Of a stretch of 54,332 bases of DNA, positions 1-54,332 are shown one piece after another. Numbering within the stretch: the first letter of the stretch is position 1; each line of letters starts with the position of its first letter. The notes beneath the pieces were generated by a model. That model was not told where the DNA came from, searched no databases, and saw only the letters and a program-made list of their open reading frames with translations. Source of the stretch: Bacteroidota bacterium (GTDB lineage Bacteria; Bacteroidota; Bacteroidia; UKL13-3); assembly GCA_947507965.1 (NCBI GenBank), contig CANNQU010000014.1, positions 1-54,332 of the forward strand, given 5' to 3'. Made by a program: the position numbers and the translations under genes.

Positions 1-1
1 A

Positions 2-1840
<1,839 letters not shown>

Positions 1841-1879
1841 TTCTTATTTGATGGTGCCAAGGAAAGCTTTTTTCAACGA

Positions 1880-3187
1880 CTAATTTATTCTCTCGATGGT
1901 TGCTCCTAAGGCATTCAATCGAGTGTCGATATATTGATAACCCCGATCTATCTGCTCTACATTATGAATGGTGCTTGGTGTTTTAGCACTTAGGGCAGCG
2001 ATGAGTAACGACACCCCGGCCCGTATATCAGGGCTGCTCATGGTAATGCCTCGCAACTGTTGCTTACGTGCCAAGCCCATAACAGTAGCTCTATGGGGGT
2101 CGCATAAAATAATTTGTGCGCCCATATCAATTAAATTATCTACAAAAAACAAACGGCTTTCAAACATTTTTTGATGAATCAAAACATTGCCTTCCGCCTG
2201 AATTGCGGTAACCAGCATGATACTAATTAAATCGGGGGTGAACATTGGCCAAGGCCCATCGGAAACCGTTAGTATGCTGCCATCAATAAAGGTTTCGATT
2301 TTATAAATTTCTTGAGATGGAATATAAAGGTCGTCGCCACGTTCCTGCACATCAATACCTAGTCGTCTGAAAATAGTAGGAATAATTCCAAGATCTTTCA
2401 CCCCTGCATTTTTAATGGTGAGCTCACTGCGGGTCATGGCGGCGAGACCAATGAAACTGCCCACTTCAATCATATCACTCAGCATCCGATGCTCCGTGCC
2501 GTGAAGAGAACTCACTCCTTTAATTTGCAGTAAATTACTTCCAATTCCGGTGATGTTCGCTCCCATACGGTTGAGCATCTTACAAAGCTGTTGTAAATAG
2601 GGTTCGCAGGCCGCATTATAAATGGTGGTTTCACCTTTCGAAAGGGCAGCTGCCATAACGATATTGGCGGTGCCTGTTACCGAAGGCTCATCCAGTAACA
2701 TGTAAGTGCCTTTTAAATGCGTAGCATCTACTCGGTAAAATTTCGTTGCGGCATCATATTCAAATTTCGCTCCCAAGGCCATGAATCCGGTGAAGTGAGT
2801 GTCTAATCGTCTTCTGCCAATTTTGTCGCCTCCAGGTGCGGGTATATAACCTCTTCCAAACCGCGATAACAGGGGGCCTAAAATCATAATGGAACCACGT
2901 AATGCCGCTCCTTTTTTCTTAAACTCTTCGGTATTCAGGTATTCGAGGTTTACATTTTTGGCCTCAAACGCATACGTATCTTCCGAATGCTTTATTACCG
3001 TGACACCTAGATCTTGCAATAACTCGATTAACTTCATCACATCCCTAATATTGGGGATATTAGAAATCGTAACCTTATCGGATGTCAATAAAACGGCTGA
3101 AATTATTTGCAGCGCCTCGTTTTTTGCACCTTGTGGCGTAATCTCACCGTGTAGTTGTGCATTGCCTTGTATGAGAAATGATGACAT
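1880..3187 (-). CDS. murA: UDP-N-acetylglucosamine 1-carboxyvinyltransferase MurA (Asp in place of active-site Cys)
   Basis: First committed step of peptidoglycan synthesis: transfer of enolpyruvate from PEP to UDP-GlcNAc in the cytoplasm. The protein has 435 residues, normal for the family. Catalytic Lys22-Asn23 are present in AKNEA. The mobile loop reads PGGDKIGRRR, so Asp121 sits where the E. coli enzyme has Cys115, the residue alkylated by fosfomycin. Cys-to-Asp enzymes are known to stay active and to be fosfomycin-insensitive; I infer the same here. It lies 87 bp downstream of the DUF4290 gene on the same strand, a pairing that recurs in Bacteroidota, so the two are probably one transcript. 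Confidence 0.97.
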   Translation of the reverse strand: MSSFLIQGNAQLHGEITPQGAKNEALQIISAVLLTSDKVTISNIPNIRDVMKLIELLQDLGVTVIKHSEDTYAFEAKNVNLEYLNTEEFKKKGAALRGSIMILGPLLSRFGRGYIPAPGGDKIGRRRLDTHFTGFMALGAKFEYDAATKFYRVDATHLKGTYMLLDEPSVTGTANIVMAAALSKGETTIYNAACEPYLQQLCKMLNRMGANITGIGSNLLQIKGVSSLHGTEHRMLSDMIEVGSFIGLAAMTRSELTIKNAGVKDLGIIPTIFRRLGIDVQERGDDLYIPSQEIYKIETFIDGSILTVSDGPWPMFTPDLISIMLVTAIQAEGNVLIHQKMFESRLFFVDNLIDMGAQIILCDPHRATVMGLARKQQLRGITMSSPDIRAGVSLLIAALSAKTPSTIHNVEQIDRGYQYIDTRLNALGATIERIN

Positions 3188-3274
3188 AGTTTGAAATCAA
3201 TTTAGCGTCCTCTAACTCTCCTAATGATGATGAATTAATTTCGAGGAGATCGTCTCACTCCAAAAAATCCGATC

Positions 3275-4039
3275 TTACTTCTTGAATTTGTAATTGTTAT
3301 TATTCGGATTATTACTGTTCGGGTTATTATTTCTATTCGGGTTATTATTCCGATTGGGGTTATTCGGATTGTTATTCCGGTTGTTATTTTTGAAGTTTTT
3401 GTTGTTTCTATTATTATTTGGAGCCGCGGAGCGGAATTGGTTGTTATTTGGAATGTTTTTACCTTGTAGTTTCTCATAACGGAAGCTCATCCCTTCGTAT
3501 GGGGTAACCAATCCTTTCGAAAGTTCCACCATTTGCTTGGCAATGGCTTCATCACTTACATTTTCATCATTCCACGCTTTGTGATAGGTTTTCATTAAGT
3601 TACCCATAGCCTGTGCAAAGGCTTTTCGCTCTTCTCCTTCTTCCAATTCACCACATTTCTTTAGCAGCATTTCAATGCCTTTACCATAAAAACGAACTTT
3701 CGGTACGGAGGTATTATATGGCACAGGAATTGGTTTCTCTGCCAATACAGCAGGGTCGGGATTGGGGTAAGGGGAGTCAATATCCAAGTTAAAATCGGCC
3801 ATCACATACAAGTGATCCCATAGTTTATGTTTAAAATCAGGCACATCACGCAGATGTGGATTCAGTTGTCCCATCACCTGGATCACAGCCAGGGCAAGTC
3901 GGTTGCGCTCTACACGGTCTTCCGTTGCACAAACATACTCCACCATATTTTGAATATTGCGACCATACTCAGCAATAATCAAATTTTTACGCTGGGTATT
4001 ATATTCCATTTCACCGCCAGAAACTTGAATTAAATTCAT
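3275..4039 (-). CDS. DUF4290 family protein with Asn-rich tail
   Basis: Conserved Bacteroidota protein of unknown function (DUF4290), recognised by the N-terminal block EYNTQRKNLIIAEYGRNIQ and its position before murA. The folded part covers about residues 11-195. The last 60 residues are a disordered tail in which 33 are Asn, mixed with Pro, Arg and Lys and ending KFKK. Codon 1 gives a 10-residue lead before MEYNTQ. The family usually begins at MEYNTQ, so the ATG at 4009 is the likelier start; the longer form is reported because both are in frame. No signal peptide or membrane segment, so probably cytoplasmic. A role in envelope synthesis is only suggested by the murA neighbour. Confidence 0.85.
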   Translation of the reverse strand: MNLIQVSGGEMEYNTQRKNLIIAEYGRNIQNMVEYVCATEDRVERNRLALAVIQVMGQLNPHLRDVPDFKHKLWDHLYVMADFNLDIDSPYPNPDPAVLAEKPIPVPYNTSVPKVRFYGKGIEMLLKKCGELEEGEERKAFAQAMGNLMKTYHKAWNDENVSDEAIAKQMVELSKGLVTPYEGMSFRYEKLQGKNIPNNNQFRSAAPNNNRNNKNFKNNNRNNNPNNPNRNNNPNRNNNPNSNNPNNNNYKFKK

Positions 4040-4246
4040 ATCTGCAAATATAAATTTAATTTGTTAAAGCATACGATGAATTTTAATCGTACACGTGGAT
4101 AAAATAGGGTTGCCTAAAAAGCAGATTGGCGCATTGCCATCTTTATTATTTGACTTCTCGTATAACTCAACTTTCTTCGCTTTAATATTCATAATCAGGA
4201 TGAGATAATTCGGTTTTTGAAATCTATTTTACCAAGAAAATTATTG

Positions 4247-4254
4247 TAAATTTG
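4247..4254 (+). promoter_or_regulatory. Putative -7 box (TAAATTTG) for the IscA-like gene
   Basis: TAnnTTTG match 32 nt before the ATG at 4287. No convincing -33 TTG lies at the right spacing, so this rests on the -7 box and position alone. Confidence 0.4.
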
Positions 4255-4286
4255 TAACCTGAAACGTAAGCTTAATTTATTATTCC

Positions 4287-4646
4287 ATGATGGATACTTT
4301 AGAAATAACCGAAACGAAGATACCGGTAACTTTTACCGATAGTGCAATCGTTGAAATAAGACGTCTTTTAAATGCAGGTCAGATGGCTCCTGAATCTTAC
4401 TTGCGAGTAGGGGTTAATGGTGGAGGGTGCGCTGGGATGACGTATATTATGGCGTTCGACCAAGCCGCAGAAAACGATACCAAATATACGATGGACGGTA
4501 TTCCAATGATCATGAACAAGGCGCATAGTATGTATTTAATAGGCATGCAGGTGGATTATCAGGATGGATTAAATTCCAGAGGTTTTGTGTTTGTAAATCC
4601 CAATGCAAAATCTACATGCGGGTGCGGCACTTCTTTTAGTGTATAA
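4287..4646 (+). CDS. HesB/IscA/ErpA-family iron-sulfur assembly protein
   Basis: A-type carrier that passes Fe-S clusters to apoproteins. It has 119 residues. The three family cysteines are present: Cys48 in GGGCAG, and Cys111 and Cys113 in the C-terminal TCGCG motif. Two ATG codons open the frame (MMDTLE); the second is equally plausible. It stands alone, with no suf or isc genes beside it. A cysteine desulfurase occurs 25 kb away in the window but not in the same operon. IscA, SufA and ErpA cannot be told apart from sequence alone, so no symbol is given. Confidence 0.93.
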   Translation: MMDTLEITETKIPVTFTDSAIVEIRRLLNAGQMAPESYLRVGVNGGGCAGMTYIMAFDQAAENDTKYTMDGIPMIMNKAHSMYLIGMQVDYQDGLNSRGFVFVNPNAKSTCGCGTSFSV

Positions 4647-4718
4647 ATAGTTTTCGTGTTTATTTACAGGCCATTTACTTTATAACGTTATACCATCAAC
4701 CTACTCGAGAACATAAAA

Positions 4719-5933
4719 ATGGCCATGAGCAGTATCCGAAGCAATATGCTTCGAAGTGTACTCACCATGCTCATTATTGCTTTTGGTATTATGGCCATTG
4801 TGGGCACTCTTACTGCCGTTGAAGCGTTAAAGGGATCGCTTAATGAGAGTTTTAGTTCTTTGGGTGCCAATACCTTTAATATACGCAATAGGGCATCTAC
4901 CATGGGTTTTGGAAAGTCACGAAATAAAACGGTTGTTTATCGAACCATCACCTTTTCCGAAGCCAGAAGTTTCGAACAGGAATATAAGTACCCTTCTCGT
5001 ATTTCGATAACCACCATGTGTACCGGTAATGCTATTTTAAAGTTTGAAGAAGAAAAAACAAATCCCAATATCGTAGTTACCGGAGGCAATGAAAACTATC
5101 TCGCCAATACAGGACTAAAAATAAATCTAGGAAGAAATTTCAACCCCAATGAATTAAATTCAGGAGCCGATGTATGTATTATCGGAAGTGAAATTGCGGA
5201 GAAGCTCTTTACCAAGAGCCGATTAGGGCCAATTTCAAACACGATAAGTGTTGCTGATAAAAAATTTAGAGTGGTGGGCGTATTGTTAAAAGCAGGTGGT
5301 AGCATGGGTTTTAATCCCGACCGCTGGTGCATTATTCCATTAACGACAGCACGCACCGAATTCGTTTCCGAAAACAGTTCCTTTTCTTTAAATGTTGCCG
5401 TTGACGACATCCAAAAAATTGACGATGCGGTAGAAGAGGCTAAAGGCGTTATGCGAAACATACGTCATTTACGAGTAGAAGATGAAAATAATTTTCAAAT
5501 TAGCAGAAGTGATGTTTTTGCTCAGACCCTCGATGATCAATTGGTGTATTTACGAATATTTGCCATTTTAGTGGGCGTCATTACCTTGCTGGGGGCCTCT
5601 ATTGGGTTAATGAATATTATGCTCGTTAGTGTTACCGAACGTACTCATGAAATTGGAATCCGAAAGGCGCTAGGGGCTAAGTCCGACTCGATACTACAAC
5701 AATTTTTAATTGAAGCTATTGCAATATGTCAGTTTGGGGGATTGTTTGGTATTTTTTTGGGGGTACTGGCCGGCAATATCATTTCTTTTATTTTCAAATC
5801 ACAATTTACCGTGCCGTGGGGTTGGGTCATTGGTTCTTATTTTATTTGTCTTATGGTGGGTATCCTTGCCGGCTATTTCCCTGCCCGTAAGGCTGCGGCA
5901 CTCGATCCGATAGAGTCGTTACGGTACGAGTAG
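4719..5933 (+). CDS. MacB/FtsX-type ABC transporter permease
   Basis: Integral membrane permease of the MacB-like class, usually used to export substrates or stress the envelope. Order: N-terminal transmembrane helix (about residues 8-35), a large periplasmic MacB-type domain (about 40-260), then three C-terminal helices of the FtsX domain containing the family signature THEIGIRKALGAK. The ATG at 4719 is the first ATG in frame. However, the codons from 4695 to 4718 encode INLLENIK, which closely resembles the usual amino terminus MNLLENIK of these permeases, with ATC where ATG is expected. The true start is therefore probably upstream. No ATPase or membrane-fusion gene adjoins it. Confidence 0.9.
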   Translation: MAMSSIRSNMLRSVLTMLIIAFGIMAIVGTLTAVEALKGSLNESFSSLGANTFNIRNRASTMGFGKSRNKTVVYRTITFSEARSFEQEYKYPSRISITTMCTGNAILKFEEEKTNPNIVVTGGNENYLANTGLKINLGRNFNPNELNSGADVCIIGSEIAEKLFTKSRLGPISNTISVADKKFRVVGVLLKAGGSMGFNPDRWCIIPLTTARTEFVSENSSFSLNVAVDDIQKIDDAVEEAKGVMRNIRHLRVEDENNFQISRSDVFAQTLDDQLVYLRIFAILVGVITLLGASIGLMNIMLVSVTERTHEIGIRKALGAKSDSILQQFLIEAIAICQFGGLFGIFLGVLAGNIISFIFKSQFTVPWGWVIGSYFICLMVGILAGYFPARKAAALDPIESLRYE

Positions 5934-5946
5934 GGTATTTCAGTAT

Positions 5947-6217
5947 TTGATGTGCTGGCGAAAATAAAATGATCCGCACGTACCGTATCAATGATGTTTC
6001 GTCATTCCTATTCTGAAGCCCTCTTTTCGCAGATCCTAGATCCAAGAACAAGGTACCATTGACGTATTTTGATGCTAACGATATTTCTATTAAAAATGAG
6101 ATCCTTCCTTCGTCAGGATGACAATACAACACGAATCTATGAATCCAATTATCCGTCGCTTCATGAGGGTGTTGATGGTTGATGATGAGTGGTGTTTTTT
6201 CGTGTTGGTTTTTGAGA
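5947..6217. repeat. Dispersed intergenic repeat, copy 1
   Basis: Two blocks match the right end of the window. Block A (5947-5964, TTGATGTGCTGGCGAAAA) equals 54198-54215 exactly. Block B (6152-6217, 66 nt) equals 54267-54332 with one mismatch. The DNA between the blocks is longer here (187 nt versus 51 nt), so this copy carries an insertion that includes a REP-like motif, or copy 2 a deletion. No open frame is conserved between copies. The gene-free gap 5934-6665 holds this repeat and the REP-like motifs listed separately; I see no gene or RNA in it. Confidence 0.85.
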
Positions 6218-6332
6218 TCCTTCCTTCGTCAGGATGAATACAACACTGATTATTAAGGAGAATATACGAATGAATGATGGGACAGAGATATTTGAGGAAT
6301 TGATCCGTATTGTCCTGACGAAAGAAGGATCT
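6098..6332. repeat. Segment bounded by inverted REP-like motifs
   Basis: The motif GAGATCCTTCCTTCGTCAGG occurs directly at 6098 and 6214, and a near-copy occurs inverted at 6309-6332. The motif is itself an imperfect palindrome (ATCCT...AGGAT). Similar 'ATCCTTC...CAGGAT' palindromes are common between Bacteroidota genes. The outer copies face each other and enclose about 235 bp with no coding potential, reminiscent of a small non-autonomous element, although no target-site duplication is evident. Confidence 0.6.
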
Positions 6333-6456
6333 ATTGTATTTCATCTTAAAAAACTTCTATCCAAGATTAATGGTAGCGGCAAGGGATTCTTTGTTCTTAC
6401 TTGACCAGCATTGGAAATTAAGCTTAACCCAGCACCATCAAATTCGGAATAACCCC

Positions 6457-6562
6457 AAAATCAGGATTCGAAAAATTTAATCTTTTATAGGAAAACCAAC
6501 GACTCTCCTTCGTAATTGCAAAATCAGGATTCTGTATTTTAGAATACAATAAAATCAGCATC
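6457..6562. repeat. Short degenerate direct repeats (AAAATCAGGATTC)
   Basis: AAAATCAGGATTC occurs at 6457-6469 and 6520-6532, and a diverged form (AAAATCAGCATCC) at 6551. They lie in the same gene-free gap as the REP-like motifs. Function unknown; they could be decayed remnants of a longer tandem unit. Confidence 0.4.
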
Positions 6563-6665
6563 CAATAGTAGTTTCAAATAGGCAAGGTGATGATTATTCA
6601 GCGCTGCTCGTCCTAAAAATTCTGATTCAGAACGTTACGGATAAAAAGAATGTAGAAATAAAAGG

Positions 6666-9600
6666 CTAAAAATTGGTTCCATAACTAAACAAATAGAGTG
6701 GTCTTTTCACTTTTCCATCTTCAATGCCAAAGGCTAAATCAAAGCGGGTATTATAACCCATAATTCGGGTGTTAATACCACAACCAAAGCTACCAATAAT
6801 GGGTGCACGAAGATTTTTTACTTCCACCTTTGCGATATAGCGTGGAGTTGAATAATCAAAAAGACGCACAGAGTAATTATTACTCTCATCAAAAAGATTC
6901 AAGCCATTCCAGGCAGAGCCTACATCGACAAAGGGTATAACCAACAAATTTCGATACCAGTTTCTGTCGGTAGGCCATCGATGAAGAAGGGAAGCGAGCG
7001 GGATACGTAACTCACTATTAAAACAAAAACTATTATTGCCATTTCGAGCATTTTCCTTGAATCCTCTTATGGCTCCGGCATACGATCGTAAGTGGTAGTT
7101 AGCCGCATTGGAAAATTGATTCTGCTCGTCATACCTCGCAAAAATCCAATTCTCTGCACCACCAAGGATATTGGCCACTTTGTCTTTTCCTACTGAAACA
7201 TTGATTTGAAGTTGATTGCTCCAAATCATTTTTCGATACACCGGCAGATAATACTTTAATAGTCCTTTCACCATGGCATTTGTATTCGTTGTACTACTAT
7301 TATAATAAAATTGAGGTAGCACTTGAATATTTATCCCCTGATATAAAAAATCGGTAAAACGTTTCAACATACGATATTGAAACTCTGTGTTTAAAGAAAA
7401 AACAGTAGCGTTGCTTCTATTCTGAGATAAGGCACTTCGCTCGGTAGAGAGAATACTGTTTCCAAACGGCATGATGGTACTGCCCACTTTTAGTGTGACG
7501 GTATTGGAATACCGATAACTATAGGTAATATTGGTGCTCTGAATTTGTTGTTTTAATACAAAATCATCAACTAAATAAAATCTTTTTTGGAAATAATAAA
7601 CAGAAGATTGCAAGGTATAACGCTTAAACGTTTTTTCGAATTTCAAATAGGTATCATAACCTCCTCCCAAATTCGTTGATAGCCTGAAACCTCCTAAAAT
7701 TTGATACTTATTTAGAATATCTTTTAATACCATCTCCGATTTTAAATAGTTATAATAGTTATAATATTGATACCCGGTTGGACTTAAAGGAGCCAAATCA
7801 ACGATGTTGAAAAAATTGGAGTTGTCGAGTTGTAATAACGACACTTTTAGCGTAGCAAAATTCAAATCATAACTTTTTGAAACCGTGAGATTTAACTTAC
7901 TCGCCTTTTGTGCCCATTTGATGCTATCGAGTAAATATTGAAATTCTTTTTCATCCTCTTCATTAAACCCGTTTAAAAAATAATATCTTGGATTTTCAAC
8001 CATCGCCGTATCATCCATTATATTGGATAAAGTATCCTTACTTGATTGGCCTGTAGCAATCGATTTACCAAAGGGATAGCGTACACAGAATGGACTCGGC
8101 AAGTCAACGGTATCGATAGAACGAAACGGGACGCTCAAAATTTTAGCGCTCCCTAACGCACCCTTGGCATAAAAACAAAACTCGTTACCTGCAGAACAAG
8201 AGATACTCGGTGAATAATGCGTAAAATCGGTTAGCGCCATCATTGCTTTAGTACCCCAGTGATATTGATAAACCTGGTTAAGACCTGTGCTATTGGCAAA
8301 ATAGGTTAGGTTGACCGAATCTATGGTTAACATCCGAAAGCTGGAAGATTCGGCCATGGTAAGCAAGGTATCAAACGTACCGTTGTAACGAATTAAATGG
8401 TTGCCAATGCCTGTATTAGCAGCAAAATAAACCTGGTTATCGAATAGTTTTACATCAAGCAGATGAACTTGTGAAAGTAGCGTAACTAATTTCTTACGTT
8501 CACTGGAATAGTACAAAAGGTACGATTTCGACTTTTTTACGCCATAAAAAACATAGTTTCCTAAAACATCCATATCGAAGTTTAAAAGCTTATCAAAGTC
8601 GTTAACATCTAACGTTTTGATATTTCTACTTTTAATCGGATTATAAAAAACTATACTTTCGATACCGGTAGATGAAATTTTATACACTAATTCATTTCTG
8701 TTCCCAAAATCGCGCCAACGAAGTAACACCTCACTTGAAGCATCTGAAGTATTAATTAAGGTTCGATTATTCGTCAGCAAATTAAGGCAGTAAATTTTCG
8801 TTTTAAACGCGTCGTATTTTATGCCGGCGAGCCATTTTCCATCAGGAGAAACGGATATATGATCCATTCCTGTGGCATTTCGAATACTCGTACCAGGCAC
8901 CTCTGAAAAACCTTTAAATTCTCCACTGTATGTTTCGTGGAAATAAACACTCCATTCTTCCATTAACACCGGAATACTTTTTCCATAAACAAAGTACATC
9001 CCACTTTCGATGCTTCGACTGAGGTGAGAAATATAGAGCACATTAGCGATATTTTGCTCACCGTATTGGTTCACTAAAAACTTCCAAAAACTATACCCAG
9101 CCAAGGTCTCATCATGTTCATCTAAAACATTAAAGCTACCCTTTCGGTTGGCTAAGAAGTACTCCCTTAGCATGCCATCGTATTGGTTCAGCCAAGGCTC
9201 ATTACAATAGGCCATAACACCCTTCAAAAACCAGTTAGGTACTTGAAGTAACGCATTATTCTGAATTCTATCCTGAAATGATTTCCCATACATCAAATCA
9301 TTAAATAAAATTTCCACGATGGCATTTTTCGCTTGCAACAAAATGGTGTTATAACTATTATTACTAACAATATAGCCGGTATGTCGGTCAAATTCCACTT
9401 CGGTAGATTTCGAATTATTTAATGAGACCGGATTTTTTACAATATTAACATTTTTCGAAAGCACCAATCTGATGCTTTCGTTCAAATGGAAATCAAATAA
9501 ATTCTCGCAATAAGACAAATGATTTTCCACGTCACCTAATAACCGGTAATAATCTACGTCGGATGACTTAGGCAGGTATAAATCAAAATTGGGTGAACTG

Positions 9601-9692
9601 ATGATCTCCCATCGGGCTTCAGCAATTTGCGTTTTCGCATGAAAAGAAAACAGCAACAGAAAGAAAAGAAATAGTTTCTTAATTAATCGCAC
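6666..9692 (-). CDS. TolB-like propeller protein with C-terminal Omp85-like barrel
   Basis: Exported 1008-residue protein. Order: signal peptide (1-21); a domain like the peptidase MA/gluzincin group (about 25-260); TolB/WD40-like propeller repeats (about 265-560); and a C-terminal region (about 610-1008) with features of an Omp85/surface-antigen barrel, including LRSYAGAIRGF, a strand with VIPFVDVG and a terminal aromatic Phe. The protease part looks dead: the HExxH position reads VEILF (126-130), and the WLxEG motif reads WFLKG. The start is GTG at 9692, 4 nt after a good -7 box. It probably sits in the outer membrane with the propeller facing the periplasm; its role is unknown. Confidence 0.82.
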   Translation of the reverse strand: MRLIKKLFLFFLLLFSFHAKTQIAEARWEIISSPNFDLYLPKSSDVDYYRLLGDVENHLSYCENLFDFHLNESIRLVLSKNVNIVKNPVSLNNSKSTEVEFDRHTGYIVSNNSYNTILLQAKNAIVEILFNDLMYGKSFQDRIQNNALLQVPNWFLKGVMAYCNEPWLNQYDGMLREYFLANRKGSFNVLDEHDETLAGYSFWKFLVNQYGEQNIANVLYISHLSRSIESGMYFVYGKSIPVLMEEWSVYFHETYSGEFKGFSEVPGTSIRNATGMDHISVSPDGKWLAGIKYDAFKTKIYCLNLLTNNRTLINTSDASSEVLLRWRDFGNRNELVYKISSTGIESIVFYNPIKSRNIKTLDVNDFDKLLNFDMDVLGNYVFYGVKKSKSYLLYYSSERKKLVTLLSQVHLLDVKLFDNQVYFAANTGIGNHLIRYNGTFDTLLTMAESSSFRMLTIDSVNLTYFANSTGLNQVYQYHWGTKAMMALTDFTHYSPSISCSAGNEFCFYAKGALGSAKILSVPFRSIDTVDLPSPFCVRYPFGKSIATGQSSKDTLSNIMDDTAMVENPRYYFLNGFNEEDEKEFQYLLDSIKWAQKASKLNLTVSKSYDLNFATLKVSLLQLDNSNFFNIVDLAPLSPTGYQYYNYYNYLKSEMVLKDILNKYQILGGFRLSTNLGGGYDTYLKFEKTFKRYTLQSSVYYFQKRFYLVDDFVLKQQIQSTNITYSYRYSNTVTLKVGSTIMPFGNSILSTERSALSQNRSNATVFSLNTEFQYRMLKRFTDFLYQGINIQVLPQFYYNSSTTNTNAMVKGLLKYYLPVYRKMIWSNQLQINVSVGKDKVANILGGAENWIFARYDEQNQFSNAANYHLRSYAGAIRGFKENARNGNNSFCFNSELRIPLASLLHRWPTDRNWYRNLLVIPFVDVGSAWNGLNLFDESNNYSVRLFDYSTPRYIAKVEVKNLRAPIIGSFGCGINTRIMGYNTRFDLAFGIEDGKVKRPLYLFSYGTNF

Positions 9693-9696
9693 CTTA

Positions 9697-9724
9697 CAAA
9701 TTTACATAAAAATAATCATAGCAA
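9697..9724 (-). promoter_or_regulatory. Putative promoter for the TolB/Omp85-like gene
   Basis: On the minus strand: TTG, 17 nt, TAAATTTG. The -7 box ends 4 nt before the GTG start, so the mRNA would begin at or next to the start codon. Confidence 0.5.
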
Positions 9725-9867
9725 TTATCTTCAAAGCAGAGGCCATGCAATCCTTCAACGACACCAAGGCTATTTATACACAATAAGCCCATAAATATAG
9801 TTTTATTACATGGATAAAATATTGCAAATTGCAAACAAAAATAATCGAGATACGAACTTCTTTTTTT

Positions 9868-9875
9868 TATTTTTG
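9868..9875 (+). promoter_or_regulatory. Putative -7 box (TATTTTTG) for transketolase N-subunit
   Basis: TAnnTTTG match 38 nt before the ATG at 9914, embedded in a T-rich run. No -33 element at proper spacing, so weak. Confidence 0.3.
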
Positions 9876-9913
9876 AAAAAAGAAACACGGATCCATTTTA
9901 TCGGTATAATGAT

Positions 9914-10753
9914 ATGCAATCAGAAGAATTAAAAAACATAGCTACCCAAGTTCGACGCGATATCGTTCGCATGGTACATGGTGCTAAATCAGGACATCCC
10001 GGTGGGTCGCTGGGCTGTGCAGACTATTTAGTAGCACTTTATTTTGAGATTATGAACCATAACCCTAAGTTCAATATGGATGGGGTTGAGGAGGACCTTT
10101 TTTTTCTAAGCAATGGCCATGTCTCTCCCCTATTTTATAGTGTACTAGCACGCAGTGGTTATTTTGACAAAAGCGAATTAGCCACTTTTCGAAAATTAAA
10201 TACACGGCTTCAAGGACATCCAACCACGCATGAACATTTGCCTGGAATACGCGTTGCCAGTGGCTCGTTGGGGCAAGGCCTAAGTGTTGCCGTTGGTGCT
10301 GCCATGTCAAAGAAGCTAAACGGAGATCAACATTTGATTTATGCACTTTGTGGCGATGGGGAGATGCAAGAAGGGCAAAACTGGGAAGCTATTATGTTTG
10401 CAGCGAAGCAAAATATAGATAATCTAATCGTCGCCATCGACGTCAATGGACAGCAAATTGATGGCAGTGTAAAAAGCATTATGGGCGATTATCCGTTAGA
10501 TGCTAAATTTTTGGCCTTTGGCTGGGACGTATTTTCAGTGGATGGCAATAACATGGATGACCTATTAACCACCATGAAAACGATTAAAGCGGCAACAGGA
10601 AAAGGGAAACCCATTGTGATTATGATGCGTACCGAGATGGGAATGGGTGTTGATTTTATGATGGGCTCACATAAATGGCATGGCATCGCGCCCAATGATG
10701 AAGACCTGAAAAATGCATTGGCCCTGCTACCTGAAACGCTTGGGGATTATTAG
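9914..10753 (+). CDS. Transketolase, N-terminal (TPP-binding) subunit
   Basis: N-terminal half of a split transketolase (279 residues; full enzymes have about 650). Transketolase moves two-carbon units between sugar phosphates in the non-oxidative pentose phosphate pathway. Visible features are the SGHPGGSLG substrate loop near residue 26, the GHVSP/H motif and the TPP/Mg motif GDGEMQEGQ followed by DVNGQQ (about 147-178). The C-terminal subunit (pyrimidine-binding and C domains) that normally follows directly is absent; the next gene is an unrelated VWA protein. The only related fold in the window is PdhB at 28 kb, which is a different enzyme. The partner must lie elsewhere. Confidence 0.93.
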   Translation: MQSEELKNIATQVRRDIVRMVHGAKSGHPGGSLGCADYLVALYFEIMNHNPKFNMDGVEEDLFFLSNGHVSPLFYSVLARSGYFDKSELATFRKLNTRLQGHPTTHEHLPGIRVASGSLGQGLSVAVGAAMSKKLNGDQHLIYALCGDGEMQEGQNWEAIMFAAKQNIDNLIVAIDVNGQQIDGSVKSIMGDYPLDAKFLAFGWDVFSVDGNNMDDLLTTMKTIKAATGKGKPIVIMMRTEMGMGVDFMMGSHKWHGIAPNDEDLKNALALLPETLGDY

Positions 10754-10837
10754 ATATAGGACAATAAATTTTCAATGTTTTCGTTTTATTAAGTTTAATG
10801 ATTGGTATATACTTAAAACTCTAATTATTCATAATCT

Positions 10838-12244
10838 TTGAAAAAACTTTTTATCTTTTTGAATATTTTGTTTGCGATTCGTTCCTTCGCACAGGTAAAA
10901 CGAATGGCTCCCAATGAAAACAAATCGGTAAACACCCGTGCGGAAGAGATAAAAGTACGAACCCGTATCTTGTTTCTGTTCGATGCGAGCAACAGCATGT
11001 ATGCCAAATTAGATAATGACAATAGAATTAATTCGGCAAAAAAAGTTTTAACCCGCATTATTGATTCGTTAAGCTATCAACAATCGGTAGAACTTGCATT
11101 ACGTGTTTTTGGGCATCGTAGTCCTACCTCTATGCACGACTGCCAGGACACGAAGCTGGAAGTTCCGTTTGAAAAAGGGAATCATGTAAAGATTACCGAT
11201 TTCATTCGAACCATTCGTCCGAAAGGCACTACCCCTATTGCTTTTTCACTGCTTCAGTCGGCTGAAGATTTTCCGGTGGAAGCCGGCGTTAGAAATATCA
11301 TTGTATTGATTACCGATGGCTTAGAGGAATGTAACGGCGACCCGTGTACCGTAAGCGAGGCATTGCAACGTAAGGGTATCATTTTAAAACCTTTTATAAT
11401 TGGTATCGGAGGAAATGAAAAATTCAAACAAGCCTTTGATTGTGTAGGTAGATATTATGATGCCAATACCGAAGAGAGCCTTCAGAATGTGCTTAATGTA
11501 GTTATCTCGCAAGCGATAAATGCCACTACTGCTCAAGTGAATTTATTAGATATTTATGGAAAGCCAACAGAAACGAATGTAGGCATGACGTTTTATGACA
11601 GTTATACCGGTAGAGTTTTATATAACTATGAACATACCATTAACGAACGTGGAAATCCAGATACCTTGGTATTGGACCCAGCCTATCGTTATAATTTGGT
11701 TGTACATACCGTGCCTGAAGTGATCAAAAATAATGTTGATGTTACGGCCGGAAAGCATACCATCATTGGACTCGATGCGCCACAAGGCGATTTATTTTTA
11801 AAAGTGGAAGGGGTTACGAATTACACCAATTTGGAAGTCATTGTGAGGCAGGAAGGTCAAATGAAAACGATCAACGTTCAATCTTTCAACACGTCAAAAA
11901 GATATCTCGTAGGTAAATACGATTTAGAAATACTGTCGTACCCACGAATATATTTCAAGGAAGTAGATATCAAACAATCATCTACCTACTCTTTAACCAT
12001 ACCACAACCAGGCAAATTAAGTGTGAATAGTGAGAAAGATATTTATGGTGATATTTATGTTTGGAATAACAACAAACTTGATTGGGTAATGACGTTGCCA
12101 CTGGGTTTGCGTAGAGAAATATATACTTTCCAGCCGGGTAATTACAAAATAGTTTACCGTTCCAAGTTATCCACCAAGGCGGTTTATACCTTTGAGCGTG
12201 ATTTCACCATAAGCAGTGGTGGAGCAACCAATGTAGGACTTTGA
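10838..12244 (+). CDS. Exported von Willebrand factor A domain protein
   Basis: 468-residue secreted or periplasmic protein. It starts with TTG at 10838, which gives a clean signal peptide ending near FAQV (about residue 19). A VWA domain follows at about residues 40-220, with a complete metal-ion site: DASNS (Asp49, Ser51, Ser53), a Thr in the GTTP loop and ITDG. The remaining 240 residues look like beta-sandwich repeats without a motif I recognise. Such proteins bind other proteins through a metal ion. It converges with purF across 8 nt, with no visible terminator. It is unlikely to be functionally tied to transketolase upstream. Confidence 0.85.
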   Translation: MKKLFIFLNILFAIRSFAQVKRMAPNENKSVNTRAEEIKVRTRILFLFDASNSMYAKLDNDNRINSAKKVLTRIIDSLSYQQSVELALRVFGHRSPTSMHDCQDTKLEVPFEKGNHVKITDFIRTIRPKGTTPIAFSLLQSAEDFPVEAGVRNIIVLITDGLEECNGDPCTVSEALQRKGIILKPFIIGIGGNEKFKQAFDCVGRYYDANTEESLQNVLNVVISQAINATTAQVNLLDIYGKPTETNVGMTFYDSYTGRVLYNYEHTINERGNPDTLVLDPAYRYNLVVHTVPEVIKNNVDVTAGKHTIIGLDAPQGDLFLKVEGVTNYTNLEVIVRQEGQMKTINVQSFNTSKRYLVGKYDLEILSYPRIYFKEVDIKQSSTYSLTIPQPGKLSVNSEKDIYGDIYVWNNNKLDWVMTLPLGLRREIYTFQPGNYKIVYRSKLSTKAVYTFERDFTISSGGATNVGL

Positions 12245-12252
12245 CCTAATAT

Positions 12253-14118
12253 CTAATACGCCCGCTGATTATTCTTTTCAACGTAGTTTATAAACGCTTT
12301 GTTTACCACTTTGTTACCTCCCGGTGTAGGGTAGTTGCCACTAAAATACCAATCCCCTAAATTATCAGGACATGCTTTATGCAAATTAGCAATATTTTGA
12401 TAGATGATCGATACTTCGGCTTTCATATCCTCAGGTGTAAGTATCTCCGTAATTTTTTTACTTATCTGGTCATCGGAATAGTGGTCATATAAATCTTTAA
12501 CACAATTACGCATAACCGGTATTGGCTTTAAGAGTTCGGCTTTACAAGCCTCGTAAGTTTGCTGAATAAGGCTACTCTTGGCATCCTGTTTTAGCAAGGC
12601 AATTAATGCCTGAAATGCAATAAAATCGCCCATTTTACTCATATCAATACCATAACAATCGGGATAACGTATATGTGGTGCTGATGAAACAATGACGATC
12701 TTTTTTGGACCTAACCGATCTAAAATCCGGAGAATACTTTGCTTTAATGTCGTGCCCCGCACAATACTATCATCAATCATCACCAAATTATCAATTCCTC
12801 TTCTAACCACCCCATACGTAACATCGTAAATATGGGCCACCATATCGTCACGTTCACTATCCTGCGTGATAAAGGTACGAAGTTTCCCATCTTTAATGGC
12901 AATTTTTTCACGTCGTGGTCGCAACCACATGATCTCTTCTAATTCCTGCGAGGTGATACTTCCATTCTCTTTAATAATCCGTTCGACTTCATATATTTTC
13001 CAATTATTAAGATAATTATGAACGCCGTCGATTAAACCATAGAAGGCTTTATCAGCGGTATTCGGAATATAACTAAATACGGTGTTTTTGATATCGTAAT
13101 TTATTTCCTTTAACACTTCCGGGGCAAGATAATAGCCCAACTTCTTTCGTTCGATATAGATATCTTTATCATTACCACGGCTAAAATAGATACGTTCAAA
13201 GGAACAGGCCTTTTTAGGCAACGGTTCTACTATTTTTATCTCCGAAAGGGTGCCATCTTTTTTAATTACCAGTGCACAACCTGGGGTAATTTCTTTGATG
13301 CTTTCCAACGGCACGTCAAATGCCGTTTGTATTGCAGGTCGTTCGGAGGTAACCACCACAATTTCCTCATCACAATAATAGAATGCCGGACGAATACCGC
13401 TTGGGTCGCGCATCACAAAAGCATCCCCATGACCTATAACACCGCAAATTGCGTAGCCTCCATCCACTTTCTTAAAGGTAGGCTTTAATACATTTTCCAG
13501 GTTTAGTTCTACCTGAATTTTTTTAGATATTTCGTCGTTCTCCAACCCTTCTTTTTTACCTATTTCGAAAATGCGCTGATTCTCCTCATCTAAAAAATGT
13601 CCGATTTTTTCAAGTAGCGTCACATTATCACTTTGCTCTTTAGGATGTTGGCCCAATTCAACCAACTGTTGAAACAACTCATCTACATTGGTAAAATTAA
13701 AGTTGCCACAGATGGCCAAATTGCGACTCATCCAATTATTTAGTCGTAAAAAGGGGTGACAGTTTTCGATGCTGTTTCCACCAAATGTTCCGTATCGAAG
13801 ATGCCCAAGTAAGACTTCGCCTTTGTAGGCATTGCTACCGAATTCTTTCGTCCTGCTATCTACATGTTTGAAAATATCGGCAATAGGGTTCGCTGCATTA
13901 CTTCTTTTGCGACTAATATAGCGTTCGCCTGGTTTGGGGTCGAGGCGAATGGTAACAATACCAGCGCCATCTTGACCGCGATTATGTTGTTTTTCTAATA
14001 AAAGATAAAGTTTTTTCAGTCCGTAATACTCACTACCATACTTTTGCTTGTAATAGTCGAGTGGCTTAAGTAAGCGCAGCAAGGCTATGCCGCACTCATG
14101 TTTGATCGCATCGCTCAT
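12253..14118 (-). CDS. purF: PurF-type amidophosphoribosyltransferase, long Bacteroidota form
   Basis: Class II glutamine amidotransferase fused to a phosphoribosyltransferase, predicted to make phosphoribosylamine, the first step of purine synthesis. It has 621 residues, against about 470-510 for standard PurF. The catalytic Cys is at residue 9 (HECGIALL), so residues 1-8 must be removed or act as a short propeptide. The HNRGQDGAG and DPSGIRP glutaminase motifs are present. The PRPP loop VMIDDSIVRGTT is intact. Extra segments lie at about 140-190 and in the C-terminal third. It could be a paralogue with a related job rather than the main PurF. Confidence 0.85.
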   Translation of the reverse strand: MSDAIKHECGIALLRLLKPLDYYKQKYGSEYYGLKKLYLLLEKQHNRGQDGAGIVTIRLDPKPGERYISRKRSNAANPIADIFKHVDSRTKEFGSNAYKGEVLLGHLRYGTFGGNSIENCHPFLRLNNWMSRNLAICGNFNFTNVDELFQQLVELGQHPKEQSDNVTLLEKIGHFLDEENQRIFEIGKKEGLENDEISKKIQVELNLENVLKPTFKKVDGGYAICGVIGHGDAFVMRDPSGIRPAFYYCDEEIVVVTSERPAIQTAFDVPLESIKEITPGCALVIKKDGTLSEIKIVEPLPKKACSFERIYFSRGNDKDIYIERKKLGYYLAPEVLKEINYDIKNTVFSYIPNTADKAFYGLIDGVHNYLNNWKIYEVERIIKENGSITSQELEEIMWLRPRREKIAIKDGKLRTFITQDSERDDMVAHIYDVTYGVVRRGIDNLVMIDDSIVRGTTLKQSILRILDRLGPKKIVIVSSAPHIRYPDCYGIDMSKMGDFIAFQALIALLKQDAKSSLIQQTYEACKAELLKPIPVMRNCVKDLYDHYSDDQISKKITEILTPEDMKAEVSIIYQNIANLHKACPDNLGDWYFSGNYPTPGGNKVVNKAFINYVEKNNQRAY

Positions 14119-14128
14119 AAATGGATGG

Positions 14129-14136
14129 CAAAGTTA
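14129..14136 (-). promoter_or_regulatory. Putative -7 box (TAACTTTG) for purF
   Basis: Minus-strand TAnnTTTG match ending 10 nt before the purF ATG. The -33 region is not clear. Confidence 0.4.
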
Positions 14137-14175
14137 AACAAATGAAATGCTAAAATAGTGGCGATTTTAAAATGC

Positions 14176-14208
14176 TTTGCACAATTGTGCAATAAAAATA
14201 TATTTTTG
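14176..14208 (+). promoter_or_regulatory. Putative promoter for the GT2 gene
   Basis: TTTG at 14176-14179, 21 nt, TATTTTTG at 14201-14208. The box ends 8 nt before the ATG at 14217, so the leader would be only a few nucleotides. Confidence 0.55.
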
Positions 14209-14216
14209 CTCATAGA

Positions 14217-15164
14217 ATGACTCCACAATTAAGCATCGTAGTTCCATTATATAATGAAGAGGCTGGTTTTTTTGCATTGGTAGAAAGACTCAATACCTTA
14301 ATGAGTAATTTTGAAGCGAGTATAGAAGTGGTTTTTGTAAATGACGGAAGCAACGATGCCACTTCGAGCCTTATGCATCAGCTGGCATTGACCGATAAAC
14401 GGTATCAATGTATCTTTCTATCCAGAAATTTTGGGCATCAATTTGCTATTACAGCAGGCCTGAGCTGCGTGCGTGCCACCGAAGGAGTAATGATTATTGA
14501 CGGAGACCTTCAAGATCCACCTGAACTTCTTGAAAAATTTTACCTCAACTACAAAAATGGCATTGATATTTCATACGGAGTGCGCCTGATGCGACCCGAT
14601 GAAGGATTTTTCAAACAAATCACCTCTAAATATTTCTATAAAATTCAAGCTAGATTTTCCAATATCAGCATCCCTTCCAATAGTGGTGATTTCTGTTTCA
14701 TGAGTAAGCCGGCTCTCGACGTTTTAAATAAGATGCCGGAAGAAAGCCGATTTATACGTGGCATGCGTGCCTGGATTGGGTTTAAACAAGCACCGGTAGA
14801 ATTCGAACGGCAAGAGCGTTCGGCAGGAGAAACAAAATATCCGTTTAAAAAAATGCTGAAATTCGCCATGAATGGTATCTTTAATTTCAGTGAAACACCC
14901 ATCCGATTCATCACCTATCTTGGCCTCGGTGCTACCACTATTTCAATATTCTATTTAGGTTATACGCTCTATAAAAAGTTCTATCTGAATGAAATCGTTT
15001 CCAGTGGTTTCTCCGGCTTGTTGTTTGCAATCATCTTGTTTAGTGGAGTACAATTAATATCCTTAGGTATCATCGGTGAATATGTGTTGCGTATTTTCTT
15101 CCAAACCAAGCAACGGCCCTTATTTATTATCAAATCCAGGATTGTCGATGGTGACTTGGTATGA
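14217..15164 (+). CDS. GT2 glycosyltransferase, polyprenyl-phosphate type (GtrB/DPM1-like)
   Basis: Membrane-associated family 2 glycosyltransferase of 315 residues, predicted to load a sugar from a nucleotide donor onto polyprenyl phosphate for envelope glycan assembly. The GT-A domain (1-220) has the opening strand IVVPLYNEE, the FVNDGS motif, the metal-binding DGDLQDPPE and a QERSAGETKY acceptor-loop motif. Two C-terminal transmembrane helices (about 233-255 and 268-292) match GtrB/DPM1-like enzymes. The sugar and glycan cannot be inferred; no flippase or other glycan genes are adjacent. A short hairpin (TCTTCG/CGAAGA at 15171-15189) follows the gene without a U-run. Confidence 0.9.
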   Translation: MTPQLSIVVPLYNEEAGFFALVERLNTLMSNFEASIEVVFVNDGSNDATSSLMHQLALTDKRYQCIFLSRNFGHQFAITAGLSCVRATEGVMIIDGDLQDPPELLEKFYLNYKNGIDISYGVRLMRPDEGFFKQITSKYFYKIQARFSNISIPSNSGDFCFMSKPALDVLNKMPEESRFIRGMRAWIGFKQAPVEFERQERSAGETKYPFKKMLKFAMNGIFNFSETPIRFITYLGLGATTISIFYLGYTLYKKFYLNEIVSSGFSGLLFAIILFSGVQLISLGIIGEYVLRIFFQTKQRPLFIIKSRIVDGDLV

Positions 15165-15280
15165 TGGTATTCTTCGCTTTTTACGAAGACGTATTTCTGG
15201 CTTAACACCTTCCTACTTTAAGTAAACGTTGATCCATTTAACAGCTGATTGGAGGTGAGGAAAAGCAGCATTGAATTAAC

Positions 15281-15288
15281 TATATTTG
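15281..15288 (+). promoter_or_regulatory. Putative -7 box (TATATTTG) for folD
   Basis: TAnnTTTG match 22 nt before the ATG at 15311; no -33 at proper spacing. Confidence 0.35.
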
Positions 15289-15310
15289 CAACTTATTATA
15301 ACCCACATTT

Positions 15311-16201
15311 ATGCAATTATTAGACGGTAAAAAGATATTAGCGGAGATTAAAGAAGAATTATTACAAAAAGTACAAACTTATGTACAAAAAGGATCTCGA
15401 CCACCCTGCCTGGCCGCCGTGCTTGTAGGCAACGATGGGGCAAGTCAAACGTATGTAGCAAGCAAAGAAAAGAACAGCGAACAATGCGGGTTTGTTTCAC
15501 GTATCCTGCGTTTTGATGAGTCCACCACGGAGGCTCAGATACTGCTCGAGATTGAAAAGTTAAACAACGATCCCTCGTTGGATGGATTCATTGTTCAAAG
15601 CCCATTACCGTCGCATATTTCAGCTCAAAAAGTATTCGATGCTATAGATCCTTCAAAAGATGTGGATGGCTTCAATACATTAAACACGGGAAAACTTGCC
15701 AAAGGCATGAACAGCTTCGTTCCAGCCACTCCATTAGGTATTGTTGAACTGCTGAAACGCTATAAAATTGAAACCTCCGGCAAACACTGTGTTGTTATTG
15801 GAAGAAGCGATATTGTGGGACGCCCCATGAGCATTTTATTAAGCTTACCGAATGCCACCGGAAATGCAACGGTAACACTTTGTCATAGTAAAACTCAAAA
15901 TCTTAAAAATTTCACGTTACAAGCTGATATCATTATTGCTGCTTTAGGAAAAGCTGAATTCTTAACGGCTGATATGGTGAAAGAAGGAGCTATTGTAGTT
16001 GACGTAGGCATCACACGAATTGAAGACAAAACCAAAAAACTTGGTTTCCGCCTCGCCGGTGATGTAAAATTTGATGAAGTAGCACCGAAATGCAGTTTCA
16101 TTACACCCGTTCCGGGAGGGGTAGGGTTGATGACGATCGCTTCCTTGTTGCAGAATACGATGAAAGCCTACGAACAAAGATTTTCTACCTTAAATTCCTA
16201 A
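15311..16201 (+). CDS. folD: Methylenetetrahydrofolate dehydrogenase/cyclohydrolase FolD
   Basis: Bifunctional cytosolic enzyme that interconverts 5,10-methylene-THF and 10-formyl-THF, supplying one-carbon units for purines and initiator tRNA. It has 296 residues, the usual length. Signatures include the YVASKEK active-site segment with the catalytic lysine, the QSPLP motif near residue 98, the Rossmann motif VIGRSDIVGRP, and the C-terminal TPVPGGVG. It reads in the same direction as GT2 and queE, but gaps of 90-146 bp and its own -7 box suggest separate transcription. Confidence 0.98.
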   Translation: MQLLDGKKILAEIKEELLQKVQTYVQKGSRPPCLAAVLVGNDGASQTYVASKEKNSEQCGFVSRILRFDESTTEAQILLEIEKLNNDPSLDGFIVQSPLPSHISAQKVFDAIDPSKDVDGFNTLNTGKLAKGMNSFVPATPLGIVELLKRYKIETSGKHCVVIGRSDIVGRPMSILLSLPNATGNATVTLCHSKTQNLKNFTLQADIIIAALGKAEFLTADMVKEGAIVVDVGITRIEDKTKKLGFRLAGDVKFDEVAPKCSFITPVPGGVGLMTIASLLQNTMKAYEQRFSTLNS

Positions 16202-16291
16202 TTCGTACAACTACGGATTGGAATTCTGCTTCAAACTTTATTTCACTTTCATTTATACGTTCGTAAGAGAAGTCGCTAAATTTAATATGGA

Positions 16292-16930
16292 ATGACCAAT
16301 AAGAATTCTTTTTTGGACGACCCGTCAGATGGCAAGAGGCTTCCTGTGATGGAGCAATTTTATACCCTTCAGGGAGAAGGTTACTTTAGTGGGCATGCAG
16401 CCTATTTTATACGGCTTGCAGGGTGCGATGTAGGATGCGTTTGGTGCGATGTAAAGGAGAGCTGGGATGCAGATAAACACCCACTTAAAAGCATAGCAGA
16501 AATAGTAGAGGATGCAAAATTATTCGCGTCTAAATTTTGCGTCGTTACGGGTGGTGAACCGTTGCTCTACAATTTAATGAATCTTACGAAGGCATTGAAA
16601 GAAGCCGGATTCAACACCCATATTGAAACCTCTGGTAGCAGCCTTTTAAGCGGTTCATGGGATTGGGTTTGCATTTCACCCAAAAAATTCAAAGCGCCAT
16701 TACCTGAAAATATGCCCTTGGCAAACGAATTGAAGATAATCATTTTTAATCCCAGCGATTTTGTATGGGCCGAAAGGTATGCGGCTCTGGCTAGTCCATC
16801 TTGCAAGCTATACCTGCAGCCCGAATGGGAGAAGGCATCGGAAATTACCCCATTAATTATCGATTATATTAAAGTTCATCCACAATGGCAATTGAGTTTA
16901 CAATTGCATAAATACCTGGATATACCTTAG
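16292..16930 (+). CDS. queE: 7-carboxy-7-deazaguanine synthase QueE
   Basis: Radical SAM enzyme that contracts the ring of carboxytetrahydropterin to 7-carboxy-7-deazaguanine, a step toward queuosine in tRNA. It has 212 residues. The radical-SAM cluster motif is CxxxCxxC (CDVGCVWC, near residue 44), preceded by the QGEGYFSG substrate segment typical of QueE. VTGGEPLL is the SAM-binding GGEP motif. The other queuosine genes (queC, queD, queF, tgt) are not in the window. Confidence 0.95.
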   Translation: MTNKNSFLDDPSDGKRLPVMEQFYTLQGEGYFSGHAAYFIRLAGCDVGCVWCDVKESWDADKHPLKSIAEIVEDAKLFASKFCVVTGGEPLLYNLMNLTKALKEAGFNTHIETSGSSLLSGSWDWVCISPKKFKAPLPENMPLANELKIIIFNPSDFVWAERYAALASPSCKLYLQPEWEKASEITPLIIDYIKVHPQWQLSLQLHKYLDIP

Positions 16931-17030
16931 GTGGTCGAGATCATCGTAATGCATCCGATTTTATTTTCCCTATCAATACGGGCTAATTCAGTGAAATCCT
17001 GCCAAAAATAAATATATCGTCAATTCAAAT

Positions 17031-17450
17031 ATGGAATATATAAAAATAACAATTCAAATAACGGTGAATGCACCCATTGAAAAAGTTTGGAAACTTTGGA
17101 CTTCACCCCATGACATCATGCGATGGAATAGTGCTTCGGATGAATGGCATACCACCAAAGCGGCAAACGAAGTTCGAATTGGAGGTAACTTTTCTTACCG
17201 AATGGAGGCCAAAGATGGCAGTGAAGGTTTTGATTTCTACGGCATTTACACTAAAATAAAAACCAACGAATGTATTGAATATACCATGGGAGATGGAAGA
17301 AAGGCAACGATAACATTTACACCCCACGAGAATCAGACAACGATTATTCAAACCTTTGATGCAGAGACGGAAAACACCATCGAGTTGCAACAAATGGGCT
17401 GGCAGGCCATCATGAATAGTTTTAAGAAATACACCGAAACTACAGTATAA
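17031..17450 (+). CDS. AHSA1/SRPBCC-domain protein
   Basis: Small (139-residue) helix-grip protein of the START/Bet v1 superfamily, AHSA1-like. The N-terminal strand followed by APIEKVWKLWTSP and the HDIMRWN segment is typical, as is the C-terminal long helix (QMGWQAIMNSFKKY). These proteins bind hydrophobic ligands or act as co-chaperone-like modules; no ligand can be named. No signal peptide, so cytoplasmic. Confidence 0.85.
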   Translation: MEYIKITIQITVNAPIEKVWKLWTSPHDIMRWNSASDEWHTTKAANEVRIGGNFSYRMEAKDGSEGFDFYGIYTKIKTNECIEYTMGDGRKATITFTPHENQTTIIQTFDAETENTIELQQMGWQAIMNSFKKYTETTV

Positions 17451-17514
17451 CCACACCCCATCAAGGAAACCCTTTTTATGACAATCGAAAATTATATTTT
17501 TTAGTATTATTCTT

Positions 17515-17522
17515 TACATTTG
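17515..17522 (+). promoter_or_regulatory. Putative -7 box (TACATTTG) for the M4 protease gene
   Basis: TAnnTTTG match 19 nt before the ATG at 17542. No clear -33. Confidence 0.4.
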
Positions 17523-17541
17523 CCCAAATCATTAATCCATC

Positions 17542-20500
17542 ATGAGGAAATTTTTCACAATTACATTTCTATTCTGTTCACTAATCGTCACCAAGTCGCA
17601 GTCGTTACTAGGGCTCGAAGCTGCTAAATACATAGCACAAACCGATGAAATCCGGCTAGACCAAGAGGGTCGAAAACCGGTGTTTATACATTTCCATGCT
17701 TCAAGCACCCTATTATTTGAGAATTTTACGTTATGGGCAATAAGTAACCTACACTTAAAAGGCAATAACAGCCTCGTACTTGTAGGACAAGAAAAAGATG
17801 CATTAGAGATGGTACATTACCGTTACCAGCAGTACTTCAATGGAAGACCAGTGGCCTACTCCATGCTCATCGTTCATACCTTAAAAGGTAGAATTATCTC
17901 ACTAAATGGAGACTATTATCCAGGATTATCGGATGTGTTTCAATCGAATTTCAGTGAATCAGAAGCATTAAGAAAAGCGATTGATGCGATCGGTGCTTCA
18001 AAATATGCTTGGGAAGACCTTCCGATGGAATCGATGATTAAATATATCGACAACCAATTATCGGCTACGTATTATCCTAAAGGAGAGCTCGTTTATATTT
18101 CGAAAAACAACTCATTAAAAGTGGAAGATTTTAGGCTCGCCTACAAATTCAACCTATATGCCATGGAGCCAATGAGCAGAACTAATATTTTTGTAGATGC
18201 CTCGAATGGAGAAATACTCTTTACCGAGAACTTGATTCATACCTCAAATGTAATTGGTACTGCCCACACGAAATATAGTGGTATAAAATCATTCACCACA
18301 GATAGTACCGCTCCTGGCTCCTACCGATTGCGCGAAACCGGTCGTGGTTTAGGTGTAGAGACCCTCAATTTCAAAAATGGAACAAGTACTGCGGCTGCAA
18401 TTGATTTCACCGATACCGATAATGACTGGAATAATATTAATGCACAAAAAGATGAAGTTGCCACCGATGCGCATTGGGGAGCCGAACAAACCTACGACTA
18501 CTTCAAGAATTCATACAATAGAAATAGTATCGATGGTAACGGATTTAAACTGAGAAGCTATGTACATTACAGCAATAATTATAATAATGCCTTTTGGAAC
18601 GGACAATACATGACGTATGGTGATGGTAATGGAACCACTTTTAGTCCACTTACAGCACTTGATGTATGTGGGCACGAGATAACCCATGGACTTACTTCCA
18701 ACACTGCAAATTTAGTATATCAAAACGAATCGGGTGGATTGAACGAATCCTTTAGTGATATTTTCGGAACAACCATTGAGTACTACGGCCGTAATGGAGC
18801 AGGCAACTGGAAAATTGGAGAAGACATGACGCCCGGTGGCAACGGGATACGAAGCATGCAGAATCCAAAACTTTTCAACCATCCCAATACCTATCTGAAA
18901 CAGTACTGGATTGCAGCAGGTGGAACGGATAATGGAGGAGTGCATACCAACAGTGGAGTTCAAAACTACTGGTATTATTTAATGTGTCAAGGAGGAAGCG
19001 GCACCAATGACAATGCAAAAGCCTATACTGTACCCGGTATGGGAATGGTAAAAGCAGGGGCAATAAGTTTTCGAAGCTTAACCTTTTATTTAACCCCTAA
19101 CTCGCAATTTTCCGATGCTCGCTTCTATGCTATTCAGGCAACCAAAGACTTGTATGGCCCCTGTGCTCCTGAAGTTAAAATTACAACCAATACCTGGGCG
19201 GCTGTGGGTGTAGGCAATGATTTCGACAGCACCGTGAAAGCCCTGTTTTATAGTAACGACACCTTAATTTGTGGGAATACCGGCACTGCCGCTTTTTTAA
19301 ATACCAGTAGTAATGCAGCTACTTATGTGTGGGATTTTGGTGACGGAAGTACAAAAAGTACCGTTTCTAATCCTTCTCATACCTACGCTGTTGCAGGGAA
19401 TTATACGGTTAAATTAAAGGTAGGAAGTTGCAGTACTCCGGTAGTCTTTGACTCCATCACAAAAGTGAGTTATATTAATGTTGCTCCTACCAATCCGATT
19501 TGCTTATCACAAAAGATGCCCTCAGGCACCTTAACCGGAACGACCATTAACCTATGCAGTGGGAAGCTGATGGATAATGGAGGGGTAGGAAATTATACCG
19601 CCAATACCAACTCAAAGCGTACCATCTCTCCTACCAATGCCGGATTTATTATCATCAAATTCAATTCATTTAGCTTCGAAAATGGGTATGATTATTTATA
19701 TGTTTATGATGGCCCAACAACGGCGAGCCCGTTAATAGGGAAATACACCGGCACTAATTTACCTAATGGCGGAACGATAACTACGACCGGTGGCTCTGTA
19801 ACCTTTGTGCAATCAACCGACGCTGCAGTGGAGAACGCAGGATTCGACCTCGATTGGCAATGTTATCTAAAAACGTCAAATGATATTGCCGTTATTAAAA
19901 TTTTTCCTATTTCCAGCTTACGACAAAACACGCCTACCTATACTAGTTCATCGACCGTTACCGCATTAATTAAAAACATTGGTACGGTAGCGCAAAGTAA
20001 TATTCCGGTAAGTTATCGTGTTAATGGTGGAGCCATCGTATCCACGGTATCGCCCCCCGGTTTGATGCTACCCAACGATATTGATACCATTGTATTTCCT
20101 ACCCCAATAACCAATACCATCGGCGTCTTTAATCTCAAGGTTTTCAGCACCCTCTTCACCGATACCACACGGGTTAATGACACTTCCAATATCTCCTTTA
20201 AAATAGTAGAGAACGCACCGGTAATATTACCTTTTAACGAAGGTTTCGAAAACATGAATAAGGATAGTTCAAACAAAAAAGTATTTGCATTAACAGGAGC
20301 TGAAAAAATAGACTATGAAAGTAATGACACCGTAAACTATTGCCGCTATAGAAATACGCCGTTTAGCATAGCCCCGAATTCAGGTGTACGTTTAATAACG
20401 CTCGACAGAAGCCCACCTGTTGCTGGAAACGATACGTCATTCAGTAATTACCTCATTCTCACATTAAATTTAACAAATTATTTAGTTCAAAATAAAGTTT

Positions 20501-21069
20501 ATCTCGAATTTTATTATAAAAACCATGGTGATGAACGACATTCCAACGATAAAGTATGGATTCGTGGAAGTATGAACAATGCATGGATCGAAGTATTTAC
20601 CTTAATACCTTACGACACGCTAAAATCGGGAGTTTTTTATCTTGTATCAGGCATTCCGATCGATTCAATTTTAAGCGTTAATGGGCAAACACTCTCTACC
20701 AATACTCAGATACGGTGGGGACAACAGGACAATAATAAAGCCTCGAATGATGGAAACTCAGCTAGCGGTGATGGAATAAGTTTCGACGATATACGGGTAT
20801 ATAATATTGCCATCGTAGGCATGAGCGATGCGAATGTATCGGTAGGTGAGATCAAAATTTATCCAAACCCTGCCCAAGGAGAAGTAACTGTGATTGGTTT
20901 AACAACGCAAGCTACCCTTACCTTAATGGATGTTACAGGCAAAATAATACACGTTAACGATTCATCTAAATCATGTACATTGAATACCAGTATGCTAGTC
21001 AAAGGAATATATTTATTGAATATTGCCAACGAAAGCATGAATATTACCAAGAAATTAATTATAGAGTGA
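17542..21069 (+). CDS. Secreted M4 (thermolysin-family) protease with PKD, CUB and T9SS tail
   Basis: 1175-residue exoprotease. Order: signal peptide (1-19); propeptide with FTP/PepSY-type regions (about 25-230); M4 catalytic domain (about 235-560) with zinc motif HEITH (378-382) and third ligand Glu402 in GGLNES; PKD domain (about 565-632, WDFGDGST); CUB-like domain (about 650-775); a beta-rich region that may include a jelly-roll; and a type IX secretion sorting domain (about 1100-1175, starting KIYPNPAQGE and ending KKLIIE). It should cross the outer membrane through the type IX system and degrade external proteins. A bidirectional terminator follows at once. Confidence 0.94.
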   Translation: MRKFFTITFLFCSLIVTKSQSLLGLEAAKYIAQTDEIRLDQEGRKPVFIHFHASSTLLFENFTLWAISNLHLKGNNSLVLVGQEKDALEMVHYRYQQYFNGRPVAYSMLIVHTLKGRIISLNGDYYPGLSDVFQSNFSESEALRKAIDAIGASKYAWEDLPMESMIKYIDNQLSATYYPKGELVYISKNNSLKVEDFRLAYKFNLYAMEPMSRTNIFVDASNGEILFTENLIHTSNVIGTAHTKYSGIKSFTTDSTAPGSYRLRETGRGLGVETLNFKNGTSTAAAIDFTDTDNDWNNINAQKDEVATDAHWGAEQTYDYFKNSYNRNSIDGNGFKLRSYVHYSNNYNNAFWNGQYMTYGDGNGTTFSPLTALDVCGHEITHGLTSNTANLVYQNESGGLNESFSDIFGTTIEYYGRNGAGNWKIGEDMTPGGNGIRSMQNPKLFNHPNTYLKQYWIAAGGTDNGGVHTNSGVQNYWYYLMCQGGSGTNDNAKAYTVPGMGMVKAGAISFRSLTFYLTPNSQFSDARFYAIQATKDLYGPCAPEVKITTNTWAAVGVGNDFDSTVKALFYSNDTLICGNTGTAAFLNTSSNAATYVWDFGDGSTKSTVSNPSHTYAVAGNYTVKLKVGSCSTPVVFDSITKVSYINVAPTNPICLSQKMPSGTLTGTTINLCSGKLMDNGGVGNYTANTNSKRTISPTNAGFIIIKFNSFSFENGYDYLYVYDGPTTASPLIGKYTGTNLPNGGTITTTGGSVTFVQSTDAAVENAGFDLDWQCYLKTSNDIAVIKIFPISSLRQNTPTYTSSSTVTALIKNIGTVAQSNIPVSYRVNGGAIVSTVSPPGLMLPNDIDTIVFPTPITNTIGVFNLKVFSTLFTDTTRVNDTSNISFKIVENAPVILPFNEGFENMNKDSSNKKVFALTGAEKIDYESNDTVNYCRYRNTPFSIAPNSGVRLITLDRSPPVAGNDTSFSNYLILTLNLTNYLVQNKVYLEFYYKNHGDERHSNDKVWIRGSMNNAWIEVFTLIPYDTLKSGVFYLVSGIPIDSILSVNGQTLSTNTQIRWGQQDNNKASNDGNSASGDGISFDDIRVYNIAIVGMSDANVSVGEIKIYPNPAQGEVTVIGLTTQATLTLMDVTGKIIHVNDSSKSCTLNTSMLVKGIYLLNIANESMNITKKLIIE

Positions 21070-21084
21070 GATTCAAATTGATGT

Positions 21085-21121
21085 AAAAAGAAGCTGCGCA
21101 ACAAGTCGCGGCTTCTTTTTT
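21085..21121. terminator. Bidirectional rho-independent terminator
   Basis: AAAAAGAAGC pairs with GCTTCTTTTT, with a GCG/CGC inner stem and a T.G pair; T-runs follow on both strands. It can end both the M4 protease transcript (+) and the YbdK/ATP-grasp operon (-). Confidence 0.88.
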
Positions 21122-21235
21122 GTATTCAATAAAATGGAACTAATCCTGGAGAAACGAAACAACCAGAAATTCATTGAAATGGCATTGACGACCTCAAGGA
21201 AAACCGTTTCACACGGCTCGAAGGACGATAAACCA

Positions 21236-22339
21236 TTAGGTGCCCGAAATGGTTTGGGCTAAAATATAATCGACTACATCATTCAAGTTTTGAGTATGAT
21301 TGAATACGGCAAGCTGCCGGTCGGCACCAGTGCCACGTTCAAGCATTTTACTAATATAGTTAATATCCTCGCGGCAACCCAACCCATCCACTACATCGTC
21401 AATAAAATCAATTATCTCACCTATTAAATACCGAGTATTTACTTCCGTTTGTTTGCCAAAATCAACCAATAAACCATCAATGCCATACCGGCTGGCACGC
21501 CATTTATTTTCATTTAGCAAGGCTCGTTTATATACAATAAACGACTGATTGTTTTGTCGCAGTTGATATAGCTTTGCACAAAGGCATTGAAACAAAGCAG
21601 TGATAGCCAATGTTTCATCAACTAACATGGGGATATCACAGATCCTAAATTCAATGGTATCATAGAATGGGTGCACCCGCAAATCCCACCATATTTTTTT
21701 TGCGTTATCGATGCAGTTCGTTTTTATTAAAAGCTTAATATAATTATCATATTCTTCAATACTTTCGAAATAATCGGGAATGCCGGTGCGTGGAAACTTG
21801 TCGAATACTTTGGTACGAAAGGATTTGAATCCTGTATTCCGTCCTTCCCAAAATGGCGAGTTCGTGCTTAAGGCAAACACATGGGGCAGAAAATAACGTA
21901 CGGTATTCGCGATAAAATTTGCCAACTCACGATCTTGCATGCCAACATGAACATGCAAGCCGAAAATTAAATTGCTACGAGCCGCATCTTGCATCTCGTT
22001 CACAATTTCATGATAACGTGGGTTTTCGGTGATCATCTGCTTATCCCATCGACTAAAAGGATGAGTTCCGGCCGCACCAATACGTAAACCTAAATCGCAT
22101 GCTAAATTCGACACCGAGCGTCGAAGCATGGTTAGATCGTCTCGAGCCTCAGCGGTATTTCTACAAATTTTGGTACCTACCTCTACCACTGCTTGATGCA
22201 TCTCTGCCTTCACCTGATCTTCAAGAAGAATCTTTTGTGCACCGGAAACTATTTTTTGGTCATGCGAAGCCAACTCCCGGGTTACGGGGTCAACAACCAT
22301 ATACTCTTCTTCAATTCCTATTGTAAATTCGTTAGACAT
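21236..22339 (-). CDS. GCS2/YbdK-type carboxylate-amine ligase
   Basis: ATP-dependent amidoligase of the glutamate-cysteine ligase 2 family, 367 residues (E. coli YbdK has 372). It joins a carboxylate, usually the gamma-carboxyl of glutamate, to an amine. Motifs are the N-terminal GIEEEYMVVDP with metal-binding glutamates, GLHVHVGM, the segment RNTGFKSFR and the strand FRICDIP. It lies 65 bp downstream of the ATP-grasp gene, in the same direction and under its promoter. The products likely act in sequence, the YbdK enzyme making an amide and the ATP-grasp protein extending it, or the reverse. The substrates are not evident, and ordinary glutathione synthesis is less likely because the ATP-grasp partner is not GshB-like. 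Confidence 0.9.
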   Translation of the reverse strand: MSNEFTIGIEEEYMVVDPVTRELASHDQKIVSGAQKILLEDQVKAEMHQAVVEVGTKICRNTAEARDDLTMLRRSVSNLACDLGLRIGAAGTHPFSRWDKQMITENPRYHEIVNEMQDAARSNLIFGLHVHVGMQDRELANFIANTVRYFLPHVFALSTNSPFWEGRNTGFKSFRTKVFDKFPRTGIPDYFESIEEYDNYIKLLIKTNCIDNAKKIWWDLRVHPFYDTIEFRICDIPMLVDETLAITALFQCLCAKLYQLRQNNQSFIVYKRALLNENKWRASRYGIDGLLVDFGKQTEVNTRYLIGEIIDFIDDVVDGLGCREDINYISKMLERGTGADRQLAVFNHTQNLNDVVDYILAQTISGT

Positions 22340-22404
22340 AATGATAGAATGGTCAATAAATAATGGTTCGTGAATACGATGATGTTATTATGAAAAAAAA
22401 TGAA

Positions 22405-23451
22405 TTACTTATCCTTTTTCTGAATGCTTTTTTTAGCAATTTCACCTGCCGATTTTGGAGCCTTTTGTTTCGTTATTTTCGTGGCGGCTATATTCTCGAT
22501 TTTCTTTCCAGCTACCGCTTGTTGCATGAAAGTACCCCACGTAAGATTCATCACCCCCGGTTTAAATTCTTTTGCTTTTTCGATGGCAAAATTTGCGGAA
22601 GTTTCCACTACCCAATCAAAATTTTCTTGCCCAACGCTCTTAATATCGGCATCGGGTGCCGGATTGCAGAAATCAATAGCAATAGGTATTCCATCGCGCA
22701 CCGCAAATTCTACGGTATTAAAATCATACCCTAGTGCTTTATTCAACCGTAAAACGTAATCATGAATCGTACTTAATAAAGCTTTCGAAGCTTCGCCTTT
22801 GTCGCTTTCATAACGAAGGTGATGTGGGTTAGCTGGTTCATAACGCATAATACGCACGTGCTTACCTCCGATACAATAACAACGGAAATAATCGGTAAAG
22901 TCAATCGTTTCCTGAAGCAGCATGACCAATTGTCCCGTCTCATTATATTTTTCAAAGAAATCGGCTTGCGTATCGAGTTTGTAAACACTCTTCCATCCAC
23001 CGCCATCAAAAGGTTTCATAAAAGTGGAAGACCCGAGATAGTCAAACATACCATCCCAATCCATCGGAAATTTTAAATTCCGGAATGACAGATCCGTTGT
23101 ATCATTAGGGCGATCTTTGGAAGGCAGTAAAACCGTTTTGGGAACCGGCACACCGACTTTGATAGCCAGTGCGTTATTAAAAAACTTTTCATCGGCACTC
23201 CACCAAAATGGATTGTTCACCACGGCAGTGCCCGAGAGAGCAGCATTTTTTAACATCCCGCGATAAAACGGGATATCCTGGCTTATCCGATCAAAAATTA
23301 CAGCATATCGTGGATCTTCCCCTTGCACCACTTTGTCGATTGATACTGGCTCTGCGGTGATCCCGGATACTTTTTTTTCATTAATTCGTTCCACGAATGC
23401 TTCCGGAAAACTATGTTCCATTCCGTGTAAAATTCCAATAATTTTTGTCAT
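22405..23451 (-). CDS. ATP-grasp domain protein (putative peptide/amide ligase)
   Basis: 348-residue ATP-grasp enzyme: ATP activates a carboxylate as acyl phosphate, then an amine attacks. The N-terminal pre-ATP-grasp region spans about 1-110. The ATP-grasp core follows, with FMKPFDGGGWKSVY holding the nucleotide-binding lysine and a Gly loop (about 165-178). The acidic and Asn metal ligands are in NTVEFA and IDFCNPAPD (about 245-275). The C-terminal 35 residues are Lys-rich and look disordered. It is the first gene of the operon with YbdK and is divergent from an esterase. It is not close to GshB, RimK, DdlA or CarB in its motifs. Confidence 0.85.
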   Translation of the reverse strand: MTKIIGILHGMEHSFPEAFVERINEKKVSGITAEPVSIDKVVQGEDPRYAVIFDRISQDIPFYRGMLKNAALSGTAVVNNPFWWSADEKFFNNALAIKVGVPVPKTVLLPSKDRPNDTTDLSFRNLKFPMDWDGMFDYLGSSTFMKPFDGGGWKSVYKLDTQADFFEKYNETGQLVMLLQETIDFTDYFRCYCIGGKHVRIMRYEPANPHHLRYESDKGEASKALLSTIHDYVLRLNKALGYDFNTVEFAVRDGIPIAIDFCNPAPDADIKSVGQENFDWVVETSANFAIEKAKEFKPGVMNLTWGTFMQQAVAGKKIENIAATKITKQKAPKSAGEIAKKSIQKKDK

Positions 23452-23537
23452 GACCGATTTTTTTTAATATTAATTTTATGTTGTTATCATTCCATTCCCA
23501 AATAATATTCAATCAACTATTTAAAGTTGTTATTTTA

Positions 23538-23568
23538 CAAAGCTAAAAATCAAATTATTAAATCCAAA
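23538..23568 (-). promoter_or_regulatory. Putative promoter for the ATP-grasp/YbdK operon
   Basis: Minus strand: TTTG, 19 nt, TAGCTTTG, an ideal Bacteroidota match. It lies in the 160-bp divergent region shared with the esterase and gives a leader of about 85 nt. Confidence 0.65.
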
Positions 23569-23611
23569 TTTATTTATCTTTATTTAAAAAAAAGATATTT
23601 TCGCGCCTTAC

Positions 23612-24394
23612 ATGTTTGTATTTAACATTTTCTCTAAATTCCTAAAACGGCAAATAACCGTTGAACTCTTTGTACCACATGATGCCGCCTCACAGGAAGC
23701 TCAATTGGAGCTCCTGGTTTTAAATGACGGGCAGGACACTAAATCCCTAAATTTATTATCCATATTACATAACGTATATGCTGAGGGGCAAATGAAACCG
23801 ATGGTAATTGCAGCCATCTACGCAGATACCCACCGGTTGGATGATTATGGTGTGGCCGGAATATTAGACTATAAGAAAAGAGGCAAAACGGCTCGGCAGT
23901 ATCAACTTTTCATCGTGAATGAATTAATCCAATTTGTAGCGGCGAAAATAAAAATCAGTAACTTTAAGCGACATCATATTGCCGGTTTTTCTATGGGTGC
24001 TTTAAGCGCCTTTGATACGGCCTGGAAATACGACACTTTTTTTTATAGTGCAGCATGTTTCTCCGGTTCGTTTTGGTGGCGCAGTCTCGATTTAAACGAT
24101 GGTTATAACGATCATAGCCATAGAATAATGCTTGAAAGAGTGAAACATACCCTCGTTAAGCCAAAACTAAAAATCTGGTTTCAAACGGGTCAGCTTGATG
24201 AAACACACGACAGAAACGAGAATGGCTTAATCGATAGCATCGACGACACCACCGATTTAATACAACTATTGGTTAACAAAGGATTTCGAATGCACTTCGA
24301 TATTTATTATAGAGAAGTAGAAGATGGAAGGCATAATTTTGAGACCTGGAGCCTCATTTTCCCTGAATACTTGATTTGGTTAAATTACATCTAA
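23612..24394 (+). CDS. Esterase D/Fes-type alpha/beta hydrolase
   Basis: 260-residue alpha/beta hydrolase of the putative esterase (esterase D/enterochelin esterase-like) family. The nucleophile is Ser127 in GFSMG. The acid is probably Asp in the LDETHDRNENG region, and the base is the His in DGRHNFETW near the C-terminus. There is no signal peptide, so cytoplasmic. It is divergently transcribed from the ATP-grasp/YbdK operon over a 160-bp intergenic region, so it may release or trim the product of those ligases. That link is inference from position only. Its last three codons and stop form part of the left arm of a large hairpin. Confidence 0.85.
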   Translation: MFVFNIFSKFLKRQITVELFVPHDAASQEAQLELLVLNDGQDTKSLNLLSILHNVYAEGQMKPMVIAAIYADTHRLDDYGVAGILDYKKRGKTARQYQLFIVNELIQFVAAKIKISNFKRHHIAGFSMGALSAFDTAWKYDTFFYSAACFSGSFWWRSLDLNDGYNDHSHRIMLERVKHTLVKPKLKIWFQTGQLDETHDRNENGLIDSIDDTTDLIQLLVNKGFRMHFDIYYREVEDGRHNFETWSLIFPEYLIWLNYI

Positions 24395-24444
24395 TAAAAA
24401 AAGTCGCATCGCAACGCGATACGACTTTTTTTATTAGATGTAAT
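24384..24444. terminator. Exceptionally long bidirectional terminator hairpin
   Basis: Perfect 23-bp inverted repeat (24384-24406 with 24422-24444). A C/A mismatch, a 5-bp stem (ATCGC/GCGAT) and a 3-nt loop sit at the tip. Each arm carries a 7-nt A or T run, so it should terminate both the esterase (+) and the PpiD-like gene (-). The left arm includes the last codons and stop of the esterase. Confidence 0.88.
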
Positions 24445-24446
24445 GG

Positions 24447-26561
24447 TTAGTATCGGTATCTAAGATCCTTAACTTTATACTTCGTTTTTAAGGCTTCTGT
24501 CACACTATATTCAGTGCTTTGCTTTGCCTCATTAATTTTACTGCCCTGTTGTGCTTTAATGGCATTTGCATCGGTAGCAGGAGCATCAAGAATTTCCGTC
24601 ATAAATAACACATACACTCCATTTTGTCCTTGAATAGGCTTACTAAATTTTTGTTTTGGAAGCGTTACCATCGTAGCTAAAACTTCCGGTTCGTTGCCAA
24701 TATATTCCAGGTTTGAATTTGAAAATACGGCCCCTTTAATATCCTGAGCTACCGATCCAAAGCTTATCGCCAGTTGTTCAGGCGTTTGAGCTGTTTTTAA
24801 ATTCTCATTAAACTTGTCAATTAATACTTTCGCTTTTTTATCTTTCAAAGCAAAAGCAGCTAAGTCGGTTACCTCTTCAGCTTTAAGATTTCCTTCCGGT
24901 AAAATTTCTTTCAAGCAAACAAGCACATATTTGTCGTCGATTGTATTAATTGGTGATACGTCATTAATTTTTGCACGGTACATCCATGACAAAATTGATT
25001 TTGGGTTTTGCAATCCGGGAATAAACTTATTGGTGCTGCTCAAATCGGCTGTACGCATTTGAACACCACGAGACTTACAAACATCTGAAAAAGACGTATA
25101 ATCGGTACTGTAACTTGCCAGGTCGGCAACAACGGCATAAGCACCATCAATTGTTTTTTGTGAAGAAAAAATATTTCTTGAAATTTCATACAATACCACC
25201 TTTTTTACGGGTGTTTTCTTGGTAGGTGCTGTATTTTTTACTACATGGTATCCAAATTGACTTAGCACGACACTCATTTGTCCAACCGGAGTACTTTTCA
25301 CGCCATCCTCAAATTCCTTTACCATTCCCCCAACACCAAACCAACCTAAATCGCCACCCTTATCCTTGGTGCCATCAGTACCATAAAGCTTTGCTGCGGC
25401 CTCAAATGTTTTTTTGCCAGTTAATATCTCCATCATGTATTGATAGGCTAAATTTTTTGCTTTGGCACTATCACCATTTTCAATACGAACTAAAATATGA
25501 CTTGCTTTAAATGAATCGATTGTTTCAATTACTACCTTTTTTAATTTTACCACTTTGTAAGCATTACCACTGAGGAATGGTCCATATACAGTGCCAACCG
25601 GAGCATTAAAAAGGGAGTCGGCAACACCCTTATCTAATTGTTCTTTCGAAAAGGCGGTATTGTTATTGGTACCTTGGCGCTGATAAACAAACAAAGAATC
25701 ATTCACCGCAATTTTAAATTCATCGGCTACACCATTACCCCAAAATTTCACTTCAGCCGTATCTTCACCAGATGGAACAAAATCAAAATAAACATAGTTA
25801 ATTCGACGTATTTCTTCATCCCTTTTATACTTTTCTTTGTTTTTCTTGTAAAAAGCGGTTACCTCTTCCGGCGTCACTTTTATGGTGGTATCGTTATAAT
25901 TTACATATTGTTGAGATACGTACTGAAATGAATATTTTTTATTGGATTCGGAAAACTTATTACTAATTTCAAGCGACGTAATATAGGCGGCACTCTTGGT
26001 CATGGCCGTATATTTCTCATTCATTCGTTGGATGCTAAACTCTTCTTCAAAAGGCAACCATTGAGCATGCACCTCACCATTAGGATCATCATCCAATCGC
26101 TTTAAAAAACTGATGGCACTGTTCGGGTCATACACATTATCTTTTCCAGCAAAAGATTTTCTCACGATATCGGTAGCAAACTCTTCGGTAGTACAGATGG
26201 TGTATATTTCTTCGCCAGTTACATCGATGCCCAGTTTTTCATATTGTGGATTCAATACCTTCTCCTGAATCATTTGCTGCCATACCCGATCTCTAAACGA
26301 TTCCTTCAATTGTTCATCGGCTGTAGCATTTGGATTTCGCTTTAGATATTTATCTACTTCAATATTGGTTCTGTTTTCTAAATCCTTATAATCAATATTA
26401 TCGCCATTAATGGAGCCGATGCTTGAATCATCGCCATTTCCACCAAAAAGTGAGTTTTTACCGGATAAGGCATCCTGAACTAAAAACATGAATAATGCAA
26501 GCGAAATAACGACTACCGAAATTTTCCCTCCTTTGTTTCGCAATGTTTGAATAACTCCCAT
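24447..26561 (-). CDS. PpiD/SurA-like peptidyl-prolyl isomerase, membrane anchored
   Basis: 704-residue periplasmic folding factor held by one N-terminal helix (about residues 12-32, VVVISLALFMFL). The chosen ATG at 26561 gives the start MGVIQTLRNKGGK, which fits the family; the frame continues 41 codons upstream, but a promoter lies there and that peptide looks unrelated. Domains: helix, SurA_N-like chaperone region (to about 330), a parvulin rotamase domain (about 350-445, with ASHILV and GGDLGWFG), then a second chaperone/rotamase-like part. It probably helps outer membrane proteins fold. It ends at the large hairpin shared with the esterase. Confidence 0.93.
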   Translation of the reverse strand: MGVIQTLRNKGGKISVVVISLALFMFLVQDALSGKNSLFGGNGDDSSIGSINGDNIDYKDLENRTNIEVDKYLKRNPNATADEQLKESFRDRVWQQMIQEKVLNPQYEKLGIDVTGEEIYTICTTEEFATDIVRKSFAGKDNVYDPNSAISFLKRLDDDPNGEVHAQWLPFEEEFSIQRMNEKYTAMTKSAAYITSLEISNKFSESNKKYSFQYVSQQYVNYNDTTIKVTPEEVTAFYKKNKEKYKRDEEIRRINYVYFDFVPSGEDTAEVKFWGNGVADEFKIAVNDSLFVYQRQGTNNNTAFSKEQLDKGVADSLFNAPVGTVYGPFLSGNAYKVVKLKKVVIETIDSFKASHILVRIENGDSAKAKNLAYQYMMEILTGKKTFEAAAKLYGTDGTKDKGGDLGWFGVGGMVKEFEDGVKSTPVGQMSVVLSQFGYHVVKNTAPTKKTPVKKVVLYEISRNIFSSQKTIDGAYAVVADLASYSTDYTSFSDVCKSRGVQMRTADLSSTNKFIPGLQNPKSILSWMYRAKINDVSPINTIDDKYVLVCLKEILPEGNLKAEEVTDLAAFALKDKKAKVLIDKFNENLKTAQTPEQLAISFGSVAQDIKGAVFSNSNLEYIGNEPEVLATMVTLPKQKFSKPIQGQNGVYVLFMTEILDAPATDANAIKAQQGSKINEAKQSTEYSVTEALKTKYKVKDLRYRY

Positions 26562-26595
26562 ATTATTGTACCTATTTGATTTTTTTTGAAGCGTG

Positions 26596-26626
26596 CAAAT
26601 GTATGTAAAAGTGCTGCAATAGACAA
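26596..26626 (-). promoter_or_regulatory. Putative promoter for the PpiD-like gene
   Basis: Minus strand: TTG, 20 nt, TACATTTG. The leader is about 30 nt to the ATG at 26561. The promoter falls inside the upstream extension of the open frame and so supports the shorter start. Confidence 0.6.
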
Positions 26627-26724
26627 GTATTTTTAATGGAATATAAAATAAGTATAAATCACCATTATCAGCATCCTGATTCATCCTAGTGAATGCTCAG
26701 ACTATCGTAAATAGACTTGGAAAC

Positions 26725-26757
26725 AAAAAAGAGGCTGCCCATTTCTGACCGCCTCTT
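26725..26757 (-). terminator. Rho-independent terminator after the small membrane protein gene
   Basis: Minus strand: AAGAGGC pairs with GCCTCTT, followed by TTTT. It lies 59 nt after the stop codon of the 108-residue membrane protein. Confidence 0.8.
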
Positions 26758-26815
26758 ATACGTTACAAGTAACCGTAAATCCTATCCTTTAAATAGTGAT
26801 AGCATCGTACGGTAA

Positions 26816-27142
26816 CTAGATTAGAATGATTAGCAAAATAAGAATAAGAATTAAGGCTGAGCTAGAAAGATAAACACCTGTTCCTGGACCACTTAATTGC
26901 TTTTTCATACCACGAAGTTCATTTTTTAATTTACTTCTTTCGCCTGATGAAATATCCTCACTTCGCATGGTCCTTATTTCGTTTACTCGGCTTGTAATTC
27001 TGGAAGTTTCCTCCTGTGTAATTCCGTTCGGCAATTGACCGGAAGAAGCTGTACCGGGGTGAATCACAGTAGTAACCGCTAGTACGCCTGTACTTGTAAA
27101 TACGAATGCAAAAAACAAAATGATGCTAATTAAATTTTTCAT
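26816..27142 (-). CDS. Small exported membrane protein, hypothetical
   Basis: 108 residues, unrecognised function. N-terminal signal peptide or helix (1-23, ending VLA). A charged central helix follows (about 45-85, rich in Arg, Glu and Lys, with coiled-coil character), then GVYLSSSALILIL, a C-terminal membrane helix made almost only of Leu and Ile. Bacteroidota genomes often carry small proteins with this layout (charged linker, GVY plus Ile/Leu helix). It is a single-gene transcription unit: own -7 box at 27183-27190 and own terminator. Confidence 0.75.
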   Translation of the reverse strand: MKNLISIILFFAFVFTSTGVLAVTTVIHPGTASSGQLPNGITQEETSRITSRVNEIRTMRSEDISSGERSKLKNELRGMKKQLSGPGTGVYLSSSALILILILLIILI

Positions 27143-27182
27143 TGGAATAATTTTTAAGTGAATGGATAGATAATTTAGGATG

Positions 27183-27190
27183 CAAAGTTA
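27183..27190 (-). promoter_or_regulatory. Putative -7 box (TAACTTTG) for the small membrane protein gene
   Basis: Minus-strand TAnnTTTG match 40 nt before the ATG at 27142. No -33 at proper spacing. Confidence 0.4.
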
Positions 27191-27289
27191 CCAAGCCAAT
27201 GCACTGAAGTATTGCAGAATTCGAAATAAAGGTTACATAATTCGCCGATATCCTCCATGGCAAGGGTCGAAAAAGTAATTCTACTAGCG

Positions 27290-28267
27290 TTACTTATACG
27301 TAACCACTTTCACGGCTTTTATCACCTGAGCAACACTAGGCAAAAAGGCCTCGATAAAAGTAGGGGCATAACCTAATGGCGTATCCGTTGTGGTAACGCG
27401 ATGTATTGGAGCATCAAGATAATCAAAAGCATGTTTTTGAATTTGATATGTTATTTCGGAAGAGATAGACGCTACTGGCCAAGCCTCCTCAACAATAACT
27501 AATCGTCCGGTTTTTTTTACCGATGCAACGATGGTATCGTGATCTAATGGTCGAATCGTTCGCAAGTCAATCACTTCTGCGTGAATACCTTCTTTCTGCA
27601 AATCATCGGCAGCTTGTAATGCTACTTTTAATATTTTACCAAAAGATACAATGGTAACGTCATCCCCAGGCCTTTTCACTTCCGCCTTTCCAATAGGGAT
27701 AAAATATTCTTCTTCGGGCACTTCCCCTTTATCGGCGTACATCTGCTCACTTTCCATAAACAACACCACGTCATTATCACGTATCGCAGTCTTTAATAAA
27801 CCTTTGGCATCATACGGGTTAGCCGGAACAATTACTTTAAGGCCGGGGCAATTGGCAAACCAGTTTTCAAAAGCCTGTGAATGCTGAGCACCCAATTGGC
27901 CTGCACTTGCCGTAGGCCCTCTAAATACGATTGGGCAGCTAAATTGTCCACCACTCATACTTAAAATTTTAGCAGCGCTATTAATTATCTGATCAATCGC
28001 TACGAGTGAAAAATTAAAGGTCATAAACTCCACCACCGGGCGCAAACCATTCATTGCTGCTCCAATGGCGATCCCTGTAAATCCAAGTTCGGCAATCGGG
28101 GTATCAATCACTCTTTTATCACCAAACTCCGCCAGCATACCCTGACTCACTTTGTATGCGCCATTATATTCGGCTACCTCTTCTCCAATCAAAAACACTT
28201 TTTCATCGTATCGCATTTCCTCGCTGAGGGCTTCACGAATGGCTTCTCTAAATTGTATTTGACGCAT
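27290..28267 (-). CDS. pdhB: Pyruvate dehydrogenase E1 component subunit beta
   Basis: Beta subunit (325 residues) of the alpha2-beta2 E1 of pyruvate dehydrogenase, which with the alpha subunit and TPP decarboxylates pyruvate for acetyl-CoA. Features are FREAIREALSEEM at the start, GEEVAEYNGAYKVS, PIAELGFTGIAIGAA, FRGPTASAGQLGAQHSQ and the C-terminal domain with EEAWPV. A branched-chain 2-oxoacid E1 beta is the main alternative. The alpha subunit and E2/E3 genes are not adjacent, unusual for a two-subunit enzyme. A strong terminator separates it from nusG upstream. Confidence 0.93.
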   Translation of the reverse strand: MRQIQFREAIREALSEEMRYDEKVFLIGEEVAEYNGAYKVSQGMLAEFGDKRVIDTPIAELGFTGIAIGAAMNGLRPVVEFMTFNFSLVAIDQIINSAAKILSMSGGQFSCPIVFRGPTASAGQLGAQHSQAFENWFANCPGLKVIVPANPYDAKGLLKTAIRDNDVVLFMESEQMYADKGEVPEEEYFIPIGKAEVKRPGDDVTIVSFGKILKVALQAADDLQKEGIHAEVIDLRTIRPLDHDTIVASVKKTGRLVIVEEAWPVASISSEITYQIQKHAFDYLDAPIHRVTTTDTPLGYAPTFIEAFLPSVAQVIKAVKVVTYK

Positions 28268-28288
28268 TGTTTATTTGTTTCTAAAGGT

Positions 28289-28324
28289 ATAAAAAAACCC
28301 GTTCCATCCTATTTGAAACGGGTT
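28289..28324 (-). terminator. Rho-independent terminator after nusG
   Basis: Minus strand: AACCCGTT pairs with AACGGGTT around a 13-nt loop, followed by TTTTTTT. It ends the tRNA-Trp/secE/nusG transcript before pdhB. Confidence 0.88.
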
Positions 28325-28343
28325 AATTATTGATTTGATTATA

Positions 28344-28895
28344 CTATGCTTCTTTTTCCACTTGCATAAATCCTAATTCGATAGGGGTTGGTCGGCCAAA
28401 TATTTTCACCATCACATTAAGTTTCTTTTTATCTTCATGTACTTCTTTTATTTCTCCGGTGAAGCCATTAAAAGGGCCATCGATAACTTTCACTGTTTCT
28501 CCAACCAAAAAAGGTTCGAGCATCTGCTCCCCCATTTCCGCTGCAAGATCGGCAATGCCTAATAGTCTGTTAATCTCTGCCATCCGCATAGGGATCGGCC
28601 CTTTGGCATCTTTCAAGAAATCAACAACACCATTAATTGCTTTAATCGTTGGCATTACTTCACCTTTTAGCTCTGCTTCAATAAGTATATAACCTGGGAA
28701 CAAGTTTTTTTCTTTTGACGTTTTTTTTCCATTACGTACCTGAAATACTTTTTCCGTTGGGATTAAAATTTTAGGAACAAAGCGGCTGAGGTTGTTTTTC
28801 TCCAACTCATGTTCAATTCGTGCCTGAACTTTTTTCTCTTGCCCGCTAATAGCACGCACGACATACCATTTATAAGGCGATTCCTCGTTGCTCAT
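28344..28895 (-). CDS. nusG: Transcription termination/antitermination factor NusG
   Basis: 183-residue NusG. The NGN domain (about 5-120) opens KWYVVRAISGQEKKV and contains LFPGYILIE. The C-terminal KOW domain has EPFLVGETVKVIDGPFNGFTG. It binds RNA polymerase and couples to Rho or ribosomal protein S10. It follows secE by 22 bp, the standard order, but the usual downstream rplK-rplA-rplJ-rplL-rpoBC block is absent: a terminator and pdhB follow. Confidence 0.97.
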   Translation of the reverse strand: MSNEESPYKWYVVRAISGQEKKVQARIEHELEKNNLSRFVPKILIPTEKVFQVRNGKKTSKEKNLFPGYILIEAELKGEVMPTIKAINGVVDFLKDAKGPIPMRMAEINRLLGIADLAAEMGEQMLEPFLVGETVKVIDGPFNGFTGEIKEVHEDKKKLNVMVKIFGRPTPIELGFMQVEKEA

Positions 28896-28917
28896 CTGTA
28901 TTTTTGATCGATAAAAA

Positions 28918-29103
28918 CTATCTGTAAATAAAATTTAAAACTAGGTGCGTAGCCACGTCAATCACGCTTATACATAACGCCAAAAGAATAGCCGCAACAA
29001 GCACAATAACGGTGCTTTCCTTCAACTCTTCGGCGGTAGGCCATGAAACTTTTGTCATCATCTCATCGTAAACTTCACCAAACCAAGTACGTAATGTATT
29101 CAT
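28918..29103 (-). CDS. secE: Preprotein translocase subunit SecE
   Basis: 61-residue single-span subunit of the SecYEG channel. The amphipathic N-terminal helix (WFGEVYDEMMTKVSWPT) carries the conserved KVSWPT motif, followed by one transmembrane helix (about 31-58). It sits between tRNA-Trp and nusG, the arrangement found in most bacteria, which supports the call for so short a protein. Confidence 0.95.
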   Translation of the reverse strand: MNTLRTWFGEVYDEMMTKVSWPTAEELKESTVIVLVAAILLALCISVIDVATHLVLNFIYR

Positions 29104-29130
29104 TATCTATATATTTATTTAAATGTTATG

Positions 29131-29201
29131 CAGGAGCACTAGGATTCGAACCTAGGTCAACGGTTTTGGAGACCGCTATTCTACCACTGAACTATGCTCC
29201 T
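29131..29201 (-). tRNA. tRNA-Trp (CCA anticodon)
   Basis: Full cloverleaf on the minus strand: 7-bp acceptor stem AGGAGCA/TGCTCCT, D-arm with AGTTCAGTGGTAGA, anticodon loop CTCCAAA (anticodon CCA), T-loop GGTTCGAATCC, discriminator G. The 3' CCA is not encoded. It is the first gene of the transcript leading into secE and nusG. Confidence 0.97.
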
Positions 29202-29209
29202 TTATTAAA

Positions 29210-29230
29210 GTAAAATCACTACGATTTTAC
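29210..29230. other. Perfect 8-bp hairpin in the tRNA-Trp leader
   Basis: GTAAAATC and GATTTTAC around a 5-nt loop, 9 nt from the 5' end of tRNA-Trp. It may help processing of the tRNA precursor; no U-run follows, so it is not a terminator. Confidence 0.4.
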
Positions 29231-29253
29231 CCCCTACTTTTTCTAAGGGTGTG

Positions 29254-29261
29254 CAAAGATA
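29254..29261 (-). promoter_or_regulatory. Putative -7 box (TATCTTTG) for tRNA-Trp/secE/nusG
   Basis: Minus-strand TAnnTTTG match 52 nt before the tRNA. No -33 at proper spacing. Confidence 0.4.
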
Positions 29262-29357
29262 TCATTATTTTGCAAAAAACAGGAATTCCATTCAATTGTT
29301 TACACCTTACCTCACTAGCCTTCACGAAGTTGAGGAGTAGTTTTCAGATATTTCTGT

Positions 29358-29365
29358 TAATTTTG
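29358..29365 (+). promoter_or_regulatory. Putative -7 box (TAATTTTG) for the cysteine desulfurase gene
   Basis: TAnnTTTG match ending 4 nt before the ATG at 29370, implying a leaderless mRNA. The nearest TTG (29330) is 25 nt upstream, longer than usual. Confidence 0.4.
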
Positions 29366-29369
29366 CCCG

Positions 29370-30494
29370 ATGCGTGTATATTTTGATAATGCGGCCACCA
29401 GCCCAATAGCTCCTGAAGTAATTGAGGTAATGACCGCTATGATGAAGAATTGGTATGGAAATCCATCCTCCATTCATGCGCATGGACGAGAAGTGAAAAC
29501 GGAGATTGAAAAAGCCCGCAAATCCATTGCTTCCATATTAAATTGTAGCCCTGGAGAAATAATTTTCACTAGTGGGGGTACCGAAGCCGATAATATGGCC
29601 ATACGATGCAGTGTTGAAGATTTGGGAATAACACATGCCATCACCTCTCCAATAGAACATCATGCTGTATTGCACACGCTGCAAGAGTTAGAAAAGAAGA
29701 ACAAAATAAAACTTTCGATGGTGCAAATTTTACCCAATGGGCATATCGATTTAGTGCATTTAGAAGAGCTGCTTCAAAGCCATCCGGTTAGCCTTGTATC
29801 ATTAATGCATGCCAATAATGAAATCGGGAATATTTTGGATATTAGCAAGGTATCCGAATTATGCCAACAGTACCATGCCGTTTTTCATAGCGATACGGTA
29901 CAAACCGTGGGCCATTATGCCATTGACCTGAAAAAGTTCAAAGTACACTTTTTAGCTTGTGCTGCACACAAATTAAACGGACCCAAAGGGGTTGGGTTTA
30001 TTTATATTAACAGTGAATTAAAAATTAATCCCTTCATCACCGGTGGCTCACAAGAACGAAATATGAGAGGTGGCACCGAGAATGTGTATGGAATTATAGG
30101 ATTAGCAAAGGCTTTAGAAATTGCTTCCCATGAGATGGAACAACAGCGTACCTATATTGCCGGATTAAAGCACTATATGATGAAGCAAATGAGAGAAACA
30201 TTCCCTGAGATACGTTTTAATGGCGATGCGGAAGGGCGCAGTTCCTACCTTCTCTTGAATGTTTGCTTCCCTCCTTCTCCGGTGAGCGAAATGATGCTTT
30301 TTAAGTTAGATATAGAAGGAATTAGTGCAAGTGGTGGTAGTGCTTGTAGTAGCGGAAGTAATATAGGAAGCCACGTTTTAGGGGCATTAAACGTACCCGA
30401 CACGTGTAGTAATGTTCGATTTAGTTTCGGGAAATATAATACGAAGGAAGAAATTGATTTTGTAATGGAGAAATTGAAAGAAATGTTACGATAG
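29370..30494 (+). CDS. Cysteine desulfurase (NifS/IscS family)
   Basis: PLP enzyme (374 residues) that takes sulfur from cysteine for Fe-S clusters or tRNA thiolation. It opens with VYFDNAATSP; EVIE and TSGGTEADN are family motifs. The PLP Schiff-base lysine is Lys201 (AAHKLNGPKG). The persulfide cysteine is Cys326 in SACSSGS, on a short loop as in IscS-type enzymes. No scaffold gene (iscU/sufU) is adjacent. Role in clusters versus tRNA (MnmA) cannot be separated by sequence. Confidence 0.94.
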   Translation: MRVYFDNAATSPIAPEVIEVMTAMMKNWYGNPSSIHAHGREVKTEIEKARKSIASILNCSPGEIIFTSGGTEADNMAIRCSVEDLGITHAITSPIEHHAVLHTLQELEKKNKIKLSMVQILPNGHIDLVHLEELLQSHPVSLVSLMHANNEIGNILDISKVSELCQQYHAVFHSDTVQTVGHYAIDLKKFKVHFLACAAHKLNGPKGVGFIYINSELKINPFITGGSQERNMRGGTENVYGIIGLAKALEIASHEMEQQRTYIAGLKHYMMKQMRETFPEIRFNGDAEGRSSYLLLNVCFPPSPVSEMMLFKLDIEGISASGGSACSSGSNIGSHVLGALNVPDTCSNVRFSFGKYNTKEEIDFVMEKLKEMLR

Positions 30495-30600
30495 ATGATT
30501 CCATTAAAATCATAAATACTCGTCGATTAATACAATTCCTTTTTTGGGTAAGCAGTAAAAGATAGTGTCACATTATGTGGAATACTATATTTATTTGTGA

Positions 30601-33312
<2,712 letters not shown>

Positions 33313-33341
33313 TTTCTAATCGTGTGTTTTCAAAAAGCGTT

Positions 33342-33370
33342 CAAAAATAATGAATTCTTTGTATATCAAA
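33342..33370 (-). promoter_or_regulatory. Putative promoter for the nuoG-like gene
   Basis: Minus strand: TTTG, 17 nt, TATTTTTG; 29 nt before the ATG at 33312. Confidence 0.5.
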
Positions 33371-33506
33371 TAACGTATTTCGTATGACCTTTATCATAGT
33401 TTATAAAAAGGCGTTCATCAGGTATTTGTGCAAGATGCGTGTAGAGCCAAAACGCACGATGTACAACATAATATTATATTATCTTCGCGTCTTGTTTTTT
33501 TAACGT

Positions 33507-36500
33507 ATGAAGTATAACGAACCAAAGCTCTTAAATATGCCTTCTATTGAGCAGGAGATCTTGGCCTTTTGGAAAGAGAATAACGTATTTGAAAAAAGCG
33601 TGGAGAACCGTAACGGTGCTCGTGATTTTATATTTTATGAAGGACCTCCGAGTGCGAATGGATTACCCGGCATTCATCATGTGATGTCGCGTGCCATCAA
33701 GGATTTATTTTGTAGATATAAAACGCTGGCTGGATACCGCGTTGAACGAAGGGCCGGATGGGATACCCATGGGTTACCCATTGAATTGGGGGTAGAAAAG
33801 GAATTGGGAATTAGAAAAGATGACATCGGGAATATTCATAGCTCGAAGTATATTTCAATTGAAGATTATAATGCCAAATGCCGTGAAGTAGTTATGCGCT
33901 ATACCAATGTATGGAGCGACCTAACGGATAAAATGGGCTATTGGGTAAATATGGATACGGCCTATGTAACCTATAAAAATGAATACATCGAAAGTGTGTG
34001 GTGGTTATTGAAGCAAATCTACCAGAAAAATTTATTATATAAAGGTTTTACCATTCAACCCTATTCTCCTGCAGCCGGTACTGGGCTTAGTAGCCACGAG
34101 TTAAACCAGCCTGGAACCTATAGAGACATAAGAGATACTACGGTTGTAGCACAATTTAAGGTTGAAGACCCATCGGAAACACCTTTAAAAGGAATAGAAG
34201 GTGATATTTATTTTCTTGCTTGGACCACTACACCTTGGACCTTACCAAGTAATACGGCCCTTGCCGTTGGTAAAAACATACGCTATGCCGTAGTTAAAAC
34301 GTATAATCAGTACACCTTTAAAACAATCAACGTAATTCTGGCAAAAGAATTATTACCTAAACATTTTAATGAAAAAGCAGGTGAATTACCTTTTGAAAGC
34401 TATCATGAAGGAGATAAAATAATTCCTTATAAAATACTTGCTGAGTTTAATGGAAGCGCTCTAGAAGGAATACGTTATGAGCAGTTGATGCCTTATGTTC
34501 AACCCAATGATGGCGATGCTTTTAAAGTAATCATTGGCGATTTCATCACGATAGACGAAGGAACAGGCATCGTGCATATAGCTCCAAGTTTTGGCAGCGA
34601 CGACTTTCGTGTAGCAAAACAATTTAATATAGGCAGCTTAACATTGGTTGATAAGCGAGGTCGTTTTTTAAGTTCGGTAACCGATTACGCTAATGAATTT
34701 GTAAAAGAGCACTATTTAAATGAAGAGGAGAAAGCGGTGGAGTTGGAGAAACAAAAAGTAATTTGGAAAGACACGATAAAAACACTAGATAAATATTTAA
34801 GTGTTGATGAGCGTATTGTGCTGAAACTTAAAATTGAAAACAGGGCCTATAAAATTGAGAAATACGAACATAGCTATCCGCACTGTTGGCGTACCGATAA
34901 GCCCATCCTTTACTATCCACTGGATAGTTGGTTTGTAAAAACAACAGCGGTAAAGGATCGCTTGATTGAACTCAACAAAACCATTAACTGGAAGCCGGAA
35001 AGCACCGGCACGGGTCGCTTTGGCAACTGGCTGGAAAACTTACAAGACTGGAATCTATCGCGTTCGAGGTATTGGGGCGTGCCCTTGCCAATATGGAGAA
35101 CAAAAGATGGTACAGAAGAGAAATGCATTGGTAGTATTGCCGAGTTACAGCTCGAAGTAAAAAAGGCCAGTGACGCAGGAATAAAGAACCCAACGATCGA
35201 TGTTTCGTTCGATCTGCATAAACCATTCGTTGATGAAATTATTTTAGTTTCAAATCAAAAGGGTGAAGCCATGTATCGTGAAACCGACTTAATTGATGTA
35301 TGGTTCGATAGTGGTTCGATGCCTTATGCACAAAACCACTATATGGGTGAAGGTGAACCCAAGAACTTCCCGGCCGATTTTATTGCCGAAGGAGTAGATC
35401 AAACACGAGGCTGGTTTTTTACGCTGCATGCAATTTCCACTTTGGTTTTCGATCGTGTGGCCTATAAAAATGTGATTAGCAATGGCTTGGTTTTGGATAA
35501 AAACGGGCAAAAAATGAGTAAACGTCTCGGTAATACCATCGACCCATTTGAAACCATTGCCCAATATAGTGCCGACGCGAGCCGGTGGTACATGATTGGC
35601 AATGCCGCACCGTGGGACAATTTGAAATTTGATGTAGAAGGAATAAAAGAGGTACAACGTAAGTTTTTTGGCACCCTTTATAATACCTATTCTTTTTTTG
35701 CTTTATATGCCAACGTGGATGCATGGAAACATCAAGAACAAAATGTTATTGAACATCAAAACCTGGCAGAACTTGACCAATGGATTATCTCCAAATTAAA
35801 TCTTTTAATTAGAGAAGTTACCGAATGCTATGAATCGTATGAGCCACATCGTGCCGTGCGATTAATGGAAACCTTTGTAGATAAAAATTTAAGTAATTGG
35901 TATGTGCGTTTATCAAGGCGACGATTTTGGAAAGACGATCTAACTGCGGATAAAAATGGAGCCTACGAGACATTGCACACGTGTTTGAAAACCATAGCTC
36001 AACTAATGAGCCCTGTTTCTCCTTTTTTTGCTGACTGGTTGTGGAAAAACCTAACCCGAACGAACAAGTCGGTACACCTCAGTGATTTGGTAAAAGAAGA
36101 GGCTCAAAAAATTGATCTGGCGATGGAGCAGCGGATGGATTTGGCGCAAAGCATTTGTAGTATGGTGTTAGGTATCCGCAAAAAAGAGAGCATAAAAGTT
36201 CGTATCCCACTCCAAAAAATACAGATCCCAATCGTAAACGATGCATTCCGGCAAAATATTGAGGCTATCGAAGAATTAATTAAGTCGGAGGTCAACGTAA
36301 AAGAAATAGAACTTGTTCATGAAGGCGAAGTTAAAATTGTGAAGAACCTAAAATTGAATTTCAAGTCGATCGGTAAAAAATATGGTAAACACATGAAAGC
36401 GATTCAGGTGTTCATTATGGAGAATCAATACCCGGTAATTCTGGGGATTGAGCAACAACAACAATTTTCATTTACGATCGAAGATGACGAATTTACCCTA

Positions 36501-36860
36501 CTACCTGAAGATGTTGAAATCATTCCAGTAGATATCCCGGGATGGAAAGTAGCTAATGAAGGAAATATAACCGTGGCGTTAGATATTATTATTACCGATG
36601 AACTTCGAGAAGAAGGAACCGCTCGGGAACTAATTAATAGAATACAAAATATCAGGAAAGAGAAAAAATTCGAAGTGACGGATAAAATATTTGTTCTTCT
36701 TTCAGAGACAGAATATTTGAAATCTGTTGTAAATAAATTTTCTTTGTATATTCGCACCGAAATTTTAGCTGCGGAAATTCGTTTCAGCAGTGATCGTTTC
36801 GAGGGTGAAAGTGTTGAAATAGAGGCAATTACAATTAATATTCAAGTTTCTAAAGCTTAA
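33507..36860 (+). CDS. ileS: Isoleucyl-tRNA synthetase
   Basis: Charges tRNA-Ile with isoleucine. It has 1117 residues, within the long form seen in Bacteroidota (E. coli has 938). The HIGH-like motif reads GIHHVM near residue 57. The editing domain has WTTTPWTLPS. The KMSKR signature is intact (GQKMSKRLGNT, near residue 670). The anticodon-binding and C-terminal domains follow. The long form usually matches eukaryote-like IleS2, often linked to mupirocin tolerance; I have not tested that here. It is followed by the DksA-like gene after 16 bp, a common order in Bacteroidota. Confidence 0.97.
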   Translation: MKYNEPKLLNMPSIEQEILAFWKENNVFEKSVENRNGARDFIFYEGPPSANGLPGIHHVMSRAIKDLFCRYKTLAGYRVERRAGWDTHGLPIELGVEKELGIRKDDIGNIHSSKYISIEDYNAKCREVVMRYTNVWSDLTDKMGYWVNMDTAYVTYKNEYIESVWWLLKQIYQKNLLYKGFTIQPYSPAAGTGLSSHELNQPGTYRDIRDTTVVAQFKVEDPSETPLKGIEGDIYFLAWTTTPWTLPSNTALAVGKNIRYAVVKTYNQYTFKTINVILAKELLPKHFNEKAGELPFESYHEGDKIIPYKILAEFNGSALEGIRYEQLMPYVQPNDGDAFKVIIGDFITIDEGTGIVHIAPSFGSDDFRVAKQFNIGSLTLVDKRGRFLSSVTDYANEFVKEHYLNEEEKAVELEKQKVIWKDTIKTLDKYLSVDERIVLKLKIENRAYKIEKYEHSYPHCWRTDKPILYYPLDSWFVKTTAVKDRLIELNKTINWKPESTGTGRFGNWLENLQDWNLSRSRYWGVPLPIWRTKDGTEEKCIGSIAELQLEVKKASDAGIKNPTIDVSFDLHKPFVDEIILVSNQKGEAMYRETDLIDVWFDSGSMPYAQNHYMGEGEPKNFPADFIAEGVDQTRGWFFTLHAISTLVFDRVAYKNVISNGLVLDKNGQKMSKRLGNTIDPFETIAQYSADASRWYMIGNAAPWDNLKFDVEGIKEVQRKFFGTLYNTYSFFALYANVDAWKHQEQNVIEHQNLAELDQWIISKLNLLIREVTECYESYEPHRAVRLMETFVDKNLSNWYVRLSRRRFWKDDLTADKNGAYETLHTCLKTIAQLMSPVSPFFADWLWKNLTRTNKSVHLSDLVKEEAQKIDLAMEQRMDLAQSICSMVLGIRKKESIKVRIPLQKIQIPIVNDAFRQNIEAIEELIKSEVNVKEIELVHEGEVKIVKNLKLNFKSIGKKYGKHMKAIQVFIMENQYPVILGIEQQQQFSFTIEDDEFTLLPEDVEIIPVDIPGWKVANEGNITVALDIIITDELREEGTARELINRIQNIRKEKKFEVTDKIFVLLSETEYLKSVVNKFSLYIRTEILAAEIRFSSDRFEGESVEIEAITINIQVSKA

Positions 36861-36876
36861 AAAACGTTTTATTCTC

Positions 36877-37995
36877 ATGGCTAAAAAAATAATTAAACCT
36901 GTAAAACCGGCTAAAAAAACGGCTAAAAAAATCATTCCGGCTAAAAAAACGGTGAAACCTGCAGCGAAAAAGGTGGTGAAACCTATTGCGAAAAAGGTAA
37001 CCAAACCCACACCTAAAAAGGTAGTGAAGCCTATTGCAAAAAAGGCAGCCAAGCCTGCTCCTAAGAAGGTAGTTAAGCCTATTGCAAAAAAGCTTATCAA
37101 GCCAACACCAAAAAAGGTGGTTAAGCCTATTGCCAAAAAAATAACCAAGCCTGCTCCTAAGAAGGTAGTTAAGCCTATTGCAAAAAAGGCAGCCAAGCCA
37201 GCGCCAAAAAAGGTAGTGAAGCAAGTCGTTAAAAAGAAAATAGCCCCCATAGTAAAAAAAGCTACTAAACCTACACCGAAAAAAGTGGTTAAGCCTGTAG
37301 CTAAAAAGATATTAAAACCAGAACCAAAAAAATTGAGTAAGCCCGCTGCGAAAGAATTACCAAAAAAAGTAATTATTAGTAAAAAAGTAATTGCAAAACC
37401 CGCTGTAAAAGTTATTGCACCAATTGCAAAAGCTGCCATTCCAGTAGTGCCTCCAGTTCATGTGAAGCCTGTTGCGAAAAACATTCCGGCCAAAAAAATA
37501 ATTGTCGAAAAAAGCGAAAAGATTATTACAAACACCAACACGCCTTTCAATGATAAACCATTAGAAAAGGAAAAGCCTGTATTCACCAGTATTATTCCTA
37601 AAAAAACAGTTATTGAAGATATAGGAAAAACACGATATAGTGATTTGGAATTGGAAGAGTTTCGTAAGCTAATTAATGAAAAACTCGCTTCCGCTAAGAA
37701 AGAGCTTGACAACTTAAAAGAGGCATTAAACAATATCTCTGATAATAGCGCTGCCGACACGGAAAGCTCGTATGCCACTTTTGAAGACGGTTCGGCCACA
37801 CAAGAAAAAGAGCATCTGAGTCAAATGGCAGCACGTCAACGTAAATTTATTGGAAATCTGGACGCTGCATACGTTCGAATAGTAAATAAAACATACGGTA
37901 TCTGTGCTGTTACCGGTAAGTTAATTCCTAAAGAAAGACTTCGTGCCGTTCCGCATACCACGGTAAGTATTGAAGCAAAACTAGGCAAAGTTTAA
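36877..37995 (+). CDS. DksA/TraR-like protein with Lys/Pro/Ala repeat tail (histone H1-like)
   Basis: 372 residues in two parts. Residues 1-235 are basic and disordered, built of near-identical 16-residue units (KKVVKPIAKKxxKPxP) starting at about 31, 47, 63, 79, 95 and 111, then looser copies. This resembles eukaryote histone H1 tails and bacterial H1-like proteins and should bind DNA. Residues about 245-372 match the DksA/TraR fold: helical coil, then TYGICAVTGKLIPKERL. The zinc finger is degenerate, with a single Cys (Cys343) instead of four. It lies between ileS and lspA, as related short proteins do. A terminator follows. Confidence 0.85.
   Translation: MAKKIIKPVKPAKKTAKKIIPAKKTVKPAAKKVVKPIAKKVTKPTPKKVVKPIAKKAAKPAPKKVVKPIAKKLIKPTPKKVVKPIAKKITKPAPKKVVKPIAKKAAKPAPKKVVKQVVKKKIAPIVKKATKPTPKKVVKPVAKKILKPEPKKLSKPAAKELPKKVIISKKVIAKPAVKVIAPIAKAAIPVVPPVHVKPVAKNIPAKKIIVEKSEKIITNTNTPFNDKPLEKEKPVFTSIIPKKTVIEDIGKTRYSDLELEEFRKLINEKLASAKKELDNLKEALNNISDNSAADTESSYATFEDGSATQEKEHLSQMAARQRKFIGNLDAAYVRIVNKTYGICAVTGKLIPKERLRAVPHTTVSIEAKLGKV
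36967..37356 (+). repeat. 48-bp coding tandem repeats in the DksA-like gene
   Basis: About eight units of 48 bp, each encoding KKVVKPIAKK plus a six-residue KP linker; the first five to six are nearly perfect, the rest drift or change length. Such a tract can expand or contract by slippage and is prone to assembly collapse. Confidence 0.85.
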
Positions 37996-38027
37996 GTTTG
38001 TTTTATAAAACCTAAACGATATATACA

Positions 38028-38061
38028 ACAGGGTAAATCTAGGGTTTATCCTGTTTTTTTT
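38028..38061 (+). terminator. Rho-independent terminator between the DksA-like gene and lspA
   Basis: ACAGGGTAAA pairs with TTTATCCTGT (one G.T pair) around a 7-nt loop, followed by eight T. It ends 23 nt before the lspA start, so lspA needs its own promoter or readthrough. Confidence 0.8.
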
Positions 38062-38084
38062 GAAGGTCATTTAAAAAGTTAAAA

Positions 38085-38816
38085 TTGAGAAAATACATCC
38101 TGCCGGTTGTTGTGATAGCCATTGTGCTGTTTGCCGACCAACTCTTTAAGTATTGGGTTCATACTCATATACCATTAAACACTCAACTTGTTGTTATTCC
38201 GAATTGGTTTATTTTAAACTATATAGAAAATAATGGCATGGCCTTCGGTTTGGAGATCGGGGGAATTACCGGAAAAATTACACTTACCATTTTCAGGATT
38301 TTGGCTGTAATCGCCATCATGTGGTATATTGTAAATCAACTAAAACTAAAATCATCAAAAGGTTTTATTGTATGCGTGTCATTAATATTGGCTGGTGCCA
38401 TTGGAAATATCATCGATAGCGTATTTTATGGGATAATTTATAGAAGCCAAAGTTTGCCTTTGTTCCAGGGAAGAGTTATCGATATGCTCTATTTTCCTAT
38501 AGTTGACACGTACATACCCGAGTGGTTTCCTTTTTGGAAAGGGGAACATTTCGAATTTTTTCGCCCTGTTTTTAATATTGCCGACGCTTCTATTAGTATT
38601 GGGATAATTGCAATTTTGCTGTTTCAGAAAAAATTCTTCCCGGTTAAAAACGAATTGAATGATGCTACTGCCCCTGGCAACAACATTGGAGAGCCATTGG
38701 AGGAGATGACCGAAAAACCAATAGAAGAAACTTCATTAGACGGCAATAATAACGAAGGAACAGAATACCATGGCGAGGATTACGAGCAGAAATCAACCGA
38801 AATCGACAGCAAATGA
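38085..38816 (+). CDS. lspA: Lipoprotein signal peptidase LspA
   Basis: Aspartic protease of the inner membrane that removes signal peptides from prolipoproteins. The start is TTG at 38085, giving MRKYILPVVV and the first helix. Four membrane helices. The family motifs are ENNGMAFG, the first catalytic Asp in GNIIDS, and the second in FNIADASIS. 243 residues, about 75 more than E. coli; the extra length is an acidic C-terminal tail (about 195-243) rich in Glu and Asp and a loop in the middle. It overlaps tcdA by 4 bp (ATGA). Confidence 0.95.
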   Translation: MRKYILPVVVIAIVLFADQLFKYWVHTHIPLNTQLVVIPNWFILNYIENNGMAFGLEIGGITGKITLTIFRILAVIAIMWYIVNQLKLKSSKGFIVCVSLILAGAIGNIIDSVFYGIIYRSQSLPLFQGRVIDMLYFPIVDTYIPEWFPFWKGEHFEFFRPVFNIADASISIGIIAILLFQKKFFPVKNELNDATAPGNNIGEPLEEMTEKPIEETSLDGNNNEGTEYHGEDYEQKSTEIDSK

Positions 38817-39541
38817 TGATTCCGTCGTGGATGGGAAGAACACAATTACTTTTGGGTGATGAAAAGCTCCAACGTATTATAAGCTCTCATGTTATCGTCG
38901 TTGGTTTGGGGGGAGTTGGAGGAATTTGTGCTGAAATGATTGCACGTTGTGGTGTTGGGAAGTTAACCATCATCGATGCCGACACGATTGAAGCAAGCAA
39001 TAGAAACCGACAGATTCCGGCTTTGGTGAGCACGGAGAATAAATTAAAAACCGAAGTATTGGCAGCACGTTTACTTGACATAAACCCCGATTTGGAGCTA
39101 ACGGTACTGCACGAATACTTAAGAGATAAAAGGACGTTGGAAGTTTTAGACCAAGGAAATTTCGACTTTGCTTGTGATTGTATCGACACCCTAACACCAA
39201 AAGTGAATTTTATAAAAGCTTGTTTGGAACGCAGCATTCCTATTGTTTCGAGCATGGGAGCAGGCGGAAAAGTTGATCCTACCCAGGTTCAAATTGCCGA
39301 TATCAGTGAATCATACAACGATTTGTTAGCCCGGTATGTTCGAAAATATTTAAAACGACGATTCAGTATCACCACAGGATTTGAGGTGGTATTCTCACCC
39401 GAACTATCGGATAAAAGCAAAATCGTTTTAAATGATGATATTACGAGAAAGAAATCGACGATTGGCACCATAAGCTATATGCCAACTATATTTGGAAGTT
39501 TAGTTGCTAGCGTTGCCTTAAGGGGGTTAATGAAAAATTGA
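38813..39541 (+). CDS. tcdA: tRNA threonylcarbamoyladenosine dehydratase TcdA (ThiF/E1-like)
   Basis: E1-like enzyme that cyclises t6A37 of tRNA to ct6A using ATP. 242 residues. Nucleotide fold GLGGVGGICAEMIARCGVG, then IIDADTIEASNRNRQ. The IVSSMGAGGK segment and the KKRFS-like loop (KRRFSITTG) match TcdA rather than MoeB or ThiF. It overlaps lspA by 4 bp, so translation is coupled. An alternative ATG lies at 38816, three nt later, and would remove one residue. Confidence 0.88.
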   Translation: MMIPSWMGRTQLLLGDEKLQRIISSHVIVVGLGGVGGICAEMIARCGVGKLTIIDADTIEASNRNRQIPALVSTENKLKTEVLAARLLDINPDLELTVLHEYLRDKRTLEVLDQGNFDFACDCIDTLTPKVNFIKACLERSIPIVSSMGAGGKVDPTQVQIADISESYNDLLARYVRKYLKRRFSITTGFEVVFSPELSDKSKIVLNDDITRKKSTIGTISYMPTIFGSLVASVALRGLMKN

Positions 39542-39627
39542 AGCAAGGGTAGCCAATATTAAATCATAATATATAAACGTATTTTTAAAGTTAATAATAC
39601 CCAAAACGAAGCATTATACCAGCCCCA

Positions 39628-40563
39628 TTGAAACTATATACTCAGCTTTACGATTTTAAGAAATTGCCAAGGGCCGTTGTAACCCAGGGAACCTTTGATG
39701 GCGTGCATGCCGGTCACAAAAAAATATTGTCGAAATTATGCGACCGTGCCAAGCAATTAAATGGTGAAAGTGTCGTACTTAGCTTTTTTCCTCATCCACG
39801 AATGGTTCTTTTTCCTCATGATGAAAGCATTAAGCTTATCAATAGTTTAGACGAGAATATTGAGTTACTTTCAAGAGCAGGGATTGAGCATTTAATTGTA
39901 CTCGAATTCAATCAAAAGATAGCGAACTATACAGCACTTCATTTTGTACGAGATATTTTAATCAACACCATCGGTGCGAAGCATTTAATTGTGGGCTATG
40001 ACCATCGATTTGGCCATAACAGAGAAGGAAGTTTCACGAATTTAACCGACTATGCAAGCCTATACGACTTTACTTTAGAACAGATTAATGAAGTAGATAT
40101 AAATGACATCACGGTAAGCAGCACCAAAATTAGAAAGGCTATTTTGCAAGGTGATATGGAAACCGCTTCCTCCTATTTGCAACATCATTTTTCAATTCAA
40201 GGTATGGTTACAGAAGGAAATAAATTAGGAAGAACAATTGGCTTTCCCACCGCCAATATTAAGATAATTGAAGCGTATAAAATTATTCCTGCAGATGGCG
40301 TTTATGCCGTTTATGTAACCGTTGACGATACACGATTTATTGGCATGTTAAATATTGGTAACAGACCTACAATTAATGGCATTACACGGGTTATTGAAGT
40401 AAATATTGATAACTTTGATGCGAATATATACCATAAAAAAATACGTGTAGAATTGGTGAAACGAATACGTGACGAACAAAAATTCTCAACGCTGGAAGAT
40501 TTAAAAAAGCAGCTATTAATTGACAGGCAAACCGTAAAAGAAATATTAAACAGCAAAGGATGA
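39628..40563 (+). CDS. ribF: Bifunctional riboflavin kinase/FAD synthetase RibF
   Basis: Makes FMN and FAD from riboflavin. The N-terminal adenylyltransferase domain has GTFDGVHAGHKK (near residue 21) and the VGYDHRFGHNR motif. The C-terminal flavokinase domain has GRTIGFPTANI and MLNIGNRPT. 311 residues, normal. The start is TTG at 39628, which places the first strand where the family begins. It overlaps the M23 gene by 4 bp. Confidence 0.97.
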   Translation: MKLYTQLYDFKKLPRAVVTQGTFDGVHAGHKKILSKLCDRAKQLNGESVVLSFFPHPRMVLFPHDESIKLINSLDENIELLSRAGIEHLIVLEFNQKIANYTALHFVRDILINTIGAKHLIVGYDHRFGHNREGSFTNLTDYASLYDFTLEQINEVDINDITVSSTKIRKAILQGDMETASSYLQHHFSIQGMVTEGNKLGRTIGFPTANIKIIEAYKIIPADGVYAVYVTVDDTRFIGMLNIGNRPTINGITRVIEVNIDNFDANIYHKKIRVELVKRIRDEQKFSTLEDLKKQLLIDRQTVKEILNSKG

Positions 40564-41528
40564 AGCATTTTTGGATCATACTCTTTATTTTCTCCTACAC
40601 CCGTTTGCAAGCCCAAGTTACGGATAGTTTAGCCAACTCAACGATTGACGACAGCTTAAAAAACACCACTACCTTATCGCTCGATTCTTTAGCTGCCACG
40701 TCCAATTCAGATGCTATATTAAGCGACTGCATCATTGCCGATTCCTGCCTTCCTGATATTGTAATTTTCGAAAATAGTGCAACCTCCATTGTTTCAAATG
40801 CTAATAGCATGGAGAATACTTCGGAGAATTTTATGAGTTCGGCCGAAGTTAATCCTTACCGACTGAACGCTTCAACCGTGCCTAAAGGAGCAATAATAAA
40901 TTTAGTAGATAGCGGCATGCCTAACTATATAACACCCTGTGTTTGCAATCTTAACTCCCCTTTTGGTTATCGGAGATGGGGTCGATATTATCAATTTCAT
41001 CCCGGCATTGATTTGAATTTAGCATACGGGCAACCGGCTCGTGCAGCATTTGATGGTACGGTACGTTTTGCAAAACTCACCTCCGGGTATGGCAATTGTG
41101 TAATCATACGGCACCCCAATGGACTTGAAACATTATATGGTCATTTTAGTAAGTTAGCCGTGATACCGGGGCAACAGGTAAAAGCCGGTGATGTGGTAGG
41201 CTACTGTGGCAACACCGGTTATTCGTTTGGAGCACATCTGCATTTCGAAATTCGATATATGGGTGTGCCTTTCGACCCAACACCCCTCATTTACACGTTA
41301 CAAGACTCTTTAAAGCAACAAACAATTACCATCAATAATGCATTGTTTAAAAGCAACACCGCTCCGCCTCCATCCAAATATAAATATGTTTACCATGTCA
41401 TAAAATATGGAGAAAGTCTTTCTACGATTGCACGAAAATACCGAGTGTCGGTTTCCTATTTATGCAAGCTTAATAGAATTACGACCAAAACCATCCTTCG
41501 CCCTGGAAGAACCCTACGTATTCGTTAA
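40560..41528 (+). CDS. M23 peptidase with C-terminal LysM (peptidoglycan hydrolase)
   Basis: Secreted 322-residue protein. Signal peptide (1-18), a Ser/Thr/Asn-rich linker (about 20-110), an M23 (LytM-type) domain (about 135-240) with metal ligands in FHPGIDLN and HLHFE, and a LysM domain at the C-terminus (about 275-322, with YHVIKYGESLSTIARKYRVSVSYL). All metal ligands appear present, so it is predicted to cut peptidoglycan cross-links in the periplasm. Start overlaps the ribF stop (ATGA), so they are likely translated together. Confidence 0.94.
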   Translation: MKHFWIILFIFSYTRLQAQVTDSLANSTIDDSLKNTTTLSLDSLAATSNSDAILSDCIIADSCLPDIVIFENSATSIVSNANSMENTSENFMSSAEVNPYRLNASTVPKGAIINLVDSGMPNYITPCVCNLNSPFGYRRWGRYYQFHPGIDLNLAYGQPARAAFDGTVRFAKLTSGYGNCVIIRHPNGLETLYGHFSKLAVIPGQQVKAGDVVGYCGNTGYSFGAHLHFEIRYMGVPFDPTPLIYTLQDSLKQQTITINNALFKSNTAPPPSKYKYVYHVIKYGESLSTIARKYRVSVSYLCKLNRITTKTILRPGRTLRIR

Positions 41529-41618
41529 GGAATTAATTCTAAATGGTACTTTAAACTTTGATAATAAAAAAATAATTGGTGTGAGTAACTCATCACATTA
41601 GATTAACATTAATATTAT

Positions 41619-41626
41619 TAGATTTG
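41619..41626 (+). promoter_or_regulatory. Putative -7 box (TAGATTTG) for the Calx-beta gene
   Basis: TAnnTTTG match 25 nt before the ATG at 41652. No -33 at proper spacing. Confidence 0.35.
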
Positions 41627-41651
41627 AACTCTTTTATTAAACCCTAACATT

Positions 41652-44600
41652 ATGAAACGTATCCTCTACCTATTGCTCCTCATCTTTATTTTCACCGTAA
41701 ATGCAATTGCTCAACCCGCCATTACGAGTGTTCTTGTGCCTCAATTCATGGCCGACACCACCAAGGGAGTTGGCGAAGGCCCGCGTACGCCTTTCATTTA
41801 CAGAGCACGAATTACCGGACTTACACCCAATGCTACCTATCGTTATCGGTCGCAGGCCGTTTGCCTGAATTACTTTAATGGCGCCACGGCAGCCTCTGAT
41901 GCAGCCACATCGGCAGGTGCAGGAAATGAAATCTTTATTCGCCAATCGGGTAATTTCGGATATTCATCATCTGCCTCATTATCCACCGCTGGTGGCTACG
42001 ATTCTCTTCTATCAGATGCTAGTGGCGAATATGAAGGTTGGTTTGGTATTGAACCTACCGGTAATGCACGTTTTAATGCAGGTAATTATATCCATCCACG
42101 ATTAGTAATTAACACCGGCGTAACCGGAAATACAACATCGGCCAATTATTTAACGATCATTGATTCGGCACTTACGATGACCTATGGCATTGGCACAACG
42201 CAAGGAACAGGGATATGGAGTAAAAGCTTTGCTGCGGATAAGAATATTGCAGTATTATGGGATAACTTAACGGCAACTGGGCGTCCGTTGTCTTGTGCCA
42301 TCATTGAAAGTGAAGGAATTGCGTTTAGAAGTGCTACGTCTCCTACGAATTACCCCTTATTCTATCGTAATAATGTGGATACCATAAGTGGTGCTTGGGG
42401 AACCATTATACCTAATAATAATGCCAATGGAGTACGTCGAATTGAAAACCGAAGACTAACCGATGGAACACTTTATTATGCAAACTTTGATGCCGACGGT
42501 ATCTGGCCAATAGGTGCCACAAGCACGGTAAATCCAAGCGGAGGATACACCGCAATTAAACTTGACAGCGTAGATGTGCCATTGATTCCTCCTTCTTTCT
42601 ATTTCGATGCTACCACGTATTCTATCAATGAAAATGGAACTTCTATAGATATTGAAGTTAAACACAAAAACCCTGCACAAATAAACACCAATGTCGATGT
42701 GTTGGTTAAAGCAGGTGGTACCGCTACTACTGGCATTGATTATACCTTTACCACCACAACCTTAACATTTACACCAACCGACACTAAAAAAGTTATTACG
42801 ATACCGATTATCAATGACGTGCTCACCGAAGGCAATGAAACATTTATTCTTCGATTATCCAATCCAACGAATTTAGGAATTTTGAAATCGGATTCGGTAG
42901 CTACCATCACCATTATTGATGATGATTTCACTTCTCCAATTTTTCATTTCAACCAAACATCCTATTCTGTAAATGAAGCTGGTACTGCCATTACGATTGC
43001 CGTTAAATATAAAAACCCCTCTTCTAGTGCCACATCCGTCAATGTTTCTGTCAAAGCCGGAGGTACTGCAGTAGAAGGCTTAGATTATACCCTGGCAACG
43101 TCCACTTTAAATTTCGCTCCTGCCGATACCATGAAAACGTTGTCGATTCCAATTAATAATGACGTGCTCGTAGAAGGAAACGAAACCTTTGTTTTACGAT
43201 TATCCAATCAAACCAGTGGTTGTGTACTCAATGCTGATTCAATAACGACAGTTACCATTATCGACGACGATTTGGCAGCTCCCTCAGTGGCACTTTCTGT
43301 ATCGAAACAAACGGTAGGTGAAGGCGCAGGCTCTGCAACAATTACCGTGAAATTATCGTCGCCTGCCATCCAAGCATCGAGTATTGCTATTGCTGCATCG
43401 AGTGCAACGGCAACAACCGCCGATTATTCTTTCACCAATACCACCCTGAATTTCGCGGTAGGAGATTCGGTTAAAACGACCCTTGCGACGATTACTGATG
43501 ACGCCTTAGTGGAAGGATCTGAGTTTTTCATCTTACAAATAAGTAACCCCATTAATTTAACCCTTGGAACCATTGCTGCAGATACGATTAACATAACCGA
43601 TAACGATTTCCCTAGATTCCCCATTGGTATAATTTCCACCGTGAATGCAATAACAGGTGTTGCCGATAGCTTGGGCAAAAAATACGATGAGGTCGGTATC
43701 GTTTATGGAATTAACTACCGTCCCGCTGGATTACAATTTGTAATTCGCGATAATACAGGAGGGATAACGGCCTTTAAATCAACTGGGAATTATGGATACA
43801 GCATAAAAGAAGGCGATAGTGTGAGAATACCCGGAACCGTTGCACAATTTAATGGCTTGACCGAATTTAACGCAGATACGGTAATATTATTAGGCAGTAA
43901 TAAGGCCATAAAAACACCAGTTGTGATTACCAAATTAAATGAAGTTAATGAAAACGACCTCGTTCGCCTCAACGGTGTTCAACTGGTTACTCCTATAGCT
44001 ACCTGGCCAACCGCCGCGGCCAACATTAGTGTTAGAAATGCCACCGACACCATTATCATTCGTTTGCAACTCGCCAATAGCGATATCTTAGGCACCGCTG
44101 CTCCCGTTGGACTGTTCGATATCATTGGTTTGGGAAGTCAGTTTGACAATACCAACCCTTATCTGTCGGGCTATCAATTATTTCCGCGCTTCCTATCCGA
44201 TATTATCGTTGCAAATCCACCACCAACAATTACCGTTGATGCACTTCCAATAAGTATCAACGAAAATGCAGGCACTGTGAGTATTAAATTAAAAATATCA
44301 AATGTCAATGGAATTGCCGCATCAATAAATATAGCGAATACCGGAACAGCTACTTCAGGGACCGACTATACCTCTTCGGCTACTTCGGCTACTTTCTTAG
44401 CTAACGCAAATAATGGCGACTCCATCATCGTTACCTATACCATCATTGATGATGCTTTAATAGAGGCCAATGAGACCATTATCGTTGGGTTCTCGGTAGC
44501 ATCCAATGCGTCGATCGTTGGGTCATCCAAAACCATAACCATCAATGATAATGATGCTCCTGCAAACATTACTATTGACACCACTACCCTTTCGGTGAAT

Positions 44601-45152
44601 GAAAATGCAGGGATCGTAAAAGTGAAGGTTAAAATCAGTAATGTCAACGGTAAAGCAACAACAGCGACGCTTGCATTTACGGGCAGTGCTGCCGCAGGAA
44701 CAGATTATGTGGCACCGACCGCTACGATAACGTTCCCGGCATCGGCATTAAATGGCGACTCTATCCTGGTTTCTTATACCATTACCGATGATTTATTGTA
44801 TGAGCCAACTGCTGAAACAATAATAACGACATATACTGCTGGCACAAACTGTGCGATCAGCGGTGCCGCTGTACAAACTATTAAAATTGTAGATAACGAT
44901 CCGAATGGAATGGATGATCAATCGAACCTTGTCTCGATCAAGGTTTACCCAAATCCATCGTATGGCGAATTAACCATACAATGCAGTGAGCCTATGATTA
45001 GCATTAGATTAATTGATTTGCTGGGTCACGAAATGCAACTCTTACAAAGCAAATCGAACCTTGTTAGCTTGCAAAACATTTCTCAAGGCGTTTATGTTAT
45101 TATAGCACAAACGAAATATGGCATTGCAACACAGCGGGTTATTATACGATAA
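41652..45152 (+). CDS. Calx-beta repeat exoprotein with T9SS sorting domain
   Basis: 1166-residue secreted protein. Signal peptide (1-20), an N-terminal region of about 290 residues I do not recognise, three Calx-beta domains (about 313-425, 430-540 and 543-650), an OB-fold-like region (about 655-855), two more Calx-beta domains (about 856-965 and 970-1090), and a type IX secretion tail (about 1093-1166, starting VSIKVYPNPSYGE). Each Calx-beta copy ends with a DDD or DND motif and an NEN/NEAG segment, which suggests Ca2+ binding. Adhesion or matrix function is probable. A terminator follows. Confidence 0.9.
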   Translation: MKRILYLLLLIFIFTVNAIAQPAITSVLVPQFMADTTKGVGEGPRTPFIYRARITGLTPNATYRYRSQAVCLNYFNGATAASDAATSAGAGNEIFIRQSGNFGYSSSASLSTAGGYDSLLSDASGEYEGWFGIEPTGNARFNAGNYIHPRLVINTGVTGNTTSANYLTIIDSALTMTYGIGTTQGTGIWSKSFAADKNIAVLWDNLTATGRPLSCAIIESEGIAFRSATSPTNYPLFYRNNVDTISGAWGTIIPNNNANGVRRIENRRLTDGTLYYANFDADGIWPIGATSTVNPSGGYTAIKLDSVDVPLIPPSFYFDATTYSINENGTSIDIEVKHKNPAQINTNVDVLVKAGGTATTGIDYTFTTTTLTFTPTDTKKVITIPIINDVLTEGNETFILRLSNPTNLGILKSDSVATITIIDDDFTSPIFHFNQTSYSVNEAGTAITIAVKYKNPSSSATSVNVSVKAGGTAVEGLDYTLATSTLNFAPADTMKTLSIPINNDVLVEGNETFVLRLSNQTSGCVLNADSITTVTIIDDDLAAPSVALSVSKQTVGEGAGSATITVKLSSPAIQASSIAIAASSATATTADYSFTNTTLNFAVGDSVKTTLATITDDALVEGSEFFILQISNPINLTLGTIAADTINITDNDFPRFPIGIISTVNAITGVADSLGKKYDEVGIVYGINYRPAGLQFVIRDNTGGITAFKSTGNYGYSIKEGDSVRIPGTVAQFNGLTEFNADTVILLGSNKAIKTPVVITKLNEVNENDLVRLNGVQLVTPIATWPTAAANISVRNATDTIIIRLQLANSDILGTAAPVGLFDIIGLGSQFDNTNPYLSGYQLFPRFLSDIIVANPPPTITVDALPISINENAGTVSIKLKISNVNGIAASINIANTGTATSGTDYTSSATSATFLANANNGDSIIVTYTIIDDALIEANETIIVGFSVASNASIVGSSKTITINDNDAPANITIDTTTLSVNENAGIVKVKVKISNVNGKATTATLAFTGSAAAGTDYVAPTATITFPASALNGDSILVSYTITDDLLYEPTAETIITTYTAGTNCAISGAAVQTIKIVDNDPNGMDDQSNLVSIKVYPNPSYGELTIQCSEPMISIRLIDLLGHEMQLLQSKSNLVSLQNISQGVYVIIAQTKYGIATQRVIIR

Positions 45153-45177
45153 GAAAACTCGACCCATTGATTTAGAG

Positions 45178-45207
45178 AGCCTCTCCTTTTTGTGGAGAGG
45201 CTTTTTA
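45178..45207 (+). terminator. Rho-independent terminator after the Calx-beta gene
   Basis: AGCCTCTCC pairs with GGAGAGGCT around a 7-nt loop, then TTTTT. 26 nt after the stop codon. Confidence 0.92.
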
Positions 45208-45246
45208 TTTGCCTTTAGATTTATTATGGTGTTTGTAACCCATTTA

Positions 45247-45278
45247 TTTGACCCCTTTCAACAATAACCATACCTTTG
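45247..45278 (+). promoter_or_regulatory. Promoter of the PD40 protein gene
   Basis: TTTG (45247-45250), 20 nt, TACCTTTG (45271-45278). The box ends 6 nt before the ATG at 45285 and contains the TTG at 45276 that would otherwise extend the frame, so ATG 45285 is the start and the mRNA is almost leaderless. Confidence 0.7.
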
Positions 45279-45284
45279 CCGAAT

Positions 45285-46325
45285 ATGAAAAATTTCATCC
45301 TCTATATCATCCTTTTGCTTTCCTTAAATTCCTTCTCTCAGAATTTGGAACCCCATCTTAAAAAAATCACCCGTCTTACCTATGGAGGCGATAATGCAGA
45401 GGCGTATTTTAGTCGTGATGGCAAATTCGTCTCCTTTCAAAGTAACTATTCAAAATGGGGGCTTCATTGTGATCAGATCTTTGCGATGGACTTAAAAAAA
45501 GCAGCCAAAGATTCGACTTACAAACCACCTCTGATTAGTACAGGGAAAGGCCGCACCACCTGCAGTTATTATATGCCGGATGGAAAGCATATCCTATTCG
45601 GTTCAACACACCTAGCATCGGACTCGTGTCCTTCGGTGGCCTATATGAAAGGGAAATACCTTTGGGATATCTATCCCGAATATGACATCTTCGTTTCTGA
45701 TTTGAAAGGGAATATTACAGGACAGTTAACCAATACACCCGGTTACGACACCGAAGCAACCATTTCACCTAAAGGTGATATGATTGTATTTACAAGCGAC
45801 CGCAGTGGAGACCTGGAATTATGGACGATGAAAATCGATGGAACAGAACAAAAACAAATCACCTTCGGATTGGGGTATGATGGTGGTGCCTTCTTCTCTC
45901 CCGATGGCAATAAACTTGTTTTCCGTGCCTCAAGACCACAAACAGAAACGGAAATTAAAGAATACAAAGATTTCTTATTGAAACATCTGGTAGCGCCTAC
46001 CAATATGGAAATTTATACCTGCAATGTTGATGGAAGTGAGTTGAAACAAATTACACATTTAGGAAAAGCCAATTGGGCCCCCTATTTTCTCCCTTCAGGT
46101 AATAAAATAATTTTCTCTAGCAACCATAATAGTGAGAAAGGATATAATTTTAATTTATTTATGATTAATGCCGACGGAACAGGATTAACGCAGATAACCA
46201 CGAAAAGCAATTTTAATGCATTTCCAATGTTTTCTCCAAATGGCAAAAAACTTATTTTCTCATCCAACAGAGATAATAGAGGAACAAGAGATACCAACCT
46301 TTTTATTGCCGACTGGGTTGACTAA
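45285..46325 (+). CDS. Periplasmic TolB-type PD40 beta-propeller protein
   Basis: 346-residue exported protein. Signal peptide (1-19, cleavage near FSQN). The rest is WD40-like/PD40 repeats of the TolB type: repeated [FY]SPxGxxxxFxS patterns, such as SPKGDMIVFTSDR, SPDGNKLVFRAS and SPNGKKLIFSSNR, probably five to six blades. ATG 45285 is chosen over the upstream TTG because of the promoter and signal peptide. It is transcribed toward an M28 peptidase 36 bp downstream. Role unknown; such propellers usually bind other proteins or peptides. Confidence 0.87.
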   Translation: MKNFILYIILLLSLNSFSQNLEPHLKKITRLTYGGDNAEAYFSRDGKFVSFQSNYSKWGLHCDQIFAMDLKKAAKDSTYKPPLISTGKGRTTCSYYMPDGKHILFGSTHLASDSCPSVAYMKGKYLWDIYPEYDIFVSDLKGNITGQLTNTPGYDTEATISPKGDMIVFTSDRSGDLELWTMKIDGTEQKQITFGLGYDGGAFFSPDGNKLVFRASRPQTETEIKEYKDFLLKHLVAPTNMEIYTCNVDGSELKQITHLGKANWAPYFLPSGNKIIFSSNHNSEKGYNFNLFMINADGTGLTQITTKSNFNAFPMFSPNGKKLIFSSNRDNRGTRDTNLFIADWVD

Positions 46326-46361
46326 CGATCAAAAATTACGTTGGCATAATCATCTTTTAAA

Positions 46362-47594
46362 ATGAAAAAATTAGTCGTTTTTCTACTTTGCTTTTCCTTT
46401 CAATATACGATTGGCTCTGCCCAATCGGTATCTAAAAAAAAGCTCCAAAAACATCTCCGGTATTTAGCTTCCGACAGCCTGCATGGAAGAGGCGCAGGCA
46501 GTGTCGATGAGGCCCAAGCGGCGAAGTACATTGCCGATAATTTCGAAAAAAGCAAGTTGCAGTTTTTGCCCGGCACGAGCAGTTATTATCAAAACTTCAC
46601 CTTCAAGGTTAAAAGCAATCCGCCTAGCGACGACTCCAATGGTGTGATTAGATATTGCAAAAATGTGGTAGGCTACCTAAACAATAATGCAACTCAGACG
46701 ATTGTATTAGGGGCTCATTATGACCACTTAGGAATGGGTTACGACCACAATTCATTAGACCCTAATCCGGAAGGCAAAATACATAATGGTGCCGACGACA
46801 ACGCCTCTGGCACGGCGGGGGTTTTAGAGCTTGTGCGTGTTTTTTCAAAACAGAAAACGAAACTAAAATGCAACGTTATTTTTTGCCTGTTTAGTGGGGA
46901 AGAATTAGGATTGGCGGGTTCTAAAAAATTTGTTGAAATGAATCATTTCGATTCTTCCAACATACGATTCATGATTAATTTCGATATGATCGGCCGGTTG
47001 AATGACAGCTCAAAAACGCTATTGGTAATGGGCTATGGCACCAGTCCCGAATGGTCGAAAGTGGTGCCCGCATGCAATCAAAAGCTCGCTCTAAAATATG
47101 ATAGTGCCGGTATTGGCCCTTCCGATTATGCTTCCTTTTACCTGGAGAATATTCCCGTCTTAGGTTTTTTCACCGGGCAACATTCCGACTACCACAAACC
47201 CAGTGATGATATAGATAAAATAAATTTTGACGGGGAAAAGGAAATTTTAGAATTCATCGCAAGAGTGGTGAATGAAACAGAAAAATACACTAAAATTAAC
47301 TTCTTAAAAACAGCAAACAAGGAGTCAACGAAAACGAAATTGAAAGTTTCGTTAGGCATCATGCCCGATTACATTTATGAAGGAAAGGGGCTAAGAATCG
47401 ATGGGGTGTCGGAAAACAAACCCGCGTCAAAAGCAGGCTTGAAAAAAGGAGATATCATCATCAAAATCGGGACAATGGAAATTAATACCATTCAGGATTA
47501 TATGAAGGCTCTAACGAATGTAAAGAAAGGCGACATTAAAAAGCTTACCTACCGTAGAGACGGCGAAACGATGGAGGCCGATGTTACTTTTTAA
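46362..47594 (+). CDS. M28 aminopeptidase-like protease with PDZ domain
   Basis: 410-residue exported zinc peptidase. Signal peptide (1-20). M28 domain (about 25-310) with metal ligands in GAHYDHLG, GADDNASG, SGEELGL (catalytic Glu pair), NFDMIGR and QHSDYHKPSDD; all appear intact. C-terminal PDZ domain (about 325-410, with GLRIDGVSENKPASKAGLKKGD), useful for substrate or partner binding. 36 bp after the PD40 gene, so probably co-transcribed. It probably trims peptides in the periplasm or outside. Confidence 0.93.
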   Translation: MKKLVVFLLCFSFQYTIGSAQSVSKKKLQKHLRYLASDSLHGRGAGSVDEAQAAKYIADNFEKSKLQFLPGTSSYYQNFTFKVKSNPPSDDSNGVIRYCKNVVGYLNNNATQTIVLGAHYDHLGMGYDHNSLDPNPEGKIHNGADDNASGTAGVLELVRVFSKQKTKLKCNVIFCLFSGEELGLAGSKKFVEMNHFDSSNIRFMINFDMIGRLNDSSKTLLVMGYGTSPEWSKVVPACNQKLALKYDSAGIGPSDYASFYLENIPVLGFFTGQHSDYHKPSDDIDKINFDGEKEILEFIARVVNETEKYTKINFLKTANKESTKTKLKVSLGIMPDYIYEGKGLRIDGVSENKPASKAGLKKGDIIIKIGTMEINTIQDYMKALTNVKKGDIKKLTYRRDGETMEADVTF

Positions 47595-47618
47595 AAACGA
47601 ACCTTTTGCCATAACGCG

Positions 47619-48833
47619 TCAATCTAGTTTGTCTTCCTGCAATTTTTTCTCCTCTTTCATTATTTCAAAAACCGAGTGAATATCGTAGATATTACTGTTG
47701 TATTTATTACCGAGAACGATAATTACATAGTGTTGTTTGGGGTTGATATAAAATAAGCTGTTATAGCTATTCCACCAACCATTATGATAGATAATTTTAT
47801 CGGTATCGCTATAGCACATCATCCGAAAACCATATCCATAATTCTTTATCCCTTTTCTCTCTTTACTACGAGGCATCCAGGCACTATCCAAGGTGGCTTC
47901 TTTTAGTATTCGATAATTTACCAGACCGTCATACCATTTGTATAAATCCTTTACTGTACTATAAATACCTTTATCGCCCAGCACCCGGTCGAAGTTATCC
48001 TCCTCTTTCTTTTTCCAAAATGCATTATAACTTATCGTACGATTTAAATAAGCCTGCGCACTCGAATCCATACTTACCCATGAGTCATTCATTTTAAGTG
48101 GTTCAAAAATGGTCTTGTGAAGATATACATTATAGGATTCTCCGGTAATTTTCTCAATAATGGAAGCAAGCAAAACATAATTTGTATTGCTATAATTAAA
48201 GCTTCTCCCCGGAGGCGAAATATACTTTCGACTCCACGTTTTGAGCCACTCTAAAATCGTTTTATTATCGGGATAAAGATTTTCTTTGATCACCTTACTA
48301 CTATATACATTCACGTAATTAGCAATACCACTGCGATGAGAGAGTAACATGGCAATGGTAACCTTTTTAAATGGAAGCTCCGGAAAATATTGCGTTACGA
48401 AATCGGTTAACTTCAATTTTCCCTCCTCCATTAACTTCAATATAGCCACCGCCGTAAATGTTTTCGACAACGAGGCAATCTGAAATTTGGTATCCAGATT
48501 TAATGAATCTTTCGACTCGTAATTGCAATATCCAAAACACTTCTGGTAAATAATCACGCCCCGTTCTGCTACTAAAACATTGCCGTTGAAGCCTTTTAGA
48601 TAGGCCTTGTTGCGATATAAAGTGTCCAATTGCTGATATTTCAACTCCGCATCAATTTGCTTCGCAATAAGCGTTAAGCTATCCTCGTCAAAATTGGAGA
48701 TTGTTTCAGAAATCAAGGCATCTTTATTCTCTGAGGAGCTATGACAAGAAAGAATGGGAAAGATAAAAAATACAAGCAACAGCCAAAACAAGCAATCGAA
48801 ACATTTTATATTTACTTTTATTCTCCGGAACAT
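47619..48833 (-). CDS. Lipoprotein serine hydrolase (beta-lactamase-like, class C type)
   Basis: 404-residue penicillin-binding-protein-like serine hydrolase. Lipoprotein signal with a lipobox ILSC at Cys30. Active-site motifs are SLSK (Ser121, Lys124) and the YxN motif in FNYSNTNY. The third motif is probably HNGW near residue 345. It could be a D-Ala-D-Ala peptidase, esterase or beta-lactamase; beta-lactamase activity is not shown by sequence. It is 7 bp downstream of dxr, likely one transcript, and converges with the M28 gene. Confidence 0.9.
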   Translation of the reverse strand: MFRRIKVNIKCFDCLFWLLLVFFIFPILSCHSSSENKDALISETISNFDEDSLTLIAKQIDAELKYQQLDTLYRNKAYLKGFNGNVLVAERGVIIYQKCFGYCNYESKDSLNLDTKFQIASLSKTFTAVAILKLMEEGKLKLTDFVTQYFPELPFKKVTIAMLLSHRSGIANYVNVYSSKVIKENLYPDNKTILEWLKTWSRKYISPPGRSFNYSNTNYVLLASIIEKITGESYNVYLHKTIFEPLKMNDSWVSMDSSAQAYLNRTISYNAFWKKKEEDNFDRVLGDKGIYSTVKDLYKWYDGLVNYRILKEATLDSAWMPRSKERKGIKNYGYGFRMMCYSDTDKIIYHNGWWNSYNSLFYINPKQHYVIIVLGNKYNSNIYDIHSVFEIMKEEKKLQEDKLD

Positions 48834-48840
48834 TCCTACT

Positions 48841-49989
48841 TTATTTTATTAATTTTTTAGCCCATATACGGGCCTCAGCATCACTTTCATAATAGTCGTT
48901 CAAGGTAGGTTTTGCAATAAAAGTGGCGCGTTCCATGGCTCCTTCTACGATATCAAAGATTTGTAGGAATTTGATTTTATCATTCAAAAATGCCGCATTA
49001 GCCTCTTCGTTAGCCGCATTCATAATGCAAGCCATATTACCCCCTTCCTGAAGACAGTAATAAGCAAACGCTAAGCTTCGGAAGGTGACTTTGTCGGGCA
49101 GTTCGAAGGTAAGCTGAGGATAATGCAAGAAATCGAATCGTGGAAAAGTGGTACTGATGCGTTCGGGATAAGTAAAAGAATAATGAATAGGTAGTTTCAT
49201 GTCGGGCAGCCCCATCTGAGCTTTCATGCTGCCATCATTGAATTGAACCAAACTATGGATGATACTTTGAGGATGAACGATAACATCAATCTGATTTGCA
49301 TCCAACCCAAACAGCCACTTGGCCTCTATGATCTCTAAGGCCTTATTCATCAAACTTGCCGAATCAATGGTGATCTTTGCCCCCATCGTCCAATTGGGGT
49401 GTTTAAGTGCCTGAGATTTTGTTACCAGTTCCAATTCACTTCTCGTTTTCCCTCTGAATGGACCACCGCTGGCCGTCAGAACAATTTTTTCTATAGGGCT
49501 GTTATATTCACCCACCAGGCATTGAAAAATGGCCGAGTGTTCGGAGTCAACAGGAATAATTTTTACGTTATGCTTCACACATAAACTGCTGATATAATCG
49601 CCTGCTACAACCAGCGTTTCTTTATTTGCTAAGGCAATCGTTTTGCCCGATTGTATCGCTGCAATGGTAGGGCGTAAGCCACTGAAACCTACTTGGGCCG
49701 TCAGTACAATATCGATATCATCGCTACCAACACATTGCTCAATGGCATTGGAACCCGCAAAAACTTTAATGGGCAAATGCGCTAAAGCATCCTTTACTTG
49801 AAGATAATAGTCTTCATTGGAGATGACTACTGTATTTGGCGAAAATAATATGGCCTGTGAAATCAGCAAATCGGCATTATTATGAGCCGTGAGTAAAGAA
49901 ACTTCAAAATTACTAGGATGCGCAGCAATAACTTCTAAGGCTTGAGTTCCTATGCTTCCGGTACTTCCTAAAATGGCGATTCGTTTCAT
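48841..49989 (-). CDS. dxr: 1-deoxy-D-xylulose 5-phosphate reductoisomerase
   Basis: Second step of the MEP isoprenoid pathway: NADPH- and metal-dependent conversion of DXP to MEP, giving precursors for undecaprenyl phosphate and quinones. 382 residues, normal. NADPH motif ILGSTGSIGTQ at the start; metal ligands in PVDSEHSA (Asp and Glu); substrate loop TASGGPFRG; HPNWTMGAKITIDSASLMNK is the family signature. Serine hydrolase follows after 7 bp. Confidence 0.98.
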   Translation of the reverse strand: MKRIAILGSTGSIGTQALEVIAAHPSNFEVSLLTAHNNADLLISQAILFSPNTVVISNEDYYLQVKDALAHLPIKVFAGSNAIEQCVGSDDIDIVLTAQVGFSGLRPTIAAIQSGKTIALANKETLVVAGDYISSLCVKHNVKIIPVDSEHSAIFQCLVGEYNSPIEKIVLTASGGPFRGKTRSELELVTKSQALKHPNWTMGAKITIDSASLMNKALEIIEAKWLFGLDANQIDVIVHPQSIIHSLVQFNDGSMKAQMGLPDMKLPIHYSFTYPERISTTFPRFDFLHYPQLTFELPDKVTFRSLAFAYYCLQEGGNMACIMNAANEEANAAFLNDKIKFLQIFDIVEGAMERATFIAKPTLNDYYESDAEARIWAKKLIK

Positions 49990-50084
49990 ACAATTCTGCT
50001 GGTGAAAATAGTATTTTTATCCGGTCTATTATAAAAACGAAATCCACAGTAAAAAAAACATTAAATACCTGGTGTATTGGTTGG

Positions 50085-52205
50085 TTATAATTTTACTTGC
50101 AAATCAAGGAAATAGGCTGTGCCACGAGTACGATATCCGATAATCTCGGTATATTTTGTGTTTAATAAATTGTCGATTTTAAATCCTAATGAAATTGAAT
50201 TGGTGATAAAATATTTAGCATAGAAATCCATCAAGGTATAACCATTGATAACCTTAGCATCTAATGCACCGAAAGGGCCAAGACCCATATTGTAAAACCC
50301 ATCCAATCGCTCACTTATATAACGTGTGTCGAGTCGGAAACTAGCCTTGGTGGAAGGAGAATAAATGACCACTGCATTCAAGGTGTTGGATGGTCGGCGC
50401 AAACCATTCACCTCATCGGTTTCTAAGGTAAGAAAAGCACCTCCTTCATATAATTGAACATGATTTCCTTGGGTTGCGACCGAGTCAATATGGTTAAGGG
50501 TTGAACGAAGTTTACTCACCACATAGCTATAACGCAACGACACATTGAATTGAGGAGAAGCCTTCACGTTAAGCGAGAAATCGAAACCAGTATTCGTTTG
50601 AGTACCTATATTGAGGTAGGTGTTTCCCAGAAAATCAAGATACGACAAAGAGTCGATTGCGGTATTACGACTCCATAGATTCACAAACTGAATTGGATTT
50701 TTTGTTTCTATTTGAAAGAGAGCCAAGGTAAAATAAACCGACTGATCGATAATCGTTTTAAACCCAAACTCGTTCGATTTAGATGACTGTGGCCTTAGCT
50801 TTTTATTCCCGGAAAGCATGGAGCCTGGATCATTGGCATACAACTGGTATAAGGAAGGATTTAAAAACCCATTGGTATGACTCAGATAAACCGTACTGCC
50901 ATTTTTACTGAAGGAAGGTGAAATTTCATAACTCATGGTATTACCATATTCATTATGCCTGTTGTACCTTACACCAAAAGCCAAATTTAATTCTTTTGCA
51001 CCTTGCTTTTTAAAATTAAAATCGGAATGAAAGAAAGCATAGCTATTTTGCTGAGCAAGGTTTGAATCTTTAAAATTCAATTTCGAATGATACGAAAAGA
51101 AAGGACTATTATTATCATATTGTGTTTCGTTATTCATTTTTTCGTTGTTATTGCCGACCCCAAAAACGGTATTGAAATTATCTAAGGTATATATTGCCAA
51201 TAATTCCGATTGGAGATTACTACCCGTGAAAACTCCTTTAAAATAGGTATGATCTGTGACATCCGGGTTTTTGGCTACCAAACTAGAGTCGTCGATACTC
51301 GTTCTGGAGTTTTTCGAATAGGCAAAAGACCCTTGGATTGAAATTTTTTTATTCACTTGATAAAGTGCCTTCAAATGAGAAATCGTTCGCTTTGTTTCAA
51401 GCGTATAGTTATTATCATTCGTAAAAGCCCCTTTGTCGATGTCGCCAAACTTTTGCAGTGATTTTATGGAAGCAGAAATCTTGGACTTGTTTTTATCATA
51501 TCCAATCTTACCGATCAAATCGGTTTGCTGAAATGGGTCCAAATCACGTGGTTCCAGAGGTTTATTTTTGATGGTGTCGACCGACGCATCAAACCCTTTG
51601 CTGGCAATACTGTTTAAGCCAACAGAGGCGTACACCCCGCTTTTATCCGTATAACGAATGAGCGCATTGGCCACATTATAATCAGAACCAAATCGAAAGT
51701 CGGCATGGGCTTCAAAAGGAATATCTCCCTTCTCTTTGGTGATAATATTGATGCTACCACCGATAGCTCCCGATCCATAAATAGTGCTGTTGGATCCACG
51801 TACAATTTCAATTCGTTCGACACTATTCAAGGTAAGATCGCCAATATCAAACGAATTATTAGGCGACGAAGGGTCGTTTAAACTAATGCCGTCGATAAGA
51901 ATGGCCGTTTGATTGGTGTTAGAGCCACGCATACTTACACTTTGATTTCCACCGGGATTCATTGCATTACCTACGATGTAGATACTTTCGATTTGTGAGA
52001 GCAATTCGGGTAAGGTTTTTACATTGCCGGCGGCAATTTGCTTGGCGTTAATTACCGTAACACTGCGCGGCTCGGTAGAAGCCTCTTTTTCGATACGCGA
52101 AGTACTGATGATTACTTCACTCAGGACTTTTACCTTAGTGGTGTCTTGTGAAAACAAGGCTAGGCTCGAAATGAGCAAGGTGGAAGAGATAAAAATACGT
52201 TTCAT
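50085..52205 (-). CDS. TonB-dependent outer membrane receptor, probable cobalamin (BtuB-like)
   Basis: 706-residue TonB-dependent receptor. Signal peptide (1-19), plug domain (about 45-155, with ETQ-like SVSMRGSNTNQTAILIDG), then a 22-strand beta barrel ending YFLDLQVKL. The cobalamin riboswitch upstream and the size (BtuB about 600-700) make vitamin B12 or a corrinoid the likely ligand; the sequence alone does not prove it. No SusD, BtuF or BtuCD genes are adjacent, so the inner-membrane steps are elsewhere. Confidence 0.9.
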   Translation of the reverse strand: MKRIFISSTLLISSLALFSQDTTKVKVLSEVIISTSRIEKEASTEPRSVTVINAKQIAAGNVKTLPELLSQIESIYIVGNAMNPGGNQSVSMRGSNTNQTAILIDGISLNDPSSPNNSFDIGDLTLNSVERIEIVRGSNSTIYGSGAIGGSINIITKEKGDIPFEAHADFRFGSDYNVANALIRYTDKSGVYASVGLNSIASKGFDASVDTIKNKPLEPRDLDPFQQTDLIGKIGYDKNKSKISASIKSLQKFGDIDKGAFTNDNNYTLETKRTISHLKALYQVNKKISIQGSFAYSKNSRTSIDDSSLVAKNPDVTDHTYFKGVFTGSNLQSELLAIYTLDNFNTVFGVGNNNEKMNNETQYDNNSPFFSYHSKLNFKDSNLAQQNSYAFFHSDFNFKKQGAKELNLAFGVRYNRHNEYGNTMSYEISPSFSKNGSTVYLSHTNGFLNPSLYQLYANDPGSMLSGNKKLRPQSSKSNEFGFKTIIDQSVYFTLALFQIETKNPIQFVNLWSRNTAIDSLSYLDFLGNTYLNIGTQTNTGFDFSLNVKASPQFNVSLRYSYVVSKLRSTLNHIDSVATQGNHVQLYEGGAFLTLETDEVNGLRRPSNTLNAVVIYSPSTKASFRLDTRYISERLDGFYNMGLGPFGALDAKVINGYTLMDFYAKYFITNSISLGFKIDNLLNTKYTEIIGYRTRGTAYFLDLQVKL

Positions 52206-52387
52206 ATATTACAATTATAAATTATTTGCACGTCGAACAACTCGAAAACTACTATTCACTTATCACGGATTTATCAATGCTCTTGATGTTGTATTTTTCT
52301 TTACGTAGAAAACCTTAAAACGCACTACATACAACAAAAAAGTAAAAAAGACCATAACCATTCACCAAAACCAACACGCAAGAAAAA

Positions 52388-52426
52388 AGTGACGAAGAAC
52401 AATAGAGCAAATAAAATCTGTTGTTC
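52388..52426 (-). promoter_or_regulatory. Weak hairpin plus T-run between riboswitch and receptor gene
   Basis: GAACAA pairs with TTGTTC around an 18-nt loop; a T-run follows 9 nt later on the minus strand. It could be the riboswitch's off-switch terminator, but the stem is short. The 183 nt from here to the receptor ATG show nothing else. Confidence 0.25.
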
Positions 52427-52458
52427 ATTAGCACCTTTCTTCCCGAAAGCATAATGAG

Positions 52459-52643
52459 TAAAATGCGGTTGGCAGGTCTTCTGACTCGTCGTTACCTAGT
52501 GCGCCTTCCCATTCGCAAAGCGAAAAGTGGCATGGAATGTACCAAGTATTATAATGACTTACAGCAGCGGGAACTGTTTAGGATTTACACCTAATTCCCT
52601 TTTAATGAAGCGTATTTAATGAAATACGATTTCAACCAAATGC
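52459..52643 (-). promoter_or_regulatory. Cobalamin (B12) riboswitch
   Basis: Minus strand, in order: GGTTG (P1, 5' side), a GGGAA...GGTGTAAATCC core segment, the CCCGCTGCTGTAA element, GCCACT...GGGAAGGCG, and the B12 box GAGTCAGAAGACCTGCC ending CAACC (P1, 3' side). These match the conserved adenosylcobalamin riboswitch. It lies about 250 nt upstream of the BtuB-like receptor on the same strand. When B12 is ample it should reduce receptor expression. Confidence 0.95.
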
Positions 52644-52647
52644 GCAG

Positions 52648-52682
52648 CAAAGATAATTTTAAAATTCAATTTAGGAAACAAA
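52648..52682 (-). promoter_or_regulatory. Putative promoter for the riboswitch and receptor
   Basis: Minus strand: TTTG, 23 nt, TATCTTTG. The box ends just before the P1 stem, so transcription would start at the riboswitch's 5' edge. Confidence 0.45.
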
Positions 52683-52760
52683 TCTACGTATGGCGAAAAA
52701 CAGTGGCATAGTCAATTCCTTAAAAGATCAATGTGGTTTATTGGTATAGAATAGCCCTCT

Positions 52761-54101
52761 CTATTTACTTTTCTTTCCCGGCTTATTAGCTCTTCGTTGA
52801 GGCTTCCCGTATTTTTCACGCATTAATTGCTTGTGTGGAACTTTTGAATTTGTTTTTTTGTTTTTCTCGCTCTTCTCATGAAATGCCGGGCCAGCTAAAC
52901 TTTTTTTAGGAAGTTTCACTTTGATGTTTTTCATCTTCACCACAGGCAACTCAGAAGGCAAAAGAAGATCAGAAATTTCCACTTCTTCGGGCATGGTTAC
53001 CATCGGGATTTTATAATTCATCAAGGCCTCTATCTTTGATTGTAACGCTACTTCCTGTTCGGTAATGAAGGTGATTGAAATCCCATTTTTATCATAACGT
53101 CCTGTTCTTCCAATTCGATGCATATAACTCTCGGCCTCATCAGGAGTATCGAAGTTAATGACATGGGTTACCTCATAAACATCGATGCCACGTGCTACAA
53201 TATCGGTAGCGATGAGCGCCTGAAACTTCCCTTCCTTAAATTGATTCACGGCATTAAACCTGAAATTTTGAGCCTTATTCGAATGAATGACGCCGATCTT
53301 TTCCGGGAACTTCAAATCCATTTTTTCGAAAATTAAATCGGCCATTTTTTTTGAAGCGGTAAACACTAATACCTTGGTCATATCGGCATCATGACGAAGC
53401 AAATATTCCAGCAAATTAACTTTCGTATTAAAGTTCGGTACCGGATATCCTTTCTGAATAATATTTTCTAATGGGGTACCGGTAGGTGCTGCCTCCACTT
53501 TTATTGGAGCATTAAAATAATCCGCAATTAACTTTTCTACCTCTTCGGTAATGGTTGCAGAGAATAGAAGATTTTGACGTTTAGGTAAGGCATCTAAAAT
53601 ATGGGTGAGTTGTGGCCGAAATCCTAAACTAAGCATTTCATCCACCTCATCAATAACCAGCTTTTTTATGGTTTTTAACTTCAAGGTGCCGTTAACAATT
53701 AGTTCCAGCAATCTTCCAGGAGTGGCTACAATCACGTCCAGTCCGTCATTAATAACATCTATTTGCGGATTGATGCTTACTCCTCCGATAATTCCTGCTA
53801 CCTTTATATCCATGTAGATGGTTAACTTTTCCACCTCAGAAACCACCTGCATCACGAGCTCTCGTGTTGGAACTAAAATTAATATCTGAGGAACTTTGTT
53901 TTTGGTAAAAGTCCATTGCCTTAAACAAGGAAGTAAATAGGCATACGTTTTACCGGTACCTGTTTGTGCTATTCCCAGCACATCTTTCCCCGACATCACC
54001 ACAGAATAAGCCTTCTCCTGAATAGCTGTAGGCTCTTTAAATCCAAGATCGGATAACGCGTTAAGTAAAGGTTTACTAATGTTTAGTGAATCAAAAGTCA
54101 T
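52761..54101 (-). CDS. DEAD-box RNA helicase (RhlE-like), motif II DEVD
   Basis: 446-residue ATP-dependent RNA helicase. Q motif near KEPTAIQ; motif I AQTGTGKT; Ia PTRELVM; II DEVD (where DEAD is usual, in VIDEVDEML); III SAT; V TDIVARGID; VI HRIGRTGR. All residues needed for ATP use are present; only the third residue of motif II differs. The C-terminal 60 residues are Lys-rich (KKTNSKVPHK, RANKPGKKSK), typical of RNA-binding tails. Probable jobs are ribosome assembly or RNA turnover. Confidence 0.94.
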   Translation of the reverse strand: MTFDSLNISKPLLNALSDLGFKEPTAIQEKAYSVVMSGKDVLGIAQTGTGKTYAYLLPCLRQWTFTKNKVPQILILVPTRELVMQVVSEVEKLTIYMDIKVAGIIGGVSINPQIDVINDGLDVIVATPGRLLELIVNGTLKLKTIKKLVIDEVDEMLSLGFRPQLTHILDALPKRQNLLFSATITEEVEKLIADYFNAPIKVEAAPTGTPLENIIQKGYPVPNFNTKVNLLEYLLRHDADMTKVLVFTASKKMADLIFEKMDLKFPEKIGVIHSNKAQNFRFNAVNQFKEGKFQALIATDIVARGIDVYEVTHVINFDTPDEAESYMHRIGRTGRYDKNGISITFITEQEVALQSKIEALMNYKIPMVTMPEEVEISDLLLPSELPVVKMKNIKVKLPKKSLAGPAFHEKSEKNKKTNSKVPHKQLMREKYGKPQRRANKPGKKSK

Positions 54102-54197
54102 AATTACGAACCTCCATATTTTACGCGAAGGTAGGCATTATTTGGCGGAGCCGTTTGTGAAGACCCAAACGATGCGAATTAATGGGTTATTCAATAC

Positions 54198-54332
54198 TTG
54201 ATGTGCTGGCGAAAAAAAACGGAGAGGTCATGTACCACGATACAACAGGGTCAATGCATCCGGTTTTCCGTCGCTTCATGAGGGTGTTGGTGGTTGATGA
54301 TGAGTGGTGTTTTTTCGTGTTGGTTTTTGAGA
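54198..54332. repeat. Dispersed intergenic repeat, copy 2 (cut by window end)
   Basis: Block A (54198-54215) and block B (54267-54332, 65 of 66 identical to 6152-6217) match copy 1. The sequence stops at the point where copy 1 enters a REP-like motif, so the repeat continues past the window. The upstream part of this gap (54102-54197) holds the helicase leader region and nothing else I can name. Confidence 0.85.

Follow-up and report, generated by a model that had tools for sequence, protein, structure and literature searches.

A conserved Bacteroidota gene module of amide-bond-forming enzymes and hydrolases, present in reduced form as a three-gene cluster

Among the closest known systems are the neighbourhoods of amidoligase genes described by Iyer et al. 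in 2008 and 2009. In the available portions of PMC2588565 and PMC4431377, single operons combine several peptide ligases with peptidases or with thiol peptidases resembling GATases, a general theme shared by the locus described here. The same portions state that linked ATP-grasp and COOH-NH2 ligases often carry out successive ligations, that RimK acts on ribosomal protein S6 (both PMC4431377) and that a GCS2-sized ligase family adjoins the gene for a GATase-like thiol peptidase (PMC2588565); a reference title in the latter reports gamma-glutamyl:cysteine ligase activity for YbdK. According to the accessible part of PMC12568646, the E-64 pathway is likewise an NRPS-independent, ATP-grasp-based pseudopeptide synthesis, but it is fungal and its ligase works alongside an ANL ligase and an oxygenase; the six recurrent families of our module include neither. 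A search of open-licence papers, including the available portions of PMC4431377, PMC2588565, PMC8939145 and PMC12568646, gave no description of this six-gene module.

The three-gene cluster and its surroundings

The window, which is the whole stretch of 54,332 nucleotides analysed, contains two ligase genes in one operon and a divergent esterase gene, with the following features:

About 21085–21121, no strand: hairpin with T/A run, read from the sequence, between a convergent M4 peptidase gene and YbdK
21236–22339, minus strand: YbdK, GCS2/YbdK-family carboxylate-amine ligase (367 amino acids), second gene of the operon
22405–23451, minus strand: GRASP1, predicted RimK/LysX-fold ATP-grasp ligase (348 amino acids), first gene of the operon
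22408–22536, minus strand: lysine-rich carboxy-terminal tail of GRASP1 (residues 306–348; 11 lysines in 43 residues, net charge +8)
23452–23611, no strand: divergent intergenic region, the position of EST-B in congeners G278 and G283
23527–23609, no strand: 83-bp piece of the EST-B/EST-A divergent spacer retained beside EST-A, 83% identical to G278
23612–24394, plus strand: EST-A, CE1-type (PF00756) alpha/beta-hydrolase (260 amino acids) with a GFSMG motif
24391–24437, no strand: bidirectional intrinsic-terminator-like hairpin between EST-A and a convergent SurA/PPIase gene

The order and open reading frames of the three genes are exactly as given in the preliminary description. By coordinate arithmetic, so are the 65-bp spacer between YbdK and GRASP1 (22340–22404) and the 160-bp divergent spacer between GRASP1 and EST-A (23452–23611), and the GxSxG motif of the esterase is indeed intact (EST-A residues 125–129). 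The location of the esterase opposite the ATP-grasp gene is true for the window, but in congeners another esterase gene, EST-B, lies in between, intact in G278 and G283 and truncated in a third. Comparison with these congeners shows that EST-B was deleted in the window. The promoter previously proposed is not borne out, a sigma-70-type scan giving eight sites against 12.9 in shuffled sequences (standard deviation 3.4), fewer than expected by chance. Two TAnnTTTG words, at 23572 and 23545 on the GRASP1 strand, are located upstream of the gene and are candidate -7 elements (a raw count); TAnnTTTG is the Bacteroidota -7 consensus. Sharing of terminators is not internal to the cluster: the hairpins at both ends are bidirectional, and each is shared with an outside neighbour. 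On the M4 peptidase side of YbdK, the hairpin scan gave a shorter hairpin at 21097–21110.

A six-gene module in Bacteroidota

What the window carries is a reduced version of a Bacteroidota module of six genes, in which EST-A is divergent from EST-B, GRASP1, YbdK, GATase and a second ATP-grasp, GRASP2. Elsewhere in the same genome, on other contigs, are GATase and GRASP2 (51% and 44% identity, respectively). Related loci were taken as the best 80 of at least 599, a set biased to near relatives (64–90% identity); all six genes are present at 36 of the 57 loci with enough flank on both sides. GRASP1 and YbdK are on the same strand in all 68 loci having both, with a median gap of 59.5 bp, EST-A is on the opposite strand in 66 of 66, and YbdK and GATase are separated by a median of 46.5 bp (48 loci). 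Outside the phylum, GRASP1 was covered by the scan that gave these best 80 of at least 599 loci, and on plasmids and phages tblastn gave no GRASP1 match at E 1e-5.

The 247 sampled genomes of the phylum were surveyed for GRASP1, YbdK, GRASP2 and GATase, found in 86, 79, 73 and 59 of them, respectively. Co-occurrence gives phi values of 0.57–0.85, from genome counts without phylogenetic correction that omit one GATase match (G040, E 6.6e-4). In the family of the window (58 genomes, surveyed for GRASP1, EST-A, YbdK and GRASP2), GRASP1 and strong EST-A matches occur in an identical set of eight genomes, and YbdK and GRASP2 in an identical set of nine, made up of these eight plus G291; the Fisher values are 5e-10 and 5e-9, without phylogenetic correction. 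GRASP2 is on a separate contig in all four carriers of the window's genus. Within the class, 30 of the 31 other GRASP1 carriers have 60–69% identity to the window protein, the remaining one 30%.

Among the 86 genomes with GRASP1, matches are absent for GRASP2 in 16, for YbdK in 16 and for GATase in 28; three contain GRASP1 alone, and only 62 have YbdK, GRASP2 or GATase within 8 kb of it. In a variant lineage a relative of circularly permuted ATP-grasps adjoins GRASP1 in the position that YbdK and GRASP2 occupy elsewhere, and the gamma-glutamyl step may therefore not be universal.

Because gene order is conserved and the genes are co-inherited, their association is more than chance, and the module genes very probably share one pathway, as had been proposed for the two ligases and the esterase. 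Wide co-occurrence in conserved order also disposes of the earlier concern that these three genes might rarely be found together. The common function assumed for them is thus supported, but they are not the whole set, to which EST-B, GATase and GRASP2 also belong. The 2009 paper of Iyer et al. (10.1039/b917682a, PMC3268129) is the likeliest place for an earlier description, and may mention the module.

Class-III aminotransferase genes flank the module at nine of the best 80 of at least 599 loci, belonging to two subfamilies in two positions. At five of the 51 GRASP2 loci such a gene, oriented like GRASP2, is located no more than 200 bp 3' of it; these proteins are acetylornithine-like, the two tested falling below the cut-offs. 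In four other loci the same aminotransferase cluster is found 0.6–1.4 kb beyond EST-A, where the one tested is an ornithine aminotransferase (665 bits, cut-off 378). Among 196 short open reading frames near the module (25–89 amino acids, ATG start, not overlapping larger frames) no carrier or precursor gene recurs across taxa. The largest group, from 20 loci, is a small cysteine-rich membrane protein seen in Mucilaginibacter loci, other groups spanning at most four loci. A graspetide precursor or carrier was considered and rejected on this result.

Families, folds and catalytic residues

YbdK of the window scores above the curated cut-offs of GCS2 (PF04107; 203 bits, cut-off 21), NF010039 (534, cut-off 371) and TIGR02050 (295, cut-off 176), and below those of cyanobacterial GshA (TIGR02048; 63, cut-off 249) and the EgtA glutamate-cysteine ligase (TIGR03444; 12.4, cut-off 371). 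The nearest solved structures are YbdK and a homologue (PDB entries 1r8g and 1tt4). The residue pairs E10/E12, H129/H131 and E230/R232 are invariant across 23 aligned sequences (alignment A4, in which 22 of 60 sequences were set against the window protein). The module protein thus resembles the YbdK family in its full-length match above the curated cut-offs and its intact fold motifs, but differs by sitting among several ligases.

GRASP1 of the window reaches no curated family cut-off in Pfam or NCBIfam. Its score against the RimK family (TIGR00768) is 24.9 bits for a cut-off of 143.4, orthologue L005 scoring 33.1. No Ddl model is among its NCBIfam matches, and orthologue L049 has 12.3 bits against a Ddl cut-off of 243 (NF002378). 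No GshB model is among its Pfam and NCBIfam matches listed to E 0.1; both libraries are expected to contain such models. Membership of the R2K clade was considered and rejected: the R2K_2 score (PF18299) is 15.9 bits, below the gathering value of 26.2, L015, L031 and L148 score 15.5–16.5, and L005 has no match. The best PDB profile match is Ddl (E 0.004), and phmmer gives no PDB sequence relative at E 1.

The GRASP1 model (m8202e1b9a0ec, pLDDT 77.8) has an ATP-grasp fold with a pre-ATP-grasp domain, of the RimK/LysX fold group. It superposes on RimK (PDB entry 7qys) with a Z-score of 20.3 and an r.m.s.d. of 3.0 over 256 aligned residues, and on LysX and ArgX with Z about 19.5, while Foldseek places Ddl first. 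In the model, GRASP1 is nearest in fold to RimK, LysX and ArgX (Z 18.4–20.3 over 237–258 residues), but is only 12–16% identical to them, scores far below the RimK-family cut-off, which places it outside that family, and differs in its module context and, in many orthologues, in its lysine-rich tail. The earlier remark that this protein does not look like GshB, RimK or Ddl consequently stands for the RimK family cut-off but not for the fold, and GRASP1 has not turned out to be a close orthologue of a known enzyme, being without a close characterised relative. Residues K146, E248, D260 and N263 are each present in 32 of 33 aligned homologues; judged by motif, E248, D260 and N263 would be the metal set. 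Alignment A1 was built from the window protein together with 40 orthologues, drawn from the 57 that have fewer than 370 residues (75 usable overall). GRASP1 and GRASP2 show no mutual homology by profile comparison.

The tail of GRASP1 is modelled with low confidence (pLDDT 42–63 per ten-residue block, residues 301–348) and is probably disordered. A lysine-rich low-complexity tail is present in 42 of 79 GRASP1 proteins, compared with none of 501 control reading frames and one of 299 other module proteins; the tail of the window protein lies below this threshold. Fewer than eight lysines are present in the last 30 residues at nine of 38 six-gene loci, and GRASP1 lacks the tail altogether in L016 and L060, as well as in L055, L057 and L067. 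In many genomes the tail may be likened to histone H1.

GRASP2 reaches no Pfam or NCBIfam cut-off, the protein from the window's genome scoring 13.7 bits against glutathionylspermidine synthetase (PF03738, cut-off 29.3). Its model (pLDDT 91.8) has, over its full length, the three-domain fold of glutathione and glutathionylspermidine synthetases. Superposition on YgiC (PDB entry 7uk8) gives Z 25.7 and an r.m.s.d. of 3.6 with 341 aligned residues (model residues 1–395), and on human glutathione synthetase (2hgs) Z 24.6 and 3.8 with 370 (model residues 4–395). Compared with YgiC/YjfC peptidylpolyamine synthetases and both other synthetases, GRASP2 has the same fold (Z 22–26, 325–370 residues) but is 9–14% identical and too short for a fused amidase. 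The E-64 ligase Cp1B (9cjn, described in the available part of PMC12568646) matches with Z 22.1, an r.m.s.d. of 3.5 and 356 aligned residues. A K-P-L-x-S-F-x-G-x-G loop and an E-x-R motif are invariant.

Two GATase orthologues score 36.6 and 34.6 bits against PF00117 (cut-off 22.8), and at least 97% of 56 sequences share C105, H208 and E210; the protein is predicted to be a class-I glutamine-amidotransferase-like Cys-His-Glu hydrolase. Alignments A2 and A3 contain 40 of 50 and 26 of 54 sequences. EST-A belongs to the esterases of PF00756 (94.3 bits, cut-off 22) and scores below the cut-off for enterochelin esterase (NF007758; 43.4 bits, cut-off 222). At least 97% of 67 EST-A sequences retain Ser127 and His241, and residues 200–212 form an EF-hand-like loop.

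Proposed pathway and alternatives

The protein families with their folds, the catalytic motifs, which are intact, and the joint inheritance of the genes in a conserved order are observed; on balance they point to an NRPS-independent amide-bond pathway leading to a glutathione-like or peptidyl-amine conjugate, for which we infer the following substrates, order of steps and product. YbdK would first convert the gamma-carboxylate of glutamate into an acyl phosphate and couple it with an amine or amino acid. The gamma-glutamyl intermediate would then be extended by GRASP2 with another amino acid or an amine, and GRASP1 would add a third residue to the small molecule or to a macromolecule-bound form. 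The GATase-like hydrolase would take the gamma-glutamyl group off again, so that glutamate may act as a protecting group or handle, and EST-A and EST-B would cut an ester or amide of the product. Of the earlier proposal that the genes make and trim a small gamma-glutamyl compound, the common function is supported; the compound itself is an inference.

The module combines three enzymes that form amide bonds with up to three hydrolases and is widely conserved in Bacteroidota, GRASP1 being carried by about a third of the sampled genomes (86/247). Because GRASP1 is frequent and conserved, its product is probably core to environmental Bacteroidota, as a metabolite or as a modification, and not a strain-specific natural product. 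The module as a whole probably builds and trims a small molecule akin to glutathione. Three ATP-dependent amide ligases with two or three hydrolases constitute a testable pathway, which could yield a glutathione-like compound not recognised before or a novel modification of proteins. We know of no established cellular role for YbdK, for which the module would supply a physiological context.

Several observations run counter to a conjugate as product: the module is often incomplete among GRASP1 genomes, EST-B is dispensable in the window's lineage, the GATase could instead supply ammonia, the lysine-rich tail is unexpected for a plain small-molecule ligase, and the flanking aminotransferases would also suit amino-acid metabolism.

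GRASP1 might alternatively act as RimK or LysX/ArgX do and extend the terminus of a protein or carrier by further residues. The lysine-rich tail of GRASP1 would then dock an acidic target or be the acceptor itself, with YbdK and GRASP2 building or extending the peptide tag and the GATase and esterases removing it. LysW is the carrier modified by LysX and ArgX, so that the nearest folds to GRASP1 are modifiers of ribosomal protein S6 or of this carrier; the frequency of the tail relative to control proteins agrees with tagging, and the additional hydrolases would suit erasers. However, the tail is poor in lysine or absent at several six-gene loci, no LysW-sized carrier gene recurs among the short reading frames, and GRASP2 and YbdK look like small-molecule ligases, which makes such tagging unlikely. 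More doubtful still is its specific form, a reversible, ribosome-independent system in which YbdK and GRASP2 make a gamma-glutamyl or peptidyl-amine group, GRASP1 couples this group to a protein or a polyanion, perhaps to its own tail, and the GATase and two alpha/beta-hydrolases erase it. If true, this modification would be widespread in environmental Bacteroidota.

In a route for salvage of amines or amino acids, YbdK would gamma-glutamylate an amine to make it available for processing and the GATase-like hydrolase would free the product, on the pattern of the PuuA-PuuD route for putrescine. A glutamate-amine ligase encoded close to a hydrolase of the class-I GATase fold fits such a route, as do the aminotransferases that recur beside the module, which add slightly to its low probability. 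These are nevertheless found at few loci, in differing subfamilies and positions, and two further ATP-consuming amide ligases are ill-suited to a purely degradative route; salvage is therefore regarded as decidedly improbable. That the genes are neighbours without common function, linked only by shared ancestry of the neighbourhood, is very improbable indeed. Only three module genes are together in the window's genome, and 24 of the 86 genomes lack YbdK, GRASP2 and GATase within 8 kb of GRASP1, but presence and absence are correlated even for unlinked genes, GRASP1 and EST-A sharing the same eight of 58 genomes and YbdK and GRASP2 the same nine, even though all four carriers in the window's genus have GRASP2 on another contig.

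The gene neighbourhood in the window and its homologues

The preliminary description assigned three adjacent genes of the window to one pathway for an amide or gamma-glutamyl compound. Their coordinates and strands are confirmed, as are the spacers of 65 bp and 160 bp between them.

Genes of the cluster and its convergent neighbours
17542-21069: M4 peptidase, convergent neighbour sharing one end hairpin
21236-22339, minus strand: GCS2/YbdK-type ligase (YbdK)
22405-23451, minus strand: ATP-grasp ligase (GRASP1)
23612-24394, plus strand: CE1-type esterase (EST-A)
24447-26684: SurA-like PPIase, convergent neighbour sharing the other end hairpin

YbdK is a full family member, and EST-A is a PF00756 protein in which the intact GxSxG motif reads GFSMG. 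GRASP1, described as unlike GshB, RimK or Ddl, scores above cut-off in no curated Pfam or NCBIfam family, and a phmmer search of the PDB at E 1 yields no relative. Residues 200-212 of EST-A, inside the esterase domain, form an EF-hand-like loop (pattern D-x-N-x-N-G-x-I-D-x-x-D-D) that may bind calcium; across 67 sequences, Asp200, Asp208 and Asp212 are each conserved to at least 97%. The proposed promoter is not borne out, as a sigma-70-like scan did not rise above chance (8 found, 12.9 expected). Hairpins are present at both ends of the cluster, but the terminators are not shared within it: each is common to the convergent gene outside. The M4 (thermolysin-like) metallopeptidase has 1175 amino acids, with PKD, CUB and T9SS type-A sorting domains, and is probably secreted.

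Scanning genome contigs with GRASP1 yielded at least 599 relatives, and the analysis used the best 80; their record titles name Bacteroidota, plus one Ignavibacteria MAG. Clustering of 1027 ORFs from these 80 loci, many of them cut by contig ends, produced six recurrent families: GRASP1 (79 of the 80 loci), YbdK (69), EST-A (66), a second alpha/beta-hydrolase, EST-B (62), a class-I glutamine-amidotransferase-like protein, GATase (55), and a second ATP-grasp protein, GRASP2 (51), which is above cut-off in no Pfam or NCBIfam family. EST-A is usually divergent from EST-B, which is followed by GRASP1, YbdK, GATase and GRASP2. The divergence holds in 52 of 52 loci, and GRASP1 and YbdK share a strand wherever they co-occur (68 loci), a median of 59.5 bp apart. 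Directly 3' of GRASP1 (n = 77 loci) lie YbdK (63), GATase (6) or other genes (8), while the GATase-GRASP2 gap is zero or negative in 11 of 50 loci. Completeness was counted on the 57 of these best 80 loci whose flanks extend for 3.5 kb or more upstream and 4.5 kb or more downstream: the full set of six is present in 36, only EST-B, GRASP1 and YbdK in five, only EST-A, GRASP1 and YbdK (the window's own set) in five, and other subsets in 11. The conserved neighbourhood is real, but the three genes are not the whole set; the module is larger, with six genes.

Co-inheritance and the reduced set in the window's genome

In an even draw of 247 genomes from the phylum, one weak GATase match having been dropped, GRASP1 is carried by 86, YbdK by 79, GRASP2 by 73 and GATase by 59. 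All four occur together in 41 genomes, GRASP1, GRASP2 and YbdK in 24, GRASP1 and GATase in eight, GRASP1 alone in three and YbdK alone in six. Phi coefficients, which ignore relatedness, are 0.85 for GRASP2-YbdK, 0.83 for GRASP1-GRASP2, 0.77 for GRASP1-YbdK, 0.75 for GRASP1-GATase, 0.59 for GRASP2-GATase and 0.57 for YbdK-GATase. The YbdK proteins of the six YbdK-alone genomes are only 34-41% identical to that of the window and may represent another subfamily. Linkage is not obligatory: GRASP1 and YbdK lie within 8 kb in 46 of the 70 genomes with both, and YbdK, GRASP2 or GATase lies within 8 kb of GRASP1 in 62 of 86.

Co-inheritance is tested most sharply within the window's own family, in 58 genomes from 14 genera (again counted ignoring relatedness). 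GRASP1 is present in eight genomes, and strong EST-A matches (E below 1e-50) in the identical eight; eight others have weak EST-A matches only (E 2e-7 to 6e-4). YbdK and GRASP2 share an identical nine, namely these eight and G291. Presence varies within genera (four of five genomes in the window's genus). The expected co-occurrence of YbdK, GRASP1 and EST-A elsewhere is thus found, both in the order of the 80 loci and in the presence patterns of the family. In G291, EST-A, EST-B and GRASP1 are jointly absent and YbdK, GATase and GRASP2 are kept, the gap adjoining a flanking gene that borders EST-A/EST-B/GRASP1 in two sister genomes. Block loss at this locus (L156, G291:C11) suggests that the module has two sub-units; a collapsed assembly is a possible cause of the same picture.

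The window's genome encodes GATase (G000:C61:7680-8474, 51% identity to the L049 protein) and GRASP2 (G000:C41:6988-8175, 44% identity) on other contigs; for EST-B only distant paralogues (31%) were found there. Two congeners (G278, G283) have an intact EST-B of 236 amino acids between EST-A and GRASP1, and a third (G270) has in its place a truncated 92-residue ORF, with 27 bits to the EST-B profile and 44% identity to residues 1-45 of G278 EST-B. In the window EST-B is gone, and 83 bp of the EST-A-side spacer are kept, with 83% identity to G278. The 160-bp divergent region is therefore best read as the product of an EST-B deletion. The three-gene set lacking EST-B also occurs in other lineages (five of the 57 loci). 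The two EST-B paralogues (G000:C17:19794-20510, L139; G000:C41:27342-28049, L138) lie in gene blocks with like neighbours.

Predicted folds and a proposed pathway

The GRASP1 model (pLDDT 77.8) is closest to RimK, LysX and ArgX (Z 18.4-20.3, r.m.s.d. about 3, 237-258 aligned residues), with somewhat lower Z for Ddl, PurK and synapsin; because Foldseek puts Ddl at the top of its ranking, the assignment to a subfamily is tentative. Lys146 and the motif-assigned metal-binding set Glu248, Asp260 and Asn263 each recur in 32 of the 33 aligned homologues; the L131 protein (30% identity) is without Lys146, Asp260 and Asn263, and that of L132 has Asp at 248. The GRASP2 model (pLDDT 91.8) matches YgiC, YjfC, glutathione synthetase and glutathionylspermidine synthetase over its full length (Z 22-26), as well as the E-64 ligase Cp1B (Z 22.1). 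Profile comparison finds GRASP1 and GRASP2 unrelated. Catalytic motifs are kept in GATase (Cys-His-Glu), in EST-A and EST-B (GxSxG) and in YbdK (conserved Glu, His and Arg motifs).

GCS2 and ATP-grasp ligases make amide bonds via acyl phosphates, and the catalytic triad of class-I GATase-fold hydrolases is Cys-His-Glu. The six families are inherited together, in a conserved order and with their catalytic motifs intact, and the genes very probably serve one common pathway. YbdK would start from glutamate, GRASP2 and GRASP1 would extend its product, GATase would take off a gamma-glutamyl group and the esterases would trim the product. The logic of this scheme is closest to that of glutathione or glutathionylspermidine synthesis paired with an amidase, and we lean slightly towards a glutathione-like or peptidyl-amine small molecule as the product.

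A lysine-rich tail of GRASP1 keeps another, less likely reading in play, in which GRASP1 would attach a group to a protein, a polyanion or its own tail, and the hydrolases would erase it. Tails of GRASP1 orthologues have 9-194 residues, with 23% Lys and 19% Ala overall, and suggest binding to an acidic target or a role as acceptor. A fixed tail criterion selects 42 of 79 GRASP1 proteins (best 80 of at least 599 loci), 0 of 501 control ORFs from these loci and 1 of the 299 remaining module proteins; the window's tail (43 residues, 11 of them Lys, with a net charge of +8) falls outside it. Fewer than eight Lys are present in the last 30 residues in nine of 38 six-gene loci, and GRASP1 of L016 and L060 is essentially tail-less, so the tail is not needed for the module. 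The GRASP1 orthologue at L031 1332-2831 has a C-terminal extension that matches, below cut-offs, the C-termini of the models for NuoE, phasin PhaH and ribosomal L21 and S2.

Peptide-like pathways with several ligases are already known as a type (PMC4431377, PMC2588565); no description of the six-gene Bacteroidota module itself was found in the parts of the open-licence literature searched.

Variant and additional neighbours

Three divergent loci (L126, L128 and L129, the last with GRASP1 located through the phylum-sample search) contain, in this order, GRASP1, a relative of circularly permuted ATP-grasps and GATase: the second ligase is replaced, while GRASP1 and GATase are constant. In L126 the relative reaches 37.3 bits to PF14403 (cut-off 32); in the other two loci it stays below this, at 24.3 and 20.9. 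The gene 3' of GATase in L126 encodes a PF00756 esterase (44.6 bits), and the corresponding gene of L128 scores 32 bits to the EST-A profile.

Class-III aminotransferase genes flank the module in nine of the best 80 loci, at two positions and from two subfamilies. In five of 51 GRASP2 loci (L016, L030, L033, L051, L060) such a gene lies no more than 200 bp 3' of GRASP2, on its strand, the two tested being acetylornithine-like, below cut-offs. The same cluster is found 0.6-1.4 kb beyond EST-A in L007, L049, L071 and L077; the one tested, from L049, scores as an ornithine aminotransferase, with 665 bits against a cut-off of 378. An extra alpha/beta-hydrolase lies between EST-B and GRASP1, directly 5' of the latter, in L008, L013, L053, L071 and L077 (the one tested, from L053, is proline-iminopeptidase-like, below cut-off). 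These genes may be late additions or may hint at an amino-acid substrate; for the aminotransferases an ornithine-type substrate is possible.

In g124, a genus that belongs to the window's family, lpxB lies 3' of GRASP2 on the same strand, with a 4-base overlap in L151, L152 and L156 and a spacing of 2 bp in L153. It scores 247 bits in L151 and 243 in L153 (cut-off 190) and was assigned by eye in L152 and L156; the arrangement, seen in one genus only, may point to a connection with the cell envelope. An aromatic amino acid lyase gene is found near GRASP1 in five loci of family f25, assigned by eye from N-termini in L117, L118, L120 and L122 and scoring 655 bits to PF00221 in L119.
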